Of a stretch of 41,674 bases of DNA, positions 1 through 41,674 are shown piece after piece (positions within the stretch are counted from its first letter, which is position 1; the number at the start of each line of letters is the position of its first letter). The translations under genes and the position numbers were made by a program. The notes under the pieces are model-generated. The model saw nothing but the letters and a program-made list of their open reading frames with translations, did no database searches and was not told where the DNA came from. Source of the DNA: Thermoplasmata archaeon (GTDB taxonomy: Archaea > Thermoplasmatota > Thermoplasmata > Lutacidiplasmatales > UBA184); contig JAKASE010000020.1 of assembly GCA_021819135.1 (NCBI GenBank), positions 1 through 41,674 on the forward strand, written 5' to 3'.

Positions 1-60
1 CGGCGGAAGTTCGGGCTTGGCGGGTCCGGCATGACCTCCCGAAAGCGTCGGCGACGATAG
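1..60 (+). CDS. Possible 3' end of an upstream gene (partial)
   Basis: Frame 1 is open from the window edge to a TAG at 58-60 and would encode a 19-residue tail that is rich in arginine and lysine. A hairpin-like dyad follows at 79-108, which fits the end of a transcript. Nothing in the tail identifies a family. An open frame this short in GC-rich DNA is weak evidence, so it may not be a gene. Confidence 0.25.
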   Translation, partial: RRKFGLGGSGMTSRKRRRR

Positions 61-78
61 TACTTTCGTCGCAGTCAC

Positions 79-108
79 CTCGAGAGCTCCGTCAGGGAGC
101 CGCTCGAG
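79..108. other. Imperfect inverted repeat between the window edge and the first pilin gene
   Basis: CTCGAG at 79-84 is repeated at 103-108 and GCTCC at 86-90 faces GGAGC at 96-100, giving a nested dyad with a short loop. It could form an RNA hairpin at the end of the putative upstream gene. No T-run follows, so a terminator role is only a guess. Otherwise bases 61-338 hold only the promoter-like element at 272-281. Confidence 0.35.
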
Positions 109-271
109 TTGGGCTACACACTCCTAGCGTCGTGGGGGTCGGGGCCGATTACGCTCGATGCCGAGCTCTGTGGGCCCACTACCGTGCGCTGGTGTGTCAA
201 TATGCGTATCCGTGCGTATTACGACTATTGACGATGTCGAGTTCGACACTGGTTGTGCAGTGGACCTCAAG

Positions 272-281
272 TTTCAAATAC
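272..281 (+). promoter_or_regulatory. TATA-like element for the first pilin gene
   Basis: A locally AT-rich TTTCAAATAC-like stretch in otherwise GC-rich DNA. A start about 27 bases downstream would leave a leader of about 35 bases that contains the GGAGGA ribosome binding site at 324-329, so this mRNA is probably leadered, unlike many others here. Confidence 0.4.
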
Positions 282-338
282 GAGTTGTCGAGCATACCGT
301 CACCCGCGGGTCCCACGACCCTCGGAGGAAACAAGCGA

Positions 339-914
339 ATGAACGTCTTTGGCAAGAGAGAACGAAGCTGGAGAAAGGCGCGAAAGCGCGGGGTCTCGCC
401 GATCATCGCGACGATTCTGCTCGTCGCGATCACGGTCGTGCTGGCCGCCGTGCTGTACGTCCTGATCTCCGGATTGACGAAGGGCCCGGGTAGCACTCCT
501 CTCGGGAGCGCGTTCGGGTTCGGGACGATCAGCCAACACACCGGGTCCACGACTGGGTCCGCGTGGTGCAAGAGCGTGGCGAACGTTGCCTGCTATGAGA
601 TTACCGGCTCGTCCTTCACGAGCGGGCTGACCGTATCGGGAATCAACTTCGCGGTCAAAGACAACACCGGGGCGATCAAGGGAACAATATTCCTTGTCTC
701 CTTGGACCAGACCAGTTACATCTCAGAAACCAGCGGGGGCACTTGGGGAACACCGACCGGGTCGGAGATTACGACCTCGACCACTCTCAGCTCGACCGTA
801 TCAATCTGGGTCGACTCCGGCGCTGCCACCGGAGTGTTCGGCAGCGGATGGACAATCACGGCGTACGGCTCGGGCTCCTTCTCGAGTTCGGTCGGGCCGC
901 AGTCTCTCCCGTAG
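339..914 (+). CDS. Type IV pilin-like protein with class III signal peptide
   Basis: A 191-residue protein with a basic N-terminus, a prepilin-peptidase site after Arg17-Gly18 (KRG|VSPII) and a continuous hydrophobic helix at about 19-44, the layout of the archaeal type IV pilin N-terminal domain. The rest is Ser/Thr/Gly-rich and should lie outside the membrane. Cys77 and Cys85 could form a disulfide. The start at 339 has GGAGGA nine bases upstream; an upstream in-frame ATG at 132 would place about 70 non-pilin-like residues ahead of the signal and is rejected. It would be processed by a PibD/EppA-type peptidase and assembled into a pilus or left as a surface protein. It is the first of three pilin-like genes in the first 4.4 kb. 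Confidence 0.8.
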   Translation: MNVFGKRERSWRKARKRGVSPIIATILLVAITVVLAAVLYVLISGLTKGPGSTPLGSAFGFGTISQHTGSTTGSAWCKSVANVACYEITGSSFTSGLTVSGINFAVKDNTGAIKGTIFLVSLDQTSYISETSGGTWGTPTGSEITTSTTLSSTVSIWVDSGAATGVFGSGWTITAYGSGSFSSSVGPQSLP

Positions 915-935
915 GGAAGGCCTCGCTCCGCAGCC

Positions 936-961
936 AACCCTCCCGTGAATGCGGGAGGGTT
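936..961 (+). terminator. Perfect 10-bp hairpin after the pilin gene, followed by a T-rich tract
   Basis: AACCCTCCCG at 936-945 and CGGGAGGGTT at 952-961 are perfect inverted repeats around a six-base loop, 22 bases after the stop codon. A T-rich CTTTTTCCTT tract follows at 981-990. Archaeal terminators depend mainly on T-runs, so the hairpin may stabilise the 3' end while the T tract terminates. Confidence 0.55.
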
Positions 962-1378
962 CAACCTCTTCCATTCCCTTCTTTTTCCTTGGTTTGGCGG
1001 GGTCCGGGGTCTCGCCCGACTCAAATCAGAGAGTCCGCCCTTGCCCAACCTTTCACGGAGAGATCGCGAGTCTTTCGCGCTCCCTGTCACAGGGGCACGC
1101 CCCCGGTCCGGTCGAAGTCCCCTCCGTTTCGGGCGCTTGAGCTCTCGCTCTACTCCTGGCGTGGGTGGCACCGAGGATGTCGCACAGGACCGACCCGTCC
1201 GAAAGACTGCCCCCGCGGCGGATACTCTGCCGGGGGACCAGCCACATTCCGAAGGCGATTGCGGTGGCCCAGCTCCGCTCACATCCCGCGGTCCCGGGTA
1301 GTTTGACTCTGAGCCAAAGGGCCCCGATAGAGAGCGGACCCGGCTTCCACCCGGACTGGTACTCCGGCTCTGCCGAAC

Positions 1379-1388
1379 ATTAATAAAG
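1379..1388 (+). promoter_or_regulatory. TATA box for the second pilin-like gene
   Basis: ATTAATAAAG is centred about 28 bases before the ATG at 1412, so the mRNA is expected to be leaderless. This supports 1412 over the GTG at 1388, which lies at the edge of the box itself. Confidence 0.6.
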
Positions 1389-1411
1389 TGGACCCTTGCA
1401 TTTCAGAAGCG

Positions 1412-2173
1412 ATGAGCCATCGACATCGCTGGTTTCGCCGGAGACGGTCCGGTATCTCGGAGATCATCGGGGCGGTGCTCTTGATCGGACTTACCATCAT
1501 TGCAGGTACTCTGCTTTGGTCTTTCCGGCCGGTCCTGCCACAGGCGCCGCCTCAGATTGGGGTGTCGTTGCTCACGGGTCTGGACGCGCCCGTTTGGGGA
1601 GATCCCACCGACATGAACGGTGGCACGTACAACGTGATGAACGCCAGCGAGATCGTCTTTTCAGGCATATCTCCGTCCAACATTCCATTGTCGGAGCTCA
1701 CGCTGACCTTCCTGTGCGATGGTCAGTACGGAGAAGCCAATGCGTCACAAGGCGGTGTTGGAACCACAACCGCCACCACCATTCTGATCCAGGGCTCACT
1801 TGCCTCCATGACCTGGTACCCGGGATACGGGTCGTACCCCAGCAGCGGGCCGAAGCTCGGGTACTGCGCCAACTTCAACGCTGGCGGATACGGCGGCGGG
1901 GCCTTCGGGGTCTACTTCAATCGGCTCGGCCTCTTCGACCCCATCCGGATGGGAGACACCACGCTGCAGCCCGGTGACACGTACATCCTCTATGTTCACA
2001 CCGGTTGCACTCCACTGGACCAGGGCCGGTGTGATGCGGATGATTACCACGGCGCTCCGCCTTGGTGCTTCACCGATCCCGGCGCCTGCACGATTCAGCT
2101 GACCTACAATGGCGGCACGCCGTACGTGGTCGCGAACATTCCCGTGACGGGGCTGGCCCCTCCGAGCACGTAG
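1412..2173 (+). CDS. Type IV pilin-like surface protein
   Basis: A 253-residue protein that begins with an Arg-rich stretch (residues 8-12), then a likely prepilin cleavage site after Gly14 (RRSG|ISEII) and a hydrophobic helix at about 15-37. The ectodomain is Gly/Pro/Thr-rich and has at least six cysteines, several in the last 60 residues, suggesting disulfides or metal binding outside the cell. The start is set by the TATA box 28 bases upstream. It lies on the same strand as the pilin-like genes at 339 and 2897, so the three may be subunits or minor pilins of one filament. No specific function can be assigned to the ectodomain. Confidence 0.7.
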   Translation: MSHRHRWFRRRRSGISEIIGAVLLIGLTIIAGTLLWSFRPVLPQAPPQIGVSLLTGLDAPVWGDPTDMNGGTYNVMNASEIVFSGISPSNIPLSELTLTFLCDGQYGEANASQGGVGTTTATTILIQGSLASMTWYPGYGSYPSSGPKLGYCANFNAGGYGGGAFGVYFNRLGLFDPIRMGDTTLQPGDTYILYVHTGCTPLDQGRCDADDYHGAPPWCFTDPGACTIQLTYNGGTPYVVANIPVTGLAPPST

Positions 2174-2206
2174 CGGTCCGCGAGGAGATCCCGAATTGAG
2201 GTCCGT

Positions 2207-2719
2207 ATGAGGCTCGGCCGTCGGAAGGCGATCGGCTACGCGGTCGTGGCCGCCACCGGATTGGTGATCGTCCTCATCGTGTTGATCGGTTTCGGATACC
2301 TCGCGCTCCCCTCGAAGTCGCCCGCCCCGGTCACGATCGCAGAGTCCCAGTTCACGATCCTCGAAGGAAAGAACGCATCGGGAGGGTACTGGTTCGGATT
2401 CAACCAGGCGAACCTCACCATCGTGAATGCGGACCAGTACAACTACTCTGGACTGAACGGTTATCCCACGACCGTCCAGCCTGGCGCCACGTTCGGGGTC
2501 GTCGTGGTCCTGTGGAACCACGACGCTCAGAACCACACCGTCTACTCGGTGGACGTAAGCCCGCCGTTCACCTACGTGAACAGCGATCCCGCGATCCCGG
2601 TCTCCGTGCCGGCCGGCTACGACAGCGCCGGCTTCACCTTCACAGTCCAAGCACCGAATGACGCGGGTGCCTCGCTGACCCTCGTCATGACGATCAATGC
2701 GCTCCTGCCCCCTCCGTAG
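2207..2719 (+). CDS. Membrane-anchored extracytoplasmic protein of unknown function
   Basis: A 170-residue protein with basic residues at the N-terminus, one membrane helix at about 9-32 and a C-terminal domain of about 130 residues rich in Val, Thr, Asn and Pro. The alternating hydrophobic pattern suggests a beta-sandwich. There is no prepilin cleavage motif, so it is more likely N-anchored than a pilin. It starts 33 bases after the second pilin-like gene, with GAGGT at 2198-2202 as a ribosome binding site, so the two are probably cotranscribed. A pilus-accessory role is inference from position only. Confidence 0.6.
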   Translation: MRLGRRKAIGYAVVAATGLVIVLIVLIGFGYLALPSKSPAPVTIAESQFTILEGKNASGGYWFGFNQANLTIVNADQYNYSGLNGYPTTVQPGATFGVVVVLWNHDAQNHTVYSVDVSPPFTYVNSDPAIPVSVPAGYDSAGFTFTVQAPNDAGASLTLVMTINALLPPP

Positions 2720-2840
2720 CTCTCCGAAGGGAACGCTCCTGTCGGCGTACCCAAACGCGTCGGATCCAACCGCATCTCGTGGGGGTACCCACGCCGTATT
2801 CAGACGGATCACTGACCCGGTGGAGTGGGCCGAGAACAAC

Positions 2841-2850
2841 GTCTAAATAG
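2841..2850 (+). promoter_or_regulatory. TATA-like element for the PKD pilin-like gene
   Basis: GTCTAAATAG stands out in GC-rich DNA. A start about 27 bases downstream would leave a leader of roughly 20-30 bases before the ATG at 2897. Confidence 0.45.
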
Positions 2851-2896
2851 GCGGCCCCCGCCTCTAATCTTGCGGGTCCCGCCGGACCCCGTCAAC

Positions 2897-4366
2897 ATGA
2901 CGATGGTATCCCGTTCGTCCGTGCGCGCGCGCGCGAGCCGGGGGGGTCGCCGCAGGATGCGCCGATCCCGCCGAAAGCGTGGGGTCTCCGACGTGGTGGC
3001 GACGATCATCCTTCTCGCCATGACCGTCACCCTCTTTTCCGCGATCTTTGCGTTTGTCACGACGTTCCCCCGACCTCCAGCGCAGAACTCGAACCAATTC
3101 CAGGCGACCTTGGTCTACGGGGGCACATCCGGCTCCCCCGTCGTGGTCGGAGTGAACATTACACATCTCGCAGGCCCCTCGGTCCCGTCCACGGCGTCGG
3201 TCTACCTCAAGTCCGCGTTGCATCCCACCCAGTGTCCCTTCACCGGCGCCGTCCCCGTCTCCCAAGGGATCGGTTCGACCGCATGGAGTCTCGGTCAGGT
3301 GTGGGTGGGGAACTTTGCCTCGTTCCCGGCCTGTGGCGGAACGTACGCCGGCGATTCCCTGAGCGACAACATCACGGTCTACATCATCAACCAGAACAAC
3401 ATGATCTTCACCGTCGTCCTCCCGGGTCAGGGGATCGGAACCCCTCCGGCAATCACGTCCGTGCGATACAGTCCGGACCCGCTGGCAACAGGGACGCAGT
3501 TCTGGGTCAACGCGACGATCGTCGGCTCGGTCAAGCCGAACTCCGTCTACCTCAACCTCGGCTCGGCACCGGGCTTCCCCGCCCCGGTCAAGATGACTTA
3601 CTTCGCCTCCAGCGGTACCTGGTCCTACGCTGGCAGCGGGATCGCGCAGTCGGGGATCTACAGCGGGTTCATCAACGCTACCGGTACAAGCGGGCAGACA
3701 ACGGCCAGTGGGCTCACAATCACAGTGGTTAGTGCCGGGGGTATGTTTGCAAGTATCGCGGCGACCCCTACGTCAGGTCAGACCCCTCTCAGCGTCAGCT
3801 TTTCGGCCACCGTCGGAGGGGCGAACGGCACCCTCAGCTTCCAGTGGATGTTCGGGGACGGTTCTCCTTCCGTCACCTCCCCCAATCCTTGGACATCACA
3901 CACGTACACCACTCTGGGAAGCTTCCTCGCGTCCGTCGTCGTGACGGACTCCAGCGGCCACCAGGCGACCGCGTCCGTGACGATCTCTGTCACTCCCCCC
4001 GACCTCGTGTACGGAGTCACGACCGCCAACAACCACAATGTGGCGTACGGTTGCGTGTACAGTTACAGTGGTTGGAACTGTCCGAACATCTTCTATCGGG
4101 TCTGGAACAATGGGAGTTTCTCGGTGATCATCCAAGGCACGGAGTACGCGAACGGCTCTTCGTCAGGGAACGTGGCGACCGACTCCGTCGGGCCGATGAC
4201 TCTCACCGCCGGCCAATCCACGGGTCAGATGACCGCGTTCTCCGGTTTCCAACCGTCGCAGACCGATACCTACACCTTCACTCTCATCCTGACGGTTACC
4301 CAGCAGTCCACCGGGGCCTTTGTGGGGTACATTCACCAGACCGTCACCGTATCGATCACCGGATAA
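2897..4366 (+). CDS. Pilin-like N-terminus fused to a long ectodomain with a PKD domain
   Basis: A 489-residue protein. A strongly basic leader (residues 9-28) ends in RKRG|VSDVVAT, a class III signal peptide site after Gly29, followed by a hydrophobic helix to about residue 52. Residues of about 280-365 form a PKD domain, recognised by the FGDG motif, the following SHTY and the VTDSSGH strand. The remaining ectodomain is Thr/Ser/Asn-rich, as in exported archaeal proteins. PKD domains are common in archaeal surface and adhesion proteins. The ATG at 2897 is preferred because 2825 precedes the TATA-like box; the ATG at 2903 is also possible. It may be an adhesin or a tip pilin; that is inference. 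Confidence 0.7.
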   Translation: MTMVSRSSVRARASRGGRRRMRRSRRKRGVSDVVATIILLAMTVTLFSAIFAFVTTFPRPPAQNSNQFQATLVYGGTSGSPVVVGVNITHLAGPSVPSTASVYLKSALHPTQCPFTGAVPVSQGIGSTAWSLGQVWVGNFASFPACGGTYAGDSLSDNITVYIINQNNMIFTVVLPGQGIGTPPAITSVRYSPDPLATGTQFWVNATIVGSVKPNSVYLNLGSAPGFPAPVKMTYFASSGTWSYAGSGIAQSGIYSGFINATGTSGQTTASGLTITVVSAGGMFASIAATPTSGQTPLSVSFSATVGGANGTLSFQWMFGDGSPSVTSPNPWTSHTYTTLGSFLASVVVTDSSGHQATASVTISVTPPDLVYGVTTANNHNVAYGCVYSYSGWNCPNIFYRVWNNGSFSVIIQGTEYANGSSSGNVATDSVGPMTLTAGQSTGQMTAFSGFQPSQTDTYTFTLILTVTQQSTGAFVGYIHQTVTVSITG

Positions 4367-4452
4367 CCTCGACTCGGCGAGTCCCGTGCCATCGCCGCAC
4401 GGTCGCGGAGAGCAGCGGTCGAAATGACCGACCTTGGATGGACCTCTCTCCC

Positions 4453-5547
4453 TCATCCGCCCGTTGATAGTGGCCTTCCTTCCGTCAGCGCTGCCCCGCA
4501 CTTCCAGCACGTGGTCTCGTTCTCGTAAACGACCGCGTTGCACTGGGGACAGGTTCTCTCGCGGACGGTCGATGAGGAGGGCGGTGTAGAGATCGCACTG
4601 CGAGCGCCCTTCCCTCCCGCACTGGGGAGGGCAGTACCGCCTCCGTCAGGAGGAGTCGTGGGCGGCACGGGACCCGCCGCTCTTTCGGCCGCCTCCTTGC
4701 GCCGCCGCTCCCGGTTCTTGAAGAGCATGTAGAACACGAGGATCAGGTAGAACGGCGCGGCGAGATAGAGCAGGACCGTGATGAAGATCGTCCCGATGAG
4801 CTCCCCGTAGGTGGTGGCGTAGTCGCCCACGACCGGACCCTCGAGACCGTTGTACGTGGGGTCTCCGACCAGGTTCTGATAGAACGACTTCCCTGAGGTG
4901 AGGTTCCGGGTGTAGACCCCGAGCTGCCACTCCCAGATGTTGTTCGAGCCGATCCGGTAGTGGAACGTCACCGGCTGCGTGCCGTTCAGCTGGGCAGAGG
5001 TGAACGAGGTGACGTTGAGCTGGTGGAACGGATAGCCCGAGGAGCACCACGTCGGGGGGGACGTGCTGGTCGCCCCCGGGCAGGTACTGATGTACAGCTC
5101 GAGCAGGTACGGACTCGAGTTGCCCTTGGGGACCCCCGCCGGGTTCAGCCAGACGGTCCAGGTGAAGTTGGTGGCGGTAGTTCCCGTGTACGGGGAGACC
5201 GACGCGTTCTCGAGCAGCGCCGCCCCGTTCGTTCCCGCGAGGGTCGTGAGGGATGACGCGGGCCCGATCGGGGTACGGATCTCTTGCGTGATCACGAGCG
5301 TGGCGACCGGCGCGACGATGAGAATCACGACGATCCCCGTGATCGCGAGATATCGGGGGCGCTTGAGGCCGAGCCAGATCGGTAGCGCGAGCCCGAAGAT
5401 GAGCATCGCGGGGATGGCGAGGAGCTGGCCGTCCGGGATGTAGACGTACGTCGCGAAGACGACGAGGATCGTGATCGCGACCAGGAACACCTTGCCGAGC
5501 GGCTTCTGGACGAAACCCCTAAGTCCGCTCGCCTGCTGTTGCTGCAC
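4453..5547 (-). CDS. Polytopic membrane protein with extracytoplasmic domain and C-terminal zinc ribbon
   Basis: A 364-residue protein with three N-terminal membrane helices (about 18-37, 41-61, 66-88), a Ser/Thr/Asn-rich domain of about 150 residues expected outside the cell, a fourth helix at about 245-275, a basic linker and a zinc ribbon at the end (Cys333, Cys336, Cys347, Cys350; CPQC...CWKC). With four helices the N-terminus and the ribbon should both be cytosolic. The ATG has a TATA box about 30 bases upstream. It runs convergent to the PKD pilin gene and divergent from apgM. No family is recognised. The membrane-plus-ribbon plan also appears in the 994-residue protein at 14991-17975. 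Confidence 0.65.
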   Translation of the reverse strand: MQQQQASGLRGFVQKPLGKVFLVAITILVVFATYVYIPDGQLLAIPAMLIFGLALPIWLGLKRPRYLAITGIVVILIVAPVATLVITQEIRTPIGPASSLTTLAGTNGAALLENASVSPYTGTTATNFTWTVWLNPAGVPKGNSSPYLLELYISTCPGATSTSPPTWCSSGYPFHQLNVTSFTSAQLNGTQPVTFHYRIGSNNIWEWQLGVYTRNLTSGKSFYQNLVGDPTYNGLEGPVVGDYATTYGELIGTIFITVLLYLAAPFYLILVFYMLFKNRERRRKEAAERAAGPVPPTTPPDGGGTALPSAGGKGARSAISTPPSSSTVRERTCPQCNAVVYENETTCWKCGAALTEGRPLSTGG

Positions 5548-5573
5548 GGAACGGGGGGGCAGGCCGGCCGCCC

Positions 5574-5581
5574 CTTATAAG
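5574..5581 (-). promoter_or_regulatory. Palindromic TATA box between two divergent genes
   Basis: CTTATAAG is a perfect palindrome centred about 30 bases before the minus-strand ATG at 5547, which makes it a good leaderless promoter for the zinc-ribbon membrane protein. It is too close to the apgM start (9 bases after 5578) to serve that gene in the usual geometry. Confidence 0.6.
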
Positions 5582-5586
5582 TGTAC

Positions 5587-6927
5587 ATGGAAGAAACCGG
5601 GTCAGCGGAAAGGCCGTCCGCGCCCGCATCCGCGCTGATCGTGCTGGACGGTCTCGGCGACCGTCCGCATCCCGAGACCGGTGGCCGGAGCCCCGTGGAG
5701 GCCGCGGCGACCCCGAACCTCGACCGGCTGCTCGAGCGGGGCCAGATCGGATCGCTGGTGGTCGTCGGCCCCGGGGTGGCGCCCGAGTCGGACGCGGGGG
5801 TCTTCTCCCTGCTTGGATACGATCCCGTGACCGATTCCCCGGGTCGGGGGGTGCTCGAGGCGCTCGGGGTCGAGATCCCGCTCGCCCCGGGCGATGTCGC
5901 CTTCCGTCTCAACTTCGCGACCACGGACGGCTCGGGTAACGTCCTCGACTCGCGCGTCGGCCGCTCGCTCTCCACCGGCGAGTCCCGCGACCTCGCTCGG
6001 GGGGTCACCGACGCCGGAGTGCTCCTGGACCGTGGGATCCGGGCGGAGGTGCGGGCGACGGTCGGCCACCGGGGCGTTCTCTGGCTCCGCCCCGAGTCGG
6101 GAGGGGCGCTCTCCCCGAACGTCTCGAACGCGGACCCGTTCTATGAGAAGGTCGGCGGCATGGGCCAAGCCCGGAGGCCCGAGAGCCCCCGCATCCTGAC
6201 CGTGGAACCCCTCGACGCCACCCCGGAGGCCCGACGGACGGCCGAGGCGGTCAATCTCTTCCTCGAACGGACGGGCCCCGTCCTCGCCGGCCACCGGGTG
6301 AACGCGCGCCGCGCGATGGGCGGCAAGAAGATCGCGAACGCGTTCCTCCTCCGGAACGGGGGGTCGATCCCCGAGAAGCCTCCCGAGCCGTTCGCCCAAC
6401 GGTACGGGTTACAGGGCGCGGCGCTGACCGAGATGCCGGTCGAGCGGGGGATCGCCCGGATCCTTGGGCTCGCGGACGAGTACGTCGGGCCAATGGGACC
6501 GGACCGTGACGCCGGGTACCGCGAGCGGGCGATTCGGACTCGAGGGCTCCTCCTGCGATTCCCGTTCGTCTATGTCCATTTGAAGGGACCCGACGAACCC
6601 GGGCACGACGGGGACGCCCGCCGCAAACAGGAGATCATCGAGGCGATCGACCGGTCGTTCTTCGGGCCATTCCTCGATGGTCTCGACCTTTCCCGGGTCC
6701 GCATCGCGGTCACGGCCGACCATGCCACGCCGGCGATCCTCAAGGGGCACTCCGACGACCCGGTCCCGTACCTCCTGGTCGGCGCCTCCATCGAGGCGAC
6801 CCCGGGCCCCGGACCGTTCGAGTTCGGCGAGACCGCCGCCTCCCGGGGCTCCCTCGGGAATCTGCGGGGGCCGGATGTCCTGGCCCGCCTCCTCGGCCGG
6901 CGGTCGGGTGGCGCCCCCGTGCCATGA
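5587..6927 (+). CDS. apgM: 2,3-bisphosphoglycerate-independent phosphoglycerate mutase, archaeal type
   Basis: Interconverts 3- and 2-phosphoglycerate in glycolysis and gluconeogenesis. The 446-residue protein belongs to the alkaline-phosphatase fold. It shows the N-terminal metal motif VLDGLGDRP (19-27), the ESDAGVFSLLGYDP segment with the likely nucleophile Ser68, a KGPDEPGHDGD metal motif in the C-terminal third, and ADHATP with a following GHSDDPVP. Length is near the family's usual size. The ATG at 5587 is chosen; a GTG at 5581 adds only two residues and lies next to the TATA palindrome. The stop overlaps the ATG of the next gene by four bases (ATGA), so apgM, trm5 and ppsA form an operon. 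Where its own promoter lies is unclear. Confidence 0.93.
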   Translation: MEETGSAERPSAPASALIVLDGLGDRPHPETGGRSPVEAAATPNLDRLLERGQIGSLVVVGPGVAPESDAGVFSLLGYDPVTDSPGRGVLEALGVEIPLAPGDVAFRLNFATTDGSGNVLDSRVGRSLSTGESRDLARGVTDAGVLLDRGIRAEVRATVGHRGVLWLRPESGGALSPNVSNADPFYEKVGGMGQARRPESPRILTVEPLDATPEARRTAEAVNLFLERTGPVLAGHRVNARRAMGGKKIANAFLLRNGGSIPEKPPEPFAQRYGLQGAALTEMPVERGIARILGLADEYVGPMGPDRDAGYRERAIRTRGLLLRFPFVYVHLKGPDEPGHDGDARRKQEIIEAIDRSFFGPFLDGLDLSRVRIAVTADHATPAILKGHSDDPVPYLLVGASIEATPGPGPFEFGETAASRGSLGNLRGPDVLARLLGRRSGGAPVP

Positions 6928-7946
6928 GCTCGGAGGGACTGCGGGTCCCCCGGTCGCGGGGCGAGGGAGCGCGGCAGGTCCTGATCGAGTCTCACCTCCT
7001 CGAGCCGGGCCGCGCAATCCTTCGGGAGGAGGATTACCTCGTCCTTCCGCTGGTTCCCGGTGCCCGTCCTCCCGAAGGCCTGGGCACGATCGTGACCCGA
7101 GAGTTCCCGCCGGTGCCGAGCTCCGCCTCCTCGGACTACCGGGATCGACTGTCGGGCCCTCCCGAGTTCAAGGCCCGGCTCCCCCGCTCCTTCGACGTCG
7201 TGGGCGACATCGTCCTGGTCCGGATCCCGGAGGAGCTCGAGGAACACCGGGAGAAGATCGGCTCGGCGCTCCTCGAGTTCGTCCCGGGCGCCCGGATCGT
7301 CGGCGCCGATCGGGGGGTCCACGGCACGGAACGTCTGCGTTCGGTCGAGCGGATCGCCGGAACGGGCGGCTGGACGACGCGGCACCGCGAGAACGGGATC
7401 GAGCTCACCGTCAACGTCGAGAAGGCGTACTTCTCCCCCCGGCTCGCCCGCGAGCACGACCGGGTGGCCCAGGCGGTCCGGCCCGGCGAACGCGTCTACG
7501 ACCTCTGCTGCGGCGTCGCGCCGTTCGCGTTCACGATCGCCCGGGGCGGGCGGGCAGGGGCGATCACGGCGGTCGACGCGAATCCCTCGGCGATCGAGCT
7601 CGCCCGTTCGACCGCTCGTCGATACGCCTTCGGGTCCCGGGTGACGCTCGTGGAGGCGCGGCTCGAGTCGTTCCTCCCCGGTGCCGAGCCCCGGGAGCTG
7701 GTGGTGCTCAATCTCCCTCGCGAAGGGATTAAGTACCTATCCTCGGTGGCTCGGGTGATCGCGCCGCAGGGCCGACTCTTCTACTACGAAGTGACGGCTC
7801 GGGCCGAGCTCGACACGAGGGCGAAGGTGGTCTCGGACACGCTCGGCACCGGGGCGGACTGGCGCGCCTCCGACGTGCACGTCGTGCATCCGTACTCCCC
7901 GTCCAGCGACCTGGTCGCGTTCACGTTCGAGCGCGGGAGCCGCTGA
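6924..7946 (+). CDS. trm5: tRNA (guanine37-N1)-methyltransferase, Trm5 family
   Basis: Transfers a methyl group from S-adenosylmethionine to N1 of G37 in tRNA, which guards the reading frame and is the first step to wyosine. The 340-residue protein has an N-terminal part compatible with the small D1 domain (about 1-75), a middle domain and a Rossmann methyltransferase with the SAM loop DLCCGVAPF (193-201), VDAN after strand 2 (217-220) and the NLP catalytic motif at 263-265. The length suggests Trm5 rather than the shorter Taw2 aminocarboxypropyl transferase, which has a related core; a bifunctional Taw22 type is not excluded. It is translationally coupled to apgM and followed by ppsA after five bases. 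Taw1, the next pathway enzyme, is at 34818. Confidence 0.85.
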   Translation: MSSEGLRVPRSRGEGARQVLIESHLLEPGRAILREEDYLVLPLVPGARPPEGLGTIVTREFPPVPSSASSDYRDRLSGPPEFKARLPRSFDVVGDIVLVRIPEELEEHREKIGSALLEFVPGARIVGADRGVHGTERLRSVERIAGTGGWTTRHRENGIELTVNVEKAYFSPRLAREHDRVAQAVRPGERVYDLCCGVAPFAFTIARGGRAGAITAVDANPSAIELARSTARRYAFGSRVTLVEARLESFLPGAEPRELVVLNLPREGIKYLSSVARVIAPQGRLFYYEVTARAELDTRAKVVSDTLGTGADWRASDVHVVHPYSPSSDLVAFTFERGSR

Positions 7947-7951
7947 GCCCG

Positions 7952-10291
7952 ATGGCGTTCTTCGTCGACCTCGGAGAGGTTTCGGAGTCCGACCTGCCCC
8001 TGGTCGGCGGCAAGGCGGGAAAGCTCGGGGAGCTGGTCCGCCAGGGGTTGCCGATCCCGCCCGGGTTCGTGCTGACCACCGAAGCGTACCAGGCGTTCGT
8101 CGATGCGACGCCGCTGCGGACCGAGATCCCCGCCGCGCTCGCCTCGATCGACCCGGGCCGCCCGGAGACGATCGAGGCGGCGTCGCAGCGCATCCGGTCC
8201 CTGTTCGAATCCACGCCGTTCCCCGAGTCGCTCCGCGCGTCGATCGCGGAGGCGTACGAATCGTTCGTGCGGCGCCATTCCGTGCACTTCTCGGCCGTCC
8301 GTTCGAGCGCGACCGCCGAGGATCTCGAGGGCGCCTCGTTCGCGGGTCTCCAGGAGACGTACCTCAACGTCACCGGCACCCCGCGTATCCTCGAGGCGGT
8401 GCGGAAGTGCTGGGGATCGCTCTTCACGCCCCGGGTCCTGGTCTACCGGCAGAAGAAGGGGTTCGAGCACGCATCGGTCCGCCTCGCCGTCCTGGTCCAG
8501 AAGATGGTCGATGCGACCGTCAGCGGCATCCTGTTCACGCGGGACCCGAACACCGGCGAGAACCACATGATCATCGAGGCCGGCTGGGGCCTCGGCGAGG
8601 CGATCGTCGGGGGCGAGGTCACGCCCGACCACTACGTCGTGGACGGCCAGACGCAGAAGATCGTCCACAAGCAGATATCGGAGCAGAAGGTACGGCTGGT
8701 CCGCGCCGAGGGAGGAGGCAACCGTCGTGAGGAGGTTCCGGCGGCGGAGCGAGGCGCGCAGAAGCTCCCCGACCACCGGGTCAACCGGCTCGTCTCCCTT
8801 GCCCGGCTCATCGAGTCCCACTACCGGCGTCCCATGGACGTCGAGTGGTGCGGCGATGCCGAGTCGCTCTTCATCGTACAGGCAAGGCCCGTGACGACGA
8901 TACCAACGTCCACCGCACCGGGTGCCCAGGCCGAACGCGCCGAGAGCGAGCCGAAGGGGGAAGAGGGGCCGATCCTCCGCGGGTTCGGGGCCAGCCCGGG
9001 CATCGCGGCGGGCGTGGCGCGCATCCTCCGCGGCGCCGCCGAGATGGACCACCTGAAGGCCGGCGAGGTGCTTGTCACGACGATGACGACGCCGGACATG
9101 GTGCCGGCGATGTCGCAGGCCGCCGCGATCGTGACGGACGAGGGCGGGATGACCTGCCACGCCGCGATCGTGTCGCGCGAGCTCGGGGTCCCCTGCGTGG
9201 TGGGGACCCGGGAGGCCACGCACGTGATCACGGACGGGATGGAGGTCACGGTCGACGGCAAGGCCGGCCAGGTCTACCGGGGGACCGTCTCGCCCCGCGG
9301 GAAGACGGCGGCGGCCGCCCACGCCCCCGAAGCGGGGTCGGTCGGGCCGGTGCACGCGCACGAGGGAGCACCCGTCACGGCGACCAAGATCTACGTGAAC
9401 GTCGGGGTCCCGGAGAAGGCGGAGGAGTACGCGCGACTGCCCGTGTCGGGCGTTGGCCTACTGCGCATCGAGTTCATCTTCACCGCCCACGTCCGCGAGC
9501 ACCCGCTCGCGCTCCTCAAGAAGGGACGCAAGGAGGAGCTCGTCCGGCGCCTCACCGAAGGGATCGGCAAGGTCTGCCAGGCGTTCGCTCCCCGGCCGGT
9601 CATCATCCGGACCTCCGACTTCAAGACGAACGAGTACCGCGGGATGCCCGGCGGCGTCGAGTTCGAGCCCTCCGAGGAGAACCCGATGATCGGCTGGCGC
9701 GGCTGCTCCCGGTACATCTCACCGGTCTACAAGCCCGCGTTCCTCGCCGAGCTCGAGGCGATCCACCGCGTCCGGGTCGATATGGGCCTCAAGAACGCGA
9801 TGGTGATGCTCCCGTTCGTCCGGAACACCTGGGAGCTCGAGGAGATCACCGAGATGATGCGGGCGCAGGGCCTCAAGCGCTCCCGCGACTTCCAGCTCTA
9901 CCTCATGGCCGAGGTCCCCTCGACCGTGCTCCTCGCGCGGGAGTTCTCTCAGCACTGCGACGGATTCTCCATCGGGTCGAACGACCTCACCCAGCTCGTC
10001 CTCGGCGCCGACCGGGACTCCGAGACCCTCGGGCGGATGGGGTACTTCGACGAGCGCGACCCGGCCGTCCTGCGGGCGATCTCCCTCCTGATCGAGGGGG
10101 CGCACGCCGAGGGGCGCACGGTCGGGATCTGCGGCCAGGGCCCGAGCGTGTACCCCGAGTTCGCGGAGTTCCTCGTTCGGGAGGGGATCGACTCGATCTC
10201 CCTCAACGCCGACACGGTCGTCACGACCACGCGCACGATCGCCTCGCTCGAGCAGCGGATGAAGCTGCAGACGCTGCGGAGCCGGGCGTAG
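7952..10291 (+). CDS. ppsA: Phosphoenolpyruvate synthase
   Basis: Converts pyruvate, ATP and water to phosphoenolpyruvate, AMP and phosphate, the entry to gluconeogenesis. The 779 residues match the usual length. Order of domains: ATP-binding PPDK-type domain (about 1-330, with GGKAGKLGEL near the start), the swivelling phosphohistidine domain with GGMTCHAAIVSRELG (His near 403), and the PEP/pyruvate TIM barrel with GSNDLTQLVLG and the active-site Cys of GICGQGPS (near 726). It begins five bases after trm5, so PEP synthase and phosphoglycerate mutase, two gluconeogenic enzymes, are cotranscribed with a tRNA methyltransferase between them. Confidence 0.95.
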   Translation: MAFFVDLGEVSESDLPLVGGKAGKLGELVRQGLPIPPGFVLTTEAYQAFVDATPLRTEIPAALASIDPGRPETIEAASQRIRSLFESTPFPESLRASIAEAYESFVRRHSVHFSAVRSSATAEDLEGASFAGLQETYLNVTGTPRILEAVRKCWGSLFTPRVLVYRQKKGFEHASVRLAVLVQKMVDATVSGILFTRDPNTGENHMIIEAGWGLGEAIVGGEVTPDHYVVDGQTQKIVHKQISEQKVRLVRAEGGGNRREEVPAAERGAQKLPDHRVNRLVSLARLIESHYRRPMDVEWCGDAESLFIVQARPVTTIPTSTAPGAQAERAESEPKGEEGPILRGFGASPGIAAGVARILRGAAEMDHLKAGEVLVTTMTTPDMVPAMSQAAAIVTDEGGMTCHAAIVSRELGVPCVVGTREATHVITDGMEVTVDGKAGQVYRGTVSPRGKTAAAAHAPEAGSVGPVHAHEGAPVTATKIYVNVGVPEKAEEYARLPVSGVGLLRIEFIFTAHVREHPLALLKKGRKEELVRRLTEGIGKVCQAFAPRPVIIRTSDFKTNEYRGMPGGVEFEPSEENPMIGWRGCSRYISPVYKPAFLAELEAIHRVRVDMGLKNAMVMLPFVRNTWELEEITEMMRAQGLKRSRDFQLYLMAEVPSTVLLAREFSQHCDGFSIGSNDLTQLVLGADRDSETLGRMGYFDERDPAVLRAISLLIEGAHAEGRTVGICGQGPSVYPEFAEFLVREGIDSISLNADTVVTTTRTIASLEQRMKLQTLRSRA

Positions 10292-10324
10292 AGGCGCGTC
10301 GCGCTCGCACTCCGGGCCCCTCGC

Positions 10325-11215
10325 TCAGCGGCTTCTCGCCGGAGCCGGGGGCCGAGGGGGCCTCCAGCGCGGGGGCCCCGCGGGCCCGGGAGGGGAGAAC
10401 GCGAGCTGGGCCCCTTCGGGAAGCTCGTACTCCCGGAACGAGCGCGCGGGGGAGAAGCCGAGCGTCTCGAGGCGGGTACCGAGGCGCGCGGAATCGGCGA
10501 AGATCGCGTAGCGCGCGCCCGGCCCGACCGGATCGGTTTCGAGCGTGAACCGGACGAGGTCCGAGGCGGCCCCCTGGCCGCGGGCGTCGGGTACCGTCGT
10601 GACCGCATAGATGCCCGCGGACCGCCGGTACCGGTAGACGAGCGCCGAGGAGGCGAGCCGGCCGTTCCGGAACGCGAGGAGCGGTACCAGCCGCTCGTGG
10701 GGGTTCGGGTGGCTCCAGGCGATCTCGAGCGCGGTCCGGAGCTCCGGACGCTCGCGCTCCCCGGTCCAGAACGACGCGACCCGGTCTATCTCCCCCGGCT
10801 CGGCGGTCCGGACCTCGGTCGCCCGCCCCGTGGGAGTCGCGCCCTGCTCTGATGCGAGCAGGAGGACGAGGGGGGACGGGCGGGGACGGAACCCGAAGCG
10901 GCGCAGGCCCGCGTCGACGTGCTCCGCGACCGGGATCGGGATCCGGAACGTCGGCCGCAGGGCCCGCTGGAAGTAGTGGTCGAGGGCATGCTCGAAGAAC
11001 GCCGTCTGACGCTCCTTCCCGACCCCCCGCTCCTCGACGAAATTGAACCGGGGAACGGGGATCTTCTCGTGGACGACCAGGCGGGCACCGGGGATCTCGA
11101 GGGCGTGGCCGCCAAGGGTCAGTACGAACTGCCGCTCGTTGTCGAGGGCGGCCTCGGTCGCGAGGTCCGCGAGATCGACGTCCACGGGGAACGCAAGCGC
11201 TCGGACTACACACAC
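10325..11215 (-). CDS. GNAT-family N-acetyltransferase
   Basis: A 296-residue protein whose C-terminal half carries the acetyl-CoA pyrophosphate loop VPDARGQGAA of the GNAT fold, preceded by a strand that ends in AVTTV. The N-terminal half (roughly residues 10-150) has a strand-helix pattern that could be a second, degenerate GNAT-like domain. The substrate cannot be told. I place the start at the GTG at 11215 because a TATA-like element lies about 27 bases upstream; the longer in-frame extension to 11323 is Arg/Gly-rich and covers the promoter. The C-terminus ends in a Pro/Arg-rich tail. The gene is divergent from the acyl-CoA enzyme and converges on ppsA with a 33-base gap. Confidence 0.7.
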   Translation of the reverse strand: MCVVRALAFPVDVDLADLATEAALDNERQFVLTLGGHALEIPGARLVVHEKIPVPRFNFVEERGVGKERQTAFFEHALDHYFQRALRPTFRIPIPVAEHVDAGLRRFGFRPRPSPLVLLLASEQGATPTGRATEVRTAEPGEIDRVASFWTGERERPELRTALEIAWSHPNPHERLVPLLAFRNGRLASSALVYRYRRSAGIYAVTTVPDARGQGAASDLVRFTLETDPVGPGARYAIFADSARLGTRLETLGFSPARSFREYELPEGAQLAFSPPGPAGPPRWRPPRPPAPARSR

Positions 11216-11238
11216 TCTTCGATGCTGTCGCGTTCGCC

Positions 11239-11245
11239 GGTAAGG
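11239..11245 (-). promoter_or_regulatory. TATA-like element for the GNAT gene
   Basis: Read on the minus strand this is CCTTACC, centred about 27 bases before the GTG at 11215. The sequence is weak, but the spacing matches the leaderless pattern of this window. Confidence 0.35.
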
Positions 11246-11270
11246 CCCGGAGTGCCGTCCCCTGCCCGAA

Positions 11271-11279
11271 CGGTTATCT
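11271..11279 (+). promoter_or_regulatory. TATA-like element for the acyl-CoA dehydrogenase/hydratase gene
   Basis: GGTTATCTG lies about 60 bases before the ATG at 11335. A start about 27 bases downstream would leave a leader of about 30 bases with the purine-rich GAAGGCGAAA just before the start codon. Confidence 0.35.
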
Positions 11280-11334
11280 GGGTCGGACCCTCGTCGGCCG
11301 CCGGGCCGCGGCATCGGTCCCACGAAGGCGAAAC

Positions 11335-13242
11335 ATGAAGGTGCGGTCGCTACGCCCGCCCGCGCGGGTAACGGTCCTCGGGGGAGGGAACATGGGGAGC
11401 GGGATCGCGCAGGCGTGCGCCGAGTCCGGTTTCTCCGTACGGGTGCGCGATGTCGACGACGCCGCGATCGCCCGCGGCCGCAGCATCCTCGAGAAGATGC
11501 TCGAAGGCGCGATCGCCCGGAAGAAGATGACCCCGGCCCGGCGGGACGAGATCCTCGGCCGGATCTCCTTCGGGACCGATCTCGACGAGGCGCTCCGCGA
11601 GAGCGACCTCGCCATCGAGGCGGTCTTCGAGGAGGAATCGGTGAAGCGGGCGCTCTTCGCCGAGGTCGCGAACCGGATCGGCCCGGAGGCGATCGTTGCC
11701 ACGAACACCTCGTCGCTCTCGGTCGAAGCCCTCGGGAAGGGGTTCCCCCACCCCGGACGGTTCGCCGGGCTGCATTTTTTCTATCCGGCCGCCGTGAACC
11801 GACTGGTCGAGATTATCGGGAGCCCGGCGACCGATCCCGGGACGCTCGAGGAGCTCGAGCGGTTCTGCTACCTCCTCCGCAAGATCCCGATAACGACCCG
11901 GGATTCCGCCGGCTTCTGCGTGAACCGCTACTTCGTGCCGTACCTCAACGAGGCGGCCCGGCTCGCGGAGGAGGGCGTCGCGAGCCTCGCCACCATCGAG
12001 GAGGTCGGGCGGGAGCTGTTCGGGGCCACGCTCGGCCCGTTCGAGCTGATGAACGTGACCGGGATCCCGATCGCACACCACGCCGAGACATCGCTCTTCC
12101 GGGCCTTCGGTCCCGCGTACGCGCCGAGCGCGCTCCTCGAGTCCCAGTTCCGTTCGGGCAAGCCCTGGGCCTGGAAGGAGACGTCGGTCGAGCCGGAAAA
12201 GAAGGCCGCCGCCCGTCGGCGCCTCCTCGGGCTCACCGTCGGCATCGCGACGCGGCTCGTGGAGGAGGGGGTCGCGACCGCGGAGTCGACCGACCGCGGC
12301 GCGAACGTCGGGCTCCGCCGCGACCACGGACCGTTCGCCCTGCTCTCGTCGGTCGGTCTCGCCGAAGGCCTCGAGCTCGTCGAGGAGTACGCGAAGCGCT
12401 GGCCGGGGAACTTCCCGGTCTCGGAGGAGCTCCGGACGCGGGCGAAGCGCGGCGAGCGGACCTGGCCGCTCTCGTACGTGCGGGTCGACCGCAAGGGCGC
12501 CGTCGCGTGGGTGATGCTCGACCGTCCCGAGGTCCTGAACTCGCTGAACTCGGCGGTCCTCGAGCAGCTGGACACCGCGTTCCGCGACCTCGAGTCCGAC
12601 CGCGGTCTCAGGGTGGTCGTCCTCGCGGGCACCTCGCCGGTCTTCGCCGCCGGGGCCGACATCGCGGAGATGGAACGGAAGTCCCACTCCGAGGGGGTCG
12701 AGTTCGGCTTCTTCGGACAGCGGGTCGCCGAACGCATCGAGCGGTTCCCGGCGCCCGTGATCGCCCTGGTCGAGGGGTACGCCCTCGGCGGAGGGCTCGA
12801 GCTCGCGCTCGCGGCCGACTTCATCGTCGCCGCGGAGGGCGCCCGGCTCGGGCTCCCGGAGGTGACCGTCGGGATCCATCCCGGCATGGGCGGGGCGACG
12901 CGCCTCACCCGCCTCATCGGCCGGGCGAAGGCGAAGCTCCTCACCTACACCGGCGAGCCGGTGAGCGCCGAGGAGGCGGCCCGCCTCGGGTTCGTGGCGA
13001 AGGTCGTCCCGGCCCTCCGGGCCCGCGACGAGGTCCAGGCGCTCGCAGAGACGATCGCGAGCCGGGCCCCCCTCGGGGTCCGGTGGGTGAAGCAGGTGAT
13101 CGACCGCGGCCTCGACGCTCCGCTCGCGAGCGCGCTCCACATCGAGGCGGAGTCCGCCGGTCACACGTTCGCGACCGAGGACCGGGCGGAGGGGATGCGG
13201 GCGTTCCTCGAGAAGCGCCCCCCGAAGTTCCGGGGGAAGTAG
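11335..13242 (+). CDS. Fused 3-hydroxyacyl-CoA dehydrogenase / enoyl-CoA hydratase
   Basis: Catalyses hydration of enoyl-CoA and NAD-dependent oxidation of 3-hydroxyacyl-CoA, two consecutive beta-oxidation steps. The 635-residue protein starts with a Rossmann dehydrogenase (LGGGNMGSGIAQ near residue 20, NTSSLS, the HFFYPA catalytic segment, SAGFCVNRY) and a C-terminal helical dehydrogenase domain, then a crotonase domain from about 380. The hydratase keeps both acid residues: GGGLELA (near 488) and LPEVTVG (near 507), plus the AAGAD oxyanion strand. This dehydrogenase-first order is typical of archaeal fusions and opposite to the bacterial FadB order. It could act in fatty acid or amino acid breakdown or in the reverse direction. 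No other beta-oxidation genes are in the window. Confidence 0.92.
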   Translation: MKVRSLRPPARVTVLGGGNMGSGIAQACAESGFSVRVRDVDDAAIARGRSILEKMLEGAIARKKMTPARRDEILGRISFGTDLDEALRESDLAIEAVFEEESVKRALFAEVANRIGPEAIVATNTSSLSVEALGKGFPHPGRFAGLHFFYPAAVNRLVEIIGSPATDPGTLEELERFCYLLRKIPITTRDSAGFCVNRYFVPYLNEAARLAEEGVASLATIEEVGRELFGATLGPFELMNVTGIPIAHHAETSLFRAFGPAYAPSALLESQFRSGKPWAWKETSVEPEKKAAARRRLLGLTVGIATRLVEEGVATAESTDRGANVGLRRDHGPFALLSSVGLAEGLELVEEYAKRWPGNFPVSEELRTRAKRGERTWPLSYVRVDRKGAVAWVMLDRPEVLNSLNSAVLEQLDTAFRDLESDRGLRVVVLAGTSPVFAAGADIAEMERKSHSEGVEFGFFGQRVAERIERFPAPVIALVEGYALGGGLELALAADFIVAAEGARLGLPEVTVGIHPGMGGATRLTRLIGRAKAKLLTYTGEPVSAEEAARLGFVAKVVPALRARDEVQALAETIASRAPLGVRWVKQVIDRGLDAPLASALHIEAESAGHTFATEDRAEGMRAFLEKRPPKFRGK

Positions 13243-13279
13243 CGGGGACGCCGCGCTCCCGCTCCCCCGACGGCTCGAC

Positions 13280-13675
13280 CTACGGTGCGCTCGCGAGGAG
13301 CGCCCGGTAGGCCTCCGGGGTCAGGAGCTCGCCCGGGTCGAGGGGGGCGGCGAGGGTCGCCCGGTAGAGCCAGCCCTTCCCGTACGGGTCCTGGTTGATG
13401 AGCTCAGGATGCGCCTTGAGCTCCCCGTTCGCCTCGCTGACGGTCCCATTCCCCGGAGAGTAGACGTCGGCGACGGTCTTCACCGATTCGAGGACCAGGA
13501 CGCTCCCACCCTTCGTGACCGCCTTGCCGGCGGCCGGGAGGTCGACGAACACGATGTCCGTGAGCTGACCCTGGGCGTGGTCGGTGATCCCGACCGTCAC
13601 CCGGTTCCCGTCGATCTTGACCCATTCGTGGCTCTTCGTGTACAGCAGCTCGTTCGGCACCTTCGACTCGCTCAT
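13280..13675 (-). CDS. gcvH: Glycine cleavage system H protein
   Basis: Carries the methylamine group of glycine on a lipoyl arm between the P, T and L proteins. The 131-residue protein has the lipoyl-lysine motif ESVKTVADVYSP with Lys66, the early HEWV motif and the conserved GKGWL near the end. The start at 13675 is chosen because GGAGGA lies just upstream and because its ATG overlaps the ahcY stop by four bases (ATGA). The P, T and L proteins are not in the window, so H may also serve as a lipoyl carrier for other enzymes. Its coupling to ahcY links it to one-carbon metabolism by position only. Confidence 0.93.
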   Translation of the reverse strand: MSESKVPNELLYTKSHEWVKIDGNRVTVGITDHAQGQLTDIVFVDLPAAGKAVTKGGSVLVLESVKTVADVYSPGNGTVSEANGELKAHPELINQDPYGKGWLYRATLAAPLDPGELLTPEAYRALLASAP

Positions 13676-14907
13676 GAAGTTCCTCCTTCCCATTCGACCG
13701 CGTACTTCACCTGTTCCGGCGTGGGGGTGTCGAGGCGGACCCCGAGGGGGGCGAGCGCGGCCTCCGCCACCGCCCGGTCAAGCGCCGCCGGCACCGCGTG
13801 GACCTTCGGCTCCATCGTGCGCCCGTGCTTCGCGAGGTGCTCGGCGCTGAGGGCCTGGAGCGCGAAGGAGAGGTCCATGATCTCGACCGGGTGCCCCTGG
13901 CCCGCGGCGAGGTTGATCAGGCGCCCCTCGCCGAGGAGGTAGGCCTTCCGGCCGTCGGCGAACACGTACTCCTCGACGCTCGGCCGCGCCGTGCGGTGGC
14001 TGACGGCGATCCCCTCGAGCTCGCGCCGTGCGACCTCGACGTCGAAGTGCCCGGAGTTCGCGAGCAGACAGCCGTCCTTCAGGATGCGGAAGTGGTCGGA
14101 GCGGACGACCCCCGTGTTGCCCGTGACCGTGACGATGAGGTCCGCCTCCTTCGCCGCCTCGAGCATCGGCATCACCCGGAAGCCGTCGAGGCGCGCCTCG
14201 ATCGCCCGGACCGGGTCGATCTCGGTCACGACCACCTCCCCGCCGAGGCCGCGGAGCCGGGAGGCGACCCCCTTCCCGCACCATCCGTAGCCCGCGACGA
14301 CGCAGACCTTGCCGGCGATGAGGAGGTTCGTCGCCGACATGATCCCGTCCAGGGTGGACTGGCCGGTCCCGTACCGGTTGTCGAAGAGGTGCTTCATCTC
14401 GGCGTCGTTCACGTCGATCGCGGGGAAGAGGAGCTTCCCCGTCCTCTCGAGCGCGCGGAGCCGCGTGACGCCGGTCGTGGTCTCCTCGGTCGATCCGCGG
14501 AGCTTCCCGCGGTCCTTCCGGGTCGAGTGGACGAGCGCGACGAGGTCCGCCCCATCGTCAACGATCACGTCCGGGTCGGCGTCCAGCATCGCCTGGACCC
14601 CCGCCCGGTACTGCGCGACCGACTCGCCCTTCTCCGCCCGGGTGTCCACGCCTTCCTCCCGGACGGCCGCGACGGCGTCATCGTCGGTCGAGAGCGGGTT
14701 GCTCGCGGCGAGGCGGACATCGGCCCCCCCGGCCCGGAGGGCGAGCGCGAGGGCGCAGGTCTTCGCCTCCACGTGGAGGACCGCGGAGATCGTGAGCCCC
14801 CGGAACGGCTGTTCGGCCTCGAACCGCTGCCGGATCCCTTCCAGGACCGGCATGTGGCTGCGGGCCCACTCGATCTTGAGCCGCCCCCGTGCGAGGTCTC
14901 CCGCCAT
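13672..14907 (-). CDS. ahcY: Adenosylhomocysteinase
   Basis: Splits S-adenosylhomocysteine into adenosine and homocysteine, using tightly bound NAD. The 411-residue protein has GSTEETTTGV, the FPAIDVND and NRYGTGQSTLDG segments around the substrate site, the NAD loop VAGYGWCGKGVASR and the C-terminal LINLAAGQGHPVEIMD. It is shorter than bacterial and eukaryotic forms, as usual for archaeal enzymes. The ATG at 14907 is preferred over a GTG at 14922 because the TATA-like element is about 33 bases upstream. Product homocysteine feeds the CBS/cystathionine gamma-lyase pair at 20579-23111. A four-base overlap couples it to gcvH. Confidence 0.95.
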   Translation of the reverse strand: MAGDLARGRLKIEWARSHMPVLEGIRQRFEAEQPFRGLTISAVLHVEAKTCALALALRAGGADVRLAASNPLSTDDDAVAAVREEGVDTRAEKGESVAQYRAGVQAMLDADPDVIVDDGADLVALVHSTRKDRGKLRGSTEETTTGVTRLRALERTGKLLFPAIDVNDAEMKHLFDNRYGTGQSTLDGIMSATNLLIAGKVCVVAGYGWCGKGVASRLRGLGGEVVVTEIDPVRAIEARLDGFRVMPMLEAAKEADLIVTVTGNTGVVRSDHFRILKDGCLLANSGHFDVEVARRELEGIAVSHRTARPSVEEYVFADGRKAYLLGEGRLINLAAGQGHPVEIMDLSFALQALSAEHLAKHGRTMEPKVHAVPAALDRAVAEAALAPLGVRLDTPTPEQVKYAVEWEGGTS

Positions 14908-14935
14908 GGCGAACGGGACCACGGAGGCCCGGGAC

Positions 14936-14944
14936 GGGATAAGG
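14936..14944 (-). promoter_or_regulatory. TATA-like element for ahcY-gcvH
   Basis: On the minus strand it reads CCTTATCCC, about 33 bases before the ATG at 14907. The transcript would have a very short leader. Confidence 0.45.
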
Positions 14945-14990
14945 TGTGGGGGAAGAGGTTCGCTTCGGGGTCCTTACGACGGCCCCGGCA

Positions 14991-17975
14991 CTACTGCGTG
15001 ACGGCCCCGCAGAACGGACAGACGAGGTATTCCGGCGGGATCTCCTTGCCGCAGTTCGGGCAGGGCGAGAGGCTCGGGCCGGAGGCGGCCGCGGTCTCGG
15101 CGGTCTCCGTCCGCGTTGCCGGGGGCGGGCGGGCCGTGGCGGTCGGGGGCCCGGTGCTCGCCATCCGCTTCGGCGGCCGAGCGGCTTCGGGCGTGGTCGC
15201 GGCACCCGCCGGGGGCGCCGTCATGCCGGTCCGCGGAGTTCCCTGGCCTTGCTGGAGCTTCCACTGGCTGTAGGGGGTGTAGCTCGGCTGGCGCTTCCAC
15301 CAGTCCCAGAACGCGCTCTCGCTGAAGTTCTCCCCGAGCTCGCGCTTCGCCTCGGCGCGGTACTTCTCGGTGAAGTCGGCGTATCCCTGGCGCTCGGCCT
15401 CTTCGCCGGCCTCCCCGGGCTTCCCCAGGAGCTGCGCGGCGCACTCGGGGCAGTAGCGGGCGTCGGCCGGGATCGTGGAGGCGCACCGGCTGCAGCGGAT
15501 CAGGTCCTTCTCGAACTCGGCGCCGCACTTCGGGCAGACGGTCGCGTCCTCGGGGATCAGGTTGCCGCACTCGCCGCACTCGACGAGCTTGCCGGCGGCC
15601 GTGCGCCGGGCGAGCAGGAGGAACAGGACGATGCCGGCCACGATCGCCGCGGCGATCGCGATCCAGATCCACATCGGCAGGCCGAGGAACGTCTGCTCGA
15701 AGAAGCTCTTCGACGGGGTGGTCGCGCCGGCGACCGTGTAGGTTCCCGGGATCGTGTACGTCGCGGAGGTGACGCCGTAGGCCGTAGCGCTGACGGTGAG
15801 GGTGTAGGAGGTCCCCGCCGTGAGCTTGCCCGAAAGCGAGTACCACGGCAGCGTGTAGGGCGAGTTGGCCGGGACCTGAGCGCTGCTCGCGATCAGGATC
15901 GGGAGGCCGCCGCCCGAGGGCGTGGCGTAGACCGTCACCGTGGAGAGGGCGGAGCCGTTGTAGGCCACGGTCACGGTGGTGGAGTACTGGGCGTTGAGAC
16001 TGAGGGTATTGGTGCCCGGACCCGTCGCGCTGGCCACCCGGATCGTGAAGCTGTAGCTCGGGAAGCTCTGCGCCGGCCCGATGTCCGCCTGATCGTAGTG
16101 CGCCGTGCCGAAGGCCACGCCGGTCGGGTACGGAGAGACCGACCAGTTGAACCAGTGGCTCGCGGTGCCGCCGGGGACCGTGACCCCGATGTGATAGCCA
16201 CCGAGGAAGATCCCGTCCGGGAGCGTGGCCAAGGAGATGCTGTTCGACGCGAGCAGGATCGACGCGACGCCGGTCCCGTTGGAGAGCCCCCAGCCGCCGG
16301 CGGCGTGGGCGCCGTCCCAGTACTCGAGATAGCCCCACATCGCCGGGTTGACGGTCGCGATGTCGTTGAGCGTCGCGGTCGTCTGGTTGTTGAGCTGGCT
16401 CACGTTGTACGCCGAGAAGGCCGAGACCTGGGCGCCGGCGAGCACCAGCCCGTTCGTCCCGCTGACGCTGAACTGCGCCCAGCGGTAGAGGTAGACGTTG
16501 CTCGAGGCGTCCGACAGGATGGCGGACGAGCCGTAGACCCCCGTGAGGCTGTACGGGGTCGTGAGGTTCGCGAGGTATCCGACCGCCCCGTTCGTGAAGT
16601 TCAGCTTGAGCGACTGCCAGGGGTACGGCGCCACGCTCGTGTAGAGGCTGCCTCCGACCGGCGCCCAGTTGACGCCGATCGCGGTGTCGACGGCGGTGAG
16701 GACCGAGCCGGGGTCCGACACGTCGAGCGCGTAGGTCGGTCCGCTCGTGTTGAGCTGGAACGTGAGCTGGAGGATCGTGACCTCGCTCGCGAACCCGGGG
16801 AAGATATCTCCGGTCACGTTCGTCAGGGCGAGCGAGATACCAGACGGGGTGCCGAACCCGCCGGTGTAGTTCAGGTACTGGAGCATGCCGGCGGCGGTGA
16901 TCGCGCTCAGGAGCGACGACGACAGCGGGGCGAGATAGGTGCCCGGATTGGTGCCGTTGATGAACTCCACGACGCCGAGCGCGTAGTCCGTGCCCCCGTA
17001 GATCAGGGTGGCGTTCGCCGCGGTGTTGTTCGAGTACGTCGCCGTGCCCGGGCCGTTCGCATCGCTGTAGGCGAGGGCGACGTAGCCGCCGATCGCGCTC
17101 GCGGCCGGGTACGACCAGTCGAGGGTCAGGTTGGCCGAGTCGCTCGGTCCGACGAACGACTCCGTCAGGCCCCCCGTCGGCAGGCTCGTCGCGCCCGTGG
17201 AGGAGTAGAGGGGGGTCGGGCGCGGGTAGCCGTTCGGGATGAGGCTGTCCTGGTAGAGGTTCTGGATGGAGCTGCCGAAGAGGTTCAGGGCGCCCCCGTT
17301 GTGCACGCTGATGATCGGGGCGTAGAAGGTGTCGCCGAGGATCGGCAACGGCTCGTTGAGGTTGGCGACGTCGGGGTTCATCGTCACCGAGGTGGCGTTG
17401 AGGGTGACGGATGCGCTGCTGCCCGTGATGTAGAGCCAGCCGGGGAACGACAGGGAGGAGTCCAGGGCGGTGAACACTCCGGTGACCGTGAGGTTCAGCT
17501 TCGCGTAGGCGTTGATCGTCTGGACGTCCGTGGTCAGGTTCGAACCGACCAGGTGAACGGTACCCGCATCGTCGAAGTGGTAGACGTGGCTCAGCCGGGA
17601 CATCGCGGTGCCGGTATTGGCCACGAAGGAGACGAACGACAGTTGCACCCCGCGCACCCACAGGATCCCGCCGGCTTCGACCGTGATGTTCCCGCCCTGG
17701 TAGTAGGTGGGGGAGCTCCCGGTCGGCTGGATCGTGACGTTCTGTCCCGGGCCTACGAGCAGGTCGCCGTGGGTCGTGGAGGCCGCGGGTGTGGTCGCCG
17801 GGAGGACCGAGCCGGCCGCGATGGGCGTGCCGGAGGGGGCCAACGCGGCGACGAGACCCGTGGTTCCCAGAACCACCGCGAGGGTGATGAGAAGGATCCC
17901 GAAGGCGGAGAGTCGGTCGGACGAGCGGCGCGTCGGTCCCCCGGAGCGAAGAGGACTGCCCAAAGAACGGCTCAC
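14991..17975 (-). CDS. Giant surface protein with C-terminal membrane helix and three cytosolic zinc ribbons
   Basis: A 994-residue protein of no family I recognise. It has an N-terminal signal anchor or signal peptide (hydrophobic at about 23-47), about 700 residues of Ser/Thr/Asn/Gly-rich sequence with many N-x-S/T sites, and a membrane helix at about 765-790. Two zinc ribbons follow closely (CGEC...CPKC near 800, CSRC...CPEC near 830), then a Trp-rich segment (FWDWWKRQPSY), a Pro/Thr/Ala-rich linker and a last ribbon (Cys972, 975, 986, 989). The bulk is thus outside the cell and the ribbons inside. The ATG has a TATA box about 28 bases upstream. It could be a sensor or surface protein that recruits cytosolic partners; that is inference. 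Confidence 0.75.
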   Translation of the reverse strand: MSRSLGSPLRSGGPTRRSSDRLSAFGILLITLAVVLGTTGLVAALAPSGTPIAAGSVLPATTPAASTTHGDLLVGPGQNVTIQPTGSSPTYYQGGNITVEAGGILWVRGVQLSFVSFVANTGTAMSRLSHVYHFDDAGTVHLVGSNLTTDVQTINAYAKLNLTVTGVFTALDSSLSFPGWLYITGSSASVTLNATSVTMNPDVANLNEPLPILGDTFYAPIISVHNGGALNLFGSSIQNLYQDSLIPNGYPRPTPLYSSTGATSLPTGGLTESFVGPSDSANLTLDWSYPAASAIGGYVALAYSDANGPGTATYSNNTAANATLIYGGTDYALGVVEFINGTNPGTYLAPLSSSLLSAITAAGMLQYLNYTGGFGTPSGISLALTNVTGDIFPGFASEVTILQLTFQLNTSGPTYALDVSDPGSVLTAVDTAIGVNWAPVGGSLYTSVAPYPWQSLKLNFTNGAVGYLANLTTPYSLTGVYGSSAILSDASSNVYLYRWAQFSVSGTNGLVLAGAQVSAFSAYNVSQLNNQTTATLNDIATVNPAMWGYLEYWDGAHAAGGWGLSNGTGVASILLASNSISLATLPDGIFLGGYHIGVTVPGGTASHWFNWSVSPYPTGVAFGTAHYDQADIGPAQSFPSYSFTIRVASATGPGTNTLSLNAQYSTTVTVAYNGSALSTVTVYATPSGGGLPILIASSAQVPANSPYTLPWYSLSGKLTAGTSYTLTVSATAYGVTSATYTIPGTYTVAGATTPSKSFFEQTFLGLPMWIWIAIAAAIVAGIVLFLLLARRTAAGKLVECGECGNLIPEDATVCPKCGAEFEKDLIRCSRCASTIPADARYCPECAAQLLGKPGEAGEEAERQGYADFTEKYRAEAKRELGENFSESAFWDWWKRQPSYTPYSQWKLQQGQGTPRTGMTAPPAGAATTPEAARPPKRMASTGPPTATARPPPATRTETAETAAASGPSLSPCPNCGKEIPPEYLVCPFCGAVTQ

Positions 17976-17998
17976 ATGCGAAGAGAGGTTGGCTTCCT

Positions 17999-18007
17999 GT
18001 ATTTAAG
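17999..18007 (-). promoter_or_regulatory. TATA box for the zinc-ribbon surface protein
   Basis: CTTAAATAC on the minus strand, centred about 28 bases before the ATG at 17975. This is one of the clearest leaderless promoters in the window. Confidence 0.6.
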
Positions 18008-18084
18008 ACGCATGGCCCCAATCGGCGCTTCTCTCGAGGGGGAACGCCGATTCCGCGAGGTGCCGGGCCCCGTCCGGAAGACGC

Positions 18085-19128
18085 TCAGTCCGACCCGGGG
18101 AGCGTCAGGACGATCTTCCCGAAGAGGTCCGGCGCATCGAACCGGCGGAACGCCTCGTCGGCCCGCTCGAACGGGAGCTCCGCATCGATCACCGGCTTCA
18201 GTCGACCGGCCGCCAGATGCCCGAGGACCTCCTCGAACTCGACCCTCCCGGCCATGGTGCTGCCGCGGATCGACGCCTGGCGCCAGAACAGCGTACGGAC
18301 GTCGATCTCGACCATCGAACCGCCCGTCGCGCCGATCACGACCACGCGGCCCCCGCGCGCCGTGGCCCGGACCGAACGGGCGAGGGTCGGGGCGCCGACC
18401 GAGTCGAAGATCACGTCGATCCCCATCTTCTCGCTCCACTGCCAGAGGACCCGGTCGAGCGGCTGCGACTCGTCGAACACGAGGAAGGCGTCCGCGCCGA
18501 GCGCCCGGACCCGCGCCTCCTTCGCCGGGGACCGTGAGGCGACCGCGACCGTCGCGCCGAGGAGCTTCGCGACCTGGACCGCGGCCGTCGCGACGCCTCC
18601 GCCGGCGCCGACGATCGCGACCCGCTCCCCCGGGGCGACCCCTCCCACCGTCCGGAGGGCCCGCCACGCGGTCTCGAAGACGAGCGGCACGGCGGCCGCT
18701 TCCGCGAACGTCAGCCTCTCCGGGAGGGGATAGACGTTGCGCCGGGGGAGTACCGCGAACGTCGCCGCGCTTCCCTGGGTGTGCTCCCCGAGGATGCGGT
18801 AGTCCCGGCAGAGGGCCTCCTGGCCGGCCCGGCAGGCGCTGCAGGTCCCGTCCCAGATACCCGGATTGATCACGACCGATTGGCCCGGCGCCAGCCCCTC
18901 GACCCCGGGTCCGAGCCGGTCGACGACCCCGGCGCCATCCGACCCGATGACGTGCGGCCGCTCGATGGGGACCCCGGGGATGCCGGCGAGCGTGAATCGG
19001 TCGAGCCGGTTGAACGCGGCGGCCCGGATGCGGACCCGGACCTCGCCCGGGCCCGGTTCGGGCTCCGGGACCTCGACGTAGGTCAGCCGCTCGAGGCCTC
19101 CGTGCTCGGCGAACCCGAATCCACGCAT
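18085..19128 (-). CDS. Zinc-type medium-chain dehydrogenase/reductase
   Basis: A 347-residue NAD(P)-dependent oxidoreductase of the MDR family. It has a GroES-like N-terminal domain (PEPGPGEVRVR, HVIGSDGAGVV, GDxV-like PGQSVVI), a structural-metal loop with Cys96, Cys99 and Cys107, and a Rossmann domain with GAGGGVATAAVQVAK. The position that usually holds the catalytic-zinc cysteine reads NRLD (residues 40-43), so it may be zinc-independent like quinone reductases; the substrate is unknown. A much longer in-frame reading to 20286 runs antisense-frame through cysS and is rejected. It starts eight bases after the cysS stop and is the last gene of the CBS operon. Confidence 0.85.
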   Translation of the reverse strand: MRGFGFAEHGGLERLTYVEVPEPEPGPGEVRVRIRAAAFNRLDRFTLAGIPGVPIERPHVIGSDGAGVVDRLGPGVEGLAPGQSVVINPGIWDGTCSACRAGQEALCRDYRILGEHTQGSAATFAVLPRRNVYPLPERLTFAEAAAVPLVFETAWRALRTVGGVAPGERVAIVGAGGGVATAAVQVAKLLGATVAVASRSPAKEARVRALGADAFLVFDESQPLDRVLWQWSEKMGIDVIFDSVGAPTLARSVRATARGGRVVVIGATGGSMVEIDVRTLFWRQASIRGSTMAGRVEFEEVLGHLAAGRLKPVIDAELPFERADEAFRRFDAPDLFGKIVLTLPGSD

Positions 19129-19136
19129 GGCCCCCC

Positions 19137-20576
19137 TCACTTCGGCGTCCCGAAGGACCACCGGGTCTCCGACCCATGGTCCTCGAGGAGTATCCCCGCG
19201 GCCGCGAGCGCGTCCCGGATGCGGTCGGCTTCGGCGAAGTCCCCCCGGGCCCGCGCCCGGGAACGGGCCGCGAGCGCGACCGGGACGATCGTTGCCCAGG
19301 CCCCGGTGCGTCCGACAGGCGTCCGGACGAAGAGGCCAAGCACCGACTCCGCCCAGGCATACGGAGCCCGGAGCTCCTCGAGCGCGGCGCCGTGGAACGA
19401 CTCGAGCTCGGCAAGCCGGGAGGAAAGGAGCCGGCTGAATCCGAAGAGGAGTGCGATCGTCTCCCGGGTGTTGAAGTCGTCCGCGAGCGTCGTGTCGAGC
19501 CGGTCGATCAGCCCCTCGGCCTCGTTGGCGAGGTCGTCCGGGAGGTCGACGCCGGGCCGTTCGGGCCCGTCCCGCTCCAGGATCTCCGCGATGCGGTCCG
19601 CCGGCTTCGCGAGGGTCGCGTAGGCCTCCCGCGCCTCCTCGAAGCTCTGCCCGCGCGCGAAATCGAGCGGGCTCCGGTAGTGCGCGTTCATGTAGAAGAA
19701 CCGCAGGACCATCGGCCCGAACTCGTCGAGCGCGGCGGAAAGGGCGTAGACGTTGCCCAGGGACTTCGACATCTTCTCCCCCCGCATCGTGAGCATGCCC
19801 CCGTGCATCCAGTAGTTCACGAGCGGCGACTCCCAGGTCGCGCCCTCCGCGAGCGCGATCTCGCTCTCGTGGTGGGGGAAGATCAGGTCGAGCCCGCCCC
19901 CGTGGAGGTCGTAGCGCGGGCCGAACAGTCGGAGCGTGATCGCCGTGTCCTCGATGTGCCAGCCCGGGCGGCCGGGACCCCAGGGGCTCTCCCAGGACGG
20001 TTCGCCCGGGGTCGCCGCCTTCCAGATCACGAAGTCCTCGGGCGCGCGCTTCGCGGGGTCGACCTCGATCCGCGCCCCGGGCCGGAGCGCCTCGGTCCGC
20101 TGGCCGGAGAGCTCCCCGTACCGCGGGAACTTCGCGATCTCGTAGTAGACGGAGCCCTCCGAGGCGTAGGCGAACCCCCGGTCGATCAGCGAGCGGATCT
20201 GGGTGAGGATCTCGGGGATGTAGTCGGTCGCGTGCGGGTAGTAGTTCACGGTCCGGATGCCGAGCCGCTCGGCCGACGCCGCCCACTCAAGGAAGTGCCG
20301 CTCGGCGAGCTCGAGGGGGTCGGCCCCGATCTCGGCGGCCCGTTCGATGACCTTGTCGTCGAGGTTGGTGACGTTCTGCACCGAGAAGACCCGGTAGCCC
20401 CAGCGGGTCAGGGCGCGGGCGACGATGTCGAAGAAGACGAACGTGCGCGCATGGCCGATGTGCGCCTCGTCGTACGGGGTCAGCCCGCAGACGAACAGGC
20501 CGACGCGCGGCGGGGCGATCGGCGCGAAGTCCCGGACCTCCCGGGCCATGGAGTCGTAGACCCGGACCCGACGCAT
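19137..20576 (-). CDS. cysS: Cysteinyl-tRNA synthetase
   Basis: Charges tRNA-Cys with cysteine. A class I synthetase of 479 residues with VCGLTPYDEAHIGHAR (Cys30 and the HIGH-type motif), HGGGLDLIFPHHE at 225-237 and KMSKSLGN at 268-275. The zinc-site segment reads WHIEDTAI, with Asp210 where bacterial enzymes have Cys (WHIEC). I recall the same Asp form in other archaeal CysRS, so it is probably a clade trait and not damage. It starts two bases after the cystathionine gamma-lyase stop, so cysteine synthesis and charging share an operon. Having CysRS means the SepRS/SepCysS route is not needed for Cys-tRNA here. Confidence 0.95.
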   Translation of the reverse strand: MRRVRVYDSMAREVRDFAPIAPPRVGLFVCGLTPYDEAHIGHARTFVFFDIVARALTRWGYRVFSVQNVTNLDDKVIERAAEIGADPLELAERHFLEWAASAERLGIRTVNYYPHATDYIPEILTQIRSLIDRGFAYASEGSVYYEIAKFPRYGELSGQRTEALRPGARIEVDPAKRAPEDFVIWKAATPGEPSWESPWGPGRPGWHIEDTAITLRLFGPRYDLHGGGLDLIFPHHESEIALAEGATWESPLVNYWMHGGMLTMRGEKMSKSLGNVYALSAALDEFGPMVLRFFYMNAHYRSPLDFARGQSFEEAREAYATLAKPADRIAEILERDGPERPGVDLPDDLANEAEGLIDRLDTTLADDFNTRETIALLFGFSRLLSSRLAELESFHGAALEELRAPYAWAESVLGLFVRTPVGRTGAWATIVPVALAARSRARARGDFAEADRIRDALAAAGILLEDHGSETRWSFGTPK

Positions 20577-20578
20577 CG

Positions 20579-21721
20579 CTACAGGCTCCCGAGGGCCGAC
20601 CGGACGTCGTCGGCGAGGTCGGCGGGGTCCTCGATCCCGCAGGAGAGTCGCAGGAGGCCGTCGGTGACGCCGTGCGCCTCCCGCTCCGCCTTCCGGACGC
20701 TGGCGTGGGTCATCGACGCCGGGTGGTCGACGAGCGACTCCACCCCGCCGAGGCTCTCCGCGAGGGTGAAGACCTCGAGCCGCCGCAGGAACGCGAGCGC
20801 CGCCCGTCGGCCTCCCGCGAGATCCACGCTCACCATGCCGCCGTACCCGTCCATCTGGCGGCGCGCGATCGCGTGCTGCGGATGGGAGGCGAGGCCCGGG
20901 TAGAAGGTGGCCCGCACCTTTCGGTGCCCGTCGAGCACTTCGGCGACCGCGCGGGCGCTCTCGCCATGCGCCCGGACCCGGACCCCGAGGGTATGGAGCC
21001 CCCGGAGGACCAGGAAGCAGTCGAACGGGCTCGGTACGGCGCCCACCGCGTTCTGGAGCCAGGCGAACCGCTCCGCGTCCTCCTTCGATCGCAGGACGAG
21101 CGCCCCGCCAATGATGTCGGAATGCCCCCCGAGGTACTTCGTCATCGAGTGGAGGACGATGTCCGCGCCGAGCTCGATCGGACGCTGGAGCGCCGGCGTC
21201 GCGAAAGTGTTGTCGACCGCGACTGTCGCGTGGGCCGCCTTCGCGAGCCGCGCGACCGCCTTGAGGTCGGTGACCTTCAGGAGCGGGTTGGTGGGGCTCT
21301 CGAGGTAGACCAGGTCGGCCGGGGTCGCGAGGGCCGCGCGGACCGCGGCGAGGTCGGTCGTGTCCACGTACTCCACTCGGACGCCGAACTGCCGGCGGTG
21401 GTGCTCGAACAGGCGCCAGGTACCCCCGTAGAGGTCGTCGACGGCGACGATGCGGCTTCCGCTCGGGAACGCCTCGAGGAGCGTCGTGAGCGCCCCGAGA
21501 CCGGAGGAGAACGCGAGCCCGGCGTTCCCGCTCTCGAGCGACCCGAGCGCCGCCTCGAGGACCGCCCGCGTCGGATTGCCGCTCCGGCTGTAGACGAACC
21601 CCGAATGCCGGTTCGGGGCCCGCTGACGGAACGTGCTCGAGAGGTAGATCGGCGTGTTCACGGCCCCGGTGGCGGCGTCGGCCGGCTGGCGTTCGTGGAT
21701 CAGACGGGTATCAAAGCGCAT
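20579..21721 (-). CDS. Cystathionine gamma-lyase / gamma-synthase family enzyme
   Basis: A 380-residue PLP enzyme of the Cys/Met metabolism family. Motifs: YSRSGNPTR (44-52), SSGLGA, YLESPTNP (139-146) and HSMTKYLGGHSD with the PLP lysine Lys195. Sequence alone does not separate gamma-lyase from gamma-synthase or methionine gamma-lyase. The neighbour upstream is cystathionine beta-synthase and the one downstream is CysRS, which favours the gamma-lyase step, cystathionine to cysteine, 2-oxobutanoate and ammonia. Its ATG at 21721 overlaps the CBS stop by 11 bases. The longer frame reaching 22039 lies inside CBS and is rejected. Confidence 0.9.
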   Translation of the reverse strand: MRFDTRLIHERQPADAATGAVNTPIYLSSTFRQRAPNRHSGFVYSRSGNPTRAVLEAALGSLESGNAGLAFSSGLGALTTLLEAFPSGSRIVAVDDLYGGTWRLFEHHRRQFGVRVEYVDTTDLAAVRAALATPADLVYLESPTNPLLKVTDLKAVARLAKAAHATVAVDNTFATPALQRPIELGADIVLHSMTKYLGGHSDIIGGALVLRSKEDAERFAWLQNAVGAVPSPFDCFLVLRGLHTLGVRVRAHGESARAVAEVLDGHRKVRATFYPGLASHPQHAIARRQMDGYGGMVSVDLAGGRRAALAFLRRLEVFTLAESLGGVESLVDHPASMTHASVRKAEREAHGVTDGLLRLSCGIEDPADLADDVRSALGSL

Positions 21722-23111
21722 GCGTCCCTCCCTGTTCGTCCAGGAACCCGACCAGGTCATGGCGGGTAAGGACTCCGACCGGTAGACCGGTTTCCGGGTC
21801 CCGGACGAGCAGGACCTTCTCCTCGCGGAACCGGTGGAGGACCTCCGCGACCGGCGCGTCCGAGGGGACCTCGGGGAACGGGGCGCCGAGCACCGCGGAG
21901 ACGGAACGCAGCAGCACCGTCTCGTCGGCGAGGGAAAGGCGCAGCACCTCGTCCTCGAGGAAGCTGCCGAGGTTCTTCGGTCCCGAGAGGACCGGCGCCT
22001 GCGAGATCTGGTGGTGGCGCAGGAGCCCGAGCGCGTCACGGACGACGGTCGTCGGATCGACCGCGACGAGCGCGGGGGTCCCCTGCTTGCGGGAGAGCAG
22101 GCTGCGGACCGTCGCCCCGACGTCGAGGAACCCCTTCTCCCGCATCCAGTCGTCCGAGTAGAACTTGGAGAGGTACCGGTCGCCCGAGTCCGGGAGGATC
22201 ACGACGGCCGTCGCTCCCTCCGGGAGCGGCCGCGTCGAGAGCCAGCGGAGCGCCCCGCAGACCGCCGAACCGGCCGACCCGCCCACAAAGAGGCCCTCCT
22301 CTCGCGCGAGGCGTCGGGCCATCAGGAACGACTCCCGGTCCCCGACCTCGACGAACTCGTCGAGGTACTGGTAGTGGATCGACTTCGGGATCAGGTCCTC
22401 CCCGATCCCCTCGACCTGGTATGGGACGGCCGGGGGGAGCTGCCCGGTGCGGAAGTACGGGCCGAGGACGGAGCCCGCGGGATCGACCGCGACGATCCGG
22501 ACCGCCGGACGATGCTCCTTGAAGTAGCGGCCCACCCCGCTCATCGTGCCGCCGGTGCCGACGGTCCCTACGATCGCGCCGAGGTCCGCGCCCACGTCCC
22601 GGTCGATCTCGGGCCCGGTGGTGAGGTAATGGGCCCCGGGGTTGCCCTGGTTCTCGTACTGGTTCGGGTAGTAGGCGTCGGGGATCTCCTTCGCGAGGCG
22701 ACGCGCGACGGAGTAGTGGCTCATGGGGTGGTCCGGGGGGACCCCCGCGGGCGTCACCACGACGCGCGCGCCATAGGCCTTGAGCAGCCGGATCTTCTCC
22801 GAGCTCATCTTGTCCGGGATGACGAACACGATCCGGTAGCCCCGCACGGCGGCGACGAGCGCGAGGCCCACGCCGGTGTTCCCGCTCGTCGCCTCGACGA
22901 TCGTCCCCCCGGGCTTCAGTCGGCCCGTCCGCTCCGCCTCCGCGACCATGATCGCCCCGATGCGGTCCTTGACCGACCCGCCGGGGTTGAGATACTCGAG
23001 CTTCGCGAGGAGGCGGTACGGGACCCCCGCCGCGACGCGGCGGAGGGGTACCATCGGCGTCTCGCCGACGAGGTCGAGGATGCTCTCGGCGACGGGGCGC
23101 CCGGCGACCAT
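21711..23111 (-). CDS. Cystathionine beta-synthase with C-terminal CBS-domain pair
   Basis: Condenses homocysteine with serine (or O-acetylserine) to cystathionine using PLP. The 466 residues divide into a fold-type II PLP domain (about 1-330) with NPGGSVKDR (PLP lysine Lys48), TSGNTG (75-80), GTGGTMSG and VILPDSGDRYLSKF, and two CBS motifs (about 345-460), the second with GVLTRHDLVGF. The CBS pair usually binds adenosyl ligands and may sense S-adenosylmethionine. I chose 23111 because a TATA box lies 29 bases upstream; the frame extends to 23234 but those residues cover the promoter. It leads the operon CBS, gamma-lyase, cysS, MDR. A cysteine synthase role without homocysteine is an alternative. 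Confidence 0.9.
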   Translation of the reverse strand: MVAGRPVAESILDLVGETPMVPLRRVAAGVPYRLLAKLEYLNPGGSVKDRIGAIMVAEAERTGRLKPGGTIVEATSGNTGVGLALVAAVRGYRIVFVIPDKMSSEKIRLLKAYGARVVVTPAGVPPDHPMSHYSVARRLAKEIPDAYYPNQYENQGNPGAHYLTTGPEIDRDVGADLGAIVGTVGTGGTMSGVGRYFKEHRPAVRIVAVDPAGSVLGPYFRTGQLPPAVPYQVEGIGEDLIPKSIHYQYLDEFVEVGDRESFLMARRLAREEGLFVGGSAGSAVCGALRWLSTRPLPEGATAVVILPDSGDRYLSKFYSDDWMREKGFLDVGATVRSLLSRKQGTPALVAVDPTTVVRDALGLLRHHQISQAPVLSGPKNLGSFLEDEVLRLSLADETVLLRSVSAVLGAPFPEVPSDAPVAEVLHRFREEKVLLVRDPETGLPVGVLTRHDLVGFLDEQGGTHAL

Positions 23112-23136
23112 CAGGCCCGCGCACTGGGCCCGCCCG

Positions 23137-23143
23137 CTTAAAG
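23137..23143 (-). promoter_or_regulatory. TATA box for the CBS-cysS operon
   Basis: CTTTAAG on the minus strand, centred about 29 bases before the ATG at 23111, implying a leaderless first gene. Confidence 0.6.
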
Positions 23144-23180
23144 GTGCCCGCGATCCGACCGGGGCCTCCTTCCGGACCGG

Positions 23181-23230
23181 GTCCGACCGAGGACGTACGG
23201 TCAGTTCGTACGCGTCCGTTCGTCTCGGAC
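23181..23230. promoter_or_regulatory. Nested dyad in front of the BlaI-type repressor gene
   Basis: GGACGTAC at 23191-23198 faces GTAC at 23208-23211 and GTCC at 23214-23217, and the block is flanked by GTCCGA at 23181-23186 and TCGGAC at 23225-23230. The dyad ends four bases before the TATA-like element of the repressor gene. BlaI-family dimers bind dyads near their own promoters, so this is a candidate operator. Confidence 0.4.
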
Positions 23231-23234
23231 ACAC

Positions 23235-23243
23235 TACTTATGG
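23235..23243 (+). promoter_or_regulatory. TATA-like element for the BlaI-type operon
   Basis: TACTTATGG lies about 38 bases before the GTG start at 23277. The next feature upstream is the dyad at 23181-23230. Confidence 0.45.
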
Positions 23244-23276
23244 AGGACCCCCCGATGGTTCGGGCGGAGTCATCGC

Positions 23277-23636
23277 GTGCTGGGTTCGCTCGAGACGGAG
23301 GTCATGCATGCCCTGCGCGAGCTGCACGAGGCCCCGGCGCGGGACGTCCGCAAGAAGCTCGAGGCCGGGGGCATCCGTGTGGCGTACACGACCGTCGCCA
23401 CCATCCTGTCGCGATTGTTCGACAAGGGTCTGGTCCGTCGGCGCCGTGAGCGCTGCCGGGGAGGGGAGCGGTACGTCTACCGGACGGCCGGCAACGAGCA
23501 GAAATACCTCATGAACCTCCTGCGGGGCGTCGTGGCCACGTTCGGCCCGTCGGGGGTCGTTCATCTGAACGAGGAGATCGCGAAGCTGGATCCGTCACAG
23601 GAGCGGGAGCTCCGGCGTCGGCTCCGTCTCGAGTGA
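23277..23636 (+). CDS. BlaI/MecI/CopY-type winged-helix repressor
   Basis: A 119-residue protein with the BlaI-family opening LGSLETEVMHAL, followed by a winged helix in which YTTVATILSRLFDKGLV (about 36-52) is the recognition region, then a strongly basic wing. The C-terminal part (about 70-119) is helical and would dimerise. In bacteria these repressors are inactivated by cleavage by the membrane metalloprotease BlaR1/MecR1. Here the next gene, 15 bases downstream, is a membrane metalloprotease. The start is a GTG at 23277. A dyad and TATA-like element lie upstream, compatible with autoregulation. What signal it responds to cannot be seen. Confidence 0.82.
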   Translation: MLGSLETEVMHALRELHEAPARDVRKKLEAGGIRVAYTTVATILSRLFDKGLVRRRRERCRGGERYVYRTAGNEQKYLMNLLRGVVATFGPSGVVHLNEEIAKLDPSQERELRRRLRLE

Positions 23637-23651
23637 CCTCGGCGCGGCGCT

Positions 23652-24551
23652 ATGGGGCTTCCCCTCCCGGGGCATGCGTACCTGCCCCTCGCCGTGTTCC
23701 TCGGCCTCGGGGTTCCGTTGGTCCTCGCCTACCGTCGCAAGTCGTCGACGCTGGTCTTCCGCATCGCCGCGGTCTTCCTCGGCGCCTGGGCGCTGCTCGC
23801 CACGACCACGGCCGTCTGGGTCCTCGCGGACGGCGGCTGGTCGGCGCTCCTACGGCTCGTGGACGCGCCGCTCCTGCTCTTCGATCTCCAGTTCCTCACG
23901 ATCTGGCTGATCGGCGCCCTCGGGGCGTTCCTGGTCTTCTTCGTGGCGTTCGTCCTGAGCCAGACCGTGGACCGCGGGTTCCTCCGCCTCCTCCCGACCC
24001 GCGAGCTTCCCTGGCCGGCGCGCCTCCCCCGCCCTCGGACGATGACGACCCTGCTCGCCTTCCCGGCGGCCGAGGCCGACGCGTTCATGTTCACGCTGCT
24101 CGAGCGGGACCGACACTCGCCGTTCCTTCGCTGCCGGGACGTGATCCTGGTCTCGGACGGTCTCCTCGGCCAGCTCTCCTCGCCCGAGTGGGACGCCGTG
24201 CTCGCCCACGAGCTCGGGCATGCGCGGGAGCTCGACGGTCGGTACCTCACGTTCTTCCGGACCCTGGCCCGCATGATGCGCTGGGACCCGGTGCTCCGGC
24301 TCCTCGCCGACTCCCTCACGCGGCGGGAGGAGTATCGGGCGGACCTCGACGCGGTCGAGCTCACCCGGGCCCCCCGCGCGCTCGCCCGGGCCCTGTACAA
24401 GGCCACGCTCCTCGCTCCGGCGACGCGGCGGGGTCTCCCTGGCCTCCTGGGGGCCGCCGGTCCGCGCGGTCGCCGGGAGACCCTCGAACGGATCCGGAGG
24501 CTCGTCGCGCTCGCCGAGAGCGGACGGTTCCCGGAGGAGTTCGGTGCCTAG
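23652..24551 (+). CDS. Membrane-bound M48/M56-like zinc metalloprotease
   Basis: A 299-residue integral membrane protein with about four N-terminal helices (within 8-26, 33-58, 68-90 and 84-105), then a cytosolic domain with the zinc motif HELGH (186-190) and a third-ligand region EEYRAD (226-231). The SPEWDAVLAHELGH context is that of M48/HtpX and M56/BlaR1 peptidases. The C-terminus is Arg-rich and helical. It follows a BlaI-type repressor and overlaps the next gene by eight bases. The likely role is signal-dependent cleavage of the repressor, by analogy with BlaR1; it has no large sensor domain of its own, so the next gene may supply one. A housekeeping HtpX-like role is the alternative. 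Confidence 0.8.
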   Translation: MGLPLPGHAYLPLAVFLGLGVPLVLAYRRKSSTLVFRIAAVFLGAWALLATTTAVWVLADGGWSALLRLVDAPLLLFDLQFLTIWLIGALGAFLVFFVAFVLSQTVDRGFLRLLPTRELPWPARLPRPRTMTTLLAFPAAEADAFMFTLLERDRHSPFLRCRDVILVSDGLLGQLSSPEWDAVLAHELGHARELDGRYLTFFRTLARMMRWDPVLRLLADSLTRREEYRADLDAVELTRAPRALARALYKATLLAPATRRGLPGLLGAAGPRGRRETLERIRRLVALAESGRFPEEFGA

Positions 24552-25293
24552 TTCCGGCCCCGGCCGGCCCGACCGGTGGGGGGTCGCCGCCGTCGCCCCG
24601 ATCGTGGCCGTGGCCCTGCTCCTCCTCGTCTCGGTACCGGCGCACGCGGCCCCCTATCCCCCGCTCCCGATCGCGCTCGACCGGGACTTCCTCGGGAACC
24701 TGACCGCGCCCAGCCTCGCGCCCGGGAGCTCCGGCGGCCTCACCTACACCGTTTCGGACCCGCTCTCGACCCCGCTCACCGGCGTCGTCCTGACACTCAC
24801 GGTCTACGCCTTCAACGCCTTCCCGGGCAACGCCACCTCCTCGGTCCCGGTCGCGGGCGCGCCTGTCCTCGTCACCGGGACGACCTCGGGGGCATGGGCC
24901 AATGTCTCCCTCGGATCGCTCGCCCCCGGACCCGCCCTGCACGGCTCGGTCGCGGTCAGCACCTCCGCCTCGACCCCGTCGGGGGCGTTCGCGGTGCGGA
25001 CCGCGCTCGCGTTCACGCTGGCCTCGAACCGGACCGCCTACCGGCTCGAGTCGCGAGGGTGGTTCACGGCAGCGACCTGGGCCGCCGCGACCGAGCTCGC
25101 GAACGGGAGCGCGACCCTGAACCTCTCCCTCCTCGGTGTCTCGGGCGTGATCCCCGAGACCGTCGTCTACGTGGCGAACTCTTCCTGGGGCTGGGTCCTC
25201 GGGGCGGTGCTCGCCGGCGCGATCGTCCTTACCGGCGCCGCGGCGTGGGTCTACTTCCGCCGCGGCCCCGGGTCGAGATCGGGGACCCGGTAG
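24544..25293 (+). CDS. Secreted, C-terminally anchored protein of the BlaI-protease operon
   Basis: A 249-residue protein of no recognised family. It has a signal peptide (hydrophobic to about residue 33, then AHA before the mature Ala-Pro-Tyr), a Ser/Thr/Ala-rich beta-type ectodomain with several N-x-S/T sites, a membrane helix at about 214-238 and a short basic tail inside. The GTG start overlaps the protease stop by eight bases, so the two are translationally coupled. Position suggests a ligand-binding or surface-sensing partner for the protease. Its 3' end overlaps the end of the convergent flavoprotein gene by 43 bases. Confidence 0.65.
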   Translation: MPSSGPGRPDRWGVAAVAPIVAVALLLLVSVPAHAAPYPPLPIALDRDFLGNLTAPSLAPGSSGGLTYTVSDPLSTPLTGVVLTLTVYAFNAFPGNATSSVPVAGAPVLVTGTTSGAWANVSLGSLAPGPALHGSVAVSTSASTPSGAFAVRTALAFTLASNRTAYRLESRGWFTAATWAAATELANGSATLNLSLLGVSGVIPETVVYVANSSWGWVLGAVLAGAIVLTGAAAWVYFRRGPGSRSGTR

Positions 25294-26495
25294 GCGCCGG
25301 AGGAGACCCAGGCCCCGAGCGCCTTCGGGACCAGCCGGACGAGCGACGGGGACGTCGTGAGGAGCTCGCGCACGACGTGGGTCGGGAAGTCGATGTCCCC
25401 GAACGCGACGATCGTCGCATGCGAGCCCGCGTTCCGCAGCGCCTCGACCACGGCGTCGAGGTCGGCGTCGCTGAGGCGCGTGAAGAGGCGGCGGAGGTAC
25501 AGGGCCCGTCGCAGCTCCTCGCCGAGCTCCGCCCGCCAGGCCCGGTCGTACTCGGCGAGCGACGCGGCGGAGAGGTCGTTCCTCTCGAGCGCGGCGTGCG
25601 CCACGCCGGCGGCGATCTCCGCGCAGCGCATGCCGGTGAAGATCCCTCCGCCCGAGAGCGGCTTCACCTGAGCGGCCGCATCGCCGACCAGGAGCACCCG
25701 CTCCCCGGCGGTGTGCGGCACGGACCCGATGGGGATCCCGGAGACGAGGTAGCCCGTGGGGCTGCCGAGCGTGGCCCCGAACCGGCGCTCGAGCTGGGCG
25801 ACGAGCGCCGAGTAGTACGCGCGGGCCGTCGTCCCGTCGGCGTCCGCCGCCACGCCCACCCGGGCACCCCCCGCGCCGTCCGGGATCCACCAGCCGAAGA
25901 GCCCGGGCGCGATCCGCCGGCCGAGGTAGACCTCGACCGAGTCCGGATCCCCCGGGCTCCGCGGGAACTCCGCCTCGAAGGCGGGGAGGATCTCGACCGG
26001 CCGTCTCAGCCGGAATGCCCGCGCGACGGCGCTCGAGACCCCGTCCGCCCCGATCACGAGGCGGGCCGTGAGCTCGTGCCGGGTCCCGTCCGGGTCCGTG
26101 AGCTCGACGCGTGCCCCGGTCGGACCCCGCTCGAGGAGCCGGTCGAACCGCACGCGGGTGCGGTACTCCGCTCCCGCATGGGCCGCCCGGTCCGCGAGGT
26201 ACACGTCGAGCCCGGCCCGGTCGATGACGCAGGCGCGGGGTTCCTCCGCCTTGAAGGAGATCACGCCGAGGCTCGGACCGTAGACCGACGCACCCCGGAC
26301 CCGGGTCCGGACGAACGCGGTCGATCCCGCGAGGTCGAGGACCCGCTGCGAGACGAGGCCGGCGCACTGGACCGGCTGGCCGACCGTCGGGTGCTCCTCC
26401 ACGACCACGACCCGGTGGCCCGCCGCCGCGAGCCGGTACGCCGCGGTCGAGCCGGCGGGACCGGCGCCGACCACGAGGACATCGAGCGTCTCCAC
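25251..26495 (-). CDS. Geranylgeranyl reductase family FAD-dependent oxidoreductase
   Basis: Family members reduce the double bonds of geranylgeranyl chains; in archaea this saturates membrane ether lipids. The 414-residue protein has the N-terminal FAD motif VVGAGPAGS (about 9-17), the CAGLVS segment typical of the family, the second flavin motif IGADGVSS and the GDAAAQVKPLSGGGI loop. The start is a GTG at 26495 set by a TATA box 28 bases upstream; the much longer in-frame extension to 27608 runs through kae1 in another frame and is rejected. The protein could also act on quinones or other prenyl groups. It follows kae1 on the same strand, with its own promoter. Confidence 0.87.
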   Translation of the reverse strand: METLDVLVVGAGPAGSTAAYRLAAAGHRVVVVEEHPTVGQPVQCAGLVSQRVLDLAGSTAFVRTRVRGASVYGPSLGVISFKAEEPRACVIDRAGLDVYLADRAAHAGAEYRTRVRFDRLLERGPTGARVELTDPDGTRHELTARLVIGADGVSSAVARAFRLRRPVEILPAFEAEFPRSPGDPDSVEVYLGRRIAPGLFGWWIPDGAGGARVGVAADADGTTARAYYSALVAQLERRFGATLGSPTGYLVSGIPIGSVPHTAGERVLLVGDAAAQVKPLSGGGIFTGMRCAEIAAGVAHAALERNDLSAASLAEYDRAWRAELGEELRRALYLRRLFTRLSDADLDAVVEALRNAGSHATIVAFGDIDFPTHVVRELLTTSPSLVRLVPKALGAWVSSGAYRVPDLDPGPRRK

Positions 26496-26519
26496 GGTCG
26501 TCCGAGAGGTCCCCGCCCT

Positions 26520-26526
26520 GATAACC
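26520..26526 (-). promoter_or_regulatory. TATA-like element for the geranylgeranyl reductase gene
   Basis: GGTTATC on the minus strand, 28 bases before the GTG at 26495. It decides the start of this gene. Confidence 0.55.
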
Positions 26527-26560
26527 CCGGGTGCGCCGGCCCCGGCGCGGTCGCCGAACG

Positions 26561-27547
26561 CTACCGCGCCCGCCAGGGGGTCTCGACCAGATCGGTGCGC
26601 TGCCGCGGCTGGACCGCCGACGCCTCGACCGGGATCGAGACCCCGGCCCGGTGCGCGAGCAGCCCGGTCCAGGCGATCATCGCCCCGTTGTCGACGCACA
26701 GGGAGCACGGCGGCGCGAACATCGTCCCCCCGCGCCCCTCGGTCATCGTGCGGACCATGGTGCGCAGGCGCTCGTTGCAGGCGACCCCTCCGCCGAGCAC
26801 GACCTCGTCCCGGTGCCGGTGGGCGAGGGCCCGCTCCGTGATCTCGGTGAGCATCGCGTACGCGGTCACCTCGACGGAGTAGGCGAGGTCCGGCCGCTCG
26901 ATCCCCTTCGCCCGGAGCGCGAGCGTGGCGGTGAGGATCCCCGAGAAGGCGACGTCCATCCCGTGCACGGAGTAGGGCAGGGGATGGAGCTCGCTCCCCC
27001 GGTTCGCCTCCTTCTCGATCTCGGGACCTCCCGGGAACGATCCCCCGAGCTCGATCCAGAGCTTGTCGAGGAAGTTGCCGATGCCGATGTCGAGCGTCTC
27101 CCCGAGGACCCGGTAGCGGCCGCGGGCGTAGGCGATCACCTGCGTGTTGCCGCCGCTCGCATAGAGCAGCATCGGGTCCTCGAGCCCGCTCAGCGCGCGC
27201 GCGATCTCCACATGCGCGACGCAGTGGTTGACCGGTACGAGCGGTCGGTTCCAGGCGAGCGCCAGCATCCGGGCGACGGTGGCCCCGGCCCGCAGGCATG
27301 GTCCGAGCCCGGGACCCTGGGAGAACGCGACGGCCTCGATCTCCCCGGACCGGAGATGCGCCCGTTCGAGGGCCTGGCGGACGAGGTCGGGGAGGACCTC
27401 CACGTGGTGGTTCGCGGCCTCCCGGGGATGGATGCCGCCCCTCGGGGGACGGTACATGTGCCCGGCGACCGAGAGGATCTCGGCGTCCTCGCCGACGATC
27501 CCGACCGAGGCGGTGTGAGCGGTCGACTCGATCCCCAGGACGACCAT
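26561..27547 (-). CDS. kae1: KEOPS subunit Kae1 (tRNA threonylcarbamoyladenosine synthesis)
   Basis: Transfers the threonylcarbamoyl group to A37 of tRNAs that read ANN codons, within the KEOPS complex. The 328-residue ASKHA-fold protein opens with GIESTAHTASVGI, has metal-ligand histidines in NHCVAH (His108, His112), YASGGNTQV, GGGVACN and CVDNGAMIAW near the end. It stops after the Kae1 domain, so the Bud32 kinase is not fused here, unlike several euryarchaea. The ATG lies 30 bases after a TATA box. The gene upstream on the same strand encodes a small unknown protein. Confidence 0.95.
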   Translation of the reverse strand: MVVLGIESTAHTASVGIVGEDAEILSVAGHMYRPPRGGIHPREAANHHVEVLPDLVRQALERAHLRSGEIEAVAFSQGPGLGPCLRAGATVARMLALAWNRPLVPVNHCVAHVEIARALSGLEDPMLLYASGGNTQVIAYARGRYRVLGETLDIGIGNFLDKLWIELGGSFPGGPEIEKEANRGSELHPLPYSVHGMDVAFSGILTATLALRAKGIERPDLAYSVEVTAYAMLTEITERALAHRHRDEVVLGGGVACNERLRTMVRTMTEGRGGTMFAPPCSLCVDNGAMIAWTGLLAHRAGVSIPVEASAVQPRQRTDLVETPWRAR

Positions 27548-27573
27548 GGCCGCTCGCGGGACGCTCGGAACGG

Positions 27574-27580
27574 GGATAAC
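27574..27580 (-). promoter_or_regulatory. TATA box for kae1
   Basis: GTTATCC on the minus strand, centred 30 bases before the ATG at 27547; leaderless mRNA expected. Confidence 0.55.
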
Positions 27581-27604
27581 GGCTCTCGCTCGGAGCGCGC
27601 GAGA

Positions 27605-27835
27605 TCACTCTTCGGTGGACTCGATGCGGAAGTTGACGCGCTTTCCGCGCAGGGCTTCCTGGATGCGGTCCGCGAAGCTCAGCGACTCGGCCACGGTCGC
27701 CGGACGGCCCCAGTCGTAGACGAAGTCGTAGCCCTCGGTCTCGGGACGGAACCCGAGGTCCTCGAGCGTCGCGGCGACCTCGGAGTACAGCGCCCCTTCG
27801 CTGTCGAGCTGGACGAGGAGGAACGTCTTCGTCAT
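27605..27835 (-). CDS. Small conserved-looking protein upstream of kae1
   Basis: A 76-residue acidic protein with no recognised family. Its pattern is strand (TFLLVQLD), helix (SEVAATLEDLGF), strand (YDFVYDW), helix (SFADRIQEAL), strand (VNFRIES), which suggests a ferredoxin-like fold. It sits 57 bases upstream of the kae1 start on the same strand, yet kae1 has its own TATA box. Good codon pattern and a proper promoter support a real gene. It does not show the features of the KEOPS subunit Pcc1 that I could check, so no KEOPS role is claimed. Confidence 0.65.
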   Translation of the reverse strand: MTKTFLLVQLDSEGALYSEVAATLEDLGFRPETEGYDFVYDWGRPATVAESLSFADRIQEALRGKRVNFRIESTEE

Positions 27836-27873
27836 TCCGAGTACCCGAGTGCGCTGCCGGCGTATTCCCCGGC

Positions 27874-27882
27874 TACTTAAAG
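27874..27882 (-). promoter_or_regulatory. TATA-like element for the 76-residue protein gene
   Basis: CTTTAAGTA on the minus strand, about 43 bases before the ATG at 27835, which would give a leader of about 15 bases. Confidence 0.45.
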
Positions 27883-27901
27883 CGAGCGTCTGGGTCCCGC
27901 G

Positions 27902-29851
27902 CTACTCCGGCGCGCTCGGTCCTTCCGGCTCGGTCTCCTCCTCCGGAGGCTCGGCCGCACCGCGGTGGGCCGTCACCCGGGCGGCGACCCCGCGGGTGAC
28001 CCGGGAGATCTCCCGGGGAGCGAGGAGGAGCCGTCCGATCGCGAGGAGGCGGTCCGCCCGATCGACCAGGAGCACCGAGCGGTCGGGGACGAGCCCGGGA
28101 TCGGCGCCGACGACGAACCGCGCGAAGAGGCTGCGCCCCGCGCTGACGAACGGGGCCGCATCCTCGTCGACGACCAGCCGCTCCCGTCCGGGCGGCAGTA
28201 CCGTGAGGAGCCGCTCGCCGCCCCGCATCGTGGGCCGCGGCACCCCGTCGGTGCCGACGTGGAACAGCGGTTCCCCATCCGACCGGATCGTGCGGAGCCG
28301 CCCCGTGCGCCGCGACCGCTCCCCTTCGACCGCGGGGTCGAGCCGCTCGGCGACCGTGCGACCATACTGCCACTCGAGAAGGGCCCGTACCTGTCGTTCC
28401 GTCCACGCCTCCGACCAGTCCCGGTCGAGGTCGGCCACCTCTCCCCACGCCGGCTCGAGGAGCGCGCGCACCGACGACGGGGATCGGTGCCGCGGTACGG
28501 TTCGGAACTCCTCCATCCCGAGGTACGGTCCGACCGGATAAAGGTCGCAGAGCTCGAGGGGGACCGGGCCGATCGGGGTCTCCGCCGCCCACGCGAGCGG
28601 ACGCCCTTTCCGATCCTCCATGGGAACGTGGCGGAGGTACTCGGGCCGCAGGGCGATCCGAGGGATCGGGCCCGCCGCCGGGCGGAAGGCCGCGAAGGCG
28701 GCCGCGCGGTCCCGGAAACGGACGACCGCCGGCCGTTCCCGGCTCTCGGCCACCACCTCACGGAACGACCGTCGACTCTCCGGCTCCGTCGGGAGGAAGA
28801 CCTCGGGGCGGGCGCGCGCCTCGGCGAGTCCCGCCCGGAGCGCCGGGTGCGCGGTCGCCCGCCGCTCGGCGAGCTCCCACAACGCGCCGTCCCGGATCGC
28901 CCGCCGCACGCGGCCGATCTCCTCGACCGACTGGAGGAGGTTGTGGAAGGCGATCCGCCGCTCGCGTTCGGGCGGGGGCCGGCGAGCGACCTCGGTGAGC
29001 GGCGCCTCGGCGCAGAGCGCGCAGCGGCAGATCGGGTCGCGGATCTCCTCGATCGGCACGCTCCCTTCCGGGAACATCAGGGTGCCGCGACGCGCGAACT
29101 TGTGGTAGGCCGAGGAGTCGAAGAGATCGACCCCGAAGAGCGCCGCGAAGGCGAAGGTCATGGGATGCCCGGTCCCGAAGAGGTGGACGGCCGAGCCGGG
29201 CGAGAGCATCGGGCGGACGGCCGCCAGGATCCGCGCGAGCTCCACGAACCGGTACTGCTCCATGAGGGGGACGACGCCGCCGACCGCGAGCACGTCGCCG
29301 ATCTCGCTCGCTTCGGCGGCCGATCGGACCCGGAGCTCGTCGTGGAGCCCGCCCTGGACCGGGACCGCGAGCAGACCGCTCCGCGCCCTTCGGGCGGCCC
29401 GGGCGCGATCGATCGTGGTCGCGAGGGCCGCCTCGGCCTCCGCGCGGTCGGTCTCGGGTTCGGTGAAGAGATCGAGCACGGTCGCGACGTCCGAGCCGAT
29501 GCGGCCCTGGAACTCGAGGATCTCCTCCGGTCCGACCTCCACCGAGCCGTACGCATGTTGCTGGAACGCCCCGGAGTCGGTCATCACCGGCCCGTCGAAC
29601 CCGATGAGCCCGTGGATCCCTTCGGACTCCGCCCGCGATCGCAGCGGCGGCGTCCTCCAGACGATGTACGAGGAGGTGATCACCGCCCCGATCCCGAGCC
29701 GGTCGCGCATCTCGTTCGGCGCGATCGGCTGGCGCTCGCGGTCCGGGTGGACGACCGGTAGCAGCGCGGGGGTCGACACCGTCCCATGGGGGGTCTCGAA
29801 CCGGCCGAGCCGGGCGAGCCCGTCCCGTTCCAGGGTCTCGAAGCCGGACAT
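27902..29851 (-). CDS. tgtA: Archaeosine tRNA-guanine transglycosylase
   Basis: Swaps G15 in the D-arm of tRNA for preQ0, the first step of archaeosine formation. The 649-residue protein has the TIM-barrel transglycosylase domain with the nucleophile in MTDSGAFQ (Asp92), VPVQGG, and a zinc site CRCALC near residue 273 with a later HNLL histidine, followed by long C-terminal domains that end in a PUA module (about 570-640). The length is that of full archaeal ArcTGT, not bacterial Tgt. The ATG at 29851 begins the family-typical N-terminus; longer in-frame readings lie in the UDG gene. It starts 11 bases after the UDG stop, so the two share a transcript. Confidence 0.94.
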   Translation of the reverse strand: MSGFETLERDGLARLGRFETPHGTVSTPALLPVVHPDRERQPIAPNEMRDRLGIGAVITSSYIVWRTPPLRSRAESEGIHGLIGFDGPVMTDSGAFQQHAYGSVEVGPEEILEFQGRIGSDVATVLDLFTEPETDRAEAEAALATTIDRARAARRARSGLLAVPVQGGLHDELRVRSAAEASEIGDVLAVGGVVPLMEQYRFVELARILAAVRPMLSPGSAVHLFGTGHPMTFAFAALFGVDLFDSSAYHKFARRGTLMFPEGSVPIEEIRDPICRCALCAEAPLTEVARRPPPERERRIAFHNLLQSVEEIGRVRRAIRDGALWELAERRATAHPALRAGLAEARARPEVFLPTEPESRRSFREVVAESRERPAVVRFRDRAAAFAAFRPAAGPIPRIALRPEYLRHVPMEDRKGRPLAWAAETPIGPVPLELCDLYPVGPYLGMEEFRTVPRHRSPSSVRALLEPAWGEVADLDRDWSEAWTERQVRALLEWQYGRTVAERLDPAVEGERSRRTGRLRTIRSDGEPLFHVGTDGVPRPTMRGGERLLTVLPPGRERLVVDEDAAPFVSAGRSLFARFVVGADPGLVPDRSVLLVDRADRLLAIGRLLLAPREISRVTRGVAARVTAHRGAAEPPEEETEPEGPSAPE

Positions 29852-29862
29852 CGTCGCTCCGT

Positions 29863-30573
29863 TCAGGACCCCGCGGCCGCGGATTCCGGGGAACCGTACG
29901 ACGCGCGGATCCGCCGGAGCAGGTCGACCAGCATCGCGTGGGTCAACTTCCCGGTGTTCGTGTTCTGGGGGCTCGGATGGTAGGACGCCCAGAGGAGCGG
30001 CCGGCCTTCCCCCAGGGCGACGCAGGCTCCGTGGGCAAAGGGGGTCTTCGGGACCTCGCGAGCGTAGGCGCGCGCAGCCGCGCGGAGGACGGCGTCCCAG
30101 GCGAAGCCCCCCAGCGCGAGGACCGCCCGAACGTTGGCCAGGACCGCAAGTTCCCGCTCGAGGTAGGGTAGGCAGTTCGCCTGCTCCGCCGGCAGCGGTC
30201 GGTTGTCGGGCGGGGCGCACCGCACCGCGGCCGTCAGGAAGAGGTCGTCATAGCGGAGGCCGTCCCCCCGATGGAGGGAGGTCGGCTGGCTCGCGAAGCC
30301 GGCGGCATGGAACGCCCGAACGAGGAACGCCGCCGAGCGATCGCCCGTGAACATCCGGCCCGTACGGTTCGAGCCGTGGGCCGCGGGGGCGAGCCCCACG
30401 GCGACGAGGCGCGCATGCGGGTCGCCGAACCCCGGGACCCCCTGCCCCCAGTAGGTTTCGGCCCGGAACTCGCGCTTCTTCTCCCGCGCCACCCGCTCGC
30501 GGTAGCGGACCAGTCGGGGACAGCGCCGGCAGGCGATCACCTCCGAACGGACCCGGTCGAGCGTGTCGGGCAC
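29863..30573 (-). CDS. Family 5 uracil-DNA glycosylase (UDGb)
   Basis: Removes uracil and related deaminated bases from DNA. The 236-residue protein has the family-5 motif GLAPAAHGSNRTGRMFTGD (60-78), in which the usual catalytic acid of other UDGs is replaced by Ala, and HPSPQNTNTG (199-208). Cys15, Cys18, Cys119 and Cys134 are placed to hold a 4Fe-4S cluster. The GTG at 30573 is about 24 bases after a TATA-like element. It is the first gene of a two-gene transcript with archaeosine transglycosylase and is divergent from the bactofilin-like gene. Confidence 0.93.
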   Translation of the reverse strand: MPDTLDRVRSEVIACRRCPRLVRYRERVAREKKREFRAETYWGQGVPGFGDPHARLVAVGLAPAAHGSNRTGRMFTGDRSAAFLVRAFHAAGFASQPTSLHRGDGLRYDDLFLTAAVRCAPPDNRPLPAEQANCLPYLERELAVLANVRAVLALGGFAWDAVLRAAARAYAREVPKTPFAHGACVALGEGRPLLWASYHPSPQNTNTGKLTHAMLVDLLRRIRASYGSPESAAAGS

Positions 30574-30592
30574 GGGCGGGGCTAGCGTCGCC

Positions 30593-30601
30593 GCATAATG
30601 G
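30593..30601 (-). promoter_or_regulatory. TATA-like element for the UDG-tgtA pair
   Basis: CCATTATGC on the minus strand, about 24 bases before the GTG at 30573. It and the element at 30655-30663 form a divergent promoter region. Confidence 0.4.
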
Positions 30602-30654
30602 AGGTTCCGGACCGAGGACCGCTATCGTGCGGTGCTCACCGCTCGTGACCTACC

Positions 30655-30663
30655 CCTATAGAA
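30655..30663 (+). promoter_or_regulatory. TATA box inside a short dyad, for the bactofilin-like gene
   Basis: CCTATAGAA is centred 27 bases before the ATG at 30686. CCCCT at 30653-30657 and AGGGG at 30663-30667 flank it as an inverted repeat, so a DNA-binding protein on the dyad would block TBP. Confidence 0.55.
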
Positions 30664-30685
30664 GGGGCGGCCCATCGCCCTAGCG

Positions 30686-31903
30686 ATGACGACCACCGAG
30701 GTGCCGAAGGGTCGTACGGTCACGCTGGGCGACGTCCCGGGGGATCTGCGGGTCGGCAAGAACGCCCGCATCGAAGTGAGCGGACGGCTCACGGTGGCCG
30801 GCGTCGCCCGGTTCGACGGCAATGCCGAGGTCCGGGGGGACCTCACCTGCCGCGCCCTCGAGGCCGACGACGGCACCGTCCGCATCGCCGGCAGCGTCCA
30901 CGCCACCGAGTCCGTCCGGGCGCACGACGCCACGATCGAGGTCGAGGGCGGGTTCCGTTCCGTGCACGTGGACGTCGACCGCGGTCTCTCGATCCGGGGA
31001 CCGGCCGAGGCGGAGGAGTTCGAGGTCGGCGGATACCTCGACGGTCGTAGCACGCTCACCGCCGCGAAAGTGTCGGTCGGGGGCAAGTTCCGGCTCGCGG
31101 GCAAGCTCACGGCCCGCGCCGTCGACGCAGGCGGATCGGTCGACGTCGGCGAGGTCGAGGTGGATTCGCTCGACGCCGGTGGGCTGATCCGGCTCGGCGG
31201 GGGAACGGTGAAGAACGGGGTCAAGGTCGGCGGTCGGTTCGTCGCCCGCGGACCCCTCTCGTTCGGTTCCCTGGACGCCGGGGGGACGGCCGACCTCCAG
31301 GCCGGTGGGAAGGGAGGCTCGATCGATGTCGGGGGCGTCCTGTCGGTGGGAGGGGACCTCACGTTCTCGACCCTCGACGTCGGCGGGCTCGGTTCGATCC
31401 ACGGGGACGCGACGGGGGAGAGCTTCGACGTCGGGGGGAAGTTCGACGTCGGGGGCGCGCTCCGCGTGACCCGGTCGGTCGACGTGGGCGGGTTCATGTC
31501 GGTGGGCGGCGACCTCGCGGGGGAGTCGCTCGACGTCGGCGGCATGCTCTCGGCCCGGTCGGGGATCTTCACCGGTACGGCGCGCGTCGGGGGGCACATC
31601 CGGACCCACGCAGGGTTGAAGGCGAGCCGGCTCGTCCTACGGGCCAAGGCGCGGGCGAGCGGCCCCCTCATCGGGGGGACCGTCGAGCTCGAGCACCGGG
31701 CACGCGCCGAGGAGGTCTACGGGGAGTCCGTGGAGCTCGGCGACCGGGCGGAGGCGAACCGCGTCGTGGCCAAGCGGGTGCGAGTGGGCCGCGGCGCTTC
31801 GGTCAGCGAGGTGCTCTACTCGGAGTCGGCCGACGTCGACCCCGAAGCCCACCTCTCCGCACCGCCCCGCCGGGTCGATCCCCTGCCCCCCTTCCCGCTC
31901 TGA
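30686..31903 (+). CDS. Bactofilin-like beta-helix protein with 17-residue repeats
   Basis: A 405-residue protein dominated by short repeats of the form S-(L/F/V)-D-V-G-G. The DVGG-type turn recurs at residues 113, 130, 147, 163, 180, 197, 214, 231, 248, 266, 283 and 300, a period of 17 with single-residue slips. Such Gly-Gly turns with alternating Val/Leu strands predict a right-handed beta-helix as in bactofilins and related polymer-forming proteins. No signal peptide or membrane helix is seen; the C-terminus is Pro-rich. Bactofilin homologues (halofilins) affect cell shape in haloarchaea. A filament or scaffold role is inference. A winged-helix gene follows after 15 bases. Confidence 0.75.
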   Translation: MTTTEVPKGRTVTLGDVPGDLRVGKNARIEVSGRLTVAGVARFDGNAEVRGDLTCRALEADDGTVRIAGSVHATESVRAHDATIEVEGGFRSVHVDVDRGLSIRGPAEAEEFEVGGYLDGRSTLTAAKVSVGGKFRLAGKLTARAVDAGGSVDVGEVEVDSLDAGGLIRLGGGTVKNGVKVGGRFVARGPLSFGSLDAGGTADLQAGGKGGSIDVGGVLSVGGDLTFSTLDVGGLGSIHGDATGESFDVGGKFDVGGALRVTRSVDVGGFMSVGGDLAGESLDVGGMLSARSGIFTGTARVGGHIRTHAGLKASRLVLRAKARASGPLIGGTVELEHRARAEEVYGESVELGDRAEANRVVAKRVRVGRGASVSEVLYSESADVDPEAHLSAPPRRVDPLPPFPL

Positions 31904-31918
31904 ACCGGAGACGGCCGA

Positions 31919-32254
31919 ATGCCGAGCGGTCCGGACGGAGCCAACGGGACCTCCCGACGACGGGAGGTGAGCGACCTCTACGCGACGGTCCTCGAGGTGG
32001 TGAAGCACTACCACGGCGCCGCCCGCATCACCCGGGTCTCCTACGGCGCGGGCATGCCGGTCGACCGTCTGAGGAACTTCGTCGAGCGCCTGCTCGCCCT
32101 GGGACTGCTGAAGAGCGAGGAGCTCGACGGCCGGCCGGCTTACGACATCACGGCGCGGGGCCAGGAGTACCTCGACAGCTACTGGAAGCTCCGGGGGTAT
32201 CTCGAAGGGCTCGAACGGGGACCGTCCGATGAGCGGCCGAGCCGCCGGCGATAG
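31919..32254 (+). CDS. Small winged-helix DNA-binding protein
   Basis: A 111-residue protein. Residues of about 18-90 match the archaeal winged-helix pattern: a helix with LYATVLEVVKHY, a turn, the MPVDRLRNFVERLLALGLL recognition region, and a hairpin that ends in YDITARGQEYLDSY, as in HTH_45/ArnR-like regulators. Both ends are Arg-rich. It begins 15 bases after the bactofilin-like gene and shares its promoter, so it may regulate that operon or act as an adaptor. The target is unknown. Confidence 0.75.
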   Translation: MPSGPDGANGTSRRREVSDLYATVLEVVKHYHGAARITRVSYGAGMPVDRLRNFVERLLALGLLKSEELDGRPAYDITARGQEYLDSYWKLRGYLEGLERGPSDERPSRRR

Positions 32255-32290
32255 CCCACGGGCCCGGGATGGGGTGGACCGTCCGCCCTC

Positions 32291-32614
32291 TCAGTAGCGT
32301 CGGACCTTCGGGTCGACGTAGGCCGACCAGGCGTCGATCCCGCCGTTCAGGTTCGCGACCGAGAGGAACCCGAGCCGTCGAAGGTATCCGACGACGAGGC
32401 TCGAGCGCTCTCCGATGTGGCAGTAGACGACCAGGTCCCGGTCGCGCGGGATCTCGTCGAGACGACCGGGGATCTCCGCCATGGGAATGTGGATCGAGGG
32501 CTTGATCGACGCGTACCGGCGCTCGAACGGTTCCCGGACGTCGAGGACGAGGACCCGGTCAGCCGGGTCCTTGAGCCGCCTCGCGAGCTCGCTCGGCTCG
32601 ATCCCAGGATCCAT
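32291..32614 (-). CDS. Single-domain rhodanese-like protein
   Basis: A 107-residue sulfurtransferase-fold protein with LDVREPFE (25-32), the active-site loop YCHIGERSS (Cys65) and GGIDAW near the C-terminus. Members carry sulfane sulfur as a cysteine persulfide. The ATG at 32614 is chosen; a GTG at 32635 would add seven residues. It is divergent from a YHS mini-protein gene over a single TATA-like element at 32674-32682. It may supply sulfur for tRNA or cofactor synthesis, such as molybdopterin, but nothing here fixes that. Confidence 0.87.
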   Translation of the reverse strand: MDPGIEPSELARRLKDPADRVLVLDVREPFERRYASIKPSIHIPMAEIPGRLDEIPRDRDLVVYCHIGERSSLVVGYLRRLGFLSVANLNGGIDAWSAYVDPKVRRY

Positions 32615-32673
32615 GGTGGCACCGTGGACCGACACCGTTCTCGCCGGTCCGCGCCGGGGTCGCGTCGGAGGAG

Positions 32674-32682
32674 CCTATAAGG
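32674..32682 (+). promoter_or_regulatory. TATA box for the YHS mini-protein, possibly bidirectional
   Basis: CCTATAAGG is centred 27 bases before the ATG at 32705. Read on the other strand it is CCTTATAGG and could also drive the rhodanese gene with a short leader. Confidence 0.6.
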
Positions 32683-32704
32683 TCCCGCATCCTCCGTTTC
32701 CCCG

Positions 32705-32851
32705 ATGAAGGTCAAGGACCCGGTCTGCGGAATGGTCATCGAGGACTCGATGGCGGCGGCGCACGGCACCTACGGGGGCGAGACGATCTACTTCTGCTCG
32801 GTGCCCTGCCAGAAGAGTTACGAGAAGAACCATCCACGCCGACCCGCTTGA
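32705..32851 (+). CDS. YHS-domain mini-protein
   Basis: A 48-residue protein made of one YHS domain. It has the opening DPVCGM (5-10), a YFCS turn with Cys31 and Cys35, and the usual Tyr-Glu-Lys-Asn-His ending. YHS domains occur in copper ATPases, monooxygenases and short stand-alone proteins, and are thought to bind metal through their cysteines. The ATG has a TATA box 27 bases upstream, so it is transcribed alone. Divergent partner: rhodanese. Downstream: an ABC-2 exporter. A metal- or sulfur-handling role is inference. Confidence 0.88.
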   Translation: MKVKDPVCGMVIEDSMAAAHGTYGGETIYFCSVPCQKSYEKNHPRRPA

Positions 32852-32944
32852 GCCGAGGTGAGCCGGTCCTCCCCGGGCCGGCATGGGCCCGCGCGCGGGC
32901 TATGCCGGGGCCCCTCATGCTAGGCCGGCACAGGCAGCCCACAG

Positions 32945-32954
32945 GGATTTGAAG
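32945..32954 (+). promoter_or_regulatory. Weak TATA-like element for the ABC exporter
   Basis: GATTTGAAGG-like sequence centred about 27 bases before the ATG at 32976. Spacing fits, sequence is poor. Confidence 0.3.
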
Positions 32955-32975
32955 GAGCCGCGGACTCCCCGCGCG

Positions 32976-33800
32976 ATGGATTCCGCGACCCTGCCGTCGG
33001 ACGTCACGCAGTGGTTCTCGGCGTTCCAGCGTCAGATCCGGTTCTACTTCCGCACGATGCGGTTCGTGGGATTGCTCGGCTTCGTGACGCTCGTTTCGGT
33101 GGCGGCGATGGCCGTCGCCATCGTCTACGGATCCAGCGCGACCTCGGCGTCCGACTACCTGTACGGGATCCTCGGCAACCTCCCTACGTTCGGGATCATC
33201 GTGGGGGCGTTCATCGGCGGCGATGCGATCGCGATGGACTCCGGGGGGACGGGCTACTTCACCCTCGTTCTCCCCGTACGGCGCCTCGTCCTCCTGCTCG
33301 GGCGGTACGCGGCCGCGTTCCTGGTCTCGTTCGTCCTGCTGCTCGTGTTCTACGCCTTCTCGATCTTCGGGGCGGCGTGGCTCTTCGGGGCCGGGTCGAT
33401 CCCCTGGACGGACGTCGGCGTGTCGGTCGGATTCGCCGCGCTCTTCGCCCTGGCGACGCTCGCGACCGCGTTCCTGTTCAGCGCCTTCTTCCGGAGCCCC
33501 GCGGTCAGCATGGTGGTCACGATCCTGGTCCTCTTCCTCGCCTTCCTGTTCATCGACGGCCTGCTCGTCCTCACGACCGTCGAACCGTGGTTCTCGCTCC
33601 TCTACGCCGGCGAGATCATGGCGCTCGTGTTCGAGGGCCAGCCGCACCTCACCTCCACCACGCTCAACGGGCCGCGGCACCTGACGATCACCACGTACCA
33701 TCCGTACCTCTGGGAGGGCGTCGTGATCCTGCTGGTGTACCTGGTCGTGTCGCTCGTCCTGAGCGCGGTGCTGTTCCAGTACCGGGAGTTGAAGGGGTGA
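32976..33800 (+). CDS. ABC-2 type transporter permease
   Basis: A 274-residue integral membrane protein with about six helices and little else, as usual for ABC-2 permeases. It starts with a short amphipathic segment (FQRQIRFYFRTMRF) before the first helix. The ATG at 32976 is preferred over 32883 because the extra residues look non-coding and a TATA-like element lies 27 bases upstream. The stop at 33800 is followed by the ATPase ATG at 33803, so the two make one exporter. The substrate is unknown; such pairs often export lipids, drugs or peptides. Confidence 0.85.
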   Translation: MDSATLPSDVTQWFSAFQRQIRFYFRTMRFVGLLGFVTLVSVAAMAVAIVYGSSATSASDYLYGILGNLPTFGIIVGAFIGGDAIAMDSGGTGYFTLVLPVRRLVLLLGRYAAAFLVSFVLLLVFYAFSIFGAAWLFGAGSIPWTDVGVSVGFAALFALATLATAFLFSAFFRSPAVSMVVTILVLFLAFLFIDGLLVLTTVEPWFSLLYAGEIMALVFEGQPHLTSTTLNGPRHLTITTYHPYLWEGVVILLVYLVVSLVLSAVLFQYRELKG

Positions 33801-33802
33801 CG

Positions 33803-34738
33803 ATGACGAGCCTCTCCGTCGACGGGCTCACGAAGCGCTACAACCACGGCCGCCCGGCCCTCGAGGACGCGACGTTCCGCTACGAGGGCGCGGGGGCGAT
33901 CGGCTACCTCGGGCCGAACGGCGCGGGGAAGACGACTACCCTCAAGCTCCTGACCCACCTGCTCCGTCCGACCCAGGGCCGCGCGCGGATCAACGAGATC
34001 GACGTCACCGAGGACCCGAAGCACGCCCTCGCCGACGTGGGCGCGGTGATCGAGACCCCGGAGCCGTACCCGTCCCAGACCGTCCGGGAGGCGATCGAGA
34101 TGGTGGCGGAGTTCCGGAGCGGCGACCTCGCGCGCGCCGGCTCGGAGATCCGCGACCTCAACGAGAAGCTCGAGCTCCCCCCGCTCGACCAGCGGACCGG
34201 GCGCCTGTCGAAGGGCCAGCGCCAGCGGGTCGTGATCGCCGCCGCGCTGATCCGCGATCCGCGGGTCATCATCCTGGACGAGCCGACCAACGGGCTCGAT
34301 CCCAAGGAGCGGATCCTCATCCGCAACCTCCTTCGGGAGCTCAAGAAGGACCACCTGATCCTGATGAGCTCGCACCTGATGCAGGAGGTCACGGAGATCT
34401 GCGACCAGGTGATCTTCATCAACCAGGGCAAGATCCTGCTCCGGGACTCCGTCGAGCACGTCGCGACCCGTTTCCAGACCCGTTCGGTCGATGCCGAGTT
34501 CGCGACCCCGATCGTGGTCGACCGCATCCGGGCCCTCGGGCCGGTCGTGAAGGACGCGGTCGTCGTCGGGGAGCGGAGGTTCCGGATCACGTTCGACGGG
34601 TCGAACGACGCGCGGGCCGAGATCCTGAAGGGCCTCGTCTCCCTCGGGCCGGTCCTTTCCTACTCGAACTCGTCGTTGATGCTCGAGGACGCCTACCTCT
34701 CGCTCATCGCGGCGAACGGCGGCTCCGCCGGAAGCTAG
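33803..34738 (+). CDS. ABC transporter ATP-binding protein
   Basis: Energises export by the permease encoded just upstream. The 311-residue protein has Walker A GPNGAGKTT (37-45), a Q-loop in ETPEPYPSQT, the signature RLSKGQRQR, Walker B VIILDEPTNGLDP and the switch His in SSHLMQE. A C-terminal extension of about 80 residues after the nucleotide-binding domain is common in the ABC-2/CcmA group. GAAGGGG at 33791-33797 is a ribosome binding site for the ATG at 33803; a GTG at 33797 that overlaps the permease stop is the alternative start. Confidence 0.93.
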   Translation: MTSLSVDGLTKRYNHGRPALEDATFRYEGAGAIGYLGPNGAGKTTTLKLLTHLLRPTQGRARINEIDVTEDPKHALADVGAVIETPEPYPSQTVREAIEMVAEFRSGDLARAGSEIRDLNEKLELPPLDQRTGRLSKGQRQRVVIAAALIRDPRVIILDEPTNGLDPKERILIRNLLRELKKDHLILMSSHLMQEVTEICDQVIFINQGKILLRDSVEHVATRFQTRSVDAEFATPIVVDRIRALGPVVKDAVVVGERRFRITFDGSNDARAEILKGLVSLGPVLSYSNSSLMLEDAYLSLIAANGGSAGS

Positions 34739-34782
34739 GCCCCGCGGCTCCCGGCGCGTTCGCCCTGGGCCGCGCTGCAAAA

Positions 34783-34790
34783 CCTTATCC
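34783..34790 (+). promoter_or_regulatory. TATA-like element for taw1
   Basis: CCTTATCC, preceded by a short A-run, centred about 32 bases before the ATG at 34818. Confidence 0.5.
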
Positions 34791-34817
34791 CACGAACCCC
34801 GGTCGACCGGTCCGGCG

Positions 34818-35798
34818 ATGGGCGACCAGGACCTCTCGAACGAGCTCGCCGGCCAGGGCTACCAGCTCGTCGGGAAGCACAGCGCGGTCAAGATGTGCTA
34901 CTGGACCCGCGAGTCGCTCGTGCGGGGCCGGGACTGCTACAAGGGACGGTTCTACGGGATCGAGAGCCACCGGTGCCTCCAGATGTCCCCCGCCATCGAC
35001 TCGTGCAACCTCCACTGCCGCTTCTGCTGGCGCAACCAGGGATGGGAGAACGACGAGGTCATGGCCGAGTACGACGACCCCGAGGGGCTGCTCGACCGGT
35101 CGATCGACGCCCAGCGGCGCATCCTTTCCGGGTTCAAGGGGGACGCCGCGGTCGACCTCGACCGCTGGGAGGCGTCGCAGCGACCGAAGCACATCGCGAT
35201 CTCGCTCACCGGGGAGCCGACCCTCTACCCCAAGATGAACCGGTTCCTCGAGCTCTGCCACGAGCGCGGCATCACGACGTTCCTCGTCACCAACGGGACG
35301 AACCCGGACGCGCTGCGGGCGCTCGACCCCTTGCCGACGCAGCTCTACGTCTCGGTGACGGCCCCGAACCCGGAGGTCTTCCGTCGGCTCACGCTGCCGG
35401 CGGACGAGCACGCCTGGGACCATCTGCTCGAGTCGCTCGCGATCGTCCGGGACCTGCGGACGCGCCGGGTCATCCGGCACACGCTCGTCAAGGGCTGGAA
35501 CCTCGGCTGGGTCGACCGGTATGCCGAGCTCGACGCGATCGCGCGTCCGGACTTCATCGAGCCGAAGGGCTACGTGTACATGGGGAAGTCCCGCCAGCGC
35601 CTCGGACGCGACCACGTCCCCTCCCACGAGGAGGTCGCGGAGTTCGCCCGGCGCCTCGCCCGGAGATCGGGCTACCTCCTGCTCGACGAGTCCCCGGACT
35701 CGAAGGTCCTCTTGCTCGGGCTTCGGGCCGAAGGTCGGTTCCTTCCCGGCCAGGAGCGCGAGCTCGCCCCGCTGCCGGTCCTGGCCGCGGTCGCGTAG
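34818..35798 (+). CDS. taw1: 4-demethylwyosine synthase (radical SAM)
   Basis: Condenses N1-methylguanosine-37 of tRNA-Phe with carbons from pyruvate to make the tricyclic 4-demethylwyosine. The 326-residue protein has the radical-SAM cysteines Cys63, Cys67 and Cys70 (SCNLHCRFCWR) and, ahead of them, Cys27, Cys40 and Cys53, the three ligands of the second iron-sulfur cluster that marks the TYW1/Taw1 family. SLTGEPTLYP follows. Its substrate is made by Trm5, encoded at 6924. Length matches archaeal Taw1, which lacks the flavodoxin domain of eukaryotic TYW1. Confidence 0.95.
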   Translation: MGDQDLSNELAGQGYQLVGKHSAVKMCYWTRESLVRGRDCYKGRFYGIESHRCLQMSPAIDSCNLHCRFCWRNQGWENDEVMAEYDDPEGLLDRSIDAQRRILSGFKGDAAVDLDRWEASQRPKHIAISLTGEPTLYPKMNRFLELCHERGITTFLVTNGTNPDALRALDPLPTQLYVSVTAPNPEVFRRLTLPADEHAWDHLLESLAIVRDLRTRRVIRHTLVKGWNLGWVDRYAELDAIARPDFIEPKGYVYMGKSRQRLGRDHVPSHEEVAEFARRLARRSGYLLLDESPDSKVLLLGLRAEGRFLPGQERELAPLPVLAAVA

Positions 35799-35816
35799 GT
35801 CAGCTATCCGGTCGGG

Positions 35817-35978
35817 CTAGATCGGGCGCCAGTTCAGGACCGACACGAACACCGCCGCGGCGATCCCGAGCCCGACCACGATGTACGGATTGATCTTGAG
35901 CGACTTGGTCTCCTCCATGTCGTAGTACTGGATGAGACCGGCCGCGCTCGAGAAGCCGGTACGACGATTGTCGGGCAT
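35817..35978 (-). CDS. Preprotein translocase subunit Sec61beta (SecG)
   Basis: A 53-residue membrane protein of the SecYEG/Sec61 channel. It has the archaeal Sec61beta signature: a polar N-terminus, SSAAGLIQYYDMEET at 10-24, a short linker with KINPYIVV, and one membrane helix at about 33-49 at the C-terminus. The ATG at 35978 is 29 bases after a TATA box. The gene is tail-to-tail with taw1, 18 bases apart, and stands alone as usual for this subunit. Confidence 0.92.
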   Translation of the reverse strand: MPDNRRTGFSSAAGLIQYYDMEETKSLKINPYIVVGLGIAAAVFVSVLNWRPI

Positions 35979-36483
35979 GGTCACCGGTTCAACGGGGCGC
36001 CGGTATATAACCGCTCACGGAGGCACGGCAAGCGCCCGCGTACGCGTTGTCCCCTCGGGCGCCGACCCGGAACGACGCCCGCCCCCGGGGGCCGTTCGGG
36101 GAGCGCTCGTCGCCATCCTCGGCGTGACGATCCTTCTCGCCGCGCTCTCCTCTTCCTCCTTCGGCGTCAAGAGGTCCTCCGTCAACGTCGCGGCCGCGAT
36201 CACGGGCGTGGTCCTTGCGGTCGCCGGTCTCGTCCGGGGGATACGGGCGGTCGGATCCTCGAGCCGGGTCCCTAGTCGGCGCGTCCCTATCCCGGCGCCG
36301 TGCCGCTACCCGGGCGACGTGGGCGGACCGACCCGCCCCCGGACGGTCAGCGGCGTAACGAGACCGACCCGAGGTCGAGGAGGTGGTCCTCGACCGCCTC
36401 GTGGAGCCGTCCGAGCAGGCCGCCCCCGAGATCGTCCTGGCCCCCCGAGAACACGCGGTCGAGCAGGGGGCGAGGGGGGGTGA
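35977..36483 (+). CDS. Uncertain small membrane-protein reading frame
   Basis: A frame whose central part (about 36094-36250) encodes two hydrophobic helices (GALVAILGVTILLAAL and AAAITGVVLAVAGLV) with strongly G/C-biased third positions, like real genes here. The start is unclear: the ATG at 35977 shares its CATG with the Sec61beta start and precedes the TATA box, and the next in-frame start is a GTG at 36124. The stop lies 137 bases inside the convergent sppA gene. It may be a small two-helix protein, a frameshifted remnant, or chance. Confidence 0.35.
   Translation: MVTGSTGRRYITAHGGTASARVRVVPSGADPERRPPPGAVRGALVAILGVTILLAALSSSSFGVKRSSVNVAAAITGVVLAVAGLVRGIRAVGSSSRVPSRRVPIPAPCRYPGDVGGPTRPRTVSGVTRPTRGRGGGPRPPRGAVRAGRPRDRPGPPRTRGRAGGEGG
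36002..36012 (-). promoter_or_regulatory. Strong near-palindromic TATA box for Sec61beta
   Basis: GGTTATATACC on the minus strand, centred 29 bases before the ATG at 35978. Its near symmetry could also allow plus-strand transcription into the uncertain membrane-protein frame at 35977-36483. Confidence 0.65.
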
Positions 36484-37177
36484 CCCGGATCGTCCGGCGC
36501 GAGGAGACTCCGGTCGCGTGCGCGAGCTCCTCGAGGGCCATCTCCCGGTCCGCGAGAGCGTCGATGAGGCCGAGCCGAAGGGATCGGCTCCCGCTCCAGA
36601 ACTCGCCGGTGGCGAGCGCCCGGATCTCTTCGACCGGCCGCTTCCGCTCCCGAGCGACGAGATCGACGAACACCGTGTGGCTCTCCTCGGCGAGCGCGGC
36701 GATCTTCCCCCGCTCCTCGTCGGTGAGGGGGCGGTATCCCTGGTAGGCGTCCTTGTGGCGCCCGGCGTGGATGAGGTCGACCGAGATCCCGAGGCGACGG
36801 AGCAGGTCCCGGGCGGCGAAGTGCGGGTAGATGACCCCGATCGAACCGACCTCGGACTCGGGATACGCGAAGATCCGTCGCGCCCCGAGCGCGGCCAGGT
36901 AGGCCCCGGAGGCCCCGATCGATCCGATCGAGGCGTAGACCGGCTTCACCGCGTCGAGGCGCTTGACGGCGAGGTAGAGATCCATCGAGGCGATCGACTC
37001 CCCGCCTCCGCTCGAGATGTCGAGCAAGACCCCGCGGATCCGGCGGCGCTGACGGAGCCCCTTCAGAAGGCGGAGGTACGGTTCGACCGTCCGCTCGCGG
37101 ATCGTTCCCCGGAACGGCACATGGGCCAGACGTTCGCGCATGGGAGGGGACGCATGCCCATGGCCCGGGTCGGACAT
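36347..37177 (-). CDS. Signal peptide peptidase SppA-like serine protease (S49)
   Basis: A 276-residue ClpP-fold protease. The nucleophile is Ser90 in SIGASGAY and the general base is Lys142 in AGRHKDAYQGYRPLT, the Ser-Lys dyad of SppA; EVGSIGVI lies between. It has no membrane helix at the N-terminus, unlike bacterial SppA, so it is either soluble, peripheral, or missing an exported segment. SppA enzymes degrade cleaved signal peptides. The ATG at 37177 is about 37 bases after the shared TATA element; Met13 (37141) is an alternative. It is divergent from a polytopic membrane protein. Confidence 0.85.
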   Translation of the reverse strand: MSDPGHGHASPPMRERLAHVPFRGTIRERTVEPYLRLLKGLRQRRRIRGVLLDISSGGGESIASMDLYLAVKRLDAVKPVYASIGSIGASGAYLAALGARRIFAYPESEVGSIGVIYPHFAARDLLRRLGISVDLIHAGRHKDAYQGYRPLTDEERGKIAALAEESHTVFVDLVARERKRPVEEIRALATGEFWSGSRSLRLGLIDALADREMALEELAHATGVSSRRTIRVTPPRPLLDRVFSGGQDDLGGGLLGRLHEAVEDHLLDLGSVSLRR

Positions 37178-37209
37178 AACGTCAGGGTGCCCTCCGGTCG
37201 GCCGGACCG

Positions 37210-37218
37210 TTCAAGTAG
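37210..37218. promoter_or_regulatory. TATA-like element between sppA and the polytopic membrane protein
   Basis: TTCAAGTAG, centred 29 bases before the GTG at 37243 and about 37 bases before the minus-strand ATG at 37177. It is the only AT-rich element between the divergent genes and may serve both. Confidence 0.45.
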
Positions 37219-37242
37219 CCCGATGCCCCCCTCCGGTACGCT

Positions 37243-38229
37243 GTGCGCCTGCTCATCCGCCCCCGACTGCCGGCGATCGCCCTGCTCCTCCTGGCGCCCT
37301 CGATCCCTGAGCTGCTCACCGGCTCGACGCCGATCACGAACCTCGTCCTCAACCCTCCCGCCTTCGCGATCAACTTCCTCGGCGACGTCGGGCTCTACGG
37401 GACCGGAGCGCTCCTCATCCGGGAGTTCGCGGTCGCCTACCGGAAGGGCTGGGCGTCGATCCTGCTGCTCGGCGCCGCCTACGGCATCGTCGAGGAGGGG
37501 TTCGCGGTGCACACCTTCTTCCAACCGTCCGGTCCGCCGGTCGACGCCCTCGGTACCTACGGGCACGCCTTCGGCGTCAACTGGGTCTGGGCCCTCGGCC
37601 TCACGGTATTCCACGCCACCTACTCGATCGCGCTGCCGATCCTCCTGACCTACCTGTGGTTCCCGGAGGTCCGGGACCGCCGGTGGCTCGACCGGGGACT
37701 CCTCGCGCTGGTCGCGTCCGTCTACCTCTTCGTGGTCTCCCTCTTCTCATTCGTCGTCGGCCACGGACCCTCCCCCGCGGCCCTCGCCTTCTTCCTCGGG
37801 GTGGTCGCTGTGCTGCTCTCCCTTGCCTACCGGCTTCCCGGGGACCTCCTGCGACCCCGGCCCGGGCCGGCGCGCATCGGTCGACGGGGTCTCGTGCTTC
37901 TCGGTACGGTCGAGTTCGACGCATGGGTGGCGGTGATCATCCTCGCCTCGGCCCGGATCGTCCCGGCGATCGCCACGGTGGTCCTGATCGTCGTCGCGAA
38001 CGCGGCGGTGCTGGCGACATTGCTCCGTCGCGTCGGCACCGAGGACCTCGAGCGGACCCAGTTCGCCTTTGCCGCCGGGATGATGGCGATCCTCTTCGTC
38101 TGGGACATCCCGACGGAGTTCGCCGTGCCCGGTATCCTGGGCGTGAGCCTCCTCTTCGCGCTGCTCCTCTACCGGCTGAACCGTACGGTGAACGCGCGCG
38201 CAGCCCCCACTCCCGCGGTCGGTGGGTGA
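37243..38229 (+). CDS. Polytopic membrane protein, possibly CPBP-like
   Basis: A 328-residue protein with about eight to ten hydrophobic helices. One helix contains GIVEEGFAVH (Glu84, Glu85, His90) and another FHATYSIALP (His124). Paired glutamates followed by a histidine in a later helix recall the CPBP/CAAX-protease family, but the usual Arg is missing, so the match is tentative. The start is a GTG at 37243, 29 bases after the TATA-like element. The divergent neighbour is SppA. A membrane-protease function would suit that context but is inference. Confidence 0.6.
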   Translation: MRLLIRPRLPAIALLLLAPSIPELLTGSTPITNLVLNPPAFAINFLGDVGLYGTGALLIREFAVAYRKGWASILLLGAAYGIVEEGFAVHTFFQPSGPPVDALGTYGHAFGVNWVWALGLTVFHATYSIALPILLTYLWFPEVRDRRWLDRGLLALVASVYLFVVSLFSFVVGHGPSPAALAFFLGVVAVLLSLAYRLPGDLLRPRPGPARIGRRGLVLLGTVEFDAWVAVIILASARIVPAIATVVLIVVANAAVLATLLRRVGTEDLERTQFAFAAGMMAILFVWDIPTEFAVPGILGVSLLFALLLYRLNRTVNARAAPTPAVGG

Positions 38230-38256
38230 GAATCCGCGAGGCGATGACGACCGGCC

Positions 38257-38517
38257 CTACTTGGCGAGGGGGCGGGCCCCGAAGGGGCTCCAGAAGCTCC
38301 CCAGACTCAGGGCGGCCTCCGGCCCGAGGCTGAACCCCCGGGCCGCGAGCGCCGGAGGGGCGGGGGCGCCCGAGCCATAGAGGGCTCGGTCATCAACGGT
38401 CGATCGGTGGCGGGTCTTCTCGTGCGACAGGGGGCTCGCGTTCGCGGTCATCGTACCGAGAATGGCGGGGAACCCCATGGTCCGGACGCACGGCGGGGGC
38501 TCACCGCCGGTGAGCAC
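38257..38517 (-). CDS. Uncertain small hypothetical protein
   Basis: A frame of up to 86 codons with strongly G/C-biased third positions and a plausible composition in its last 65 residues (rich in Ala, Pro, Ser, with SFWSPFGA near the end). An internal ATG at 38451 may be the real start; the first ATG at 38517 sits in a strong hairpin. No promoter-like element is found at the expected distance from either, and no family is recognised. Confidence 0.35.
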   Translation of the reverse strand: MLTGGEPPPCVRTMGFPAILGTMTANASPLSHEKTRHRSTVDDRALYGSGAPAPPALAARGFSLGPEAALSLGSFWSPFGARPLAK

Positions 38518-38654
38518 CCCGGGTGCGCGCTCCTCCGCCTCCGCTCGCAGGTGTTCTCCGATCCCCGTGATGGGGGTTCGTCCCGATCCCTGACCGCCCG
38601 CTCGGGCGAAGCCCGGGCGGCCCCACGGCCGGCCCGGGGAGGTCTCGAGTAACA

Positions 38655-38663
38655 GCTATTACC
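38655..38663 (+). promoter_or_regulatory. TATA-like element for the rfcS-moaC-moaB operon
   Basis: GCTATTACC, centred about 33 bases before the ATG at 38692, the only AT-rich stretch nearby. Confidence 0.45.
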
Positions 38664-38691
38664 CGCCCGGGAAGACCGCGGGTGCTTCGCC

Positions 38692-39675
38692 ATGGTCGGA
38701 CGGGTCACCGAAGCGGTCTGGGTCGAGAAGTACCGGCCGGTCTCGCTGCGCGACATGGTTGGGCAGGAAGCGATCGTCCCCCTCCTGCGGTCGTACGCAG
38801 AGAAGCGGGCGATGCCGCACCTCCTCTTCGCCGGTCCCCCCGGCACCGGCAAGACCACCGCCGCGCTCGCCCTCGCCCGGGACCTCTACGGCAACGAGTG
38901 GCGCCAGAACTTCCGCGAGGAGAATGCGAGCGACGCGCGGGGCATCGACACGATCCGTACGACCGTGAAGGAGTACGCGCGGACCTCCCCGTTCGGGGAG
39001 ATTGGGTTCAAGATCCTGTTCCTCGACGAGGCCGACAACCTCACCGCCGAGGCGCAGGCGGCCCTGCGCCGCACGATGGAACGGTATTCCACGTCGTGCC
39101 GGTTCATCCTCTCGTGCAACTACTCGTCGCGGATCATCGACCCGATCCAGTCCCGGTGCGCGGTGTTCCGGTTCCGGGCCTACTCGACCGAGGCGATCCG
39201 GACGCAGCTCGATCGGGTGGCCCGTGGTGAGGGGAAGAAGGTCTCGGCCGAGGCGATGGAGACGATCCTCGCCGCGAGCGCCGGCGACATGCGCCGCGCG
39301 ATCAACCTCCTCCAGCTCACCGCGACCCACGTGGACACCGTGACCGCGGATACGGTGAAGGAGTACGCCACGATCCCGTTGCGTCGGGAGGTCGAGGCGA
39401 TGGTCGGGGCCGCGCTGAAGGGGAGCTTCCTCGAGGCCCGGGACCGCCTCTACCGGGTCTTCACGGACCGCGGGGCGTCGGGAGAGGACATCGTCCGCGC
39501 GATCCACAGCTACCTCCCCGACATCCCCGACAGCGTGCTGCCGCCCCGGGACAAGGTCCGACTGGTCGAGTTCCTCGGCGAGGTCGACTTCCGTCTCGCC
39601 CAAGGGGCCTCCGACCGCATCCAGATCGAGGCGGTCCTCGCCCACCTTGCGAGCGGCCAGACGGGGGGAGGGTAG
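38692..39675 (+). CDS. rfcS: Replication factor C small subunit
   Basis: Part of the clamp loader that opens the PCNA ring and places it at primer ends. The 327-residue AAA+ protein starts with WVEKYRP (RFC box II type), has Walker A GPPGTGKTT (48-56), Walker B LDEADNL (near 111-117), the SRC arginine-finger motif in QSRCAVFRF (near 153) and the C-terminal collar domain. The large subunit is not in the window. It is followed after seven bases by moaC. Confidence 0.96.
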   Translation: MVGRVTEAVWVEKYRPVSLRDMVGQEAIVPLLRSYAEKRAMPHLLFAGPPGTGKTTAALALARDLYGNEWRQNFREENASDARGIDTIRTTVKEYARTSPFGEIGFKILFLDEADNLTAEAQAALRRTMERYSTSCRFILSCNYSSRIIDPIQSRCAVFRFRAYSTEAIRTQLDRVARGEGKKVSAEAMETILAASAGDMRRAINLLQLTATHVDTVTADTVKEYATIPLRREVEAMVGAALKGSFLEARDRLYRVFTDRGASGEDIVRAIHSYLPDIPDSVLPPRDKVRLVEFLGEVDFRLAQGASDRIQIEAVLAHLASGQTGGG

Positions 39676-39682
39676 CGGACCC

Positions 39683-40132
39683 GTGGCCCGTCAGCGGAAC
39701 GTCGGCGCGAAGCCGAAGCTCCACCGCCGGGCGGTGGCGGTCGGGGAGCTCACCCTTCGTGCGAGCACCCGTCGGTCGATCCGCCGCCGGTCGGTCGAGA
39801 AGGGGGACCCGATCGCCGCCTCCGAGCTCGCCGGTCTCCTCGCGATGAAGCGGACCCCCGAGCTCATCCCGCACTGCCACGCCGTCCCGCTGACGAGCAG
39901 CGCCGTCCGCGTGACCCTCTCGCGGCGGGGGGTCCGGGTCCACGCGGAGGCGGAGGCGGTCGACCGGACGGGGGTCGAGATGGAAGCGCTCGTCGGGGCG
40001 AGCGTCGCGCTCCTGACCGTATGGGACATGGTCAAGTACCTCGAGAAGGATGCGCGGGGCCTCTATCCGGCGACCTCCCTCGGACCGGTGCGCGTCGCGG
40101 TCAAGCGGAAGTCGGCGGAGGATGGAGCATGA
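39683..40132 (+). CDS. moaC: Cyclic pyranopterin monophosphate synthase MoaC
   Basis: Converts the cyclic GTP-derived intermediate made by MoaA to cyclic pyranopterin monophosphate in molybdenum/tungsten cofactor synthesis. The 149-residue protein has KGDPIAASELAGLLAMKRT, LIPHCHAVPLT, GVEMEALVGASVALLTVWDMVKYLEKD with the catalytic Asp, and a later Lys-rich end. The GTG at 39683 is chosen; the frame stays open to an ATG at 39647 inside rfcS. Its stop overlaps the moaB ATG by four bases. Confidence 0.92.
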   Translation: MARQRNVGAKPKLHRRAVAVGELTLRASTRRSIRRRSVEKGDPIAASELAGLLAMKRTPELIPHCHAVPLTSSAVRVTLSRRGVRVHAEAEAVDRTGVEMEALVGASVALLTVWDMVKYLEKDARGLYPATSLGPVRVAVKRKSAEDGA

Positions 40133-40650
40133 ACGCACCGCAATCCCCCGCCGCGAGCCGCCATCACCTCGGGGGCGACCGGTCCCTCGGGTTCGCCGTA
40201 CTATCGGTCTCCGATACCCACACCGAGGAGGACGACCCGTCGGGCCACCTCGCCCGCGACCTGATCGCGAACGGGGGCCACACGGTCCGCCACTATGCGC
40301 TCGTCGCGAACTCGATCGCCGATGTCCGGGAGAAGCTCGAGCCCTGGCTCGCCGAGAGGACCGTCGAGTGCGCCGTGACCGTGGGCGGGACCGGCGTGAG
40401 CTCGCGCGACCTCACCGTCAACGCCCTCGAGGCGATGGGCGGACGGAAGCTCGACGGGTTCGGCGAGATCTACCGCTCGCTGAGCTTCGGGGAGGTCGGG
40501 CCCCTCGCGCTGATCAGCCGCGCCACCCTGTTCGTCGTCGCCGGCAAGCCGATCTTCGCCCTGCCGGGAAGCGAACGCGCGGTCCGCACCGCGGTCGAGA
40601 AGCTGATCCTTCCCGTCTCTATCCACCTAGTCGAGGAGCTCGAGCGGTAG
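40129..40650 (+). CDS. moaB: Molybdopterin adenylyltransferase family protein MoaB
   Basis: Adenylates molybdopterin before metal insertion; archaeal MoaB does what MogA does in bacteria. The 173-residue protein has the GGTG motif (86-89) with SSRDLT after it, SVSDTHTEEDD early, and GKPIFALPGS near the end. It is translationally coupled to moaC by ATGA. With moaC it suggests a molybdenum or tungsten enzyme in the organism; moaA and moeA are not in the window. Confidence 0.92.
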   Translation: MNAPQSPAASRHHLGGDRSLGFAVLSVSDTHTEEDDPSGHLARDLIANGGHTVRHYALVANSIADVREKLEPWLAERTVECAVTVGGTGVSSRDLTVNALEAMGGRKLDGFGEIYRSLSFGEVGPLALISRATLFVVAGKPIFALPGSERAVRTAVEKLILPVSIHLVEELER

Positions 40651-40677
40651 GCCGGACGGCCGCGCCGGCGGTCCCGG

Positions 40678-41484
40678 TCACCGGCGTACCGGGAGCGCTC
40701 CCATCGGGGGCGGACCCGGGTCGAGGACCTGCGGCGGCAGACCCTGGAGTCGGCAGAAGTCGCTCCAGGCCCGGTTCGCATCGACATGGTGCGCGAGCAG
40801 GATCCCCCGCTCGGAGAGCGCCTCCCACGCGGCCCGAAGCTCGAAGCGTGCCCGCTCCGCGACCGGGCCATTGTCGTAGAGGAACAGGTCGACCCCGTGC
40901 GAGGAGCCAAGCACCTCGCGAAGCCGGGTCTCCGTGTTGCCGAGCGCGAGGGTCCAACGGCCCCGCAGGGACGGGGCGACGAACTGGCCCACCCCGACAT
41001 CGCGGACGCCGGGGACGCGGCCGGCCGAGGGGCCGGGGCCGAGCGACGTGAGCTCGCCGAGGCCGTTCGCCTCGAGCGCGGCGAGGAGCCAGGCAGTCGA
41101 GTAGCCGGGGCGGACCCCGGTCTCCACGACCCGCTCGGGCCGGGCCGCCCGAACGATCAGGTAGAGGAGCGACCCCTGGGGGAGCTCCCGGGTGAACGCG
41201 AGACCGGCCCCGCGCTGCAGGAGGAGGTCGGGCAGCTTCCCTTCCTTCAGTTCCCGGCGGTACCGCTGGAGGTCGGTCTCGGAGGCCCCTGTGAGCCGCC
41301 GGACGCGGTCGAGCGAGGCCTGGCGGAAGAACAGCATCCGGTGACGCACGTCCTTCCGCGCGGCGGGGGAAAGGAGCGGCGAACGGCGGCCGTTCCGGTC
41401 CACGTAGGGGACGGCGTCGCCGGCCTGCGCACCCGGTCGAGTAGAGGACGAGGGGGCGCTCCCGTGGCCGGGAGCTACGAACAC
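40678..41484 (-). CDS. Class I SAM-dependent methyltransferase-like protein
   Basis: A 268-residue protein. From about residue 115 it shows the pattern of small-molecule methyltransferases: VVETGVRPGYSTAWLLAAL (SAM loop), LRGRWTLALGNTE, VDLFLYDNG and a GILLAHHVDAN strand. The usual His-Asp-Ser after strand 4 reads Tyr-Asp-Asn, so activity could be altered. The first 100 residues are Arg/Ser-rich with no clear domain. The GTG at 41484 is chosen because an AT-rich palindrome lies about 30 bases upstream; Met at 41337 is an alternative. The substrate is unknown. Confidence 0.65.
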   Translation of the reverse strand: MFVAPGHGSAPSSSTRPGAQAGDAVPYVDRNGRRSPLLSPAARKDVRHRMLFFRQASLDRVRRLTGASETDLQRYRRELKEGKLPDLLLQRGAGLAFTRELPQGSLLYLIVRAARPERVVETGVRPGYSTAWLLAALEANGLGELTSLGPGPSAGRVPGVRDVGVGQFVAPSLRGRWTLALGNTETRLREVLGSSHGVDLFLYDNGPVAERARFELRAAWEALSERGILLAHHVDANRAWSDFCRLQGLPPQVLDPGPPPMGALPVRR

Positions 41485-41507
41485 ATAGAAGGAAAGGGCC
41501 TCGGGAT

Positions 41508-41521
41508 ACAAATGGATTTGT
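41508..41521 (-). promoter_or_regulatory. AT-rich palindrome at the methyltransferase promoter
   Basis: ACAAATGGATTTGT is a 6-bp inverted repeat around GG, centred about 30 bases before the GTG at 41484. It may be the TATA region, an operator, or both. Confidence 0.45.
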
Positions 41522-41569
41522 GCGGCGCCGCCCGACCTCCGCGCCCGGGTACTGTGAAAAGATCGGTTG

Positions 41570-41674
41570 ATGGCGGGGGAACCTCTCCCCTGGTGGGAAC
41601 CGCAAAGAACCCAACAGGAGGAGAGGCCCACGAGGACAGAGGAACTCACGCCCATAGACCTTGGCCATCTGCTG
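41570..41674 (+). CDS. Possible start of a gene that runs off the window
   Basis: An ATG at 41570 opens a frame of 35 codons that is still open at the window end. The residues (Glu/Thr/Arg/Pro-rich) are plausible for a soluble N-terminus. Codon use is less G/C-biased than in the neighbours and no TATA element sits at the right distance, so this is uncertain. Confidence 0.3.
   Translation, partial: MAGEPLPWWEPQRTQQEERPTRTEELTPIDLGHLL

Follow-up and report, generated by a model that had tools for sequence, protein, structure and literature searches.

What does a beta-helix protein of the bactofilin type do beside a winged-helix protein in a thermoplasmatal archaeon, and what controls the pair? 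The question is raised by a locus in the window, by which we mean the whole 41,674-nucleotide stretch of DNA that was analysed, where the following features lie together (gene 1 and gene 2 denote the two coding sequences; labels beginning with L and G are our handles for loci and genomes).

30636..30648, strand not given: dyad TCACCGCTCGTGA, TCAC-N5-GTGA, proposed operator of the winged-helix protein
30656..30661, plus strand: TATA-like box CTATAG, about 27 nt 5′ of the ATG
30686..31903, plus strand: gene 1, bactofilin-like beta-helix protein of 405 aa with 17-residue rungs (from the ORF, Pfam and AF2)
30686..31300, plus strand: N-terminal half of gene 1, ending near residue 205 (approximate boundary) and encoded as its own ORF in L280-L283
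31301..31900, plus strand: C-terminal half of gene 1 (about residues 206-405), which matches stand-alone forms of about 200-250 aa and bears a KVxxLPPFPL-type tail
31919..32254, plus strand: gene 2, HTH_45/Sso10a-like winged-helix protein of 111 aa, whose residues 79-99 make up a long C-terminal helix

The gene 1 stop and the gene 2 start are 15 nt apart on one strand, and from this spacing we infer that the two genes are co-transcribed. Given the short distance from the TATA-like box to the ATG, the gene 1 mRNA is probably leaderless. A gene of the uracil-DNA glycosylase superfamily (Pfam UDG; 29863-30573 of the window, minus strand) diverges from the module, and a similar-reading gene occupies this position in 26 of the 48 clustered loci. 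An ABC-2 permease gene at 32883-33800 was considered as a further member of the module and set aside, since it comes after a rhodanese gene on the opposite strand. The named relatives are mostly Thermoplasmata MAGs, among them Candidatus Lutacidiplasma silvani, and on this basis we assign the window to the Lutacidiplasmatales.

Gene 1 is predicted to encode a long bactofilin-like beta-helix

A preliminary description of this DNA had noted a DVGG-type turn recurring every 17 residues and predicted from it a beta-helix of the bactofilin kind. All twelve turns lie exactly at the residues it gave (113, 130, 147, 163, 180, 197, 214, 231, 248, 266, 283 and 300), and the pattern [DESAKR][VA]GG picks up three more that are off register (220, 254 and 272). 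The period holds as well, with a self-identity of 0.175 at lag 17 against a best value of 0.154 in 2000 shuffles (lags 5-59), and among 30 homologues both turn glycines are invariant or nearly so in 11 of the 12 turns. The AF2 monomer model, computed from a 30-sequence alignment, is one continuous all-beta chain with a mean pLDDT of 97.3 and a pTM of 0.87; pLDDT is at least 90 in 400 of the 405 residues and below 50 in none. AF2 readily yields confident solenoids from repetitive sequence; we regard the beta-helix fold as likely. The length of the protein is nearly constant across related loci, at 402-408 residues in 54 of 56 called starts, the outliers being L118 (411 residues) and L094 (419 residues, start doubtful). 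The KVxxLPPFPL-type C-terminal tail is shared by the Lutacidiplasmatales and remote long forms, though L024, L027 and L028, for example, depart from it.

The family proposed in the preliminary description gained support from the Pfam Bactofilin profile (PF04519), which the gene 1 protein matches narrowly above the cut-off (30.2 versus 27.9 bits). The same profile matches 26 of the 30 homologues at E ≤ 0.001, an E threshold rather than the curated cut-off. A six-frame family search of the window's own genome gave no Bactofilin match at E ≤ 0.001, and searches of PDB sequences with the gene 1 protein (phmmer and profile) retrieved no bactofilin. Foldseek returned 70 PDB matches at E ≤ 10, none of them at E ≤ 0.001, with no bactofilin among the best 50 of the 70, and 14 rows at E ≤ 0.001 against viral models, with a TM-score of at most 0.52.

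Surface, fibre or unnamed proteins make up most of the weak PDB rows and of the 14 viral rows, and the pAdhesive_15 and FapA profiles match 10 and 7 of the 30 members, respectively (E ≤ 0.001), as would suit a surface or secreted solenoid such as an adhesin, an ice-binding protein or an S-layer-like protein. However, Bactofilin is the best profile, and on the Kyte-Doolittle scale the gene 1 protein has no hydrophobic stretch fit for a signal or transmembrane helix (19-residue maximum of 1.0). The absence of a hydrophobic segment led us to reject a secreted solenoid, and we hold a surface function of this kind to be extremely improbable. We class the gene 1 protein as bactofilin-like, in that it scores above the profile cut-off and departs from bactofilins in size and flanks; by design, it would work like a bactofilin.

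Gene 1 looks like a fusion of two beta-helices

In four Thermoproteota genomes (L280-L283), gene 1 is represented by two adjacent ORFs with frames of 203-246 residues, followed by the winged-helix gene. The two halves align to model positions 3-205 and 203-404, and the second ORF has its own ATG one or two bases past the stop of the first. This split makes gene 1 of the window look like two fused beta-helices. Elsewhere there are stand-alone forms, about 200-250 residues long, whose match is confined to positions 176-404 or so. Such a fusion suggests end-to-end stacking and, since both halves break within the solenoid, they probably stack end on. The arrangement is our chief, though indirect, reason for considering end-to-end assembly of the gene 1 protein most likely; the protein may polymerise and serve a cytoskeletal role.

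Gene 2 resembles Sso10a-type winged-helix proteins

The gene 2 protein scores above the cut-off of Pfam HTH_45 (PF14947; 29.9 versus 25.5 bits) and below that of NCBIfam Sso10a (NF053610; 29 versus 60 bits). The best match in a profile search of the PDB was Sso10a-2 (E 7.3e-8), followed by AspA (5k5o, E 0.0046). Computation gives a predicted fold for this partner as for the beta-helix: the AF2 model (mean pLDDT 83.3) has three helices and a wing of two strands and closes with a C-terminal helix of 21 residues, which suggests a dimer. The motif PVDR in the recognition region is common to gene 2 of the window and eleven distant short-form partners.

The two genes stay together through several gene orders

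The preliminary description would have been abandoned had the predicted structure not been a beta-helix or had the winged-helix neighbour been missing from all relatives; the predicted structure is a beta-helix, and the neighbour is present in relatives. Within the genus set, both genes occur in the identical 31 of 37 genomes and both are absent from the same 6. A scan of named genomes for gene 2 gave 70 loci, 67 of which have gene 1 alongside according to its profile. Among the remaining three, L091 holds the C-terminal tail of the beta-helix before the contig end, L099 has no sequence upstream of gene 2, and L125 has no beta-helix in the 436 nt upstream of the winged helix.

In the class survey, the beta-helix was found at E ≤ 1e-20 in 85 of 400 genomes, with the winged helix downstream in 70 loci, divergent in 11 and lacking in 3, and with one locus cut by a contig end; leaving out the latter, the winged helix adjoins the beta-helix in 81 of 84 loci, in two gene orders. 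The 11 divergent partners belong to short forms and were found at a relaxed cut-off (E ≤ 1.6e-6). At E ≤ 1e-10 the survey counts 116 of 400 genomes, neighbours having been checked for the 85 loci at E ≤ 1e-20 and for L178 and L179 of the 31 weaker ones. For L160-L162, a search out to about 4 kb from the beta-helix found no member of this winged-helix family. As a crude control, L159, L178 and L179 (other bactofilin-like loci), together with L160-L162, show no such winged helix at E ≤ 0.01, one frame of L179 reaching E 0.043 against the family. The genus part of the class sample (70 genomes) lacks gene 1 in 13 genomes and gene 2 in 10; of the three discordant genomes, G304 and G370 carry gene 2 close to the start of a contig, and G243 has a fragment of 29 residues. 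Some genus genomes, for example G018 (94% complete), are without the whole module.

The pair extends beyond the class. In the class Nitrososphaeria, gene 1 was found in 12 of 250 genomes, 11 of them with gene 2 and the twelfth cut. In the phylum of the Marsarchaeota genome G409, it was found in 57 of 398 genomes; gene 2 lies downstream in 20 of the 55 fetched loci, upstream in 12 and divergently in 11; no gene 2 turned up within 1.2 kb of gene 1 in the last 12, a group with at least two loci cut by contig ends. The downstream set includes one weak partial match 919 nt off (L271), and the upstream partners are separated by 31-1069 nt between open frames, some thus being far. A third gene order is present in Thermoproteota. 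On a quick tree (101 rows, 84 labelled), gene order changes about 7 times, a figure to be read in the light of the difficulty of aligning repeats and of the weakness of 35 of the 97 inner branches. That the neighbourhood is kept despite rearrangement argues for a shared function of gene 1 and gene 2.

Three further observations concern individual records. L160:4381-5589, L161:4349-5557 and L162:4103-5311 encode 403-residue relatives with a similar tail (LPxFPF). One Nitrososphaerales genome has the beta-helix and its winged helix in two copies (L150, in the same genome as L131, G408; and L156). L071 and L130, records titled ‘bacterium’, bear the module and may be mislabelled archaeal bins.

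A conserved dyad stands at a fixed place before the TATA-like box

The preliminary description had placed a dyad over the TATA box and suggested that the operon regulates itself. The position did not hold: the conserved dyad, TCAC-N5-GTGA at 30636-30648, ends 7 nt before the CTATAG at 30656. What lies over the box in the window is a CCCC-N7-GGGG palindrome, which was rejected as a conserved element, being found in the last 60 nt of only 2 of 56 loci. By contrast with the expectation of 0.055 loci from shuffles, TCAC-N5-GTGA occurs within 150 nt upstream of gene 1 in 54 of the 56 related loci; when the spacing was varied from 0 to 15, N14 alone scored, in one locus. The two misses are L100, with one base changed, and L094, with foreign-looking sequence. 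In L094:1-233, other sequence stands directly before the beta-helix gene, which accounts for the missing promoter dyad; this sequence ends in a motif that we take to be the end of a transposase.

The dyad also keeps a fixed place. Where a TATA-like motif was found, it lies 7-8 nt past the dyad in 48 of 50 loci, and the distance from the dyad end to the ATG is 36-38 nt in 50 of 54. The dyad in its promoter context (≤1 mismatch) was found once in 49 of 78 genus genomes and never twice, with no site in the reversed control. As 12 of the 29 genus genomes without the promoter pattern have the beta-helix, the pattern misses variants. The site lies 28-36 nt before the first aligned gene 1 base, on the gene 1 strand, in 46 of the 49; of the other three, the G020 site fits by coordinates, that of G173 is on another contig, and G406 is outside the protein survey.

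In the window's genome the bare dyad occurs at 17 places (3 in the reversed control), and a form in which GACNTA replaces the terminal GA, one mismatch being allowed, at 9 (2 in the reversed control). Inspection by eye of 15 of the 17 surroundings revealed a TATA-like box at 7-8 nt solely at the module, L212 having TATATA at 12 nt; on this ground we rejected a wide regulon in this genome.

In other lineages the arrangement recurs in part. Nitrososphaeria sites lie, by eye, about 6-9 nt before TTTTAG- or TATATA-like boxes (L134, L192, L193, L196-L199, L201 and L202; in L192 and L196 the distance is counted from an imperfect second dyad). Two abutting dyads with a 13-bp pitch stand just before the TATA-like box in L135, L136, L192, L193, L194 and L196, the second carrying one or two mismatches except in L193 and L194. 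L137 is without any dyad, and L133 and L195 are without one at the promoter. Of the 11 divergent pairs of the class, 4 have an intergenic dyad (L163, L166, L167 and L171). In the G409 phylum, the dyad was found within 200 nt in 26 of 54 loci, other spacings giving 0-2 each and the expectation being 0.06; the remaining 28 have no perfect dyad within that distance.

With a conserved dyad at a fixed place before the TATA-like box of the promoter, the idea of self-regulation gains support. Since dyad and gene pair are co-conserved, the gene 2 protein presumably binds TCAC-N5-GTGA and, because the dyad is conserved upstream of the pair and recurs in other lineages, we read gene 2 as a candidate dedicated regulator. 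In archaeal promoters, a site just upstream of the TATA box suits a repressor that masks the TFB site and equally an upstream activator.

The same features could be read as a system for DNA anchoring or segregation, in which the winged helix is an adaptor tying the dyad to a beta-helix polymer. Small autoregulatory winged-helix adaptors occur in partition operons, and here a promoter-proximal dyad, a small winged helix and a possible filament come together; the gene 2 profile also reaches AspA, which we take to have a partition role on pNOB8, and bactofilins position ParABS in Myxococcus (PMC12284271). That match is weak, however, and stands alongside other winged helices (RosR, Sso10a); the sites comprise one 13-bp dyad or two abutting ones rather than a long iteron array, and their fixed spacing to the TATA-like box resembles promoter control. 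The pair itself includes no NTPase gene, and where neighbours are annotated, which is the case for some, the ATPases among them are those of ABC transporters only. On balance, we consider an anchoring or segregation role very improbable, and a dedicated regulator of a scaffold gene remains the reading that we prefer.

Exporter genes lie ahead of the module in some lineages

Exporter genes stand upstream of the module in several loci: ABC-2 genes directly upstream and co-directional in L133-L137 (assigned by Pfam for one gene or more in each locus), MFS genes in L193 (Pfam) and L194 (by resemblance), and ABC-3 in L196. In L135 and L136 the order is dyads, ABC-2 ATPase gene, permease gene and gene 1; in L193 and L194 the dyads precede a 49-codon ORF and then the MFS gene, and L193 has an additional dyad ahead of the beta-helix. 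The 49-codon ORF begins about 40 nt past the tandem dyads and is alike in L193 and L194. The exporter genes alongside suggest that the signal for the module concerns the envelope.

These loci could also point to an envelope-stress module, in which the beta-helix, instead of forming a cytoskeletal filament, would be a membrane-associated helper in efflux or in repair of the envelope, and the winged helix would sense stress or drugs and turn on the exporter and the beta-helix jointly; the exporter genes of all three types and the dyads ahead of them in L135, L136, L193 and L194 are what such a module would display. Yet the clustered Lutacidiplasmatales loci have no exporter cluster directly before the pair, the exporter type varies by lineage, the 49-codon ORF separates the dyads from the MFS gene, and no genome has more than one dyad in promoter context. 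We regard an envelope-stress module as possible, if unlikely.

A model for the module

With moderate confidence, we favour a two-gene archaeal module made up of a bactofilin-like scaffold and a dedicated winged-helix regulator acting via TCAC-N5-GTGA. Gene 1 would encode a rigid bactofilin-like beta-helix, folded throughout and about 23 rungs long; it is a putative fusion of two end-stacked beta-helices of about 200 residues, and its most likely mode of assembly is end to end, giving an intracellular scaffold. Gene 2 would encode a small, probably dimeric winged helix of the HTH_45/Sso10a type that binds the dyad immediately 5′ of the TATA box and governs how far the module is expressed, either sign being possible; in some Nitrososphaeria it would also control the exporter genes ahead of the module. 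We propose that the gene 1 protein may form an intracellular scaffold in these archaea because bactofilins polymerise via their helix ends and halofilins contribute to cell shape; more broadly, a scaffold or envelope role would fit. A bolder version, which we consider decidedly unlikely, supposes direct binding between winged helix and beta-helix: the promoter dyad would then register whether the scaffold is free or assembled, or would itself be tethered to the scaffold. If true, this would be a cytoskeletal polymer accompanied by a transcription factor that senses its assembly, an arrangement shared by two archaeal phyla.

The favoured model of a scaffold with a dedicated regulator offers direct tests, with one DNA sequence to probe and one protein to image; the natural half-length versions provide a handle on assembly, and the exporter genes may reveal the signal.

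Relation to known systems

Titles and opening lines of abstracts in a partial library yielded no bactofilin with a winged-helix partner, and a word search of the Lutacidiplasmatales paper (PMC9287336) does not find bactofilin. The published archaeal bactofilin relatives found in that partial library are the halofilins of haloarchaea. The locus adds a distinct form of double length, which has a candidate regulator gene next to it and a legible putative operator and is spread across Thermoplasmatota and Thermoproteota.

With partition adaptors of the AspA/TubR type, the module shares a small winged helix near a possible filament former and a promoter palindrome; unlike them, the pair encodes no NTPase and has no long iteron array, and the sequence match is weak. 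With Sso10a and HTH_45 proteins, the gene 2 product shares a winged helix and a long C-terminal helix, Sso10a-2 being its best PDB match. Sso10a, however, is spread over chromatin, whereas the gene 2 protein would be tied to its own promoter and scores below the Sso10a cut-off. Halofilins HalA and HalB of haloarchaea, archaeal homologues of bactofilins, contribute to Haloferax cell shape (PMC12186497). Bactofilins (PF04519, DUF583; for example BacA, CcmA and TtBac) share with it the beta-helix, here predicted, and the above-cut-off Pfam match. In them a core of some 100 residues is flanked at both the N- and the C-terminal side by disordered stretches, and they polymerise via their helix ends (PMC12364344). 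The gene 1 protein, in contrast, would form about 405 residues of continuous helix, about four times the core length, and is without such flanks in the AF2 model; and, unlike the bactofilins, it comes with a neighbouring transcription-factor-like gene and a conserved dyad.
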